Shown here one piece after another: positions 1-64,000 of a stretch of DNA of 64,000 bases. The notes below the pieces were generated by a model. The model made no database searches and was not told the origin of the DNA. It saw only the letters and a list, made by a program, of their open reading frames with translations. Within the stretch, counting starts at the first letter, position 1; each line of letters begins with the position of its first letter. The stretch is from Rhododendron vialii (lineage: Eukaryota > Streptophyta > Magnoliopsida > Ericales > Ericaceae): NCBI RefSeq assembly GCF_030253575.1, contig NC_080561.1, forward strand, positions 1,926,001 to 1,990,000. The letters run 5' to 3'. The translations under genes were made by a program, and so were the position numbers.

Positions 1-410
1 AATATAATATTGAACAAGTAATATGAGACGGAAGAGTATACGTGGAGGGGTATATGTTTTCCCAAACATTCATTTTGAACTGGTGGTGGCTATTTATCTC
101 CACAACAGCCAACAACAGGTGAATACCACTAAGCTGCTATATATTAAGACATGTTTGGTGGAGATTAATAGCTATTACGCTTTAGATGTGTCCTTCATCA
201 TGAAAGTCAATAGCTAATCAATTTTGCACCTTATCCATTGTTTCTTTTGGAAAGAAAAATTCAAAGCTGAAACCCTACTCGTACAAAAATAGCAAGGGAC
301 CATTTTATTAGGGACACATGTTTGAACACTGATGGGATTTGTTTGAGCTTTCTTGGGAAAACACCTTTTTTAGCTTCACAAAACATAGTATGTTCATTAA
401 TTGATGAAAA
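1..410. repeat. Locus-specific duplicated flank, left copy
   Basis: This stretch is closely similar, in the same orientation, to 23519-23915, downstream of the second NPR gene. Shared blocks include the CCACAACAGCCAACAACAGGT string, a run ending in TCTTTTGGAAAGAAAA and a GAACACTGATGGGATTTGTTTGA block. No coding potential is evident. It marks a boundary of the segmental duplication that produced the NPR pair. Confidence 0.8.
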
Positions 411-2938
411 GCGACACGCTCTCTCCCTCCCTCCCTCTCTCTATCCACATGGGGTAGCTCAAGTCAAGTGGCAACAGAATGAGTAGTAAACCCAAAAATT
501 CTGAGTTTGAAACTTACCAATTTAATTAATGCTCTTTCCAACAAACCGTACGATATCTGTAGTTCAAATCAAGGTGATAGAGGGCACACAATTGTCTAAC
601 TTTTTTTCAAAGTTCATTCAGTCTGTAGGATCATAAATCTTGAATAAAAATTTAAAAGATTAAATCATTTAATTCTGATTGAGTTGATTTTTTTATGTAA
701 TCACCCAAACAATTAGTTTAAACTTATTAAACGGCAAGGATTATTTGCATGAGATCCCAAAGTGAGTCCCACACAACCGTTTATACGGAAGACGATGTTG
801 TTAACAATACGGGGAATCTCAACTGGTGGTTTGTTTCTAAAGGAGAGATTGCCTTAACATGCCCAAAATGGCACAGTTTTGTGTAGCTGCAAATTGTAGC
901 CATTTTCAGGCGCTGCAGGGACTCAGGGTCCGAAGTCAATTTTGAAAGGGGATGGTGGCTGCAAAATTGGCTACAGGAACAAGGGGTTGGCCAAGTGATC
1001 TTGACCTGTGAGATTTAGCTGTTTATTTCATTTTAAGGTTTCAGGTTTGACTCTCCTTATCAATAATTCTTAGGACATCTCCACGCGTAAGCGTGTGAAA
1101 CGGTTATGAGAAATGCTGTAGGAAATAGTTCAAGATACGCGAAAATTGGCCCGAGATACCTTACATTACCCTTCATATCCTTGCTTCAACCAAGAATGGT
1201 GATTCATAAACACATACAATTTGACTTGTGCCTATTATTTTGAACCCACTTTTGACAATTCTAATCCAGTTTCACTTCAATTCAGTTCATTTACGGTACA
1301 TCTCTATACTTTGTAAATGGCGATATTCGTATATGTGAACACCCAAAGTTATTACGTATCATTTAGATAAGGTCCAAAAACCTTTCAAATCAAAAACTTT
1401 TAATGTGAATTTTAGGGGAACCCCTTTTTTGGTACTGAAAGTCTAAATTTGCAATCGGAACTCCATATTCATCGTTTTCCTCTCAGTATGGACAACCATA
1501 GCGATGAGTGATGACTGATGAGTGGTGAACACTTCCTAGGGAATAGTAGAAGGTAATCTTGTCATCATTTCTTAAAAATATATATTCCTCTTTTCAGTGC
1601 ATATATTATTAATTTATTTGTACAAAATTGGCGGTTACGCTTTTAAGTTGAAAAGTTTAGGGAGTGTAAAAAAGTAGAGGGGCTTAAAAATGATTGAAGC
1701 GCATGGAATGGAATGAAAATAAAAATTCAGGAAAGTATTCAGACAACTTTGACTTTACCTCCTTGTAAGATTCGATCTTATCATATCAAGTATTAATAAC
1801 AGGGATGATACGACCACCGCCATCTCTGACCGCGTGGGCCATCGCATGTCATGTCATGTGGGGTCTATTTCAAACTTTAAAGAAATACAGAAAATATTTA
1901 TAAATTTTAAATTAATTATTTATGGAGCTCCGTAAAAAATCAGCTTGAACAAATATCGATAGATATGTTTTCTGAATTCGTAGATGCGAAACTGTTAAAT
2001 AATTATTTTCAAATTTATGGGTATTTTTCTATATTTTTGTGGGGTTCGGAGTGGGTCTGACATGGGGTGACGCACAACCAAACCTCAATAAAAATGTGTT
2101 TCACTAACTAAAATAAATATTTATTTTTAAATTAAAGATAATGTATTATGAGAAAATGACATTTTTGCTAAAACAAAAAAATAATTATTTAAATAATAAA
2201 AATTTTAACGGGACGGGATCCATATTTTTCACAAGGAGGATACAATATAGTACTCCTATGTGCCGATTCATTAAAGAATAGAGATGAGTGTTCAAATTTA
2301 CTACTCCTATTGAACAATAATTTGATTGCGTTGTTTCTAAAAAAAAAAAAAAAAAAATTCATTGCCCATGCTTCAGAGTTAAGACACTCAACTTAGGAGG
2401 AAGCTCCCCATCCAGTATTGAAGCATCTTGTCCAGTTTGGGTTTTCTAAAGGCCCCTCTTGACAAAAAAAAAAAATGATTGAAATCGTTCATTTTGTAAA
2501 GTTCATCGAATATAATATTTACGCCAAATACTATCTATATCCAACAATAATATTGAAGTGAACAAATCAGATTTGGGCATAGAAAAATGGAGAGCATATT
2601 CAAACATCTTTTGTTCTCTCTCTCTCTCTCTCTATATATTGAACAAGATAATTTTTAGCTTGGACATTTTACTCGGCGAGCTCCATAAATTGAACGATGC
2701 CAATAATATTTGTAAGTCAAAAAAGGGCCTGAAATTGCCTGAACTTGACCAGACTGGACTGCTTCAAAACTGGATGGGAACTCGGCCAACTTTTTTTTAT
2801 CAACCTCTCCCAAGTCCCAACTTCAACTCTCTCACACACACACACTCTCTCTCTCTCTCTCTCCCTCTCCCCCTCCTCCTTGCTTCACTCCCTCCCTTCT
2901 TCAATTCCCATCTCCCTCTAAAGCCTCTCTCTCTCTCC
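411..2938. other. 5' intergenic region of NPR copy A
   Basis: No gene is seen here. The region is AT-rich and contains a foldback-like repeat at about 1806-2080 and poly-A/T runs. A TTGACC W-box core lies at 2745-2750, about 190 bases before the chosen start codon, which fits a WRKY-regulated defence gene but is too short to prove it. A CA/CT microsatellite at 2832-2866 lies in the probable 5' UTR. Confidence 0.5.
1806..2080. mobile_element. MITE-like repeat, same family as 8709-8925
   Basis: The interior (AATATTTATAAATTTTAAAT, then a GTAAAAAATCA block and a TTTTCTGAATT block) matches the element at 8709-8925. The outer parts include a GACCACC-like start and a GTGGGTCTGACATGGGGTG end. There is no coding capacity. 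Boundaries are approximate. Confidence 0.5.
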
Positions 2939-5900
2939 ATGGACCCAGAAATCGCAGCCCTAAGACGCCTCTCCGAAAACTTCGACTCGGCTCTCAGCTC
3001 GGACTTCGCCGACGCCGTGATCGCCGTCGCCTGCGGCCGAGAAATCCCAATCCACCGCTGCATTCTGTCGGCGCGGAGTCCGTTTTTCAAAAACATATTC
3101 TCAGGCACAGAGGGGGGGCTAAAAGTGGAACTGAAGGATTTGGCGAGGGATTTCGAGGTGAGCTTTCACGCTTTGGTTACTGTCTTGGTGTTCCTGTACA
3201 GCGGGAGAGTGAGGTCTTTGCGTCCGGACGGTGTCTGCGTTTGCGTCGACGACGAGTGCGAGCACGTCGCGTGCCGGCCCGCCGTGGATTTCGCGGTGGA
3301 GGTGCTCTACGCTTCTTTCGTTTTCGAGATACCGGAATTGGTTGCTCTTTATCAGGTATATATATATATTGGCCCCTGTTTATTAGCTTGTTTGAGTGGC
3401 GGAGCCAGGATTCAAGTTCGGGGGTGTCGAATATTGAATCGATCACCCCTTGATAATAACAAACTATGTTTAACATTCGCAAAGGTATATGTGTTCTAAT
3501 GTCAGAGTTTCACTGTGAATTATTTTGGAGATTTAAGGCTAAAATGTACAATAGAAGATAAGATGAGAGTGAAGAGAAAGATGAAAGAGAGCTAGATGCA
3601 AGCAGTGTTCTAAAAGTTGCTAGGCACTAGTCGGGCGGAAGAGGGACAACTAGTCAGCCAACCAGCTACCTAGGCCGCCGACTTTATCTATGCGTTGGAC
3701 CATGCATGCCTAGTGCCTAGGGGCCGACGCTTAGACCGATTTTTAGAACAAAGGATACAAGCAGTCAATTACTATTTTCTTTTTTGAGAACCGGGGGCCA
3801 CCCCGCCCCCCTCTTTACCTCTGCCCCTGAATTTAACCTTGCTTGTTTCATTTTCCAATAGATTGTAACTGTTCTGTTGGTTGATAGGCTATTTTGATCA
3901 TTGTATAATCTCGTAGTTCCTGTTAATTAGCTTGAAAAGCAATTTATAAGACCAGCCTTCACTCGAATTTGTCTTAGTTTGAGTATAAATTCTAGTACAA
4001 GCTTCATTTGGTATTAAGCACTTCAATGGGCAAGGCAAGCCAAGATCTAATCAGTAATACGAGTAAAAGCTTCATTGATTCCAAGAGTGGTAAATTAGAC
4101 CACAGGCAAGCCTTGAAAATTTTGAGTGATGAAAAGAGTCTCACGAGTTGGGAAAAGAAAATGAGTAAAACTCGAGTTGATGTGATTTGAGAGATGGACT
4201 AGAGAAGGATATGGGAGATCTGTTGCAACTCACATTTAACTTTTCAGTCAAAATTTACGCGAGGACTGGAGATGTTGACCATCTTTTTTTCACCCAATTA
4301 ATGTCCACTATGTAAATCTCATCCAATTGAGGATAATCATATACTGCTTTGTGACAAGCTGTTTTACCATTATTGTCCTGTAGTTGCTTATCGTTCCTTA
4401 GTGTGCAAGGTCTACTGAGCTCGAGAATGTCTGTATATGGTTGTGTGCACAATATACAGACAAAGAGAAAGCGAAGATAAATTATTGTTGTGCTGTTTCA
4501 AGTTAACAATAATTTAAACACGACTGAAGCCATGTACTGTAGCTTATGGCGCAGAACTATTAAAGAGTAATCTGGAATTTTGAAGTGATTGCTGGATTAA
4601 TTGATGAAGGTAATATAAATCATTGAGATACATCATACATTTGAATTTACGTACTCATATGGCGTTAGACCTACACATAACAAACACGTGGAAGATTTAC
4701 ACATGACGCCAAACAAATTGATCGCACAGCAGAAAGATACCATATAGCTTAAGATACACTAATCCATGGCATTTGGGCTCTATTGGCATTTACGTATGGA
4801 TCTTATCATTATTGATACAATTTTGAGAATCCTAATTACTATGCTTAAATCAGATGAGTTTGTGTTACTCATCTGTAGATGTTTTCTCAACATTTACATT
4901 TTATTAATGAATCTGCATAAGATGGATGTATTTGTATATGTGTGGTGATATACCTGGTTGTTCTATCTATGTTGCAATGACGATGATGTGACAACTGTTG
5001 TCTTCCATTTATCTGAAACCATCATATAATGAAGCAGATTGGCACAAGAATCAGTTTGAGAAATCCAACTGCATCTAAATAGAGATATCAGCTTCTATTA
5101 GAGAGTGAACACTGTCACTCATTTCTTTTCTGAACTCATTGTTCGTTTCCTTGCAGGGGCACCTATTTGATATTCTTGACAAGATTGCAGCAGATGACAT
5201 TTTGGTGGTTCTTTCTCTGGCAAATATTTGTGGTAAGGAATGTGATGGACTGCTTACCAGATGCGTTGAGAATATAGTCAGGTCCGATGTTGATATCGTA
5301 ACTCTTGATAAAACCTTGCCCGGTCATATTGTCAACCGAATTGTTGAATCCCGCAAGGAACTTGGCTTCCATGGTCCTGAAAGCAGCAGTTTCCCTGATA
5401 AGCATGTGAAAAGACTACACAGGGCTCTGGATTCTCATGATGTAGAATTAGTCAGAATGCTTATAAAAGAGGAGCATACCAGCATAGATGATGCATGTGC
5501 CCTTCACTATGCTGTGGCATATTGTGATGCAAAGATCATAGCGGGGATTCTTGACCTTGCAATTGCTGATGTTAACCACACAAGCCCAAGGGGTTACACA
5601 GTGCTTCACATTGCTGCTATGCGAAAAGAACCTAAGATTATAGTGTCTCTTCTAACAAAGGGAGCCCAACCAGCTGCTCTCACATCAGATGGTAGAAAAG
5701 CACTTACGATTTCAAAGAGGCTCACAAGGGCTGCGGATTACTACAAGTCTACTGAGCGAGGAAAAGCATCTCCCAAGGATCGGCTGTGCATAGAGATATT
5801 GGAGCTAGCAGAAAGCAGAGATCCATTATTAGGAGAAGCTTCTGCTTCTCTTGCTAAGGCAGAAGATTATCTGCGAATGAAGGCGTTGTACCTTGAAGGT

Positions 5901-7749
5901 AGAGGTAAGTTATTCTTATCTCTTAAGTATTTCTCTTCTGTTTCTATGGTAGAGTCATGTTAACTTTACCATTATTTTCTATATCAGCACATTCTTCCTT
6001 CTACTACGGGAAGCTCCTAGCCATTTCATTTCCATTTTCTGCACTATATCTGCCACATTGCAAACTTACTATGTTCTTTACCATTTTGATCTAGGAAGCA
6101 CCGAGACTTGTGAAATTTTGGAAAGAAAATCACGTTTGTTGTTCCTTTTAGAAACACTAAGATCTTACTATGTAGTCCACTGTCCAGCTCCACAAAGCAC
6201 ACAGTAAGATGTTACAGGACAATGGGCTGCCTAGTAAGATCTTACTGAAAGGAAAATGGTTCTTCGGAATTTTACATCCAAAGGGGTTCTGTTTCGAAGA
6301 TCCCGGAAAGACATTCCAAAAATGAGAACTTCAAGTTGTAGTTTGTGTGTATTCCTTTCCTTCTCCCAGTGGAGTGAAGGGGTTTAGAAATAACTTAGGA
6401 ACTGTTAAAAGAAATTGGGGAGCAATTCATCAGGCTAATTGGAATAGTCCATCTTTTGTGCTATCATGAGATCAAGCAGATTGAAAACTTCTCTTGATGT
6501 AGAATCACATGGTAGTTTTGAATTTCTTGAGCATCATGATATACTTGTTTCTGGTTAAACATGATATACTTGTTTCTGGTTAAACCAGATAATCATCAGC
6601 CAGCTTACTGTGAAAATTGATTTATTAAGAATTGATTGATTATTCTCAGTTGCTTTAGCAAAAGTTCTCTTTCCAACGGAAGCAAATGTGGCAATGGATG
6701 TTGCTCAAGTGGATGGCACTTCTGAACATCTCAATAGGATAAGGGCACTCGCCAAAACTGGTATGGATACTTCTGTGTGTGTGTGCGTGGACAGAATTGT
6801 TATTCTATATCTTAATACTGAATGTACAATCAGTTTTTCTTTAGGGGGGATAAGACATGTACTTGTATCGCACTCGAATAAGGGGTGAAGATTATAGAGC
6901 TCAGTTGGAGAAGTTTGATGTCCAATTGTGCAGTTCTATTTTAGAATTCTAGAGAATATTTCTCCAGTAATTTGACTTTATGGATGCTCTGACAAGTAAG
7001 GGAAAAGTTACAGGCACTGACTCTGATCAAAATTTTATCAAACAAGAACAAAATGTGTGGGTCTCGCGCACCCGATATGTGGTGTTTGGAACACTTGGGT
7101 GGAGACTTTAGTGTTCCCGGAAAACCTGCTCATATTTTGATAGTACCAAGACACATTTTCTACCAAGCTCCAGTGTTGATTTCTCCTGCGTTATAACCAA
7201 CTTCATTTAGATATGAAGTCTTATGGGACCTGAAGAAAAAGAAATCTCTTAGATTTTGTTTTGGAATAGTATGTTTGTCAGATTCTCATGATCGTTCAGA
7301 ATAATTTGTTTTGATGCCAAAAAAAAAAACCCCATTTCCATACGATATAGTGCTTTTGGAGTTATCGACCATTACAACACACGACACACTGGTGTAACCA
7401 CATTGTGATTTATCATTCGTAACATTTTGGAATTTAAAGTGCCTTTGTTTGTGTTTTAATATGAGCAGTGGAACTAGGGAAGCTCTTCTTCCCTCGTTGT
7501 TCAGAAGTGATCAACGACATAGTGGATGACGATGATTTGTCAGAACTATTATGCTTACAAAACGGACCTCGAGAAGAGCGCCAATTGAAGAAGCGACGAT
7601 TCATGGAAATCCAAGAAGCTTTTTCTAAGGCATTCCACGAGGATAAAGAGGAGTTGGACAACAAGTCTATCAACATATCTTCTTCATCGAGAGATTCAAG
7701 ACCCGTAAGAGGGGTTGGGAGGCCTAACGGTAAACTCCCTCTCAAGTGA
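2939..7749 (+). CDS. NPR3/NPR4-clade salicylic acid co-receptor, copy A
   Basis: Exons are 2939-3355, 5157-5904, 6650-6760 and 7469-7749; all joins are GT-AG and the frame is open for 518 residues. The order is BTB/POZ (about 18-100), zinc-binding C102/C107/H109/C112, ankyrin repeats (about 220-330) and the NPR1-like C-terminal domain. Residues such as [16 protein letters not shown] and [14 protein letters not shown] place it in the NPR3/NPR4 clade. Family members bind salicylic acid, act as CUL3 adaptors and contact TGA factors in the nucleus. The arginine matching NPR1 R432 is present (LEGR). Family proteins are usually near 590 residues. This one starts about 50 residues late and lacks about 30-35 residues after VDGTSE, the stretch that holds the EAR-like motif. 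Exon 2 opens with G where copy B and NPR1 have R. The start was chosen because MDPEIAALRRLSENFDSA aligns with the helix preceding the NPR1 BTB. Confidence 0.93.
3394..3831. mobile_element. hAT-type nonautonomous element fragment in intron 1 of copy A
   Basis: The left end reads AGTGGCGGAGCCAGG and the right end CCTCTGCCCCTG, resembling the CAGGGGCGGAGCC termini of common plant hAT MITEs. It is absent from intron 1 of copy B. A clean 8-bp target duplication is not visible, so the ends are approximate. Confidence 0.45.
4607..4681. repeat. 75-bp segment inverted relative to copy B
   Basis: This part of intron 1 matches the reverse complement of 16539-16613 in intron 1 of copy B (shared GAGATACATCAT and ACTCATATGGC blocks), while the flanking intron sequence is collinear. 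It is a microinversion between the paralogues. Confidence 0.8.
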
Positions 7750-8350
7750 TAATAGGGATCTCGACCCTGTAGAATCCTTTTAAAAATCTAGACCATTGAT
7801 TCTATATATGGACGTCACATATGCACACTACAAGTCCCCGGATCCCTCCAAATGGTAGATACCTCTGGTTGATTGAGATGCAGAAATGCATCTTATTCAT
7901 TGTACATATTTTGATGTTCACATCAATTTCTATCCTCTGTTGTATTAGGAAATGATTGTGCAACACTACTAGCGTACATAATTTTATTTTTGGGTGATCT
8001 TATAGATAAGGTTAGAAAGTAAAAAGTACCGCATCCGTCCCCAAATAAATGTCCAGTATTTTATTGTCCCTTATTAAATGTTCATTCTAAAAAGTTAATA
8101 GATAAAAGTGTGTACAATTATTATTTTGTCCTTTTGAAGTTGATGGGTAAAGAGTACCCAAGGAGAAAGTGAGAATATTTTTGGAAAGTGAAAGTAAAGG
8201 TTAATATAAAATGTGTAATGATGATGTCTCTTTATTAATTTAGAATTACGAAATTGGACACTTAAAAAAAGACAGAGAAAATAAATGTTTAATGAAATAG
8301 TAAAAATAGTTGATTCAATTGCATTTGTCGAAAAGGCCTCACAATTAAAC
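7750..8350. other. 3' flank of NPR copy A
   Basis: The flank is collinear with 21214-21560 downstream of copy B (shared GGGTGATCTTxTAGATAAGG and GCCTCACAATTAAACA blocks), except for a Stowaway-like insertion at 8027-8280 that copy B lacks. Homology between the two gene flanks ends near 8350. No gene is seen. Confidence 0.7.
8027..8280. mobile_element. Stowaway-like MITE
   Basis: It begins with a decayed CATCCGTCCCCAAATAAATG end and closes with a complementary TTTAAAAAGGACGGAGGG-like end. The interior (GTGTAATGATGATGTCTC, GAATTACGAA) matches the element at 48314-48596. It is missing at the orthologous position of copy B, so it inserted after the duplication or was lost from B. Confidence 0.65.
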
Positions 8351-8708
8351 AACCACTTCTACATTTAAATTGTATCCCAAAAACAAATTAGCACGTAAGC
8401 AACCAACTTCATACTAGGCGCCCGTTTTTGAAAATTGATTCAATAATAAGCTATTTTAGACCGTCATCGTCTCAAACTCTATATCAATACGTGGTGTGCG
8501 CTCTTTAAAACAACTCCTCATTATCTTCCATACCCCCTGAAGCCCATCATCCTCCATTCTACATTAGATGGTTAAAAAATATATAATCTAAGATAGGTCA
8601 CAATGGGTACAACCACCACACATACATACACACACAAAAAACTTCGTAAGAAATTAATTCTAAAGACAAAAACTTTGACCAAAGGCTTTTAATACAGAAG
8701 TGCTAAGA

Positions 8709-8925
8709 CCACCACACGCCGTGTGGAACCTACTTTGAGTCTCCAATTTTTTTTTTATAAATTTTAAAATTATTATTTTTGGAACCATGTAAAAAATCAA
8801 CTCTAATATATATTAGTAGGTATATTTTCTGAATTTGCAAGGACAAAATTAATTATTTTAAAATTTATGAATATTTTTTATATTTTTTGGAACCCAAAGT
8901 GGTCCACACGGCGTGGTGCCATGGG
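8709..8925. mobile_element. Foldback MITE with CACGCCGTGTGG termini
   Basis: The left end ACCACACGCCGTGTGG is complementary to the right end CCACACGGCGTGGTG. The AT-rich interior resembles 1806-2080. No open frame. Confidence 0.65.
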
Positions 8926-9081
8926 GAAAAATGCGGTGGTGATAGACTTTGTGCTTTTAATAAGTGGTGGATCTGTTGACAATTGACAAAGAGGTTTGAT
9001 TCCATGTAAAAAGCTAGTGCTACAAACAGTGACAAAAAGCTTCAACCAAAGGCTTTTAATAAGCGGATCGTGGGTCTACTT

Positions 9082-10905
9082 TTTGTTTTGGTAAGCAAAA
9101 ATTCATATAACCAAAAAAAAGCGCACAAAGCTTCAAGAAAACTACAGGGGCATCCCTGGCACGTATGTATCCCACCTATGCATCAGAAGGATCAAGAGAT
9201 GTCCAAAAAGCAAACTCATAAGAAAACTATGAACAATTATTTATAGAAAAAATCCTAGAATCTAGAAGCCAATCTTCACAAAGCTTTCTATTTTGCATGG
9301 AGAATTTGACAGCAGATCAAGATCTAACCTTAGCTCTCACGGAGTTAAAGACTTCACCCACAATCAGGGGCGGACCCAGGAATTCTTATCACTGGGGTCA
9401 AATATCTTGATACACAAAGGCTCATTGTGACTTGTAGAAATTGATAGTTATGATGGTTCCTTCCTTTTAAAATAACTCTCCGTAGTTATAGAAAAAATTT
9501 AAAATGTTAACAAACTTTAATAGGACCTATGTTTATCCTAATTTTAAAAAGTTTGCTTAGATTGGATTAATGGTACGATCCAACTAGGTAGACAAAATTC
9601 AAAGTCTGACATTAGATTGAACCAATGCAGGTTGAAGGATTGGTAGTAAAATAAAACTGAAGAAAAGAAGAACTCTTGCATAGTTATTATGAAACGTTGG
9701 GGAAAAAACTTGCCTACAATGCAATTAATTCACAACTCAATCAATTTCCCCAAAACACAATTGTACAATTCCAAAAGCAGAACAAAAAAAGAAGTCACAA
9801 TCATAATCAATTTTGTCTCAAATTGATCTAGGTTTTTTATTTCAAATTATGACCTAGGGTTTAGATTATTTACCTGATCATATAATCATGGTTCATGGGC
9901 AATTGAATTTTAATGAAGTCTATTTTTTAGGATTCCGTATAATGTTTACTTTAAATTGTTAATGCACAACCCAATCAAGTTTTACAATCTACAATTTCCA
10001 AAAAAAAAAAAAACCATTCACACACACACACACAAATAAAGTCACAATCTAAGGAAAAAATCAAATTTTCCCTCAAAGGCGAACGATTAGGTTTTACCTC
10101 ATAATAATCAAAGTCTTGTTTTGCAAAAAGATGGGAGAGAGATAAAGATAGGCAGTGCACTTTGAGTAAAAAAAACTCTAAAAACTTTCAGTTTTTTATC
10201 TAGAAATAGAGGAACTATTCTTGCCCATTTTCCCCTTATTTTGAGAGAGAGAGAGAGAGAGAGAGAGTCACTAATTGGAAAGGTGGGTGGGACCACAAAA
10301 AGCAAAAAGACAACGGGTGAAAAGTTGGGCAAGCTTGTAATTTTTCAAGACCGTTTGGGGCAAGATATAAAGAAGAGACGAGAGGAGAGGATAGGTCTCA
10401 GGGCAAAATTACAAAAATATCCAAAATCTATATACATTTACATGGGGAATTTTCATCCAGTGGGGTCACTTGACTCCTCTTGCCACCATATGCGTCCGCC
10501 AGTGCCCACAATCCCATCAACACCTTTGGATTTGCCTTGGAAGATCCTCGAGTTCCGTTCTCCCCAAAGAACATAAATGAAGGCTGCCAAAGACAACTTA
10601 TACAGAGAATCACGCAAGCTTTTCCCTTGTCTATACTAAACTGTCCACTCCAATTCCTGAGCCAAAGGCAGAACCAGCTTAGTAATCCCATTTTAGCCAA
10701 AATTTGCCTCCAAATCGTCTTAGAAAGCTGGCATTCAAAGAAAAGATGGCTATGAAATTCTATATCAGTTAAGTAGAGAGAACAAAGAGGGGGCACCATA
10801 CCCCAACTCACTAACCTGTCCTTTGTTGACAGCCTTCCCAAGATAGCCAGCCAAGTAATGAAACTCCATCTAGGCACACCTTGGCTGAATCACACAAGAG
10901 TATGA
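9082..10905 (-). mobile_element. 5'-truncated LINE (L1-like) interrupted by a hAT element
   Basis: The insertion is flanked by the 13-bp direct repeat CGTGGGTCTACTT (9069-9081 and 10906-10918), as expected of target-primed insertion. On the minus strand the part at about 10895-10515 translates to a reverse-transcriptase zinc-binding (zf-RVT) domain: PRWSFITWLAILGRLSTKDR, then HLFFECQLSKTIWRQILAKM. The 3' end continues from 9356 to 9082 and closes with an A-rich tail. The coding part is interrupted by the hAT element at 9365-10504 and carries stops beyond it. Only the last few hundred codons of ORF2 remain, so the copy is dead. Confidence 0.85.
9365..10504. mobile_element. Nonautonomous hAT element inside the LINE
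   Basis: It is flanked by an 8-bp duplication CCCACAAT (9357-9364 and 10505-10512), the length typical of hAT. The left terminus is CAGGGGCGGACCCAGG and the right is GCGTCCGCCAGTG. The 1140-bp body has poly-A, CA and GA microsatellites (10019-10034, 10242-10267) and no transposase. Removing it restores continuity of the LINE reading on both sides. Confidence 0.85.
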
Positions 10906-10994
10906 CGTGGGTCTACTTAGCTTTGATTCTATGGTAAAAAGCTCGGCTTGACAAAAAGCTTTGATTAATCTAGTGCTATGATGAAATCAATGAA

Positions 10995-11465
10995 ACATTG
11001 TACCAATCAAGGTTATCAATACCATTTCGTACTGATCAGTACGTACCATTTTTGATAGAATTCGGTACCCTACATTTTTAATTCTGTTCTGCCTCAAATA
11101 CCAGTCGGTACCGGCCACTATCGGACGGTACCAAAGATACCGGTTAGTTCCAGCCAATACTGGATAGTACCGGACAACTTTTAAATTTTTTTTCTTCAAG
11201 TACCAGGCAATATTGGCCGGTACCAAACAAATACCGGACGGTACCGGTCAAATACCGGATGGTACCGGATAAATACCGGAATATTTTGTTTTTTTTTTGG
11301 TTTTAAAAAGTATATGTTATACAATACTATAAATTCTTTTAGGTAGAAAAATAACAATAATAGCGATCAATCCGAAACGGTGCCTGATATCTTACCGATA
11401 CTGATGCGTACCGTACTAATAAAAAAATCGGTACTCTTACCGGCACCGTATTCAAAACTTTGGTA
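10995..11465. repeat. GGTACCGG-rich interspersed repeat
   Basis: The palindrome GGTACC occurs at least seven times between about 11065 and 11465, mostly inside an imperfect repeated unit near AAATACCGGACGGTACCGG. The outer ends (AATACCATTTCGTACTGATC and the ACCGATACTGATGCGTACC region) are roughly complementary, suggesting a terminal-inverted-repeat element with an internal minisatellite. No protein-coding potential. Confidence 0.6.
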
Positions 11466-12422
11466 CCAATTCATTCTATATATACAACAAAAAGCTTATA
11501 TACATGGGACAAAGCAAATTTGGACGCACCAATTTTGAATCCACCTCATTTCATATCATAACTACAAAAAGCATATTTTGGACCCACCGATTTCTTGTAG
11601 CATAAACCAGTCTACTGTCACAGTAAATCTGTTCACAGATTGTGCACAGACTTTTATATGGAGTCCATTACGGGTTTCACACAAATGATCCAAACCGTTC
11701 ATTATGTTTAAAATATTTTTCAAGAACCTCTGCTAAAAATCAGTTCAATCAAATACCTATAAATGTTTGATTTAATCATCTAACTTTTCATTCAAATTTT
11801 TAAAGAATGAAAGTTAGACGAAAAAGATAAAGGAGGGATCCGAAAAAGATAAAGGACCTGACGTGCATACCAATGGGTACCGACAATCCCCTAAAAAAAT
11901 ATGAACCATTCAATAGTTTAACAAAAAGAAAAAACATATCGGGCACAGAGAAAAATTAGTTCAATTTCATCTTTCGATTTTTGAAAAAAAGAAGAAGGAA
12001 AGATTAGATGAAAAATATAAAAATTGAATTTAATATCCATATGCATCGAATTGAACTAATTTTTTTATAATGCTCACTCGGTTACTTTTTAAAAACTATA
12101 TTAAACAGATCGAATTTCAAGCGTAGAATTTATAGTGGGTTCCCTGTGACCGTAGGTACCTGTTATTACCTACAGCTGGTTCTGGGAGAGATCACAGCAA
12201 CGAGGTTCTTGTGGAGCGTGGCGCGAGGAGTCACCAAGAGCTTCTCTCAACCCACTCGACCTCCAATATCATCGTAGTCACCCCCTCTCTCTCTCTCTCT
12301 CTCTACTTACCCGTTTCTCCAAATTTTAACAAGTTCAGATTTGAGACTCCCTACTACTGGTTTCACACTCCAATTCGAAACTCCCACATTTTTTCAGGCT
12401 CCAATTCAAAGACCAACCCATA
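11466..12422. other. Intergenic region and probable promoter of NPR copy B
   Basis: No gene is seen. The stretch is AT-rich with no convincing homology to the upstream region of copy A. A CT microsatellite at 12285-12304 lies in the probable 5' UTR, in a position like the CT run upstream of copy A. Confidence 0.5.
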
Positions 12423-15173
12423 ATGAAAATGAAAACAAAATGCTCCTCTTGTCCAAATATCAATCGCGAAACCACCTCCTACACCAATTTCCTCACCGTA
12501 GTCCACGACGACGATCCCATCCTCAACAAGCGCCCGAAAACTGACCACGACAGCAGCCACGACGACAACGACACCATCCTCAACAAGCGCCGGAAAATTG
12601 ACCGCGACAGCAGCGATGCGGAGGCCTCCGAAACGAACGAGAATTACAAAACAATTGACGCCCAGGGGGATCAGAAGGACCAAACCCTACCCAAATGGCC
12701 TCCGAGCACAAGTGGGTCCGACGCTAATAACGATTCCGTCGGGTCAAGCCAATTTAGCGGCGGCGGCGGAGGAGAACGGCAGTTCGAACTTGTTTTAATC
12801 GCCGGTGGCCGAGAAGTGAAAGCCAACCGGTGCATTCTGTCGGAGCGGAGTCCCTTTTTCAAGAACCTTTTGTGCGGCGAAGAGAGAAGGGTGAGGTTGG
12901 ACCTGAAGGATTTTGCCAAGGATTTCGATGTGAGCTTCGACGCTTTGGTTCCTGTTTTGGCCTATTTGTACAGTGGGAAAGTGAGTTCGTTGCGGCCGGA
13001 AGGTGCTCACGTTTGCGCCGACGACGAGTGCGAGCATGTCGCGTGCCGGCCGGTGGTGGATTTCTTGGTGGGGGTGGTTTACGCTTCTTTCGTTTTCCAG
13101 ATACCGGAATTGGTTGCTCGTTATCAGGTTTAGCTTTTGTTTCACGCTCTGTTTGGTACCTATGGAAAATTTATTGTTCAATAAGCCTTTGATTATTTTC
13201 TTCTATTTTCCCTCTCAAACCAAACAAAGAAAGAGCAAAATATTTTATTTTCCTCTCCTTTCCTTGCTTTTTCGTAGGTACCAAACAAACCCAGTTTTCA
13301 ATGGATTGTTCTTGTTCTATTAGAGCATTAATAATGGTTTAATTAAAATTGAATAACCAAAAGTTACGTAATATTTTGGTTATCCATTTAAAAAATTGCT
13401 AAGATTAACAATTTATAGGTACACAATAGCATAATTAAAATTCGATAATCAAAATATGCCACAACCCCTTTCAAACTACAAAAACTAAAAATCGTGAATA
13501 GAAAACAAGTTTTTTTAAAACAGTTTTCAAACTAATGAAAACTGTTTATTAGAAATAGAAAACAGTTTTTCAATAGAGAGTATTGTTATAGGTACCGACA
13601 GCCGGTGTAGGGAAATCGTACCGACGGCCGCGCTAGGCTGTCTCCGGCCACTGGACGGCCGATCCGAGCCGTCCAAAAATTCTATAAAAAAAAAACGAGG
13701 GGGCCAACGGGGGAATTTTTTAGAATTTTTGGACGGCCAGACAGCCCGGCGCGGTCGTCGGTACGATTTCCCTACACTGGCTGTCGGTACTCATATCATT
13801 TTCGTTTTCAAAAACACTTTCTAATAAACAGTTTTTCAAAATCAGTTTTTGAAAAAAAGAAATCAGTTAATTGGCTTTTTAAAAAAAAAAAACAGAAAAC
13901 AGTTTTTGAATGAAACAAAACAGTTTTGTGTAAAAACAGTTTTTAGAAAAAAAGTTGTGTAAATACTTGTTTTGAATTACAGAAATGCTAAGGGTACAGC
14001 AAATCCCGTACAACAGTCGCGCACAGATTCATTTTGCTCCCGTCTCGGGTCTCACAAAGATGATCGGAGCCGCTTATTTTGTTCAATATATATCGTTTAG
14101 GGTCTCTGTAAAATTTCATCTTAATCCGATACCGGTAAGGGCGTTTACGAATTATACAACTTTGCTTCAGAATTTGGCCTGAATTTCTGAAGCAAAGTTG
14201 GATGATTCGTGATGAAGAAATTTAATGGTTCTACTAAAAACGAGGAATTTTTTTTATCATGTCTTTTAATTTCTAGTCTAAATATTTATTCATAGTTTTT
14301 AGTGTCATTTGGTCATTCGAAGAGTCATTGAGTCATTCAAGGAGTCTACCTAGTTTTCTGTAGTCAAAGTAATTGTTTTCATTTAATTCTAGCTTCGAAA
14401 ATCTAAGTTTATTTTTCATATGCTTGGAGGGATGTTCCAAGTGTGCCTATAAATTAGGTTGCTATGAATGAAATCTGGAGAGTGTGTTTGAATTAAAATA
14501 GCCTTTGGCTTGTGAGAAGATAATTCTTCTTGTAACTCTTATCCTTCGGTGGATTCCGATAGGTGGCGAGTTTCCCCGTTTCTGTATCTCTTAGGTGGAT
14601 TCCTTCGAGTGGTCTCTAGTTAAATCCTCGGGTGGTGATATCTTATCCAGGGCCGGCTCAAGTCTTTCGGGGGCCGGAAGCGCACTTCGAAAATGAGACC
14701 TTTATGCATTTTTCTACTCCTTCCGCCCCAATTTGTTTGTTCAATATTTGACTTTTACTTGTCCTAAAATGTTTGTCCACTTTAAAAGACCAAGGGATCA
14801 AAGGCTACAAAATTCCCTCTTTGTCTCTTACCATATGAACTAAAGTAATTTTCTTCAAAAAGTTTGGAGGGCAACTTTTGGAAAGTTGATCATTTATTGG
14901 TACAATGATTGTATTTCCTTAAAAAATTGTATTTCCCAAATTGGACAAACAAATTGAGACTGAGGGAATAATATTAAAATAAATCAAAATAGCAAATTCG
15001 AAACAAATAAAGAATATGTATTTGTTATGGAATACGCCTTATTTTCTTTCTTTTTGTTAATGCTTCAATGTTTCTAATGAGTAATTTCACAATTTAGGCT
15101 TATTTTAATTGTGGTTCCTAAATTTCAATTGGGCCTATTTTGTGTAAAGGAAACTAATGCAATTTTTTTTGGA

Positions 15174-15257
<84 letters not shown>

Positions 15258-18200
15258 ATCCTAAAAATTTGGGGCCCCTCGTTTTTATTTTTTCCCGGGG
15301 GCCGGAAGCGCCGGCTTCCCCGACCTTGGCTATAAGCCGGCTCTGATCTTATCCCGTTGGTTCCTTAACTTGGGTGGTGAGCTTTACCCGATTATCCATT
15401 TTTATCTTACTTCCGTCCCGTCTGAAAAATCCGGCGTCAATTCGTAAATGCCTGTACCGGTATCAGATTGAGATGATTTTTTACAGAGACCCTAAACAAT
15501 ATATTAAGAACAAAATGAGCGGCTCCGATCATCTTTGTGAGACTTGAGATGGGCGCAAAATAAATCTGTACGCGGCTGCTGTACGTGGGTTGCTGTACCT
15601 GTAGCACAACTGTTTGAATTACTCGGCAGCTCCATTTCAAATATATCTTAGTTTGAGTACAGATTCTAGCTTCATTTGATATTACGCAGGGCGAGGCAAA
15701 CCTAGATTTAATCCTTGACATGAGTAAAAAGCATCATTAAGAGTGGTAATTACATGGCCATAGGCAAGCCTTGAAAACTTTTGAGTCAGGAAAAGAGTCT
15801 CCCACGAGCTGGGAAAAGAAAACGAGAGAAACTCTAGTAAAAACTTCGTTTGATATTAAAAGCGCTCCAATGGGCAAACCTTGATTTAATCATCGATGAG
15901 TAAAAGCTCCATTTGAGCCAAGAGTGGTAAATTATAAGGCCAGAGGCAAATCTTGAAAATTTTGAGTAAAGAAAAGAGTGTCCCTTGAGTTGGGAAAAGA
16001 AAACAAGTAAAACTCTAATTGATGCGATTTTGAGACGGAGTGGAGAACGATATGGGAGATTCTATTGGACTGGAGATGCTATTGCAGTCGAGATTTACGC
16101 ATGGACTGGAGATGCTATTGCAGTATTGACCTTGTTTTTCACCCAATACATGTCCAATATACGATATCTCATCAAACTGAGGATAATCATATACTGATGT
16201 GTGACAAGCTGTTTTACCATTATTGCCCGGTAGTTGCTTATGGTTCCTTAGTGTGCAAGGTCGACTGAGCTTGAGAATGTCTGTAGATAGTTGTGTGCAC
16301 GGTACTAAGCTATCCTTTGTGATAGAGACAAAGCAAAGAGAAATATCGTTGTGCTGTTTCAAGTTTCCAATAGTTTAAACACAACTGAATCCATGTATTG
16401 CAAGGTGTGGCACATAACTATTAAAGAGTAACCTGGAACTTTGAAGTGATTTCTGGATTAATTGGTGAAGGCTGTCATTTTCATCACTTGTCCACTTCGC
16501 TTGGATTTTGCAGTTCAAAAAAAATCTTCTACTTGCTTGTTATTTGTAGGTCAAATGCCATATGAGTATGTAAATTCATATGCATGATGTATCTCCATGA
16601 CTTTTATTACCTTCACACCGCACATGCCACCGAACAAATTGGTAGCACAACTTAAAGATAGCATATTGCTTAAGATACACTAATTATGGCATTTGGGCTC
16701 TCTTGTCATTTACGTATGGATCTTATCACTCTTGATACAAGTCAGAGAATCCTAATCACCATGCTTAAATCAGACGAGTTTGTGTTACTCATCTGTAGAA
16801 GTCTTTTCAATATTTACATTTCATTAATAAATCTGCAAAGGATGGATGTATTTGAATCTGTGCGCTGATACCTAGTTGTTCTATATTCGTTGTAATCACT
16901 ATCATGTGACAATTGTTGTCTTCCATATATCTGAAATCAGTATGTACTGAAGGAGATTGGCACAAGAATCAGTTTGAGAAATCCAACTGCATCCAAATAG
17001 AGATATCAGCTCTATTAGAGAGTGCACACTGTGACACTGTCACTCATTTCTTTTCTGAATTCATTGTTTATTTCCTTGCAGAGGCACCTATTAGATATTC
17101 TTGACAAGATCGCAGCAGATGACATTTTAGTGGTTCTTTCTCTAGCAAATATTTGTGGTAAGGAATGTGATGGACTGCTTACCAGATGCATTGAGAATAT
17201 AGTCAGGTCTGATGTTGATATCATAACTCTTGATAGAACCTTGCCCGGCCATATTGTCAACCGAATTGTTGATTCCCGCAAGGAACTTGGCTTCTATGGT
17301 CCTGAAAGCAGCGGTTTCCCTGATAAGCATGTGAAAAGACTACGTAGGGCTCTGGATTCTCATGACGTAGAATTAGTCAGAATGCTTGTAAAAGAGGAGC
17401 ATACTAGTATAGATGATGCATGTGCCCTCCACTATGCTGTTGCATATTGTGATGCAAAGATCATAATGGGAATTCTTGATCTTGCAATTGCTGATGTTAA
17501 CCACAAAAGCCCAAGGGGTTACACAGTGCTTCACATTGCTGCTATGCGAAAAGAACCTAAGATTATAGTGTCTCTTCTAACAAAGGGAGCCCAACCAGCT
17601 GCTCTCACATCAGATGGTAGAAAAGCACTTACGATTTCAAAGAGGCTCACAAGGGCTGCGGATTACAACAAGTCTATTGAGCAAGGAAAAGCATCTCCCA
17701 AGGATCGGCTGTGCATAGAGATATTGGAGCAAGCAGAACGAAGAGATCCATTAGTAGGAGAAGCTTCTGCTTCTCATGCTAAGGCAGAAGATGATCTACG
17801 AATGAAAGAGTCGTACCTTGAAGGTAGAGGTAAGTTATTCTTGTCTCTCAAGTCCTTCTCTTCTGTTTCTATGGTAGATGCATGTTACCTTCACCATCAG
17901 CACATTCTTCCTTCTACTACGAGAAGCTCCTAGCCATTTCATTGCCATTTTCTGCACCTATATCTGCCACATTGCAAACTTACTATGTTCATTTACCATC
18001 TTGATCTAAGAAGCACCGACACTTGAATATGAAATTTTGGAAAAAAAATCACATTTGTTGGTCGTTTTACAAACACTGAGATCTTACTATGTAGTCCACT
18101 GTCCAGCTCGACAAAGCACGCAGTAAGATGTTACGGGGACAATGGGCTGCTGCATAGTAAGATCTTACTGAAAGGAAAATGGTTCTTCGGAATTTTACAT

Positions 18201-21200
18201 CCAAAGGGGTTCTGTTTCGAAGATCTCAGAAAGACATTCCGAAAATGAGAACTTCAAGTGGTAGTCAGTATGTAGTCCTTTTCCTCTCCCAGTGGAGTGA
18301 GGGGTTTAGAAATAACTAGGCACTATTAAAAGAAATTGGGGAACAATTCATCCTGCTAATAGGAATAGTCCATCTTTTGTGCCATCATGAAATCAAGCAG
18401 ATAGAATATTTTTTTGATGTAGAATCACATGGTAGTTTTGAATTTCTTTAGGATCATGATATACTTACTGTTTCTTGTTAAACCAGATACGTAATCATCA
18501 ACCAGCTTACTGAGAAGATTGATTTATTAAGTAATTGATTGATTATTCTCAGTTGCTTTAGCAAAACTTCTCTTTCCCACGGAAGCAAATGTGGCAATGG
18601 ATGTTGCTCAAGTGGATGGCACTTCTGAACATCTCAGTAGGATAAGGGCACTCGCCAAAACTGGTATGGTTACTCCGTGATTATGTTTTTTCGCGATTGA
18701 TGGACATATATGGATGAAATATATGTCTATACATATATATACGTGTGTTTGTGTGTGTGGACAGAATTACTAAAAACAATGGAAATGAATGCTAGCTAGT
18801 ATACCAAAATTCTTTTTGAAAACATGTTTGCAAAAATTATACTATGTAACCTGTGGAACTCCAGCTCATGAGAAAGTTGAAAGTGAAAGAAACTGCCCAA
18901 GCACCCAACCAATTCACTAGCACCACCAAGCTCCCAGCAACACCCTTCACATGTATTGGGAATATCTACCAAAGGAAGACAATGAATGCGATTCATTATA
19001 TAAATTCCCTGAGTTTTCCACTTTATAATAGTCTCAAGTAAACATAGATTAATTCTGGAGCCTGAAATTAACGGCCGGACAAAGCTCCAGCGGCCCCAAT
19101 GTTGGATTGTTTGGCCTCCGTGAAATTCGAATTTGCAACCTCTTAAGGGGCAAGCTTTGTATTTACTTGTTCATGCCACTTAGCCAGACTTCTTGAAATT
19201 TCCGTTACACATGTATTGGTGACATGCATCCATTATGGGATATTGAAACTGTTGTTTGATCCCAAGTGTTCTACTAGGAACCAATCAAGGAAATTCAGTC
19301 TTCTGTTTTGACTTTGGAGGTTTGAAGTTATTACCTCAGACATGATAACCCAAGGAACTGCTCCCATTCCAATTGAGAATGATGCAACATAGACCTGGTG
19401 TCATTAAGGGAGGAGAACACGTTAGCTAGGCACGGTACTTCAAAAAAATGTCACTGTCATATCATTCAGATTAAATATTCTCTACAAAAGATCGAACGGG
19501 TAAAGAAATGTTCTTTTCTCAACTTACCAATACTCCGGAGACCGCCAATATTGGAACCCATCCAAGCAATAAACTTTGCCCCTTATTTTCATGATAAAAA
19601 AAACAAAAACTAATAATCAATATCAACTTCGGTGGGGGAGGATTAAAGTTTTTAGTAATTGGCAATTGATTCTTAATGTACAAGAAATTTTCCAAATACG
19701 GGGGATAAGACGTGTATTTTTACCCCAGTGGGATAAGGGGTAAGATTAGAGCTCAGGTAGAAACTTTAGTGTCCCCCGAAAACCTGCTCATATTTTGATA
19801 GTATCAAGACACATTTTCTACCAAGCTCCAGTGTTGGTTTTGTTGGTGCAAAAACTGGAACCTTCAAAATCTAGAGCCTTCTGCAACTTGAACAATCTGA
19901 TGGAAACCGCTTCGAGTCACGTTACGATGTCGCTTTCCGAAAACAGTATTCGCCCCCACCAATTGGTGTGCGCCGGGTTACAGCGAATCTGTTCTGAGGA
20001 TAAAACAAAGCCCGATCAACGATCTTCTGCTTGCGTCCGCACAAACGAAGGACAGACAGAATACCGAGCCTAAGAGAATCAATTGAACCAAGGACTGTTA
20101 ATTCCGTTTCTGCAGAATAACGAAATAACAGCGTAGAAAACAACGAGTCAGAGAGAGGGAGAGTTTCTGGATATTTTTTTGGTGTATTGAATGACTTAAC
20201 CATTGGCCTATTTATAGACTTATAGGCACCCTTACGTGAAAGGATGTGTCTTTAGTAAATACACATTAGAAAGGATATGTCTTTTGAAGACAAATAATCA
20301 AGAGAAAGGATCATGCCTTTTAGTAGGCACCCTTTCATGAAAATAATTAATTAGGAAAGGTCATGCCTCTTAGAAGCACCCTCATGTATCACATCCCTTC
20401 CTAACAATCACACTCCATTCTAATAATCACACCCTAAGTTAATAGGTGTTGTACCTATTCATATAAAGTCATACCCCATGTGAAAAGGTGTCGCACCTTT
20501 TCACAAATAACCTCCCGCAATCTTTTATTTTATTTTGAAAAAATCTCCAACAGATTTATCCTGCATTATCATCATATTCTTTGAGATATGAAGTCTGGAA
20601 ATATTTATTCATAGATGTGCATATAAGTCACGTACAACTGTGTCATATGGGTCGCCTGAAGAAAAAAATTCTCATAGATTTTGTTTGGAATAGTATTTTT
20701 ATCAGATTCTCATGATCATTCAGAATAATTTGTTTTGATGCAAAAAACAAAAGCAATTTTCATACGGTATAGTTTTTTGTGTTACCAACCATTACAACCC
20801 ACAACACTGATGTAATCGCATTGTGATTTATCATCGTAACATTTAGGTTGTGTCTTATATGAGCAGTGGAACTAGGGAAACGCTTCTTCCCTCGGTGTTC
20901 AGAAGTGATCAACGACATGGTGGATCACGATGATTTGTCAGAACTATTATACGTACAGAACGGAACTCGAGAAGAGCGCCAATTGAAGAAGCGACGATAC
21001 ATGGAAATCCAAGAAGCTTTTGCTAAGGCGTTCCATGAGGATAAAGAGGAGTTGGACAAGTCTATCAACATACCATCTTCATCGAGACCCCTAAGAGGGG
21101 TTGGGAGGCCCAACGGTAAAGAGGAGTTGGACAAGTCTATCAACATATCATCTTCATCAAGACCTGTAAGGGGGGTTGGGAGGCTTAACAGTAAACTCCC

Positions 21201-21213
21201 TCTCAAGAAATAA
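12423..21213 (+). CDS. NPR3/NPR4-clade salicylic acid co-receptor, copy B
   Basis: Exons are 12423-13127, 17082-17829, 18553-18663 and 20867-21213, all GT-AG, giving 636 residues. Exons 2 and 3 have exactly the lengths of copy A (748 and 111). The first ~115 residues are acidic, basic and glycine-rich, unlike the family, with two repeats of [13 protein letters not shown] / [13 protein letters not shown] that look like nuclear localisation signals. The BTB domain follows; its HRC motif reads NRC. The zinc ligands [11 protein letters not shown], the ankyrin repeats and the C-terminal domain are intact. It shares with copy A the loss of the segment after VDGTSE. Exon 4 carries an in-frame 75-bp tandem duplication, so the tail has two [10 protein letters not shown] units. 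Intron 1 is 3.95 kb because of nested insertions. The start at 12423 is the first ATG of the open frame; an internal start before the BTB is not available in frame. Confidence 0.9.
13146..13291. mobile_element. Small foldback MITE in intron 1 of copy B
   Basis: The ends TTTGGTACCTATGGAAAA and TTTTCGTAGGTACCAAA are inverted complements. The interior is AT-rich without coding capacity. Confidence 0.55.
13591..13790. mobile_element. 200-bp GC-rich foldback MITE
   Basis: The first 40 bases (starting GGTACCGACAGCCGGTGTAG) are nearly the reverse complement of the last 40 (ending CACTGGCTGTCGGTAC). It lies between further AAACAGTTTTT repeats (13500-13580, 13800-13960) that are themselves inverted, so the whole 13.5-13.96 kb stretch could fold as a nested hairpin. 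Confidence 0.75.
14717..14968. mobile_element. Stowaway MITE nested in the hAT element
   Basis: The ends CTCCTTCCGCCCCAATTTG and CAAATTGAGACTGAGGGA-A are complementary and are flanked by TA on both sides, the target of Tc1/mariner-type Stowaway elements. Confidence 0.8.
15174..15254. repeat. (CA)n(TA)n microsatellite
   Basis: A run of about 24 CA units is followed by about 16 TA units. Confidence 0.95.
15665..16025. repeat. ~175-bp tandem duplication in intron 1 of copy B
   Basis: 15670-15840 and 15846-16020 are two units related to the single unit at about 3995-4185 in intron 1 of copy A (shared CTTGAAAA...TTTTGAGT, GAAAAGAGT and GTTGGGAAAAGAAAA blocks). A second, 33-bp duplication (GACTGGAGATGCTATTGCAG) lies at about 16070-16120. 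Confidence 0.8.
19832..20552. mobile_element. LTR-like insertion in intron 3 of copy B
   Basis: This 0.72-kb block interrupts sequence that is continuous in intron 3 of copy A. It opens with TGTTGG and closes with CCAACA and includes a TATTTATAGA promoter-like motif, as in a solo LTR. Relatives lie at about 22670-23440. It has no coding part and looks like an old fossil that postdates the gene duplication or was lost from copy A. Family not determined. Confidence 0.5.
21043..21192 (+). repeat. 75-bp in-frame tandem duplication in exon 4 of copy B
   Basis: Units 21043-21117 and 21118-21192 each encode 25 residues that begin [10 protein letters not shown] and end RGVGR plus two residues. Copy A has a single unit. 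The units differ at several bases, so the duplication is not an assembly artefact of identical reads. Confidence 0.9.
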
Positions 21214-22669
21214 TAGGGATCCGGGGACTCTGTAGGATTCTTTTTGCAATCTAGACCATTGTATCTATGGACGGCTTAGAATCACATTATAGGGTCCCCG
21301 GGTCCCTCCAAATAGTAAAAGATATCTCGGGTTGATTGACATGCAGAAATGCTGCTTCTTCACTGTACCATTCTCATCAATTTCTACCCTCTGTTGTATT
21401 TTGGAAATGATTGTGTAACATTACTTTCATTTTACTTTTGGGTGATCTTGTAGATAAGGTTAGAAAGTAAAATGTGAATTTTCATGAATTTGTAAGAGCA
21501 ATAATATTAAAAATAGTTGAAACAATTGCATTTGTCGAACAAGGCCTCACAATTAAACATTACCCCATCTCTCCATATCCCTCAATACTCTCAATTTTTG
21601 TTCACATGAATCACATCTCGGGCCCAAAACTATAATCCGAAATGGAAGTGCACGTATGGTCTCCGTTACCACCGTCAGGGAGCATTGTTCCGTCACACCA
21701 CACCACTATTTGTAGGCAATGGAGGCTCCACCTTTGTCACGGGTGGTTACTTAATTTTTTTTTTAGAATACATGTTACTTTTTTTTAGGTTTATTTTAGT
21801 TTAACCCTTCTTGAACACCCTATCCAAAATATTTGAGCACCCAACCCCAAAAATAAGCCCACAAATCAATTCAATGTATACAACCCCAAGTAATAGAATT
21901 TTTTTTGTGTATACATAGTTGTGGTTTCTACAAGCATTAGAGACTTTTGAACACACTTCTCAGAAATTTATGGAGCCGCCACTATTTGTAGGGACCCCCA
22001 CCACACGTATATCGGGACCGAAGTTAAGGTTTCATCATGTGGTGTGGGTAGTGTTAAGTGTATGTTTAGCCTCAAATGAAGGCATATATGCATTTGAGGC
22101 TGGGCTTGTCCATTCAAGTTTCCAATGACTAAACCAACCCTCCTTGGTGGACGATAGTGTACTTTGTTGGGTCTAGAATGAAGAATAGGGCAGCCCAAAT
22201 ACATGCCAAGGTTGTCCTTTGAGGGATTTGAAAAACCAATTCTTCTCTAACAGTGTCAAAAGAAAACTTTTGAGATCTTTTTGCCCTGACATGGAACAAG
22301 AGTTACAAACATAAATTGCAATTCTCTCTTGTGGCTTTGCCAAAAAGAAGCAAGTCATCAGTAAAATGGAAAAATACAATTAAACTGATTCTTCTTTTCT
22401 TTCCGGCTATGTTATGCTTTGTTTGGAACATGAGGAAAAAAGAGAAAGGAAGGAAATGTTTTTTTTTAAAAAAAATCTTCCCTTCTTAAACTCGGTAAAT
22501 TTTTCTCACATTTCTTTCTTAATTATTTTCCCTTCCCTTTCTCTCATATTGTGGATTTCAATGAGGATAATATTTTTTAACATAAAATAATGGACCGTCT
22601 ATCATTAGAATTTGACGGCATCTCTTTTAAAAAATATAGAACACAAAACCACTTACACGTTACTGATTA
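21214..22669. other. 3' flank of NPR copy B
   Basis: 21214-21560 matches the flank of copy A. The rest is AT-rich with T-runs and no gene that I can support. Confidence 0.5.
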
Positions 22670-23440
22670 CTTTTCTAAAAATAGTATTTGCCCCCACGAG
22701 ATGATGTATGATTACAAAAAAAGTTCTGCCTTCAAGATATAACAAACAAAATACCTGCATAAAAAATAATATTATATTTCTGCAGAATAACAAAATATCA
22801 ATGAGCCTAAAATACTTGGAGGAGAGCGCGTGTGTAAAGAGAGACCAATCCAATATGGAGTTTTTCATCTTGAATGTCTTTGCATCTGTCACTTGTACAC
22901 TCGTTACCTAGAATAATGTATCTTGTAGACAGTCTTTTTTTTTTTTTTTTTGATCCGCTTGTAGACAGTCATGTGGACAATCACGTTCCTGAGAAGTTTT
23001 TCAGTTCTGGGTGGGCACGGGCCACGTGGTGTCGATCATCATCTCGGCCATCCAAACGTATTTTGGACGGCTCAGATTTATTTGGATAATTTTTTAGTGT
23101 AAAATTATCAAAACACCCCCTCAAGCCCAAACAGATTCAGGCCATCCAAAACATGTTTGAATGGCCAAAATGCGTGCTTGGCACCACGTGGCCCGTGCCC
23201 ACCTGGCACTAAAAAATTTCTCCACGTCCCTTTTATTTTTTTGATCGACAGACAATTCTGTTCCTTGTAGGCACTCTCATTTCACCTGTATCACTTCCGA
23301 ATAAACACATCCCAATTTAATACGTGTTGTAACAATTCACATCTCGTAAAGTCACAACCAATATAGAAAGGTGTTGCAACCGCTAAAACAGAAAAGAAAA
23401 AACCTCTCTCAATAAGTAAAGAAACTTTTCAAAAATTTCT
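22670..23440. mobile_element. Diverged LTR-like fossil interrupted by a MITE
   Basis: Blocks such as CAGAATAACxAAATA, AATACGTGTTGTAACAATTCA and GGTGTTGCAACC recall the LTR-like insertion at 19832-20552. The piece is older and interrupted by the element at 23003-23210. No coding part; ends are approximate. Confidence 0.4.
23003..23210. mobile_element. Foldback MITE with GGTGGGCACGGGCCACGTGGT ends
   Basis: About 29 bases at the left end (GTGGGCACGGGCCACGTGG) are the inverted complement of the right end (CCACGTGGCCCGTGCCCAC). The interior contains CCATCCAAA / GGCCATCCAAA blocks, also complementary. No coding capacity. Confidence 0.8.
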
Positions 23441-23518
23441 AACAGTCGAAAGGAGCATATGTTGTTTGATAACTCATATATTCGAGTCAGTTCTCCTGCA
23501 GCTCAAAAGTGCATTTGT

Positions 23519-23915
23519 TTTCCCCAAACATTCATTTTGTGGTGGTGGGTATTCCACAACAGCCAACAACAGGTCAAGACCACTAAAAGCTGCTTTAGAT
23601 TAAGACATATTTGGTAGAAATCGCTGACAAGCTCTAGATGTGTCCTTAATTATTAATGAAGTCAATTGCTAATCAATTTGCTGCTTGTCCCTTGCTTCTT
23701 TTGGAAAGAAAATCTCAAAATCCATTCTGAGGCCTCCTTTAGTCACATCTTCGAGGCCCACAATTTGTACCAAAGTAGCAAGGGACCGTAGTCTTGGGGA
23801 CACATGGTGATGGTGTGAAGTTTGAACACTGATGGGATTTGTTTGAACTTTATGGGAAAGCAACGTTTTTAGCTTCATAAAACATGTATAAATTACCAAT
23901 GGAAAGTGACAGATA
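23519..23915. repeat. Locus-specific duplicated flank, right copy
   Basis: It matches 1-410 in the same orientation at roughly 80-85% by eye, with small gaps. Confidence 0.8.
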
Positions 23916-23928
23916 AAAGATTACCCAC

Positions 23929-24712
23929 TTTGTCAAATATTAGGGTACATAGAGAATTTTCTACCTCTTTTCATTTCCCTCTCTTCATTATGTGACGAGT
24001 GTTCGAGAACACAACGTTGCTTTTTGCTACCACCACAAACAAAGAACAACGGATGTATAGTCGAATGTTATAAAGGACGTAAGTGAAGCCCCCTAGGCGG
24101 CTCCACAACTTAGGTTAGGTGTTTAATTGAAGTCTTTGAAGAGACCTTTTATTTTTATTTTTATAGCACATGTAGTAATTTTATTTCATGTTTTGTTTGA
24201 ATACTTAGTCCTTTATTATGAATAACCACCAATCCAGATAATTCACAATTGGACACTTTAATACATTAGCCCAAAGTAAGGTACACACTCTTTAGTGAAA
24301 AAATTAGAAAAATGCGGAGAGAAAAAAGAATCTTTTGATATCAGTAGCGTGTTTTGACTTCTCTCAAACGACAATCAACCCATATCTCTAGCAAAGTCAC
24401 CATTTTTTATTAGAAAAAAGCAGCAGTAAAAGTCACCATTCATAATTTCGTATGGACCATAAAAAAAAAGAAAAGAAAGAGGCTTCTTATAATCCAAGCA
24501 AATTGCTGCCACTTTGTCAAATACTCCCTATTAGGGAACAGAGGAACTCTCCTACCTTTTCTCACTTCCACTGTTCATCGTATTTTGAGTATTGAGAACA
24601 TAATGTCGCTTTTTGTGACCACTCTAAAAAGAAACCTACGAATGTAATGTCGAATACTACAAAAGACTATAGATGTAATGTCCAATGTCGTAAAGGACTT
24701 TAAGTAAAGCCC
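23929..24712. repeat. Diverged ~180-bp direct repeat pair
   Basis: 23929-24092 and 24511-24712 share the order TTTGTCAAATA-TTAGGG, ATAGAG, TCTCCTACC, GAGAACA-AACG and ATGTAxAGTCGAAT. A third partial relationship joins 24430-24515 with 24860-24925 (AATTCCAAGCAAA-CTGC). No open frame is conserved. Confidence 0.65.
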
Positions 24713-25936
24713 TTAATAAAATCAAATGACGTATAGGAAAGAAGATAGAACTTGATCCGACAACGGGCATGCACATTTTCAGGGTATTTCTTAAAGTCGC
24801 ACCTTTTGGCACGGGCATGATGGAATCAGATAGGAGGTTATGGTTTCAAACAAAGTAGGCATTCATAATTTATTTTAGACCAAAAAATGAAAACCTTTCA
24901 TAATTCCAAGCAAACTGCAGCCCTAACTCCTCTTGGTACAAGGCTCTATGAAAGAGTATTGTTGGCATTGTGGCAAGTTAATAATCTGCTACTGGTCATT
25001 GCAAATTTCAAAGTGACCACTAAAATGGCCATGAGACCTTTTGCCCGACAGCACGGCATTAGGGATTGCACTTAGGTGCTAGAAGAAATGAGGTCAAGAG
25101 TCCAACTCCACTTTCGAGATACTAATCTAGCTATTCTACCAATATTGACTTTCACCGATGGAAGATAGAAAAAAAAGTGACCTCTGATATTGAAATAACA
25201 GGCAACTCAAAGAACTTGCATTTCTAAACATTCAACCAAATAGAAAATTCAAACAGCACACATCCAACCGAAGAGCAACTCAAACACCATTTATCCAACC
25301 AAATAGCAACCATGCATTTTTTAACAAGTAGCAACTTCAAAGACCCCCTGCGTTCAACTAGATATGTTGATGGAAACTACCAAGTTAAGATAGACTATGC
25401 CATAGCTTGTATGGCAACACTGCTATATACAAAGCCAGAGAGCAAATCCCTAAAATAATTGACAGAAGTGAAAGAAAATAAGAAAACATGGCAAGAATTA
25501 ACGATGCCGATGAAACACGATTCTAAACATCTCCTCCGAAACCGGTTGCACAAGTTGTTGCCGGCACCTCGGTTGAACTACTCCTTCGCAAAGTAAACGA
25601 AAGGCCTATCTTAGTTGATCCATCTACACCTTCTACTCTCATGTTCCTGTTGTAGCAAAAGAAACCATGTAACTGTAGCTCAGTAAATATCAGACACAAA
25701 TGGGTATGTTGATTTACCTGCAGTCACTTCTATATCCACAGATTTGTATATACTTAACAGCAAAATCTCAATGATACATGAAATGGAAGAATGAACAAGA
25801 GGATCCAAACACACATGCGTATTTCGATATGAATACATATATGAATGTCTACATATGTATAGTTGATTAACAACAAAACTCTATGATTGATGAAAGGGAA
25901 GAAGGAACAAGAGGATCGTACACTTGACAGCTTTGT
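24713..25936. other. Intergenic region downstream of the HSF gene
   Basis: No gene is seen. The part next to 25936 is the probable 3' UTR and downstream region of the minus-strand HSF gene. Confidence 0.5.
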
Positions 25937-27688
25937 TTAAACACACCCCACTTGCTCCTCCAAATCCCTCCCATAGCCGATCCACTCCGGCGACTTAGCA
26001 AGCAAATTCTCCAACTCAAGCACCATTTTGGACTGATGATGTGCAAGCTCAGCTTCCACTTGCTCGTCACTCTCACAAATCATTTCATCCTGAAGCAGCT
26101 TCTCCCACAAGATAAAGTTCTCGGGCCCCGAATCGGACCTATGAAATCCAGGATCAGTTTTGACATTGGCCTTTTGTTCTTCATTAGGACTCCCATAATC
26201 ATCCAATGAACCAGAAAACGGTGCGCTCACTTCTGATTGTACTGTTGCCAGTTCCTCCTGATTTTGCCCCTTCCCATTTGCTTTTTCCCCATTGCCAGTA
26301 GCATCCATGGCTTCCACCGCGTTCTCATTGCTTCCCGGGGCAACTAATCTCCTTTTCTTCGCGACTTGGCCATCAGGGAGATTTCTTTTATGCCTCAGAA
26401 GCTGGACAAATTGGTTAAGAAACACTGGGTTCGCGAATGCTTTGGCCAAAAACACAAATATCTGCTGTTGCTTACACTCGGTGTTTTCGATTCTCTGCTT
26501 GATACCAGCCAAGCAACTATCTGCACTCTCTTGCTGTTGTTTCAGCTCGACAATTTCTGTTTCCATTTTGTTTCGATCGTCCCTAAGCTTTTCAAGCTCG
26601 GTCTCCATGCAGAACAGTGGACCGTCAGACAAAGGTCTCATTGGTCCTTGTTGATGCGAATTTTGAAGGTTTTGCTTCCTCCTCTTAATGTGCTTCAGCA
26701 AATGCTTCTTCCCTCCTTGAAACCCTTGGTTTGCGAATTCCCATCTGTCCGAATCGATCTTCTTGAAACCCTTTGAAAATTATATCCCAGAAACAAGAAA
26801 TACAGAGCAAGTTAATTAGTACCACCATCACATACCACTATCCGAAAATTCAAGAAAATGTTCAAATAGTTCTTTTAGACACTAAACCAAACAGAACCCA
26901 AACAAAACCCACAAAGCATAAATCTGAAATTGATAGGGTTTTTTTATCCAAACAAAAAAACTCATCCTCTACGATTAGACTCTATTCCACGTCACTCGTC
27001 TAAACCACCCAAACTTTGTTACCATATTCTAGAGATTACTCATCTATTCTCGATTGGTTTTAGGTTGGAACCTAGAAATCTAGCAATCTATTATTTGATA
27101 CAGAACCCAACAAAAACCACAAAGCTTCAACAAAACTGACCAACGGATCGATTGGAGTAATTCATATGTTTGTATACACAATAAAATCCTACCAATGCAA
27201 AACAAGCAAAACCCATATGCTATAAACCTCAATTCTACGATTACGATACAAGAATGAAGCATTTCAGTACTCACATAAGTGTTGAGCTGGCGAATGAAGC
27301 TGGAGAAGTTATTGTGCTTGAAGTACTTTTGCAGAAGAGTGCTGGAGAACTCGTGCTGATCCCAAACTACGAAGCTTTTCTTGGCGAAGCCCCACGAAAT
27401 GATCCCATCAGTTTCTGGGTCTTCAACCATCTGGTACGTCTTCTTCAGAAACGGTGGAGGTCCTACTTCATGGAGCCCCTCCATGGGCGCCGGGACCGAC
27501 ACCGGCGAAGCAGGAAAACACCCACCGGCAGTTTCACCTCCCATATGATCAGTTTCACCGTCTAGCAGAATCTCTGGCTCTTCTTTAACCATGGCGATTT
27601 TCACTCCATTTTCCCCGTACAAAAAATCCCCTCCGCCGCCGATCCCACGGCCTTCTTCATCAGCCATATTGATATTCTGCTCCTCCAT
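25937..27688 (-). CDS. Class A heat stress transcription factor (HSFA9/A2-like)
   Basis: Exon 1 is 27688-27275 and exon 2 26770-25937, joined in phase 0 at the conserved HSF intron inside the DNA-binding domain (NTY|GFKKI); the protein is 415 residues. The order is an acidic N-terminus with VKEEPE, the DNA-binding domain (about 77-170, [30 protein letters not shown]), the HR-A/B coiled coil (about 193-262), KKRR as nuclear localisation signal at 276-279, an AHA-type activator motif [12 protein letters not shown] (357-368) and a leucine-containing C-terminal export-like stretch. The insertion length in HR-A/B and the AHA motif indicate class [13 protein letters not shown]-like and [15 protein letters not shown] wording resembles HSFA9, while the C-terminal part also resembles HSFA2; I cannot separate these here. 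It would bind heat shock elements in the nucleus and activate chaperone genes such as the one at 32225. Confidence 0.93.
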
Positions 27689-27745
27689 AGTTAGAGTTTG
27701 GATATTTGCAAAGAGAGGGAGGGATTGGGATTAGTTTCCAAATGG

Positions 27746-27756
27746 GTTTTATATCT
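27746..27756 (-). promoter_or_regulatory. Candidate TATA box of the HSF gene
   Basis: On the minus strand the sequence reads AGATATAAAAC, about 60 bases before the start codon, which leaves room for a short leader. No other TATA-like motif is nearer. Confidence 0.5.
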
Positions 27757-30137
27757 GTTTCCACTACAATGGGACTTTGTCCATGAATGTGTACTCCAAA
27801 GTGTCTCGAGGTCTTATACATAGAGAAATAGGGAGGAGGTGGGGGAGGTGGGGGAGTTTTGTACGTTGTTTCAGGCGTGACCAAAATTGAGTAATTATTA
27901 AGTGGTGTTGGAGCACCGTCATGTGATACCTTACAATCATGTTATAGACATGTTTCTCGATCATTTTTCAAACGCTCCTCTCTCACAAGCTGTGGAGTCC
28001 ATAGATGTGTGAAGACCACTGCTTTTAAGAGAGGAGTGTTTGGAGAGTGGCCAAGAGATGTGTGTCCCCAGCATTTCCGAATACCTTAACATCCTTCTTT
28101 ATCACACATTTTTCATAGAAACCGTACATTGATACAGAACTCCATAAAAATGTGTGATAGATAAAAATGAAGAGACATTACGGTGGCGGTGCCCGAGACC
28201 ACGAAATAATTTTTCGGCCAAAACTGGCATTGTTTTTGCCAAATCTCGTTGATAATTGTCATGCCACTTGGAGCTCTTTCTTTCAGAAAATCTCCTGTCC
28301 CCACCAAATCCATGCCCCTCAACTTTCTGGAAACTTCTCTTCAACCCCCCACCCCTTTTTGTCATGACTCCACTCAGAGAGATTATTCAGCGCCCTATAG
28401 GCACCGCTAAGTGATGTCGCAGACCCTTTTATCACCACATATTGCAATAGAATTGATACGTTTTGTTTCGAACTCCACCACAACCTGTGATGGTAAAGTG
28501 ACCCGAGACACCGCATAGCATTACTCCAAGGGCACTGGATAAATTTTCAGGTACAGAATTCCTCACTTGGTGGAATTCGTGCAGATTATAATCGTCCTTT
28601 GTCAATCATTTTCCAATGGGTGTACTCACTGCAATTCTTCCTTTGGTGGTCCTTTTTTTTCCCTTCTAAACCGTTTGATGGCAAATGGACAATGGAATAT
28701 CGTACGGTTGAGGTGGTTTGAGTATGAGCAAAGGGCCTGGCGGTTAGCAATTTGCATGAGTGCCATGTGTTGTTCTTTTGTAGAGCAAAGAGTTTGATGG
28801 ACTTCGGTGTGGTTATTATGAACGTATGTTTGCCTCTTTTTATTTTCATAAATGGATGTTCGGGTCCGCTTGCAGTCATGCATGCAACTCGATTAATTTT
28901 GAAATTAAGAAATTAACGACAAGACAACCTTTCAATGACCCCAAAATTTAAAATATTTAATCATTGTGAAATTTGAAAATGCGATCAACCTCGTGGGAGG
29001 ACAAACAATCTTTTACTCCATCATGCCGAGTTGGTCAACCGCATATGAGATTACTAGCAATTTTGGCATGCTTTTATGGTGTTTTTTCCCCAAGGTACAA
29101 GGAGACCCCTCAATTAGTATTTTTTCTCTTGAAGACTTCTTAATATTTTTTGTTAATTTGATCGGTGAAAGTCAATTTTAATCAAAATAATTAGATTAGC
29201 ATATTGATAGATGAGTTAGGCTCCGTTCTCTTGAACTTAACTTAAATTTGAGAGTTTTGTCCTTATTTAAATTTTTTTTCACATTTGTTAGTTTTGCATT
29301 AAATTTTTGTGGGTTATTGATTCGTTTTGAAGAGAGAAATCGAAAAAGTAAATTTCTTTTACTTTTATCTAAGTATTTTGAGAAATAACCACTTTTGAAC
29401 AAAAAATTCAAATAAGGACAAAACTTCAGATTTAAGTTAAGTTCAAGAGAACGGGGCCTTAAACTCCTGACTACTTTTCTCTTGACGTCGTTAGGCTAAG
29501 TGTACTCTTAATGTCGTTAGGCTAAAGCCGGCTAGGTGTGAGGCTTCTTCTCTTGTAACATAACAGTGAAAGAGCAATCCATAACTTAATTTGTTGTGTG
29601 TGCTAGGAAGAGCTAGTGGCATCGAAGTTGAGATCGAGACAAATTATAAGTGAATCTTCTACTGTGTCGTTTTCTGAACTTGAGAAACTAAAGAAGAGAC
29701 CAAAACCCTTTTAAAAAAAAACCAAAAAAAAAAAATGGAAGAAGAAGAAGAGACAAAAAAAGAAGAAGAAGAAACAACCCAAATAAATAAATAAATAAAT
29801 AAACCCCAAGAAAAAACTAATTGAAGAAGAGAACAAGCACGCCGCTTAAGGGTGATTTGATTCAGCGGTGCTATCCCAACCGCTCTGTTTCAGTACTCTT
29901 CCAACTATAGCATTCAATTTTACCGTCCGTCTCGACAATTAATGGTCCGGATTTTAAAAGAATTCTTCTAAGGAAAAATTAAACCCTTCATGACTCTTCC
30001 TCTGGAATAGTCTTTTAAAATCTAAACCGTCCAAAATACTTTTATATGGTGAGATTAAAAACTGTGTAGAGAGCGGTGAAATAGAACGGTGGGTTGTACT
30101 TTCTCTGGGATTGTTATTAAGTGAGCATGAAGGCACA
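27757..30137. other. Intergenic region between HSF and sHSP genes, part 1
   Basis: No gene is seen. The region contains a Tourist-like MITE (29219-29458), A-rich stretches with GAA and AAAT microsatellites at 29730-29805, and nothing else I can support. Confidence 0.5.
29219..29458. mobile_element. Tourist-like (PIF/Harbinger) MITE
   Basis: The left end GGCTCCGTTCTCTTGAACTT is the inverted complement of AAGTTCAAGAGAACGGGGCC. The target duplication is TTA (29216-29218 and 29459-29461), as expected for Harbinger-type MITEs. Relatives of the interior (CTTATTxAAATTTTTTTTC, CATTTGTTA) occur at 63170-63470. Confidence 0.85.
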
Positions 30138-30260
30138 CCGCTTAATGACAGTCACCAACGTGGCTCTCCTTTGACTATGAACAGGAGGGATCAATATCCA
30201 TTCCGTTTGGCATTTTCCGTGGCTCTCCGGTCCGTTTGGCATTTTCCTTCACACCATCAT
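30138..30260 (+). promoter_or_regulatory. Upstream module 1 with ACGTGGC
   Basis: The module starts CCGCTTAATGACAGTCACCA, contains ACGTGGC (30158-30164) and continues to GGGATCAATATCCATTCC, then GTCCGTTTGGCATTTTCC. It corresponds to the immediate upstream region of the sHSP gene (module 3, 31950-32105). ACGTGGC matches the ABRE/G-box core. No sHSP frame follows it. Confidence 0.6.
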
Positions 30261-31092
30261 GATTTTAGTCGGACCACCGAGCGACGACTAAGCGTGTAAA
30301 ACGACTACGTGAGAGAGACGGTAAGAAATAATTTTTGGTACATGCAATCTGGCCCGGAACACCTTGCATTTCAAAAAATATATAAAAAAGACTAATTAAA
30401 CAATCGAACATCCTAATAAAGAAGACGACTTGTCCAGTTATTTTCAAGAGAGAAATTGTTCTGTCACCAGTTTGGGTGAGGGGTGATTTCAATGGCCTCG
30501 AGAGTGTATTACTGTGCCACAATTCCATTAACAACCATAGATTAACAACACACTATATAAAAATGAAGATTTATATTTTGCACAACAGGATGCTCTAGGA
30601 GGCTCAGACTCTGGTTTCTGAGTTCTCTTCCTTGTAGGTCACTTTTTGTTATCACGAAGCTAATGGGGTAGCTAACTTGTTAGCAAAGAATGTAGCAACA
30701 ACTCAAGATTTTTTTTTCTGTTTACGTACATAGCGCTACACCCGAATTTTTGTTAGAAGCTTTATATAAAAATCAGGGAGGAACTATAGTTCCTTGTTTT
30801 GTAAAAAACCACCACTCTTGTACTCCTTTTGACTTAATATATCAGTTGTTTTTGGTTTTAAAAAAATGTATATTTTTATTTTGATTGAAAAATTTATCGG
30901 GCTTATTTTACTCTACTGCATTGTTCAGCTACGTAATCCAATCATTTATAAATTTGAGTGAATGTTCATTTAGTCTAGCTTTGTATGACCGATTGATATA
31001 GCCTAGACAATTAAAATAGAAGAAGTCAAATTATAAGTAAAATTATAAAATTTTAGTGCTTTTTTTAAAAATCGGGATTGGCTACTCCTGCA

Positions 31093-31158
31093 TCGCTTAA
31101 CGGCAGTCACCAACGTGGCTCCTTGACTTTGAACTATAAAGGGATCAATATCCATTCC
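31093..31158 (+). promoter_or_regulatory. Upstream module 2 with ACGTGGC
   Basis: This second copy reads CGCTTAACGGCAGTCACCA, ACGTGGC (31113-31119), TTGAC, TGAACTATAAAGGGATCAAT. It is shorter than modules 1 and 3. Confidence 0.6.
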
Positions 31159-31401
31159 AAAGCGTCCTTAACTCCGGTCCTAGGAAATTTTCCACCCGAA
31201 TTTAATCCGACTCCAAGAAATTAGTTGAGGCGCTCATAAATTAATCCGAACAATTTGAATTATCTTTAGAAAGGGGGGCAATGTGTCCTATATATTACTA
31301 ATAACATATGTTTTTCGCCAGTTTGGGTTATGGGTGATGCCAAATCACCTCAGCCCTATTCCAGTTGGCATCCCCAAACACTCCCAAGGGGAAGAAAATG
31401 T

Positions 31402-31935
31402 TGAGTGCAAACGAGCCGAGCCGATTCGAAGTTTAGAATGTTCATGTTTGTTTATTAAATTTTTAGCGAACTCAAGGTCGAGCCTAATAAAAATCTGCCA
31501 AGCCGATTTAGGCTTGAGTCAAATTCAAACTTGTTGACAAGCCTTAACAAGCCGGAAATATCATATGTTTATCTCGTCTATGGATCTACGAGTGCAAAAA
31601 ATACATACTCCTACATTAAAAAGTTCATGTATACATGTACAATTTCCTAGTACGTAAATCACATTTGCATATACAAAAGTTATGAAATACTATACACTAT
31701 GCACATAGATGAGTTTATAGGGAGTATACAAGCTTATACATACACAAGTTATATATAATCCTTATTACCTACATATATTCAAGATTCACGAGCCTAATCG
31801 AGCCGAATACTATCAGGTTCGAGCTCGGCTTATTCGTTAAACGAGTCCAAATTTGAGGCTCAGGTTCGGTCGAACGAATCGAACCAAAACAAGCATTTAT
31901 CCAGTCGAGTATCGAACAGTTCACGTCCTTACGCA
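31402..31935. mobile_element. Nonautonomous element with CAAACGAGCCGAGCCGA end
   Basis: The left end GTGCAAACGAGCCGAGCC and several internal GAGCCTAATCGAGCCGAA and CGAGCTCGGC blocks are shared with the repeat at 38938-39222. The body is AT-rich and noncoding. Confidence 0.55.
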
Positions 31936-31949
31936 TTCAAAAAAATTGC

Positions 31950-32105
31950 ACCGCTTAATCACAATCACCACGTACGTGGCTCCTTGACCATGAACTATGA
32001 AGGGGATCAATATCCATTACCACATTACACCACCGTGGCTCTCTGGCCTACGAACGCGTCTCCTTCTCTATGAACATGTCCATTTGGATTTTTCCTTCTT
32101 CGAGC
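31950..32105 (+). promoter_or_regulatory. Proximal upstream module 3 of the sHSP gene
   Basis: It contains the palindrome CCACGTACGTGG overlapping ACGTGGC (31974-31980), then TTGACC, ATGAACTATGAAGGGGATCA and GTCCATTTGGATTTTTCC, ending about 120 bases before the start codon. No perfect heat shock element (three alternating GAA/TTC units) was found by eye. Confidence 0.6.
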
Positions 32106-32224
32106 TTTACTTAAAAGAGAGCCAAATTGTCCTGTCTCTCACTGGGCTCTCAAGAACCAAAACTAGTTCTTACAGTAGCTTTTCTTTTCTTTTCAAACCA
32201 TCTTGCACTAAAACAGTACTGAAA

Positions 32225-32941
32225 ATGGAACTGGCATTGAGGGACATGGGACTGGACGCATCAGTGATGGCGGCAATCCACGACATGTTAGACTTCTCCG
32301 ACGACACACCCACCTCCGAGAGGTCCCGCCATGGGCCGTCGCGAGCCTTTGTTCGCGACAACAAGGCGATAAAGAACACGGCGGCCGACATCTTGGAGTA
32401 CCCCAACTCGTACGTTTTCATCGTGGACATGCCGGGGGTGGGGCCGGACCAGATCAAGGTCCAGGTGGAGGACGAGAACGTGCTGGTCGTGAGCGGGGAG
32501 CGGAGGAGGGAGAAAGAGCGGGAGCAAAAGGAAGGGGTCAAGTACGTGAGGATGGAGAGGAGGCAGGGGAAGTTTTTGAAGAAGTTCGAGTTGCCTGAGG
32601 ACGCGGACCTGGAGTCGATACAGGCGAATTATCAGGACGGGGTGCTTACGATAACTGTGGAGAAGAAGCAGAAACCGGAGCAGAAGAGGCCGAGGACGAT
32701 TGAGGTCAAGGTTGGTGGGTCAGGACAAGCTCAGGTTGGTGGAGGCGGTGGTGGTCAGGACGCAGCCTTTGGTGATGCCGAAGACCGCGCCTTCGGTGAA
32801 GTGAAAGAGCAGCAGCAGCAGCAGCAGGGGGTTGATCAGTCGTCGGGAGCTCAGGGGGGTGGATCTGGTGAAGTGAAAGAGCAGCAGCAGGGGGTTGATC
32901 AGTCGTCGGGAGCTCAGGGGGGTGGAACTGGTGAAATCTGA
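32225..32941 (+). CDS. Cytosolic class II small heat shock protein with extended tail
   Basis: A single exon encodes 238 residues. The N-terminus (ALRDMGLDASVMAAIHDMLD, TPTSERSRHGPSRAFVRDNK) and the alpha-crystallin domain (about 50-150: AADILEYPNSYVFIVDMPGV, KFLKKFELPEDADLESIQAN, DGVLTITVEK) are typical of class II sHSPs, ATP-independent holdases in the cytosol. Class II proteins usually end after KRPRTIEVKV at about 155-165 residues. Here about 70 extra residues follow, rich in G and Q, including two tandem units GEVKEQQQ(QQQ)GVDQSSGAQGGG. The gene is strikingly GC-rich at third positions compared with its AT-rich surroundings. The start was chosen at 32225 because the family begins at this position; the frame is open upstream to 31997 but that part is promoter repeat. 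Confidence 0.95.
   Translation: MELALRDMGLDASVMAAIHDMLDFSDDTPTSERSRHGPSRAFVRDNKAIKNTAADILEYPNSYVFIVDMPGVGPDQIKVQVEDENVLVVSGERRREKEREQKEGVKYVRMERRQGKFLKKFELPEDADLESIQANYQDGVLTITVEKKQKPEQKRPRTIEVKVGGSGQAQVGGGGGGQDAAFGDAEDRAFGEVKEQQQQQQGVDQSSGAQGGGSGEVKEQQQGVDQSSGAQGGGTGEI
32795..32929 (+). repeat. Two in-frame minisatellite units in the sHSP tail
   Basis: Unit 1 (32795-32866, 72 bases) and unit 2 (32867-32929, 63 bases) are almost identical and differ by three CAG codons and the final codon. Confidence 0.95.
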
Positions 32942-33089
32942 AGCCGTTAGAGGCGGTTGGTTTGGGTCCTGTTTGCTTTGGGAGGGCCTGGGAAATGTTC
33001 CTTACAATATGTAATCAATTTTCTTTTGCTTTGTTCTTTTCTGGTGGCTTTGTCTTTGTGTTCGTGTTTGTGGTATCTTGATGTGTATA

Positions 33090-33095
33090 AATAAA
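33090..33095 (+). terminator. Polyadenylation signal of the sHSP gene
   Basis: AATAAA lies 149 bases after the stop codon, within a T/G-rich 3' UTR. Confidence 0.6.
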
Positions 33096-33129
33096 GTAGA
33101 CAACGTGTAATTCACTGGTTAGCCGGTCC

Positions 33130-34410
33130 GAGAGAATAATCAGTCACACTGGGCCCGAGACACGGTCACGGTCCCGACACCGACGGGAGGCAGTTTTTGG
33201 GTGGCTTTGCTTTTGTGGACTGTGTGCGTGTACAAAAGGAAAACAATCATATATTTCAACAGTTTGCGAGGGGGGAGGGGGGATGAGATTCGAACCTAAA
33301 TGAAAAACAAAAAACGAAAACACAAAAAGCAAGAAGAAAACGAAAACGAAAACACAAATGTTGAAAGACAACTAATCTACAATTGTCTGAATATACAGTT
33401 TCAGCCAGTCCTGGGTTTGCCAAAATAGCCCAGCACGTGGACATCTTAGCATGGGTTTTACCATCGGCTTGCCATGCCTTGGCCTAGACTGGATGATGTT
33501 TTCAGTCTTCTTTTCGAGCATTACCCACGGGGGCAAGCCTTGGCTAGGCTGGATGTTGTTTTCGGTCTTCTTTTTGGGCATTATCCACAGGACTTGAAAG
33601 CACGAGCAATTGAAGAAAAACAGCCAAGGAAATTTAGTTTTTGCTTGATTGAGTCGTGCCCTGCCCAGTGACAAGTAGCCAGTCCTGGGTTTGCCAAAAT
33701 AGCCCAGCATGTTGACATCTTAGCATGGCTTTTACCTGGGAACAAAATTGGCTTTTACCAATGGGAAAAAAATAGTAACCGAACACAGTTGATTTTATGC
33801 ACTCAAAACTCCAGTCGCACATGTCTAGACCCCATAATCAAACCCGAATTTTCCCTCATATCCTTCGTCCCAAAAAAATGCTTGTTCCAGTGCATTTTCG
33901 GCCAAGTGAGAATGTAGAGACATGTGAATATTCTCACCTGACAGATGAGTTCATTTTCGGCCAAGTGAGAATGTAGAAAGATGTGAATATTCTCACCTGA
34001 CAGATGACCGAACTCGTGTATCAAAAGCTGGGCCATATCAAGTGGGCAACCCAAATGTGAAAGTGCTGCCCGCCTAGAGTCGGATGAGAGGACGCGTGAT
34101 TAGAAGAAAGACAACAAAATTTAGAGAGAGCGAGGACATAAAGATTTTACCCTTACTTTGAAAAATGCACCTTTGTAATCCACACTCACATCCCGAAACA
34201 ATTACAGGAGGAATTCTTTGGCAAGATGTAGAACAGCTGCTAAGTATGAAAAGTAGTGAAAATGTTAGTAAACTTGATGGAAGAACACCACAGTTCCCAT
34301 CTCGAACACATGAAAACAAACACTTGCCTGGTAGCTGCTAGCAAAAAATGTGAAAAGAATGACCACATGTATCTACCATTGGGGAGCGGAATCATACGAT
34401 ATCCTCTCTT
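33130..34410. repeat. Intergenic region with several local direct repeats
   Basis: 33402-33462 is repeated at 33676-33735 (AGTCCTGGGTTTGCCAAAAT, CATCTTAGCATGG). Inside the gap, 33474-33535 and 33536-33592 are a tandem pair. A 59-bp tandem pair lies at 33893-33951 and 33952-34009 (TTTTCGGCCAAGTGAGAATG). No gene is seen. Confidence 0.8.
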
Positions 34411-35959
34411 TTATTGCTTGGTTTTACTACCACCACCGTTCAAGAAATCCAAAATTGTTGACCCCCTTGATGTACTCTGTGAACTGCTGCTTGCCATACC
34501 GGAGTCTGCACTTACAGTAGGAGTGTCCATCTTAATTCCAGACTCGTACTTAGCTGCAAAAGCTAGCATTGACTGGAGTGATTTCTGAGCGGAGTTCGGC
34601 ATGTTCGAAACATTACCCTTCTGAGCAGAGTTTGGAGTGTTTGAAAAGAGTGCCTTCAGAGATGAATTCGGTGTATCTTTACCATGCTCATCTGCCGTCT
34701 GACCCATAGAGATAGCTGAATGAAGCGAAGAAGATAACATTTTCCATGGTTTTGCTCCAGCGATCTTAAGTTTAGAACCATTTTCTCGCTCTTGAACGGG
34801 TGAAGGAGAAGATAGTACTCTCCATGGTTCTGCACCGGGGATCTGAAGTTTCGAAGCACTTTCCCTTTCTTGAACAGATGACAGTACAACATTGTTTCTC
34901 CCATTAGAAGCACTTCCACTCTCTTGAACAGATGACAGAACACCACTGTTATTCCCAATAGAAGGCACACTTGCTAGCTTTGTATTACAAGAATAATCTA
35001 ATGGAGCTTTGCCAAATGAAAGAAAGTTTATTCCCCGGGGTCCAACTGTCGGTGTTCTCGTGCCTTGGCTCTGATTTCCTACTTTGAGACCATCATCATT
35101 CTGTGAATATAAGACAGACTGCTTCTCCGTGCTAGAATCACCGACGGTTGATTTTTGAACACCAGATGGTTTGTTGCTACTAGAATCATGTAAAGGAGCT
35201 TTCCCAAAACATAGGAAGTTTATTCCTTTTGGTTCTGGAATTACTGTCGTCCTTCTATTCTCATTTGAGTTTTGAGCGATATCCGGTGTATTAGTTTTGA
35301 GAGGGAGACCCAATTTGGCACCAGCATCTGCCTTTGGAAAAGAGCCAGCTTGATTTGATACCCCAAACATAAGATTGCTTATTCCCTTGGGTGTCTGTAC
35401 AGCAGGCTTCACAACGCTTTCCGCCACATTTTGTTCTGTTCTCCTACGAGGAGGGGGTCTTTTCAACATGGAGGTGGATTTATAATCAAACTTCTGATTA
35501 GAAGAAGCATGTGTGTTTGATTGCTTGTCGGGATTCGTAGACCTTAGGAGGGTTGGAGACTTCAACTCAGTGTTTGATTGATTCTCTGGATTTGTAGAGG
35601 AAGCATGTGTGTCTGATTGCTTCTCAGGATTCGTGGACCTTAGGAGGGTTGGAGACTTCAACTGAGTTATAGTGTTTGTGGATCCTTCCACGGGTTGAAC
35701 CTAAGAGAAAAATAGCTGGTAAGTAATCCATATGCAGCAAAAGTACGGACAAAGGCAAAAAGTAAAGCAGTAGCCAAACACAAGTTAAAACAGGAAAGTA
35801 CCTCATGTGAAAACATGCAGTCGGTGCCCCTGCTGCAATAACCTTTGGACGAGAAATTGTTGCATGGATACTTGGAGAGTTGATGATCAAATGGACAATC
35901 ATCTCCTTTCATGCATGAGTGACGAGCAAAATGACAACAAGGCTGCAACCGTAGAAAGC

Positions 35960-36004
<45 letters not shown>

Positions 36005-38487
36005 TAGTCAAATGCAATGAATGAATCACAAACAAGCTTAATTAGAAAGTTAAGCAATCCTACCATGGATTTTGTCAAGGGTATTGTATCATGTGAGAAT
36101 TTGCATTTTTCACCCTGTAGCAATTATAAAAAGAAGATAAAGCATCCATATCAGTAAATATAAAAGTGAGACTTAAGCAATTACCTTATAAAATCAGATA
36201 AAAATGGCATAGTATAGATTATTATTTACTACCTCCTGACATCTTCCCTTGAGAAAGTGACGACAATAGGTTACTGTTTTTGGTTTCATTATGGGCTGGA
36301 TTTTCAACCGTTTAACGCCAAGCCGTCTATTTGTTTCTGCTCGTTTGATTCTTTTCTTCTTCTGCAAAATGAAAATGTGGATAAATTACAAAGATCACAA
36401 AAAGGATGTGAAAACGATAGAACTGGCATGTAATGTACGGGATGAATATTAAAAGCATAATAAAGAAAAAAAAAACCCTGCACCGTAGAGAAGAAACCTA
36501 AATGAACATACAAAATTCAGTCAAAGATGCTGGGTAAACACGCAAATGCGAACCTTTTTCTTTTCTTTCTTTTCCTCAGTCAAAGGACCCCGCTTTCTCT
36601 TTTCACGAACGGCAGCATCCTTCTGCCAAAAAACCAATGTTATTCAGATCAATTATGTATAAACCAAAAATACCCATCGCAACGGTACACTGTATATCTG
36701 GCAACATGTAGCATGATGCTCCAACAATCCATAGAGCATCTTACAGCTACAAGCTTTGCTGCAAATCAATTCATACCTTTTTAGTGGATGAAGTGCCTTG
36801 ATTTTCAGTAGCAATTTCTGCTGAGATTTCCCCAGATACCACTGTATAGACATCATCGTAACAAAGTAAGACATCATTCCCAGACACTGCTGGACAGTGG
36901 AACTTGTCACTGGTTCTAATATCTTGCTTCTTGTATCTCCTAGATTCTAGCTCGGAGTTATACCCATGTGCCATGTTTGCATCTCCAATTTTCCCACCAA
37001 CCATCTCAGAATCACACGCCATCGCTGACATGGAACTATCCTTGAGTGTCAATTGTACCCCATTACACACATTAACAATTGGCTCCACAAACTTCTTATT
37101 ACACTTGGTATCTTCCTGATTTGCTCCTTCCAGTGCCAGAACTTGTTCCTCATTAGAAATGGCTTCAAAAGTTGACTCCTCATCAACCTTTTTTTCCAAT
37201 GACAGAGCATCTTCAACCAACAAATCAGGTGATTGGTCGTTCATTCCAACATTACCTGAAAGTTCTCCTTCTTCAATCTCTCCACCTGCAGCTAAATAAA
37301 ATGGAGAATTCATCACACCAGAACTAGAAACCGATTTCTCCAGTTCCACAAGCGGCATTTCATGTCCAACTTCTTCCAACACATGCCTCTCCACATATGA
37401 ACTTCCTTCTGCATTATTATCATCAAGTTTCCGGAGTTCATCAATAATATCTATATCTAAGCACAGATCAAGAGATTCAAAGACGTCACAGTTAGGGTGC
37501 TCCTTGTCTACTTCTTGCATCTCCTTCCCGGATTCCTCCATACAAATTTCTAGGAGATTACATTCACCATCCTGGTCACCTATCGAAGAAACAAAATTCC
37601 CACATGGGTTGTTGTCTTCCAATGTGCTCCCAGATTTATTATCCTTTTCCAGGTGTTTCTCTTTTACTCCATTTAGAAGTGCAAACTCATCTATTTCCAT
37701 TCTGTCCCCATCAAAACTTTGATCAACAACAACTTCCTTCAAACTTTGAGCTTCTCTTTGAGTTAACCAGGTTTTAGACTCCACACCGGTAGGGCCAACC
37801 GTCCCATGATGCACTTCTGGCTCGAGACCTTGTCCCAATTCATTCTCACCTATGCCTGCATATTAGCGAATGCAGTCAGGAATAAAACATTTTAAGCTGA
37901 AAAATGTAACTAGGGGTCCATTGCCATTATAATTCAAGGAGAATAGATCAAACTTAGTACTCCCTGTGTTCCATAATGTTGGTCCTCTATTTTCGGATGT
38001 CCCAAAATATTAGTCCTATTTCAAAAGTCAACTAAAAAAGTGTGTAGATTCAAGGGGTAGTAGTGGAACTCAATGCTTATTTTGAAAGGAGACATGCATT
38101 TTATGCTTGTCTCCTTAAAACGTTGAAATTCCCAAAAGGGACCAACATTGTGGGGCAGAGGGAGTAATAGTTTACGGAGGAGTTCAATATTGAGTTTCCG
38201 AGATCTATAATTATGGAGTTGATAGTCAATCATACGAGGGATTTATAATTCTTGATGTAAAAAATTCACTTACATGATAAGCCCAATATAAGTTCAGAAA
38301 TTCTACTGTTAATCCATTGTCCGCACTAGTTTCACAAACCGCCTAGGACTTAACCTCATCTACTTAAAACTGAACATCAAATGCCAATAATAATAATAAT
38401 AATAATAATAAAACTGAACATCAAATCCCTTCATTTGAAATCCACTTCTCTGCAAACAAAGATTAATAGTCAACTACAAAGTAGAAC

Positions 38488-38583
<96 letters not shown>

Positions 38584-39547
38584 GGACCCTACAAGAATCG
38601 CTCAAGCCGAACGTTTCTCTCACAGACTCTCTTTAACCCTTGGAGCAAAAAAAATCTCACAAACTCTCTTTAACCCTTGGAGCAAAAAAAAAAAAACTGA
38701 CTTTGGCTTTGACAAACCATTAGGGATGCCCTAATATACTCACTTCGTTACATTTACCCAAAATGAATAGAAATTTCGATAGAATAAATACTATGACTCC
38801 ACCAGTTCGAAAATGGAGTGCATAGGGTTTAACCTTCTTCCTACAAACCAAAACTCACAAACTCAGTTCTTTGTGTCTTCATTTGTTTTCCTAAGAATCA
38901 ATTTATACTTTGCAGAATCAAAATTAGGACCTTAGAGCTGCAATCGAACCAAGCGGCTCGCGAGCATCTCGTGGCTTGGCTCGACTTGTTTAGTAAACGA
39001 GCCGTGCTTGAGTTTTAGGCTCGTTTACTAAACGAGCCGAGTTCGACACTCAAAAGCCAGGCTCGGCTAGCAAAAGTTCGTCTCATGTATAGGCTCGGCT
39101 CGTTTAAAGAGGCTCGTTAAGTAAATTAGCCAGGCTCAAGCTTGAGTTTTCGGCTCGTTTAGTAAACAAGCAGAACTCGAACTAGACAAAGCTCGGCTCG
39201 GTTCGTTTGCATCTCACCTTTACCAGTTCGAAAATAATGCCAATTACAGCGTTTAATCTCTTTTCTCCTATGTAGGGTTCATTGTTTTTCTTTTGCAATT
39301 TTCTCATAATTTCCTGAGCAAGAAACAGAGAATACGATAACAAAGGCGAACGAGTACCTGGTTTCGACTGAACTGAAACGACTTCACCTGAAAGAGAATG
39401 CTGAGAATCGCCACCGTTGAAATGAGATAGGATTCGAGCAAGAGTGCATAAGGTTTCGCTCTTGATTGGTGTTCTTCTTCTGTGCGGAGGGAAAGGGAAG
39501 AGAGAATCTGAGGGGTTTAGAGTTTCGAATCGCGACTGCTCCGCCAT
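34411..39547 (-). CDS. Triple CCCH zinc finger protein (EMB1789/C3H65-like)
   Basis: Seven exons on the minus strand: 39547-39358, 37855-36777, 36622-36554, 36361-36233, 36114-36064, 35942-35802 and 35700-34411. All joins are GT-AG and in frame, giving 982 residues. Three fingers fit the CX7-8CX5CX3H pattern: 479-497 (split by the exon 4/5 intron), 508-526 and 533-552. A lysine/arginine-rich block precedes them (EKRKRGPLTEEKKEKKK, KKKRIKRAETNRR), a likely nuclear signal. The N-terminal ~420 residues are acidic and unstructured. The C-terminal ~430 residues are Ser/Asn-rich with repeated GINFLxFGKAPL motifs. CCCH fingers of this type usually bind RNA. The resemblance to Arabidopsis EMB1789 is from memory of its architecture and is tentative. 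Head-to-head with the RecA gene, 1.78 kb apart. Confidence 0.9.
35959..36001. repeat. (GA)n microsatellite in an intron of the CCCH gene
   Basis: A pure run of about 20 GA units lies a few bases upstream of the acceptor of the exon with fingers 2 and 3 (minus-strand reading gives a CT pyrimidine tract). Confidence 0.95.
37960..38164. mobile_element. Stowaway MITE in intron 1 of the CCCH gene
   Basis: The left end CTCCCTGTGTTCCATAATGTTGG and right end CCAACATTGTGGGGCAGAGGGAG are complementary, with TA on each side. Confidence 0.85.
38495..38580. repeat. (CT)43 microsatellite in intron 1 of the CCCH gene
   Basis: This is an uninterrupted CT run of about 86 bases. It is preceded by an (AAT)n run at 38385-38411 and followed by a 37-bp imperfect duplication (CTCTTTAACCCTTGGAGCAAA) at 38628-38694. 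Confidence 0.95.
38938..39222. mobile_element. GCTCGGCTCGTTTA-type nonautonomous element
   Basis: The left end CTGCAATCGAACCAAGCGGCTC and right end GCTCGGCTCGGTTCGTTTGCA are inverted. TTTAGTAAACGAGCC blocks recur in both orientations inside. It belongs to the same family as 31402-31935. Confidence 0.65.
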
Positions 39548-41325
39548 TGGGTTGCAAGGTCGCCCCGAGTTCGTACTAGTTTAGAGCACTGGAGGAATCA
39601 GCCGCGGACGGCGGAGTTTGCCGCCGCGAGAGAGAGAGAGGCGGTTTGGTTAGGGATCATTAATGAGGGGTAAATTACAACTTGACACCTAAAGTAGGAG
39701 TATTTGCTAACCGCCCATTCGAGAAAAATTTGTCAGTTGCGTCCTTATTTTATTTAAAACTAGCGGATGCTTATATCTGAAGAAGACACGTTGAAATGTA
39801 ACATCGTCTCAATTTATAATAAATTATCTGTTCTATACGAACTCAACACGATAAATGTAATCCTCACAAAGCATCAGTTAGCATTTTAAAATATTTTTTT
39901 ATTTGATCATAAAATGCAACATTTTACATGAAAGTGAGGATATATATGGATATATTTATTTGGAGAATATTTTATGTATTTTTTGAAAAAATTATTTGAT
40001 GGCTAAAAATTTATAGGAGGTGAACTAACGGTTATAAAGATTGTTCTCATTTATATGCCAAGATATTTTTCAGTTGAAATCGCTTTGTTTTATTATATAG
40101 ATATAGATTAAGATTAGTGGTGATCGATCAAATATTTATGTGTTGATTTTTTTTCTTGAAAATAGTTTGAAATCAAACCTTTTGGATACGTTTGGAACTT
40201 GTGGTAAGAAAAGAAAAGGTAAACAAAACAAAATGGTTAAGAGGAAAAGTGTAAGAAAAATGTATTGTGTTCAAAATTTCATTTTTATTTTTCTCTCACT
40301 TTCTTTCTAAACCAATCAAGGGGAGTTTAAAAAATTTATTTTCCTTTTCTTTCTTTTCAGTAAAAAAGAAAAGAAAGGAAAAGAAAATGGGGAGGAAAGT
40401 ATGGAGAAAAGTGTAAAGGAAAATTATTCTTATTTTTGTTTTTTGGGTATTTTCCCTGTTTCCTCTCAACCCAAACAAGAGAAAATTAGTTTTCCCTTTA
40501 TTTTCCATCGGTAAAAACAAAGCGTTAGAAATGAACGAATAATCGAATATGATAATCGAAGTAAACCTTATTGTAAACTCTCAATAGAATTAATTATATT
40601 CACCTACTATAATTTGAAAAGAAAAACTGATGTTAAGGATTCAATAAAGTTAACAATGCTGTCGACATTGTATTTTGATACCGTAATTTTTTTACTCTAT
40701 TTACCGCATTTATTTTACTTCATAAACCACCAATGATCTATAGAGTAAAAAAAAATGCAGTATCAAAATGTGATGGCACTATACTTTTGTATGAAGATAA
40801 TGTTTTTTTTTTGCTTTTCAATATTGTATATATCAACGGTGGTTAATAAGAGAAGTTAGTGAGTTAGCCCACATGAAGTTCGGAGGCTATTCATAGCCCT
40901 GAACCCACAAATCGCCCACAACAGCGCTCGAGCTGTGATCTCTCACAAAGAAGAGCCAGGAATTACCAAAGGTAAAAATTGGAAATTTTTTTATAAAAAG
41001 ATAAAAATTATAAATTTTTATTTTTTAATTCCTCTCATTGACAGATTACGAACAAATGAGGAAAAAAATTTAAATGTTTGGAGCGTATTTCGGGTATCTA
41101 GGGTGGTAGGGTCGAAAAAGGAGGGAAACCCCATAAACCCTAAAACCCACCACTGAACTCTCTCTCTCTCTCTCTCCCTCGGCCATAAACCCACGAAAGT
41201 TCAATGTGTACGAGAAATCTTTCCCTCAGTTGAACTTTCTTCTTCCTTACGATTCGGAAGGGGTTGTGACTGTGGGCTGACTGTGAGAAGTGGTTCAAAG
41301 TTCAAACCTAGTTTCACACAGTCCA
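39548..41325. other. Bidirectional intergenic region between CCCH and RecA genes
   Basis: No gene is seen. 40190-40530 contains A/G-rich and T/C-rich arms (TTTTCCTTTTCTTTC / GAAAGGAAAAGAAAA at 40336-40388) that form a hairpin, probably a decayed MITE. Confidence 0.5.
41135..41143 (+). promoter_or_regulatory. Telo-box upstream of the RecA gene
   Basis: AAACCCTAA lies about 190 bases before the start codon, followed by a CT microsatellite (41159-41178). Telo-boxes near the 5' end are common in plant genes expressed in dividing cells. Confidence 0.45.
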
Positions 41326-44300
41326 ATGGCGAGGCTTCTTCGGAACGCTTTCTTTCTCAATCGCACTCTCTCCGCTCCACAGGTAACCCAATATACTGTT
41401 TAGATAGTATCCTGAACAGTAGTTTTGTCTTCTGATTTTTTGAAAAGCCAGCAAGGAAGTAGTACTTAAAATATGGGATTAAACCGGTCGACTGGCTATA
41501 TAATTTCTTTTTATGCAAGTTTGTGGTGGAATTAGTCATTTGAGGGATTATCTGAAAGTACCGGTCTCTATTAAAGATTTCCCTTTTGATATCTATGAGT
41601 ATTATCTGCCAATGCTCAACTAGGGTAAAAGGGGATTAGGGGTTTTGCCATGAGACATTGATAAAATTGTGCAAGAATCAAGATGGATTTCTATTTGGAT
41701 GCATTGGGTTTTTAGGTTACCTTTTTCTCAATTTTTTCCCCTGGAGGTTATTAAGTGTTAAGAATGTTGGATACCATATCTGATATGTTTTGTGAGAGAT
41801 TGTGAGGGAAAAGAGTGGACCGATAGGAATTTATCATGTCTCAAGTCTTTTAATCATCTGAGCAAGTAATAGAACTCCCATTCATTTGATTTTTTCACCA
41901 TCAAAAGCTGTTGCAAGAGTGCGCAAATTTTGAAATGCACGCACAAAGCACTCACGCATGCACCCGTATTGTCGTAAAAAAATCTTTCTTTATGTAGTAA
42001 TTATGCCTTCAATTGTCAAGTGTTGCCTTTATACTCTCAAACCACATATTCTGTTTTTGCATTCTACTAGTGAAAATGCAAGTCTCTTTTGTTTTTGCAC
42101 TAGAAAAGAATATTAACTTACAAAAGAAGGAAAAAGGAACATTTGGCTGAGCCGGAGCGTTCCAACTATATGAAATCTTTGCCAACTTTTTCATATGTTT
42201 GGGGCTGTTGGGGCTCTAAGTTCTTTCCGACTGTTAATATTGGCAAAACGACATGCTGCTTTTCAGCTCAAAAGGATAATGAAAAAGGTAATGCTGTTGC
42301 TTTTATATCTCACTTACCTCAAGTTTTGAACCTATTTTTCTTTTTGTTTGGCAGGGTTTTAGTAAAAGGGTGCCTGTAGCTACTTCTTGCGTCTGCAATT
42401 TTTCGAGCAAGGGTATTGGAAGATTTCAGAGCAGCTTTCGCTTATTCAGCACTTTTTCAATGGAATTTACTTTTTCATGTTTTTTTTAATCTGTCAATCC
42501 TTTTTTCTTTGGGTTTTGCACATGCCTTTAGCGGATATTATATCTCACACTATATTTGTTTGAAGGTAAAAAGAAATCAAAATCAGATGGAAGCGACTCC
42601 AATGATGAGAATTTGTCCAAAAAAGACCTGTCCCTGAAGCAAGCATTAGATCAGATCACTACCTCATTTGGAAAGGGATCGATCATGTGGTTGGGTCGGT
42701 CGTCCGTTTCTTCTAAAGTTCCTGTTGTGTCAACGGGATCTTTTGCTTTGGATGTGGCATTAGGGATCGGTGGCTTCCCTAAGGTACTTTCAGCAATTGG
42801 CATTTATGATTCTGTGTTTTTCAACTATTAAGACATAATTTCTGTAGATTGGGTGACTGTTTTTTTTATTAAGTAAAATAAGTCATTAAGTCAAATGACT
42901 TAAATATGTCCTTTACACTAGGCACACTCTGTTCTACTTGCAGATTCTGTTCACCCATTTCTATAGCCAGTGCTGGTATATATACTTTAGTTATCAGATT
43001 GTGGGTATGCAAATGTTCTGTTCACTAAATTAAGTGACCAGTTCTAGAATATACTGGAAAATTGAATAACTACTTGCTCAAATTGTGCAGATGCAAGTAT
43101 GTCACAACTGATAATGGTGGACCTATAAACCTAGTGCATAATTCTCTTGCTTACACAGCTATTTTAATATGATTTGATATTTACTTATTATGGACCGAGT
43201 CTATGTTGATTATAATTGGGGTGATTTTCCTGTTTGTTTTCCTTTACCTGTTCTTGTATTTTAGAGGCACAAATATTTTGATGTTTATATCATCTATACC
43301 TTTTTAGGAGTATGTTATGTGGCATTGTTATTAATAGTGCTCTCTATTGACTTCCTAGGTTTTGGAAACTTATTGTCCAATACATATGACTTTCTTCATC
43401 TTTGTTTAATTTTGTTTTCGTTTTTTTCAAACTCAGTCTGTATGTGCCACATGTATATGGGTCTCATGCATCTACATTTGTATGTCTGTTCTGTTCAGTT
43501 TTATGCTTTGTATGTTCTGGGGGTTGGGGCAGAGAGAATTTCGTTCTGATTTGTCTTTGCCATCAGGCTGCTTATATAATCTTCATTGTGTTTCTGCAGG
43601 GACGTGTTGTGGAGATATATGGTCCAGAAGCTTCTGGGAAAACAACCCTTGCTCTTCATGTAATTGCTGAAGCACAGAAGCAAGGAGGTTATTCTTAGAG
43701 ATTCTTATATTTAATATCTTCTCTGATCATTTTGCATGGTTGAGATTATTGATTGAGTTTGTGCTGAACTGTCTCCATTGAGTATTGTATAACTATGAGA
43801 AGTTAATCTGTCTCTTTTTTACTATAATGCCTCATTCCATGTTTGCAACTATTAAGAACATGGGTTGATCACTTTGGTCTATCATGGTCAACAATGTCAT
43901 CTGAATGGTTCAATTTTTGTTAGTTTTTGATCTACATACTGGCCGGATCAATATATATTGTTAACTTGAGTGGTAGATGATTTGAATCATATATTCTACT
44001 TTTTATTGCATACAAAGTGTTTTCTTCATGGTGGATTCTAGCAACAGATTCTTATAGTGGTTTTAACAGTTTTCTTTCTCTTTTTCCGGTTGTAGGTTAT
44101 TGTGTTTTTGTTGACGCTGAGCATGCTCTGGATCCAGCACTTGCTGAGGCTATTGGTGTAAATACTCAAAATTTGCTTCTCTCACAACCAGATTGTGGCG
44201 AACAAGCTTTGAGTCTTGTGGATACCCTAATAAGGAGTGGTTCAGTTGATGTTGTGGTGGTCGACAGTGTAAGCAAAACTGTAAATAGGTCAAGCTTTTA

Positions 44301-46790
44301 TGTGCAGTGATTTAACACAGATGATTATGGTTTGGAGTTAGTTGCACCAAATAAACCATGACTTTCCTACTATGCGGACACTGAGAACTTGTTTTCAAAA
44401 GGAATCCCTTTCCTTTCTCTGATTGCCCTGCCGCTCACAGGTAGCTTTGGTACGACTGTGGTGGCTTAAAGCCACATGGAGCGGATAGTTCATATATTTA
44501 ATTGAACTCGAATTTTTTGAACGTAAATAGTCAATTATATTTTCAGGGGAAAAAGTCCAATTGGTTTGTTGGTAACAAGGAACCCCTCCAAGGCAGGGCC
44601 ACTATGGACTCACCCTTGCAGGGTAAGCCCCATTTGTTATCTTCTTATATGTATTGTGAATTTTGTGCTTTGCCTGACAGGTTGCTGCCCTTGTTCCCAA
44701 AGGTGAACTCGATGGTGAAATGGGTGATGCACATATGGCAATGCAAGCTAGATTGATGAGCCAGGCCCTCCGGAAACTGAGCCACTCTTTATCTTTATCA
44801 CAGACAATTTTGATATTTATAAACCAGGTATCAAGCTAAAACTTCAGTTCTGTTCTATCCTTGTCACATTTTCTCACAACTTCCAATTTTTTCATGGATT
44901 TAGTTGCGCTCATCCTTCTTTCATTACTTTCGTTGCTAACTAAGCCATTAATTGTTAGTTCTACAGCTGAAATATGACTATTTCTCCTTGTTTGGGACTT
45001 TTGCAATCTGAATGATCTCAATGTTTTAAGTTTTGACTTGTTTAATTGGAATGACGTACTTTTTTTGAACTGAGATTTACTGGAATTTGCGTATGATTAT
45101 TCAGATTCTCGACTTATTAATCTATAGTTTCTTTTTGAAATATGTTTGTAAGTATTTAAACGGAAGGAAAAAATCGTATAAACGCTGTTATCTATTTTGA
45201 TTGTATGAACAAGAGTTTATTGGTAGTTAACAATGTGGTTCGGTCATATGCATTTCCACTGAAACATGCACGTAGTGGTTTTGGTGGTCAAATGTCCTAA
45301 TTTATTACATTTCTATTCAGGTGAGGGCAAAGTTATCTACTTTTGGATTTGGTGGGCCCACTGAAGTTACTTGTGGTGGCAATGCGCTAAAATTCTATGC
45401 ATCAATGCGCTTAAACATAAGGAGAACAGGGCTTGTTAAGAAGGGAGAAGAGGTATGTATTACCATTGATTTTGTTAATGTACTTGCATGTAATATCAGG
45501 AAAGATGGATTTCAAGTCCTGATAAGGTTTTATGAGGGTCGTGAATCGTGATATAACAAATGAGACCACCTCAAATGTTCTTTGTCGTCGCTTGTTTTGC
45601 ACTTAAACCCTTGCTCCCTTGGTCCGCAAGGTCGTTTAAAAGCAAAATCATGAAGAAAATTTTCAAGCTGAATTGAGGTCGATGTGTAATTTGCTTTGGG
45701 GCAACTAATTTGTTTTGAGTACTTATTGGTGCAAATCTTTATACACTTTGGATGTAAATATTGTTGACCATACCCCGGCTTAAGACCACCTATTGTTTTT
45801 TACATAGTTGACTGAGCTTTGCATTGTGGAATGGGACCAGCCAAATGTTCTTCACAGTCACTTATTTTGCTTTTCAACCCTTGCTCCCTTGGTCTGCAAA
45901 GGCGTTTAAAAGCAAAATGGTAAAGAAAATTTTCAAGCAGAATTGAGGCCAATGTGTAATTTGTTTTGGGGCAACTGAGTGCTTATTGGTGTGAATCTTT
46001 ATTTGTTAGGGTGTAAATTATGGATGACCGGACCGTGGCTTAAGACCACCTGTTTTTTTCATAGTTGCGTGAGCTTTGCATTGCGAAATGGGCCTTGGGG
46101 AATTCTTTTGTATGCACTTTGCAAAAGATGCCCGAAACTGTCTGAAGGCGTAATGTCCTAACCATGCCACCATTACTGTTAGCAATTCTCCCAAAAGCTT
46201 AAGTCGTTACGTCATCGGTCCAGCAATGTATGTCAAGTTGTCTAACAATTACGATCGGAACCTTGCTTTATTAGATTTTCGAGGATTTCTTTCATGAAGC
46301 TTTCTTTTTGTGTGTAAACCACTTGAAAAGGTCTGAGGACTCATAAATGATCCCCGAATGTGATAGGACTCCTTCAGTACTTAATTTTTCTTTGCAGACT
46401 ATTGGGAGTCAAGTGCTTGTAAAGGTTGTGAAGAACAAGCATGCCCCTCCTTTTAGAACTGCACAATTCGAGCTCGAGTTTGGCAAAGGGATAAGTCGCG
46501 AGGCAGAAATCATTGAATTGGGACACAAGCACAAGTTTATAACAAAGAACGGTTCGTTTTATGTGTTGAATGATCATACCTATCATGGTAAGGATGCTAT
46601 AAAAAAGCACCTTGCTGAGAACTCTATTGTGAAAGAGGAACTTATTATGAAGCTAAGGGAGAAGCTGCTTGATTACTCTGAGGAAAATGAAAAGGAGTCC
46701 GAGACCGAGGATGCAGAAAAGGGCCTCACAGAGGAGATTATTTCACCTGATACTACTGACGAAGATGAAATTACTGCAGTTGTGGCCTAA
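41326..46790 (+). CDS. RECA3: Organellar RecA recombinase, RECA3 type
   Basis: Eight exons: 41326-41382, 42355-42412, 42566-42783, 43600-43687, 44096-44268, 44681-44827, 45321-45452 and 46398-46790. Joins are GT-AG and in frame; the protein is 421 residues. The first ~38 residues lack acidic residues and are rich in R, S and L ([18 protein letters not shown]), a mitochondrial presequence. Walker A GPEASGKT is at 119-126, Walker B VDVVVVDS at 191-198, loop L1 follows at [14 protein letters not shown] and L2 lies in [20 protein letters not shown]. It would catalyse ATP-dependent strand exchange and restrain ectopic recombination in organelle DNA. Wording such as [19 protein letters not shown] matches Arabidopsis RECA3. 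An acidic C-terminal tail of about 40 residues ([20 protein letters not shown]) follows the core. One glycine of the L2 STFGGFGG stretch is absent. Confidence 0.95.
45562..46085. repeat. ~265-bp tandem duplication in intron 7 of the RecA gene
   Basis: Unit 1 (45562-45826) and unit 2 (45829-46085) share CCCTTGCTCCCTTGGTC, GTTTAAAAGCAAAAT, AAGAAAATTTTCAAGC and GGCTTAAGACCACCT in the same order. They have diverged by perhaps 15-20%. Confidence 0.9.
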
Positions 46791-48313
46791 CAGTGTGGAT
46801 GTGCTCAAAGACACGAAATGGGAAAACCTATCCCTGATCTTTGGTACGAACGACGCCTGGGATCTAAATTTTGCATTCTCATGCTTGGAAGGTGAGTCCA
46901 TCATCCATTCCGACCGTTGGCATACTTTTTCCCGAATTGAGGGCCTTTGTATCATGTGTCCTTGTAGTGTCGGAAAGTTGAGTTTAGAAACTACAGTTTC
47001 AAAGAGGGCATTTTCTATGTTAAGGTTCGGTCGGTGATCCCTATTGCTGGTTGTCAATTACGTTTTTGTGCTTCTGAGTGCATCGGAAGCGTTGGTCTTA
47101 CTGTACAACTTGATGAACTAAAGCAATCGACGTCGTGTTTTGTCCCATTTCTGCACGTTTCATTGGCAGATAGTATTATATTCCATTTGGTTAGATGCAT
47201 GTACTGAATTTACAAGCACTCTCTCGAGGAAGTAATTCATTTGTGTTGTGTTTGGTAGGTAAACTCCTGATTGATCAGTATCTGGTATTGCAAAATAGGA
47301 TACCACCTGTCTTATTTTCGTGATCCAAACTCATCATTTTGTAGACCCCGATGTGTAATCATCCGAGGAAAAAATAAGGCACGAAGATTGTTTCGTACTT
47401 GTTCTAAGAGAAACGAACTGTAAGATTTCTGACCGTCCTGCCCGATCATTTCTTGGAAGGAAAACTATGATTTGAACAAACATACATTACCACTTTCAAG
47501 TAGTAACCTAATAAGTAGTATTTTGTATGGTTACTTAAAAGATCAAATCCTTTTTTATGAATAGTTGGTAGTGTGAACAAGTGACTGTGGCAGGTCTCAT
47601 TTTTATCACACGAGGAATGACATGAGAAACCCCTTCCAGATGCTCTTGAAAATCTAAGGCGTGAATTCTGGGTCTATTGATTATTTCCTTCTCTTGACCT
47701 CTCTTCCTTCTCCACTTTTGAAATTCTGAATTCAATCACGTGGGTGAAGACATTTTCAAGCTGGTGGGCTGTTTACACATAATAATAATAATGTCATTAT
47801 CAAGCCCCAAGATTAATTCGGTTGATTGATGAGTTTGCTCTTTCCACAATTGACCAAGGTTTGATCCTTGGAGTTAAGCTGCACGGAAGTAATTTCTTGC
47901 GAATCTCTTAGTTTTAGCTTGGATAGCTTTGCTCGAACCAGAGAAGGGATAGGTCGAGATGCACGTAAGCTTGCTAGAACATCCTTGACCGTCGAACCCC
48001 AAAAAACAAAACCTATAATGTCATTATCCGTTCATGTTATTCGGACACTCTTTACAATGTCTGTTTTTCTTTTTTTCTTTGAACCTTCTCCTATCACTTT
48101 CGGAAGGGTCTGACTTCCAAATTTAAATCTATTGGGTAAAACATATATACTTTACTAAATTACTGTATGATGTAGGAGTAGGGTCCCTAAGAAGAGTATT
48201 ATAGTATAACCTTTTCTGAATGTACTTTCTGAGATGTTTCCTCGGTTCCAAACAATTCTTTGTGCACTTTCTTTTGAAGCGATGGCTACCAACTTTGAGG
48301 AACCAACCCCTTA
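46791..48313. other. 3' region of the RecA gene and intergenic DNA
   Basis: The first few hundred bases are the probable 3' UTR. No further gene is seen; the short open frames here do not resemble known proteins. Confidence 0.5.
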
Positions 48314-48596
48314 CTCACTCCGTTCCTTTTTTTTAAATTCAGTATTTTATTTTAGAATGTTTTTTAATAAATATTTATTTTGTAAAGTTAGTGGGTAAAA
48401 ATTAATATATTTTTCCATTTGCCCCTAAAAGTAGATTTCATTTTGAAAAGTTAGTGAGTAAAAGTGTAATAATGATGTCTCCATAAAGGGTAAATATGAA
48501 AAGTGAAGGTAAAAGTTGATGTGAAAAGTGTAATGATAATATTTTCTTAATAAGTTGGAATTACGAAACGAAACATTTAAAAATGGATGGAGGGAG
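48314..48596. mobile_element. Stowaway-like MITE
   Basis: It begins with CTCACTCCGTTCCTTT and ends with AAATGGATGGAGGGAG, flanked by TA (48312-48313, 48597-48598). Its interior matches 8027-8280. Confidence 0.8.
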
Positions 48597-49401
48597 TATT
48601 ATTTGTCTGCAGCTGGAGTACTTAGTAGTACATATTATCGGGATGAGAGATGCTGTCAAGTATCTCCCTGTAGAATGGTACAAAGCGATTGATCCGGCAG
48701 CTCATTTCGGCAATCGATGGTTTAGATCTTAACCGAGTATTGAACGGTTCAAATTTGTATGCGCTCAAATTCAATCTAAACCATTTGTGCCGAGATAAAC
48801 GACCGGATCGACCGCTCTGCATAACCATCGGCAAAAGAAAAAATAATGGGACACGTTTTTGGAGCATAAGTGATAAGTGTGCTGCTGGAAGCGGTCACCG
48901 GGTTAGTATAGGCAAAGGCTTGGAAAGACATGACATGTAACCGGGTTTGGCGGAGTATTTCATAAATTTACTTTTAATTACATTTTGAATATCATTTCAT
49001 TCTCAATTTTTTATTTCGCATATTACGAGAATATTATTACATTGGTGAAAAGAGATATCTAATACAAAAAAAAATAGCCACCACATATTACTTGAAACTC
49101 TCTAATGTATTATGTCCAAAATTCAAAAGTGTCTAAACATGGACTATGCGTTTTATACTTTAGCAATTACTAATAAAGCATGGGAGCAAGATTTGTATTG
49201 AATTGGTTTTAGACTGATCCGCGGCGACAATTCAAGCACTTTGTTTTTTATATCCTATATAAGTTACTTTCTTAATAAAATATGTTAGATTTTTTTATTC
49301 TTAGCACGGATGTTTCTTTTGTTATTCTAAGGTTGCTTAGTACAAAATCTTTTATTAGTTCAAATGTGTTTAAAAGGTGTGTGTCCCCACTTATATATAT
49401 T

Positions 49402-49766
49402 GGGGCAGTTCCGGAGACACCTAAAAAAAATCTAAAAAAACATTTCAAATTTCAATCTCATAGTTTTCGATAAAATTTTGATGATTCGAGCCGTTCAATG
49501 TATTCAGAACATGATTTTAATTGTTATTTGAGAGAAATCGACAAAAATAATTACCGGGAAGGGCTTGATTTGAGCAATTTTTTATTGAACTGTTCAATAA
49601 AAACTGTTCGGATAAAGCCCTTCTTGGTCATTTTTTTTGCTGATTTCTCGCGGATACCCTTAAAATCATGTTCTGATTATACTGAGCAGCTCAGATCATC
49701 GAAATTCGATCCAAAACTTTGGGAGTTTTTTTAGATGTTTTTTTAGTTGTCTCCGAAACCGTCCTG
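49402..49766. mobile_element. Foldback MITE with long arms
   Basis: The left arm GTTCCGGAGACACCTAAAAA is the inverted complement of TTTTTAGTTGTCTCCGAAAC at the right end. Further complementarity extends inward (AGAACATGATTTTAA / TTAAAATCATGTTCT; GGGCTTGAT...AAGCCC). A TATAT target repeat is possible. Confidence 0.8.
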
Positions 49767-49842
49767 TATATCGGTATACAGATAGCTTACTGGCTACGCC
49801 ACTAGGAGAGAGCATTTTAGGTGATTGGAGTGTCATATTAGA

Positions 49843-50248
49843 TTTGAGGTCAAAGTTGGAGATGCTCTAAGGTTGGATCGAAAACAAAAGAATTCTTAGA
49901 ATTTAGTATCCGCGACATCCTATCCTATTCAAAAGCAAACTACTCCCTCCGTTCCAAAAATAATTCAATTTTTGAAACTCGTGTCATTTTTCATCGCTTA
50001 TATCTTTTAATCTATAATATTTTTCATGAGTTTGAAAACTTTGCATAATAAAACTAATTGAGAACTATCAAACAAGATACATATTGCATAATGAATTGAA
50101 ATTGACAGAGATATCAAAAATTAACATCTAATTTGAGACGGAGGAAGTAGTAAATTTTGAAATCAAGGTTGGAGATGCTCCAAAGTTGGATCGAAAACAA
50201 AAGAATTCTTAGAATTTAATATTCGCGACATCCTGTTCAAATGCAAAA
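49843..50248. repeat. ~95-bp direct repeat flanking a Stowaway MITE
   Basis: 49850-49935 and 50160-50242 share AAxGTTGGAGATGCTC, AAxGTTGGATCGAAAACAAA and GAATTCTTAGAATTTA. The MITE at 49943-50147 (CTCCCTCCGTTCC ... GAGACGGAGGAAG, flanked by TA) sits between them. Confidence 0.85.
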
Positions 50249-50591
50249 AAAAAAAAAAACCCAACAGAACAACACGAAGATCATGAGAATCGGTCTTATT
50301 GATCTTATATAATTGATTAAGACCCTAGATTAGACGCTAGAGATGTAGCCCCTCACGGGGATTGGGTAGATTGTCCAAGGTTTGAACCAACATGGATTGA
50401 GTCACAATGACGGTCATAACCGTTCGTCCACTTAAGCCACAGACTTGACAAAATCAATACTAAAAATAAAACTGGACACTCCATTTATTTACCGGATATC
50501 CGGGCCAGTGACCCCGACATTTGAAATGTTTAACTTCCGTGAAATTCAAACATAGACGTCCACTTAACCAAACCATTGAGATGGAAAGGTA

Positions 50592-50824
50592 CTCTCTCCG
50601 TCCCACTTTGTTGCGTCTGTTTCCTTTTTGAAACGTCTCAAAAAATTGTCTATATCTTACGATCTATAATATTTTTTATGATTTCGAAAACTTTGTTTAA
50701 AAAATAAATTGGGATCTATCAAACAAGATCTATATTGAATATATAAAACATTATAGATTGTGAGATATAGACAATTTTTTGGGACGTTTCAAAAAGGAAA
50801 CAGGCGGAACAAAATGGGACGGAA
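50592..50824. mobile_element. Stowaway MITE
   Basis: The left end CTCTCTCCGTCCCACTTTGTT and right end AACAAAATGGGACGGAA are complementary and flanked by TA. The arms continue inward (TTTTTGAAACGTCTCAAAAA / TTTTTTGGGACGTTTCAAAAA). It resembles the element at 49943-50147 in its centre. Confidence 0.85.
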
Positions 50825-51501
50825 TAACTTTATTTATTAATTTGGCGGCTAATTAAAGATTCAAAAAGTTCTTTTGAATTTGGACCACTTTTGAATGAAT
50901 CTCTGGACTTTCTATGAAAAAGCAACCTTTTCTCTCATACTCTACACAGAAATCAACAGTCAAAGTCAATTAAGGGCAAAACATTATATTCCGTTCAAGA
51001 AATATGACCATTTGTTAGCACTCCACAGTGAATCATGGTGCTTCACCCCTATGATCAATACAAGTCTCCATCATCACAACCCAAAAACTCATTGTACTAC
51101 AGTATATTTTAAGAAATACAATACCACTACAATTCAAGCTAAAAAAATTGAAAAGAACTCCAACAAATTAGAAATCAGCTACAAAAATATGATCACGTAA
51201 AGTAAATGGGTAGACATGGTTTCATAAAATGTGTTGGCAAAATTCACTCGATCTCGAAAAATCACGTCTCTCCGTATACTTTCTATGACCAGTTCAGTGA
51301 CGAAATACTAAAATAATAATTAGTTCCCGCTATGCAACCATACTTGCTCCTCCCTTCGATCACTTTCAAAATTGCGAGTTGAATCATGATAAGTGGAAAA
51401 ATTAAGGTGAACTGCCAACGACTTATACAATGTGGTCCATGGATGAAAATTCTTTCCTTTATATATGATGCCACATGTCGAGCGCCAGATGGGTCCAACC
51501 G

Positions 51502-54500
51502 TCACTGTGACATGTCAGCTACCACTCTCCTCACGGCTTCTTGGAAGGCAGATTCGTCCCATTCACCTCCCTAAGTGCGCACAAAGGAATCAAGAGGAAA
51601 AAAAGTCATTGCTTTTGATAGAAATCTAAAGTGATTACTACTTTTAACTACTAACTAAGGCATGTAAACTAAAGCAGCCATCCGTTATTGAAAGGGGGGA
51701 GATGCATGAGGAAATATAGAGAGAACAAGTTGAATAATTCAACTTGAATTCAATGGACAGAGTCCACAATTTGTTGGATTTAGCTAGAGCAAATCTCTAC
51801 GGATTTTCTGAAGAGATTTGACCAAAACAAATTAAAGAAGAAGTATTCACCGAGATATTTGAGTTATGAAAACTTTTAGTGATATATCTAGGAGATTCTA
51901 GAGTTATTTTTTATTTTTTGTAATTCCACTTGTTTTGGCAGGATTTTGTTACCTTTTTAGTTTTGGTTAGATTTTACTAAATTTTAGTTTAGATTACGAT
52001 ATTTATTACGTAATTTGATTCCTACCTAAATTAGGATTTCTCTAAACCCTCCTTGGGAATTCATTCAATCAATAGATAAAATTCAGAGTTCTTTCATTAT
52101 TCGATTCTCTGTGCGCAAGGTATTTATCTTCTCTTGTGGATTCAAGACTTCGTTTGTTAGAATGATCAATGTATTTCTAACCCATTCATCTACTCAAAAC
52201 AATATCTAGTTCTTCCGCTACGTCGCTGCGTCAATTTAACTAGGTCAGTCGATGGTTACCATCAACATTAATTGTTCCATATTTCCAAGGGACGGGTTTA
52301 CAAAATTCATAACCAAAAGTCAAAATATTGTATGCATTGTGAAATGAAAAGATGACAATCAAAAACATTATTCTGTAGGGTATGTGTAAATATTATGTTT
52401 GTATGGATCGTCGCGTCTCCGAATTCTGTTATCTAAATGTTGCTCTATTCAATGCAATTATTCTACTAGCTTTTATCAACCAGAATTTTAAAAATCTTTT
52501 GTGGGTATTTTTGTAATTTCACATTCAATTTATTACCTTTCGCATAATTAGTCTTCAGACAATTTGTTTTTAGCTTGTGTTTTGTACTTACTAGACTAGA
52601 AGTCCAAAATAAAACTAGTAAAGTGAACCAAAGCTAAGTAGAATTAGAGTCAATGAAAAGTGCTATAATACCATACCTCAATTCTCAATCTCAACCTCAC
52701 AATGTTGATAGGATTTGAATCAACCACTTGGGCATCTGCCTCCACAGACAATAAGCTCGCATTCTCAACTCGTCTCAAAAATTCCAGTATCCTGGTCACC
52801 AAATCCATCACATTGCATTCTCCACTCAAAACCACTTGCAGCCCAATAATACGGGCTTGTGATGTTGATTCGGCTTCGTGTGTGATCCGAACATCTAGCC
52901 TTTGATCTGGGGAGAGACTCACTTCTTGATCATGATCTTTTTTTTTAGCCAAAAGTTGTACTCTCTCTTCCAAATCTCTATTTCTTTTATTAAGCTCTTC
53001 GACTTGTGCTTTCAAAGAAGCTAAGTAGTCCGTCGTGCTAGCAAGCACCGATGCCTTGTCTTTCTAGACAAATCGGCAACGAAGATTTCATCAGTGTGTG
53101 TTTACTTAAAAGATGATGACTCAAAAAGAAAATTTATACATAGTGTGATATGAGTCACAATGCGATAGTAGTTTTAGTATGATACAAAGCATAAAATGCA
53201 TCCTACTCTCACGTAGTGATGCTATCTTATCTTCCTCTCAAACTATTGTACTTCTTTCATTATTAATGTAATCCCTTTTTTGCCGTTCAAAAAAAAAATT
53301 ATGTATATTATAACAAATTTGTAGTAGAAAGTTGATCATATGTGTAGTACCTTTGTTCCCGGAGGAAGAAGTGATCTCAATGCTTGAAAGCTCTCATTAA
53401 GTTTCTCTCTCCTCTTTCTCTCAGATATCATGTGGTGCAGCTGAGTGCTTGACATGGGTCGGCTTCCTTGCGCTCGTCCTTGGATTCTCATCAAACTCAA
53501 GCTTCTAAAGAACGTGATTGCTCGTTTCTGGATGTTCGGCTTTCTAACTCCAGCCGTAATAGTCATGGTTGAAGGGCCTAAAGCTGATCGAAATCTCTTG
53601 AATGCACTTGGCTTTTGGCTTGTGCCGGCTTCTGTCGTTGTTGTTGCTGTGGTTTCGGGTGTAGGGAATTGAATAGAGGGGAATTGGATGAAGGCTTGGG
53701 GAAGAGGACTAGTTGAGCTAGATAAAGGTCTCACTACTTGGCCAATATTGGAAGGTTCGATGGGTGGTCCTAGGAGAGAGGAAGGGGTACTTGGGATGTT
53801 GAATAGGAAGGGCGACGCCTCGGGACTGCCCATGGATAGTGATCTCAAAGAGGATGAAGACGATGAGGGCCGGGGTTGATCCGTTGGAGGGAGCTCTATC
53901 GGTGGTACTGCTAATTGTCGAGAGAAATCGTCTGGGAACCAGCTCCTCATCTCCATTTCCAAGTTAACCTCCAAAATCAAAGTTTTGCATACGTACAGAA
54001 ACGATCAATCTTGCCTAATAAACCACAAAATGGACTTCTAGCAGCAATATATTCATTTTGCATTAGAGTAATAAGCTCTATGTATTCAGAATATATGAAT
54101 ATATTGTATGCTCTCTTTGTTTGATTAGCAATAAAAAAATTTATTAGAAACTCGACAAAGAGTACATCGAGAAAGCAAAAAGAAGGATATAACACCCGGA
54201 TCATAATGTTGATACATGAAGAAAAGAGTGAAAGACCAAGAAGAAAAACAAAGAGAAAAACATTCAAAACCTCAAAACTCTTTTTCCACCGAACCCAAAA
54301 TAGCCCTTTCAAGAAACCCACTAGAGTTAGGCCTTACAAAAATTGCAAAACCCGCAGCAAATATAACCGGAAGAATCGATCCAAAGCCATATAAAAACCT
54401 CAAGGCATAAACGAATATATTGTCCGCGCACTTTTTATCATCTATTCTATAAGAATCTCATGTACGTAGCAGAACCAAGTAACAAAGAATATAGTTCAAT

Positions 54501-55623
54501 TTTCATGAATTTATGTACTAGTAGACTACATTGTTCAAATAGGCAGTGAGAAATGCGATAAAGGTTTTCCTTACTTGAGTATCATTAGAGAAGCCTAGCT
54601 CAATCTCTCCAATATTGCACCCCATAAATATTGCAGTCTGTAAAATGAGAGATTCAAATGCATCGACGATTAGATAAATAATCGAAAACACGCTTTCAAA
54701 TATATTGCTGATCAAGAAATGAACACTTGAGGGATCTTGTTGAACAAACCTTAATCCTAGCTTCCTGGAAAAAAAAAATTGAACACGAAGGGAAAAAAAG
54801 GTAAATTAATTAGCATAACTCTTCATATGAATTTACGGTTATTGCTGGTTGTCACTATTAAAATCAAATTACTTCCACAATTAATATTACCTGATAGAAT
54901 TGCAGCTGTGGTTCAATAGATGCTAGACTTAGGAGGTCCAATTCCTTGAGCTCCATGTATGGAACACCATTCCTGAAGGCAAGTCCCGGAACCCGGCTGA
55001 AATAATAACCAAAGCAACAACCCAATTCCATTATGCGTTTATATATTTGCGGAGAGACATTGTTTATTTTCCAATAATTTGTGCCATACTGATCATTTCC
55101 AAGAACGAATAACCCTTGTCGATATTCATCGAATAACCTCCGAGCACGACTTCCAGTTCCAGAGGAGGAGCTGGGTTGGTTGTTTTCTCCAATGTACAAT
55201 CCGTCCGTGGAGATCAAACAACTGTGAAGGTCATGCATCAAACATATATATACGCAGCTATATATATATAAGTGAAAGATTTGGTTTTGTGTATACATAG
55301 AATAGAGAGACCCAATAATTCTTGTCCACTTGTCTCAATGCACTTTCAGTCACACCACCGAAAAGAATCTCGAAATATGTACACGAATCTCGAGATATCG
55401 TATTTGTGTGGCTGAAATGCATAATGACGAGTGTATAGACGTGAATTTTGGTGACAAAGGAGCCATTGGCACTGAGAGAGAGAGAGAAAGAGAGAGATCG
55501 ATCTTACCTGGATGGTTGGGGTATGTAAGACCAGAGGCAGATATAAGTGGAGGCAAAAGAGTGGAGCATGTGTTGGAGAAAGGTGGCACGGCCTCCATCA
55601 TCAAGTTGGAAGATGGAGTCCAT
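51502..55623 (-). CDS. bHLH transcription factor, bHLH041-like
   Basis: Seven exons on the minus strand: 55623-55508, 55221-54891, 54764-54750, 54637-54575, 53968-53351, 53063-52677 and 51570-51502. All joins are GT-AG and the frame stays open for 532 residues. The third exon is only 15 bases (EARIK). The N-terminal part (YICLWSYIPQPSSCLISTDG, VPGLAFRNGVPYMELKELDL) is a MYC-like N-terminal regulatory domain. The basic region QLHHMISERKRREKLNES (about 351-368) has the H-E-R residues for E-box binding. The helix-loop-helix extends to about 400 and is followed by a coiled coil (VEELNKRNRDLEERVQLL) and a C-terminal ACT-like region. The last exon encodes GGEWDESAFQEAVRRVVADM, separated by a 1.1-kb intron. 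It is nuclear by family. The gene symbol is withheld because bHLH041 identity rests on remembered wording. Confidence 0.93.
51772..52267. mobile_element. Possible solo-LTR-like fossil in the last intron of the bHLH gene
   Basis: The block begins TGTTGG and ends ATCAACA and has LTR-like composition (T-rich leader, GATTCTCTGTGCGCAAGG). No clear target duplication and no coding part. It looks old. Confidence 0.3.
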
Positions 55624-55724
55624 GCATATGCATAGATTTATGTAGGCATAAGGCAAGATCTCTCTCCAACCCCTCTCCCTCTCCTTAAGTGCTCATGACA
55701 TAGACATATAGACACCAACTATGT

Positions 55725-55759
<35 letters not shown>

Positions 55760-56735
55760 GTGTTTGGTTAATAGGAGCTTGAAAAAGTGAAGGACAGAGA
55801 GAGAGAGAAAGATGTTCGGTGCATACTAGGCTACTAGCTTTGAAAGAGTAAAGGAGAGAGAGAGAGAGGGGTTTGGTGAATAAGAGCTTGAAAAAGTAGA
55901 GCTGGGAAAAGGACTTGTTTTGGCCAGGAAGTTGGAACTTTGAAAAGTATTTCCAGTGAGAGCAGCAGCAGCAGCAGCCGAGAAGATCTTGGAAAAGTAA
56001 ATAGGTCAGAGTCCAACTTCGCGAGGATGTTGAAAAGAGTCAAGAAAGCAAATAAATTGTCTTTTTTCCCCTTTCCTGCGCCCTTTATACTTTAGGGCCA
56101 CATTTGATTGGTCGGATTGAACGAAACCGACGAAATATATTACTATATCTCGTAAAATATAAAATTTTACCTGGTCGAGAGAAAAAAGATTTATAGGTTG
56201 AATTTAAGGCATTCTAATACCTAATAAGTAATCACATTGGTTGCATTCATATGTTAGAAATGTACTCCCCGCGAGTAAGGGTATTCTAATAATAAGTCTA
56301 AGTTGGACCAAGAGCTCTCGGCCAAGCGGTCGTGGAGGAGGGTTGGCATTGTTCGGAACATAGGGATCATATAAAAGTATTTGAAAGAAGTTTCGTGTTT
56401 GTATACGCACATCTTGAAATTGAAGGCTCTTGATTGCTTCTTACGATGTTATGATAACTAGTGATAAACTATATTCAAATTAATGAAGCAAAAATTAAAT
56501 AGGCATTCTATTTGGAGGATTTTATTTAGGCATCCTATTTAGAGTATTCATTACCATTTTAATGTTTAAAGTAATTGTCTAGTCTATCTTCCATACCCAC
56601 ACTTTGTCTAAATCTTATAAGGTCAATTTCATTATATATTCACTTATAGAGGGCCAAATCAAAATTGAAGCATAGTTTCGTGTGGACTGGTCGCACTAGA
56701 ATTGATACAATATAATACCTAAAAAGTATCTAACT
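55624..56735. other. 5' region of the bHLH gene
   Basis: Several GA runs occur (55725-55757, 55795-55808, 55854-55868) in the likely leader or promoter. No other gene is seen. Confidence 0.5.
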
Positions 56736-58288
56736 AGGGGTGTCAAAGGGGCGGATTTAAGTCAAATTGGGCAAGTTGTAAGTGGGTTGAGTCTTTAATG
56801 GGTCATTGACCCATTTCGAACCAATTACTTATGAGTCCAATCACTCATACCCAATCTGATCCATTTATTTAAAATCAAACCCAACCTGCTTATTAAACCA
56901 ATTACATATATATTAAAATCTTAAATGACTAAAATACCCATGTACACTAAAATGATCATATTACCCTTATAAATCTAAATGACTAAAATACCCTCATGTA
57001 TACTAAAATTACTATATTATCCATATATACTAAAATGACCAAATTAAATATTTTTTTTCTCGTTGTCACATCTTTTAACAAATTCTAGATCCACACACAA
57101 TCCATCAGAACGAGTGCTTATTGAGGACTCCAGTGTTCCAGAAGCAAGTAACACAGCACTTTAGACAAAAAAAAAGGCAGTTGTTTGATACTTTTTTGTC
57201 TTTAGAGTTTTTTTTTTTTTTTTTTGCTTTTGTCATAATTTTTTAATTTTTAGACTCTTCTCATCGAGACGAATGATTAATCCAAAAAATATAATGTCAA
57301 TCTAACTAAAATTCAAAAAAGACGAACAAAGCAGACAAAATGAAAAAAAGTTTACACAGAATCCACCCTTAGTGCCAACTCAAGTTGCATTGTTGTGAAT
57401 TTTTTCGTCCAAAACTTTTTTGGTAATTTTTATTTTTGATAATTGTTTATTTAGCTATTTTTTAGGATTAATTATTTGTCTAGATAAGAGGAATCGGAAA
57501 AGTATGAAATTATGGACCAATGTTGAAAATATTCATGTAAGATGTCACTTTAAACAAAAAAGATTGTTGTCTGATATATTTTTCGTCTTTATTGAATTTT
57601 TTTTTTTTTGCTTTTGGCTATAATTTTGTACTTCTTAAACTCATTTTGTCATAACGGATGATTAATCCAAAAATTATAAGGCAAATCAAACAAAAATTTA
57701 GAAAAGACGAACAAAACACACACAACAAAAAAAAAATTTAAGAAAGTTGAGCCCTATGCTACAAGTAGGAGAACACAATTACAATTGTAACAGTTGGTAA
57801 AGCGCATTACAAATTTAATTCTAGTAACGAAATTTTATTGCATTTCACATTACAAACCATTCTTTTTAAAGATGAATCAATCTGACTTATATGAAATACA
57901 AATAGATTAAAAAAAAAGTTTTGATCGATCCAATAATTGAGGGGAGAGAGAGAGAGAGATCGAGAGGACAGTCATGGGAGAGAGGACCGTCGAAGTTTTG
58001 ATTATTTTCATTTCCTGTGGTGGGTAATATCTAGGCTTATTTGGTCATTTAGCTCGGCTCAGTTGAGACCCAATTAAGATTCATTGGTTTGGACCCATTT
58101 CAACCCAACTAACAAAGAAAAAATTACTGCCCATGACGTATTTTGATAATTAATACCCGCGAATGACATACTGAGAACATTTGTCCGTCATTTTCCCACT
58201 AACAAATGAGTTGAGTTGAGTTAAGTCTATATATTAATGGATGGATTTAGATTGATTAAAGAGTTTGAATTCAATTTGCCACCCTTAT
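56736..58288. mobile_element. 1.55-kb hAT-like nonautonomous element
   Basis: The termini are AGGGGTGTCAAAGG on the left and TTTGCCACCCTTAT on the right. Near-perfect 8-bp flanks ATCTAACT (56728-56735) and ATCTAACC (58289-58296) suggest a hAT target duplication. Inside are two related segments at about 57170-57350 and 57560-57735 (TTTTTTGCTTTTG, GATTAATCCAAAAA, AGACGAACAAA) that look like two copies of a smaller MITE. No transposase. Confidence 0.65.
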
Positions 58289-58296
58289 ATCTAACC

Positions 58297-61200
58297 CTGG
58301 CCTTCAACTCGAGACCAATCCTTAACCACAATTAAGAGCACAAAAGGATGGGTAAATTTCTGGCCGTGGGTTTAAAATCAAGTGTCATCACCAAGGGTTG
58401 TGCTTTTCTCTCCAATGATTTCTGCTTATGTCATCTTTCTCTCTGATGATTCAAGAAATGGCGTATTCTTTTACAAAATCGAGGGGTGCCCGTGCTCCCT
58501 ACCGTTGGGCGCTATTCGTCAAGTCACATTACACCATTAGTTGCTGAGGACCGATTCCACAACGTATTGTCTTATTAGTCTTTGTAATAATAATATAAAA
58601 AATTAATAAAAATTTATTTTTGCTGTTAAAAAAAAAAAGTCCCACCATGTATGTATTAATGATGTTAGTTTTGGGGTCCACCCATAGCGGTTGTTTTGTG
58701 AGAGATTTTCATAGTGTTGGGTGTTTTGTGTATTTTACCCGAGTCCCTTACATATATAGCTCGTAAACCCAATTAGAGTTAAGAGTGTGACATAATATGA
58801 GAGAGAGGGTGAGGCGAGCGCGGGGAGCTGGTCTGTGGCTTCCCGGAGAGGAACCGCGTTGGTTTCTCGAGAGTTTTTTCATCTTTGTTTATATTGTGTG
58901 TAAATATATATCTAAGGGAGTTTTCGTCTGAAATCACCGTGTGGATTTTGTGCATGGTGTCCCTCCGATCCTAACAATTAGGAGTACGTTTAGCCCTAAT
59001 AAGAAGGCATGTGGTTTCAAACCTGATCTTTGTGCAACAATTCTTAAAAAACATTTTAAATAAAAGAACGATGTAGATCACTTGTGAAGAATCCACACAA
59101 TCCGGTGTGCATTCAAGTATTCATAGTTTTTTTTTTGGGAATTGATTTTCACACTTTTTTTTTATATCCACACTTCCTTTTTAGTCTTCTAGCAAAAATT
59201 TTACACACTTTCAATATTAAAAATAAAAAAAAGGTAGTTCGTAGATATCGAAAAGAAGAATGTGAAAATCATTTTTTTTTTTTTTTGCACTTTTGCTAAA
59301 ATAAAAAGACTTCTACTGTTCAACAACAATTCTTCGCTCGATCCATGGACCCTACAAATTGAATGCAACTCAGGCAAATCATTTGACCAAAATGTCTAAT
59401 TTTGACTGCCTTTTTTTTCCTTGGTCGGCATTTTTTTCTCTAAATAATGAATAGAGATTTGATAGGAAAAAGTACAGCGATCCGTTTGACAAGAATACCA
59501 GTATGAAGTATCAGAAGAAAATTCTACGGTTGTGCTTCTCCGATTCTCAAATTGACAGAAAATAACACATCATTCTGTACTAGAATTTCGCAACAAAATA
59601 GGAGTCATATTGAATCAAACATCAAACAAACATGACAAAACCAAGCACGGAAGTTTTGGCTTCACGATATTAGGTTGGAGACTGTTTCGAGCATTACGTG
59701 ACTGTGCTCCAAGAGTATTTAATATTCACACGCCTATTTAATGCTTGGGAATCGTTGGATTGGAGCTTTTACTTGTACTTTCACCCCTCGATGGAAAAGA
59801 AATTAATACTTTATTGGGAAACATGTCGAACTAAACCAATCAAATGCATGAGAAAGTTTTACAAATTTGTATAAATTTCATTCATATATTTTTACTTTTG
59901 TAGACTAATCGAAAAAGTTAATTATTATAAGAAAAATTCCCAAAAATTTATTGACTGTAGGAAAATGAATCATTTAAGTTTTAACCAAAAAAGAAAATAG
60001 ATCATTATCTAACAAAATAAATTGGTCTATTACAAGAGAAAATCTTTTCTACAGAGCTTTCCGTGGAGGGTTTGCGGAGCACCATCGCGTCCATCCAAAA
60101 GTGTTTTGGGCGGTCCGGATTTTAATGCCACTTATTACAAACTTCACATTTAAGGCATAGATTTTTATTTTTGTTTTATTTATCCTCATTAAGGCATAGA
60201 TTACTGACATCATGTTGTTGCAGGCTAGGCTAGTAACATCTTTATATATCGAGCCCACAGGCCCCACGCTTAACTATTGGGCCGGTCCCAATATTTGCAT
60301 CCAATCATGCAAAAAATTGGGCTGATCCCATTTCGATTCATTTTCAAAATCAGGCAGATTGGAAAATAAAAAGAGTGACTGTATTTGAACCCCCCAAAAA
60401 AATCCTTTGTAGGCCCAAATTTATTTGGATACAGACTGTAAAATATTTTTCTTATCCCAAACTAGCCTTATCTTCTATGAACTCTAAACCTAGGATCTCC
60501 GGGATCCTGTAGGGCGGGCTGTCCTATAGGGTTGTAAGGCGTTCGATCCAGCCGTCTATTTCGATGATGGACAACTCGGATTTTAATCCGATTAATTGAC
60601 GGTCTAGATCAATAAGAGTTCAGATTAAATCTGGACTCTATGACGGTACATACTAATACTGCTGTTTTATTACTCGACTTCAAGTTTTGCAATTATGCAT
60701 GAATGTACATGATTTTACGTTATTGACTCTGGTTTTGCAAAGCAAAATGTTTACAATCCTAAACAAGGGTGATCGTGTCGTTTTCGTATAAAAAATAATT
60801 AACAAAAAACAAAATAATTACTACTACCTAAAAGGTAGCGATATGTACTAGCATCGTCCTCAGGGATTATGACGACTAAGTTGCGGTTGCTTCAATTAAT
60901 TTCTAACTTAATTCGAAAAAGGATTTGATTGTTTGATTTCAAAAATATTAAAAGTTAAATTAAACTAAAGCGATTAAAAAGTAAGAGAGTTTATAAGCGA
61001 AAAGATCTAGGGTTTTGAATCCACCCGATCTCTCACAATATAATTTATATTGAAGTTCAGAGCTAACTATTCGAATCAAACAGGACACCGTAGGGTTCGT
61101 GGGCCCACAGGGTGTTACCTAAATATAATCGCAAATCATTGAATGGCATGGGTATCGCCGCCTAGTACGAACTGTCTTACTAGTACGACCCGTCTCTATG

Positions 61201-61800
61201 GCATAGACCGTCTAATAGCACAGGTGCGTCTTATGAAACATAGCCCATCTCAGCTAATTATCATGACCTAATAAAACCGTTGTATTAAGTGCTTAAAATC
61301 CAGAATAACAAATACAAATAGATTGAATGGAAAGAAGTATCAATAAATAAATCCTTAATTCATTCCACCCTTGTTCGAATATAAAAATCCTAAATAAAAC
61401 ATAAAGTACATTATTCAGAGATCGTGCTTCATTTACGTTCAAGGAAAAGGATTTAGCCAGATATCGATTCAACTCCACAACCTCCGATTTTCTTATGTTC
61501 CCAGCCGTAGTGCTCCATACCCCGCACTTGTGCTTGAATTGCTCTTTATATATCCTCCAAAGAAAATCCTATGCTCCTTTTTATGCTCTGCCGATCTACC
61601 TTTTAAACTGACTCCCATTATTAAACTTTGGGCCCCACCCCTCTTCGAAGAATCAATATCACTTCAAGACAAATTCATTAAATTTAATCAATTTTAACGT
61701 ATTAAGTTTTCGAACATCTGCAATTCAAAAATCAAGCATTAAATTCCGAGTAACAATATAAATGAATTTGATAAAGATAAATTAGGGTGCGTTTGTGCGA
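58297..61800. other. Intergenic repeat-rich region
   Basis: No gene can be supported. A foldback-like A/T-rich element lies at about 59120-59310, and dispersed-repeat-like text lies at 60770-61620 (CCTCAGGGATTATGACGACT, TTGCGGTTGCTTC, AGATCTAGGGTTTTGAATCC) whose family I cannot name. Confidence 0.4.
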
Positions 61801-61811
61801 ACATTTACGCA

Positions 61812-62856
61812 CCTATAGGGCTTGCTTCACTTTTCATAACTCCAATTTCACGAGCTTTGGCCAAACACCAAGCTGGGCACACTGGACGAACGGGGCTCGG
61901 AAAATGCTTTCGCTTGTACATGGAGTGTGCATTTCACGACGACATGGGTTCCACCTCAAGTCTGAAACCTCAATTCCAGAAATCCTAAGGATAAATTGGT
62001 ATTGTTCTCATCTACATTCCACTTAACCTATAACACCAAAGAGTACTAAAAGAAACATGCAACGAATAACAGGTCCTAAGGAATTAAAATGGGTTGAAGA
62101 AACAAATTTGAAAACATTGGATCAAGCTAAAACACACAATAATACTGACTACTGAGGCATAATGCAACAGAGGCAGAAGAAGAAGTGAAGAATTTCATAA
62201 AGATAAGGAAAGCCATTGGTGTCGGATTCTTTTTCCACCTCAGTAAGGAAAGACCCGCAAGAAGGCTACAGAACCTTGGTGGAATACGAGCCGATTTACA
62301 TCCACCCAAGTAGTGCCCTATTTCAAAGACAACCAGATTGGGTAATCTACCAAGAGTTGGTAATGATGACAAAGGAGAACATGCTAGAGGTCATGAAAGT
62401 TAATCTGAAGTGGATTGTGGAAATGGCTCTGAGATTCTTTAAAGTTGCGAATCGCACAAAAATGAGCAAGCGAAAGCGTCAAGAACACGTTGAACCACTT
62501 TACGACAAATACCACGAACCCAATTCTTGGTGGTAGACTAAAAGACACGCTTAATTTTGTTATTTTTTGTGGGTTGGATGTCACTTGTTTCCTCTTTGTA
62601 ACATTAGGCATGTATGTATGCTTCTGTGGGTTCAAGAAGTATCTTATGTTGAGAGTTATCACTGACTGTATAAGTCTCCAGATATTTTCGAAATATTCCT
62701 GATTTCTCCAGAATCCTCTATAATATGTCGGACTCTTCTAAATTTTTTTTTTTTCCCTTGCCAAATCATCCAATCCAAAAGGCTGGAAAGCCTTAAAACC
62801 AGCACTGGTCCATCAAATTTCATCCTTCACAAAAAAAAAAAAAAAAAAAAAAAAAA
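61812..62856 (+). pseudogene. Processed pseudogene of a DEAH-box splicing helicase (PRP22/DEAH5-like)
   Basis: From about 61812 the translation reads LASLFITPISRALAKHQAGH, TGRTGLGKCFRLYMECAF, then SETSIPEILRIN in another frame. After a gap it resumes at about 62192 with KNFIKIRKAIGVGFFFH, shifts frame, and continues as RKDPQEGYRTLVEYEPIYIH, SSALFQRQPDWVIYQELV and MSKRKRQEHVEPLYDKYHEP, ending at a stop at 62536. In family proteins these are helicase motif VI and the extreme C-terminus. About 170 residues between them are missing, and there are at least two frameshifts. No introns are present and a 26-base A run lies at 62831-62856, consistent with a 5'-truncated retrocopy. Confidence 0.85.
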
Positions 62857-64000
62857 TGCAAAAAGTGCTACATACACAATAATTTAAACAAAACACTAAA
62901 TACAACCTCTCAAATACATATAGGGCCCGCCCACACACACTAGCATTTTTTAATTCTTTTTGGAGAAAATTATGCATAGAACACATATTTTATCCATCTT
63001 TCTTTATTTTTTTCAAGAAATAGTAGGTGGGTTTCCTAAAAAAGTTTGTCTATAGCTTAATTTTAGATAAATTGTTTTCGCTAAATGGATTGTTAGTTGC
63101 TGTATGTGAAAAGAATAACTTATTCTAAAAAAATCCGTGTTGTTATGGACCGTAGCATATTCCGGCCTATTTTTTTTGTTCTTATTCAATTTTTTTTCGC
63201 ATTTGTTAATTTTTTTTTTATAGATTATTGCTTTATTATGACGAGAGGAATCTAAACAGTCAAAAATTATGAATAAAAATATATTTTTTGAATAAAGCCA
63301 AAAAGCCATTTTTCGTCTTTATTAAAAAATTGGGCTTTGATGTTATTTTTTTTAACCTTTTAGATTCCTCTTGTAATGATATGACAATAATTCACAAAAA
63401 AAAAAAAAAAATCAACGCAAAACTAACATGTCCGGAAAAAATTTGAATAAGGACAAAAAAAAATCCAAATTCTAACCCTTTGATTATATACTTGATTATT
63501 TACACTAGAGGACAAGCGTGTGCGTCAATGAAGCTTGGTTCTTCTCAATCCATTTTTCTAACATGTTAGAAGCTTTGATATAGAAAAGATGAATTGAGAA
63601 GAACCAAGTTAAATTGACAACAAGCAACTTGGTTCTGCTCAATTCATTTTTCTAACATGTTAGAAGCTTTGATATAGAAAAGATGAATTGACAACAAGCC
63701 TGCTTTTATTGATATATATTATCGATTATGTCAGAATTCTAACATGTCTTTTCACAGGCTACAAGACTTGGTGACCACAAAACCTAAACAAATTAGAAAA
63801 ACATAAATAACAAAGAAATAAGATTAACTTGAAAACATGAATAATACCTTAGACTAAACAAGAACCACAATAATTAAACCTAAAAACCTTGGTAACATAT
63901 ATTATGCCTAATGGAGTATTATTCTAACATCTCCTCAAATTCAAGTCGGCAACAGACATCCGGGAGAAATAGGAAAAGCTGAAAAACAAATTCTCCCCAG
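62857..64000. other. Intergenic region at the right edge
   Basis: It contains a Tourist-like relative of 29219-29458 at about 63165-63470 (CTTATTCAATTTTTTTTCGC ... GAATAAGGACAAAA) and a duplicated hairpin at 63533-63700. No gene is seen. Confidence 0.5.
63533..63700. repeat. Duplicated short hairpin
   Basis: The first unit folds with arms CTTGGTTCTTCTCAATCCAT and ATGAATTGAGAAGAACCAAG around a ~30-base centre containing AACATGTTAGAAGCTTTGAT. A second unit (63625-63700) repeats the left arm and centre almost exactly, but its right arm is altered. Confidence 0.8.

Follow-up and report, generated by a model that had tools for sequence, protein, structure and literature searches.

The described proteins closest to the genes considered here are NPR1 (chains 7mk2, 7tac and 9zjn) and NPR3/NPR4 (NPR4 chain 6wpg), the NPR1 and NPR4 chains being presumably those of Arabidopsis. 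In the NPR4 chain, one loop of the salicylate-binding core carries the motif VDLNETP, and we take DLNxxP to be the EAR pattern. Repression by NPR3 and NPR4 has been reported to depend on VDLNETP (PMC6381062), which has been described as an EAR motif (PMC12058309). A passage in a review, citing the NPR4 structure paper, gives the EAR motif as missing only from the NPR1 of Brassicaceae and not from the NPR1 of other lineages (PMC11062473), so that the best-studied NPR1 may not represent other plants in this respect.

A man-made shortening of the same loop is found in PDB chain 9zm5, which was built for structural work by fusing the NPR1 salicylate-binding region to maltodextrin-binding protein, and in which GSGSG between EF and FRILEEH replaces most of the loop. 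In Ericales, the kiwifruit gene AeNPR1a has been described as an NPR1-clade member that has LENRV and lacks a counterpart of Cys156, in a report that also deals with the roles of the NPR1 cysteines (PMC7524898). LENRV has been placed at residues 429-433 of NPR1 in work that describes the NIMIN-binding region (PMC3624081).

Here we consider two tandem genes, A and B, in a window of 64,000 nt (the whole stretch of DNA that was analysed) of Rhododendron vialii NC_080561.1, in which this loop is absent. An original prediction had read them as NPR3/NPR4-like genes without the C-terminal segment that bears the repression motif; it can now be said with high confidence that A and B share an in-frame deletion and that they belong with NPR1.

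Gene models and related copies

The models of A and B were built from the sequence; in both genes GT follows exons 1-3, AG precedes exons 2-4 and there are zero internal stops. When the whole genome was searched with the NPR1 C-terminal family, 13 matches to exons were obtained, distributed over five loci: A, B, the full-length gene C, a fragment D and gene N. In the following list, plain positions are those of the window and the prefix C5 marks positions on the chromosome that carries it.

2939-7749, plus strand: gene A, 4 exons, 518 residues
2939-3355, plus strand: A exon 1, encoding the BTB domain and its Cys/His set; begins MDPEI
4700-6771, plus strand: candidate conversion tract in A, reaching from the 3' portion of intron 1 to a little beyond exon 3; 89.9% identity with B 16621-18674
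5157-5904, plus strand: A exon 2, encoding the ankyrin repeats and the first part of the salicylate-binding core; last residues LEGR (LENR in C)
6650-6760, plus strand: A exon 3, 111 bp against 204 bp in C; bears the 93-bp in-frame deletion
6722-6726, plus strand: A deletion junction, TGA microhomology, four equivalent breakpoints
7469-7749, plus strand: A exon 4, basic stretch QLKKRR, then stop
12423-21213, plus strand: gene B, 4 exons, 636 residues
12423-13127, plus strand: B exon 1, about 110 foreign N-terminal residues fused in frame to the BTB domain
17082-17829, plus strand: B exon 2
18553-18663, plus strand: B exon 3, 111 bp, with the 93-bp deletion as in A
18625-18629, plus strand: B deletion junction, breakpoints as in A
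20867-21213, plus strand: B exon 4, in-frame tandem repeat near the C-terminus
C5:1883659-1891025: gene C, full-length tandem paralogue of 584 residues, ending some 35 kb before the window starts
C5:1889495-1889698: C exon 3, 204 bp
C5:1901342-1902865: fragment D, intron 3, exon 4 (about C5:1902404) and 3' flank
Contig 13, 17240532-17245595, minus strand: gene N, 586 residues, NPR3/4-type, VDLNETP intact

Both A and B score above the Pfam cut-offs for BTB, Ank_2 and NPR1_like_C, the last of which matches in two stretches in A and B and in one stretch in C and N; DUF3420 falls under its cut-off in B. The order BTB, ankyrin, NPR1_like_C is that of the NPR1 chains, and the domain order and loop position also agree with those of NPR3/NPR4. 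The first 33 residues of C have no counterpart in A, whose 5' flank, compared from window position 1501, fails to align with that of C. B's BTB domain is without the block that opens the BTB exon in A and C, and its residues 1 to about 110 (window 12423-12798) resemble the N-terminal part of a DDE_Tnp_4 gene nearby (about 36% identity), which points to a chimeric frame; the DDE_Tnp_4 genes near B are presumably of the kind labelled ALP1/Harbinger-like. The four main pieces of fragment D are 91-97% identical to C, no exons 1-3 were found beside it, and a scrap of exon 1 with a stop lies in the same array as A, B, C and D.

The 93-bp deletion and the lost loop

Exon 3 measures 111 bp in A and B against 204 bp in C, so that 93 bp, or 31 codons, are missing in frame, and cutting 93 bases from C exon 3 leaves a sequence that differs from A at 9 positions and from B at 8. 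Owing to a 3-bp TGA microhomology there are four equivalent breakpoints, after exon-3 bases 73-76, and these are identical in A and B. Where C reads VDGTSE-FTLASINSKNMVGAQRITMDLNDAPFKIKDE-HLNRIRALSKT, VDGTSE is joined directly to the second block in A and B. The deletion is confirmed as real, contiguous, in frame and common to both copies, just as the original prediction had it; the junctions that it gave (6726/6727 and 18629/18630) fall at the codon boundary, one base beyond the breakpoints at 6722-6726 and 18625-18629. A random deletion has a one-in-three chance of staying in frame. The MAFFT alignment over exon 3 and intron 3 misplaced the gap, and its exon-3 and intron-3 divergences were excluded.

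An extra exon that might supply the segment, raised earlier as a way in which the loss could prove apparent, was not found in the 108-kb array or in a genome search of the best candidates. The 90 bases wholly inside the lost stretch have a single genome match, C, in that search, which scored the best candidates only; the joined 108-kb array otherwise holds chance-level words of 10-14 bases (E >= 1.7), with the remaining protein-level matches at E >= 0.2. An assembly error is unlikely, as one and the same loss would have to be produced in two copies that share the junction despite different flanks.

The loss takes out the position of the EAR-like motif, as had been claimed: the counterpart of the NPR1 loop there holds MDLNDAP in C, presumably of the DLNxxP type, and VDLNETP in N and the NPR4 chain, and A and B have neither. 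MDLNDAP in C fits the statement in the review that NPR1 outside Brassicaceae has an EAR motif (PMC11062473). The NPR1 chains, like A and B, are without DLNxxP in the loop; there, however, the loop is full-length with a changed motif, whereas in A and B the loop itself is lost. Chain 9zm5 is shortened at the same site and between the same blocks as A and B, but it keeps the F, FRILEE and a five-residue linker, none of which A and B keep; they have lost about 7 residues beyond it, the F and FKIKDE (the FRILEE counterpart), and no linker is left.

NPR1 or NPR3/NPR4

Over aligned residues, identity to the NPR1 chain is 52.3% for A (265/507), 52.9% for C and 41.2% for N (220/534). Within the core covered by the NPR4 chain, identity to NPR4 is 48.2% for A, 53.6% for B, 50.0% for C and 51.5% for N, and in that region identity alone fails to separate the clades. 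A tree of six sequences (A, B, C, N, NPR1 and the NPR4 core) sets N with NPR4 against A, B and C with NPR1 at 100% support, and both remaining topologies have AU p < 0.001. When a BOP-like frame from contig 3 was included as outgroup, the seven-sequence tree again joined A, B and C to NPR1 (99%), with alternative roots at AU p 0.019 and 0.046, the latter still within the c-ELW set; in the free seven-sequence tree it was the outgroup, and not N, that the short NPR4 fragment joined. By the six- and seven-sequence trees, A, B and C are assigned to the NPR1 clade and N is the genome's NPR3/4-type gene. The NPR3/NPR4-like label must be given up for the window genes, which stand in a separate clade from NPR3/NPR4 and are not members, and the notion of NPR3/4 co-receptors unable to repress does not follow, because A and B group with NPR1.

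Duplication and gene conversion

The synonymous divergence between A and B is 0.385 in exon 1, 0.097 in exon 2, 0.038 (one difference) in exon 3 and 0.163 in exon 4, and between A and C the corresponding values are 0.566, 0.143, 0.122 and 0.382. Exon 1 differs from exon 2 in divergence at p = 8e-5 for A-B and p = 7e-6 for A-C; for A-B, exon 1 against exon 4 falls short of significance (p = 0.063). Just upstream of the tract at 4700-6771, intron 1 of A and B is 79% alike. A natural reading is that the exon 2-3 tract was homogenised by gene conversion, an uneven mutation rate being an alternative source of the uneven divergence. Since the deletion lies inside this tract, its inheritance from before the duplication and its later spread are indistinguishable, and the earlier statement that the loss is older than the duplication of A and B is not established.

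Conserved residues and selection

The alignment shows that A and B have kept the BTB Cys/His set, residues corresponding to Cys82, Cys216 and R432 of NPR1, and the block FFPRCS, which we take to lie within the NIMIN-binding region. The R432 arginine is retained in both copies, as the original prediction stated, but its context is LEGRV; at this place LENRV is found in C, N and the NPR1 chain, and LEKRV in the NPR4 chain. In being without a Cys156 counterpart, A, B and C resemble AeNPR1a as described, which differs from A and B in its LENRV (PMC7524898). Among the 210 positions at which N equals the NPR1 chain, A has 17 changes, B 18 and C 8 (8 unique to A, 9 to B and 8 to C; 7 shared by A and B with an identical residue, and 2 at which A and B differ from each other), so that A and B have drifted from conserved residues about twice as far as C.

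The A-B dN/dS is 0.46 from the BTB domain onward and 0.43 over exons 2-4 (Fisher p = 0.002). Crude branch estimates of omega, with C as outgroup, are 0.34 (p = 0.013) for exon 1 and 0.50 (p = 0.049) for exons 2-4 on the A branch, the latter just under neutral; 0.95 and 0.28 (p = 0.002) on the B branch; and 0.09 and 0.45 from C to the A/B ancestor. As far as such estimates go, B's BTB exon shows no constraint on the B branch, and selection on A and B appears to be purifying on average, with frames intact. Indels between A and B are absent from exon 2 and come only in multiples of three in exon 4 (3, 9 and 75), as against 12 of mixed lengths in intron 2. When A exon 4 was folded alone the mean pLDDT was 71.8, and a search of solved structures with this fold returned none at E <= 0.001 and 19 at E <= 10; no conclusion is based on it.

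What the shortened genes may do

The reading that we propose, tentative as a whole, starts from what is shown: A and B are tandem genes of the NPR1 clade, kin of gene C, which is full-length and lies on the same chromosome, and they share one 93-bp in-frame deletion with microhomology at a single breakpoint. It took away the stretch linking two blocks of the salicylate-binding core, together with a DLNxxP-type EAR motif. The deletion would have been inherited by A and B, or copied between them by gene conversion, and at least A would encode an EAR-less NPR1-type coactivator. With its BTB Cys/His set, ankyrin repeats, R432 equivalent and FFPRCS, A could meet TGA factors and perhaps salicylate. 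A parallel may be seen in the NPR1 of Brassicaceae, where the loop is there and the motif gone. Confidence in the statement as a whole is slightly lowered by the changes at conserved residues, which are about twice as numerous in A and B as in C.

These copies may encode an EAR-less NPR1 or a dominant-negative protein, or may be genes in decay. For at least A, the EAR-less coactivator seems the most likely of these, if still tentatively so, because the frames are open, the splice borders standard, dN/dS below neutral and the exonic indels frame-keeping, and also because the 9zm5 binding region carries a GSGSG-replaced loop and NPR1 outside Brassicaceae is stated in the review to have the EAR motif (PMC11062473). 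The loss of about 7 residues beyond 9zm5, the missing linker and LEGRV speak against it. The further loss and LEGRV would fit an NPR1 that is dominant negative or blind to salicylate, with altered folding of the core, as the original prediction also suggested: with FKIKDE gone and LEGRV present the core would no longer fold, while A's BTB and ankyrin parts would go on dimerising and occupying TGA factors. The review has it that this domain folds and docks in response to salicylate (PMC11062473). The remaining core blocks are kept, however, and NPR4 itself has K at the position of the N-to-G change, and such a dominant-negative product appears unlikely. The version first put forward, of NPR3/NPR4 genes minus a VDLNETP repression motif, had the position right, with VDLNETP found there in N and the NPR4 chain, and is favoured by the failure of NPR4-core identity to part the clades, but it runs against both trees, where the alternatives to N with NPR4 and A, B and C with NPR1 are rejected, and is highly improbable.

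A more serious contender, doubtful though it is, holds that an unstable tandem array gave rise to A and B as by-products that are now decaying. The deletion and the changed N-termini would then be steps towards loss of function, and the low dN/dS a relic of a time when the genes still worked or of homogenisation with C. Fragment D and the exon-1 scrap with its stop lie in the same array; B's N-terminus is foreign and its BTB exon neutral on its own branch; A's compared 5' flank is unalignable to that of C; and changes at conserved positions are about twice as many in A and B as in C. The state of B's exon 1, the flank of A and the conserved-site changes also count against an EAR-less coactivator, as do the lack in A of the first 33 residues of C and the omega of A exons 2-4, just under neutral. 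On the other side, neither copy has a stop or frameshift, although this is weak alone (64 neutral changes would leave the frame free of stops with a probability of about 0.07), and evolution is slower than neutral in exon 1 of A and in exons 2-4 of B.

If at least A is an EAR-less coactivator, an EAR-plus and an EAR-minus NPR1 would stand side by side, by which the role of the motif and the core's need for the loop can be tested. The fuller claim, that NPR1 here lost the EAR motif independently and by deletion, with an EAR-bearing copy adjoining, and that the shortened copies are de-repressed coactivators, the deletion having passed between them by gene conversion, seems rather unlikely; if true, it would provide a natural pair showing whether the EAR motif restrains transcription in ordinary NPR1. 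If A and B are silent, the case becomes one of routine tandem-array decay. In the literature library used, a search for Rhododendron, NPR1 and tandem duplication found no joint paper, and among the matches listed none was named as a study of Rhododendron NPR1 genes, neither of which is proof of absence in print.

Other features of the array and window

Mutually related frames lie between the NPR1 copies at about C5 1892107-1893846, 1904128-1904844, 1911018-1911968 and 1922098-1923744. They look as if duplicated along with the NPR1 copies, and the first, the sole one tested against Pfam, is DDE_Tnp_4. Copia-like retroelement frames were seen by eye between C and D (about C5 1895309-1899267, minus strand). 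Elsewhere in the window, frames match an HSF DNA-binding domain (27083-27730, minus strand), an HSP20 protein (31994-32938, plus strand) and a helix-loop-helix protein (53339-54004, minus strand).
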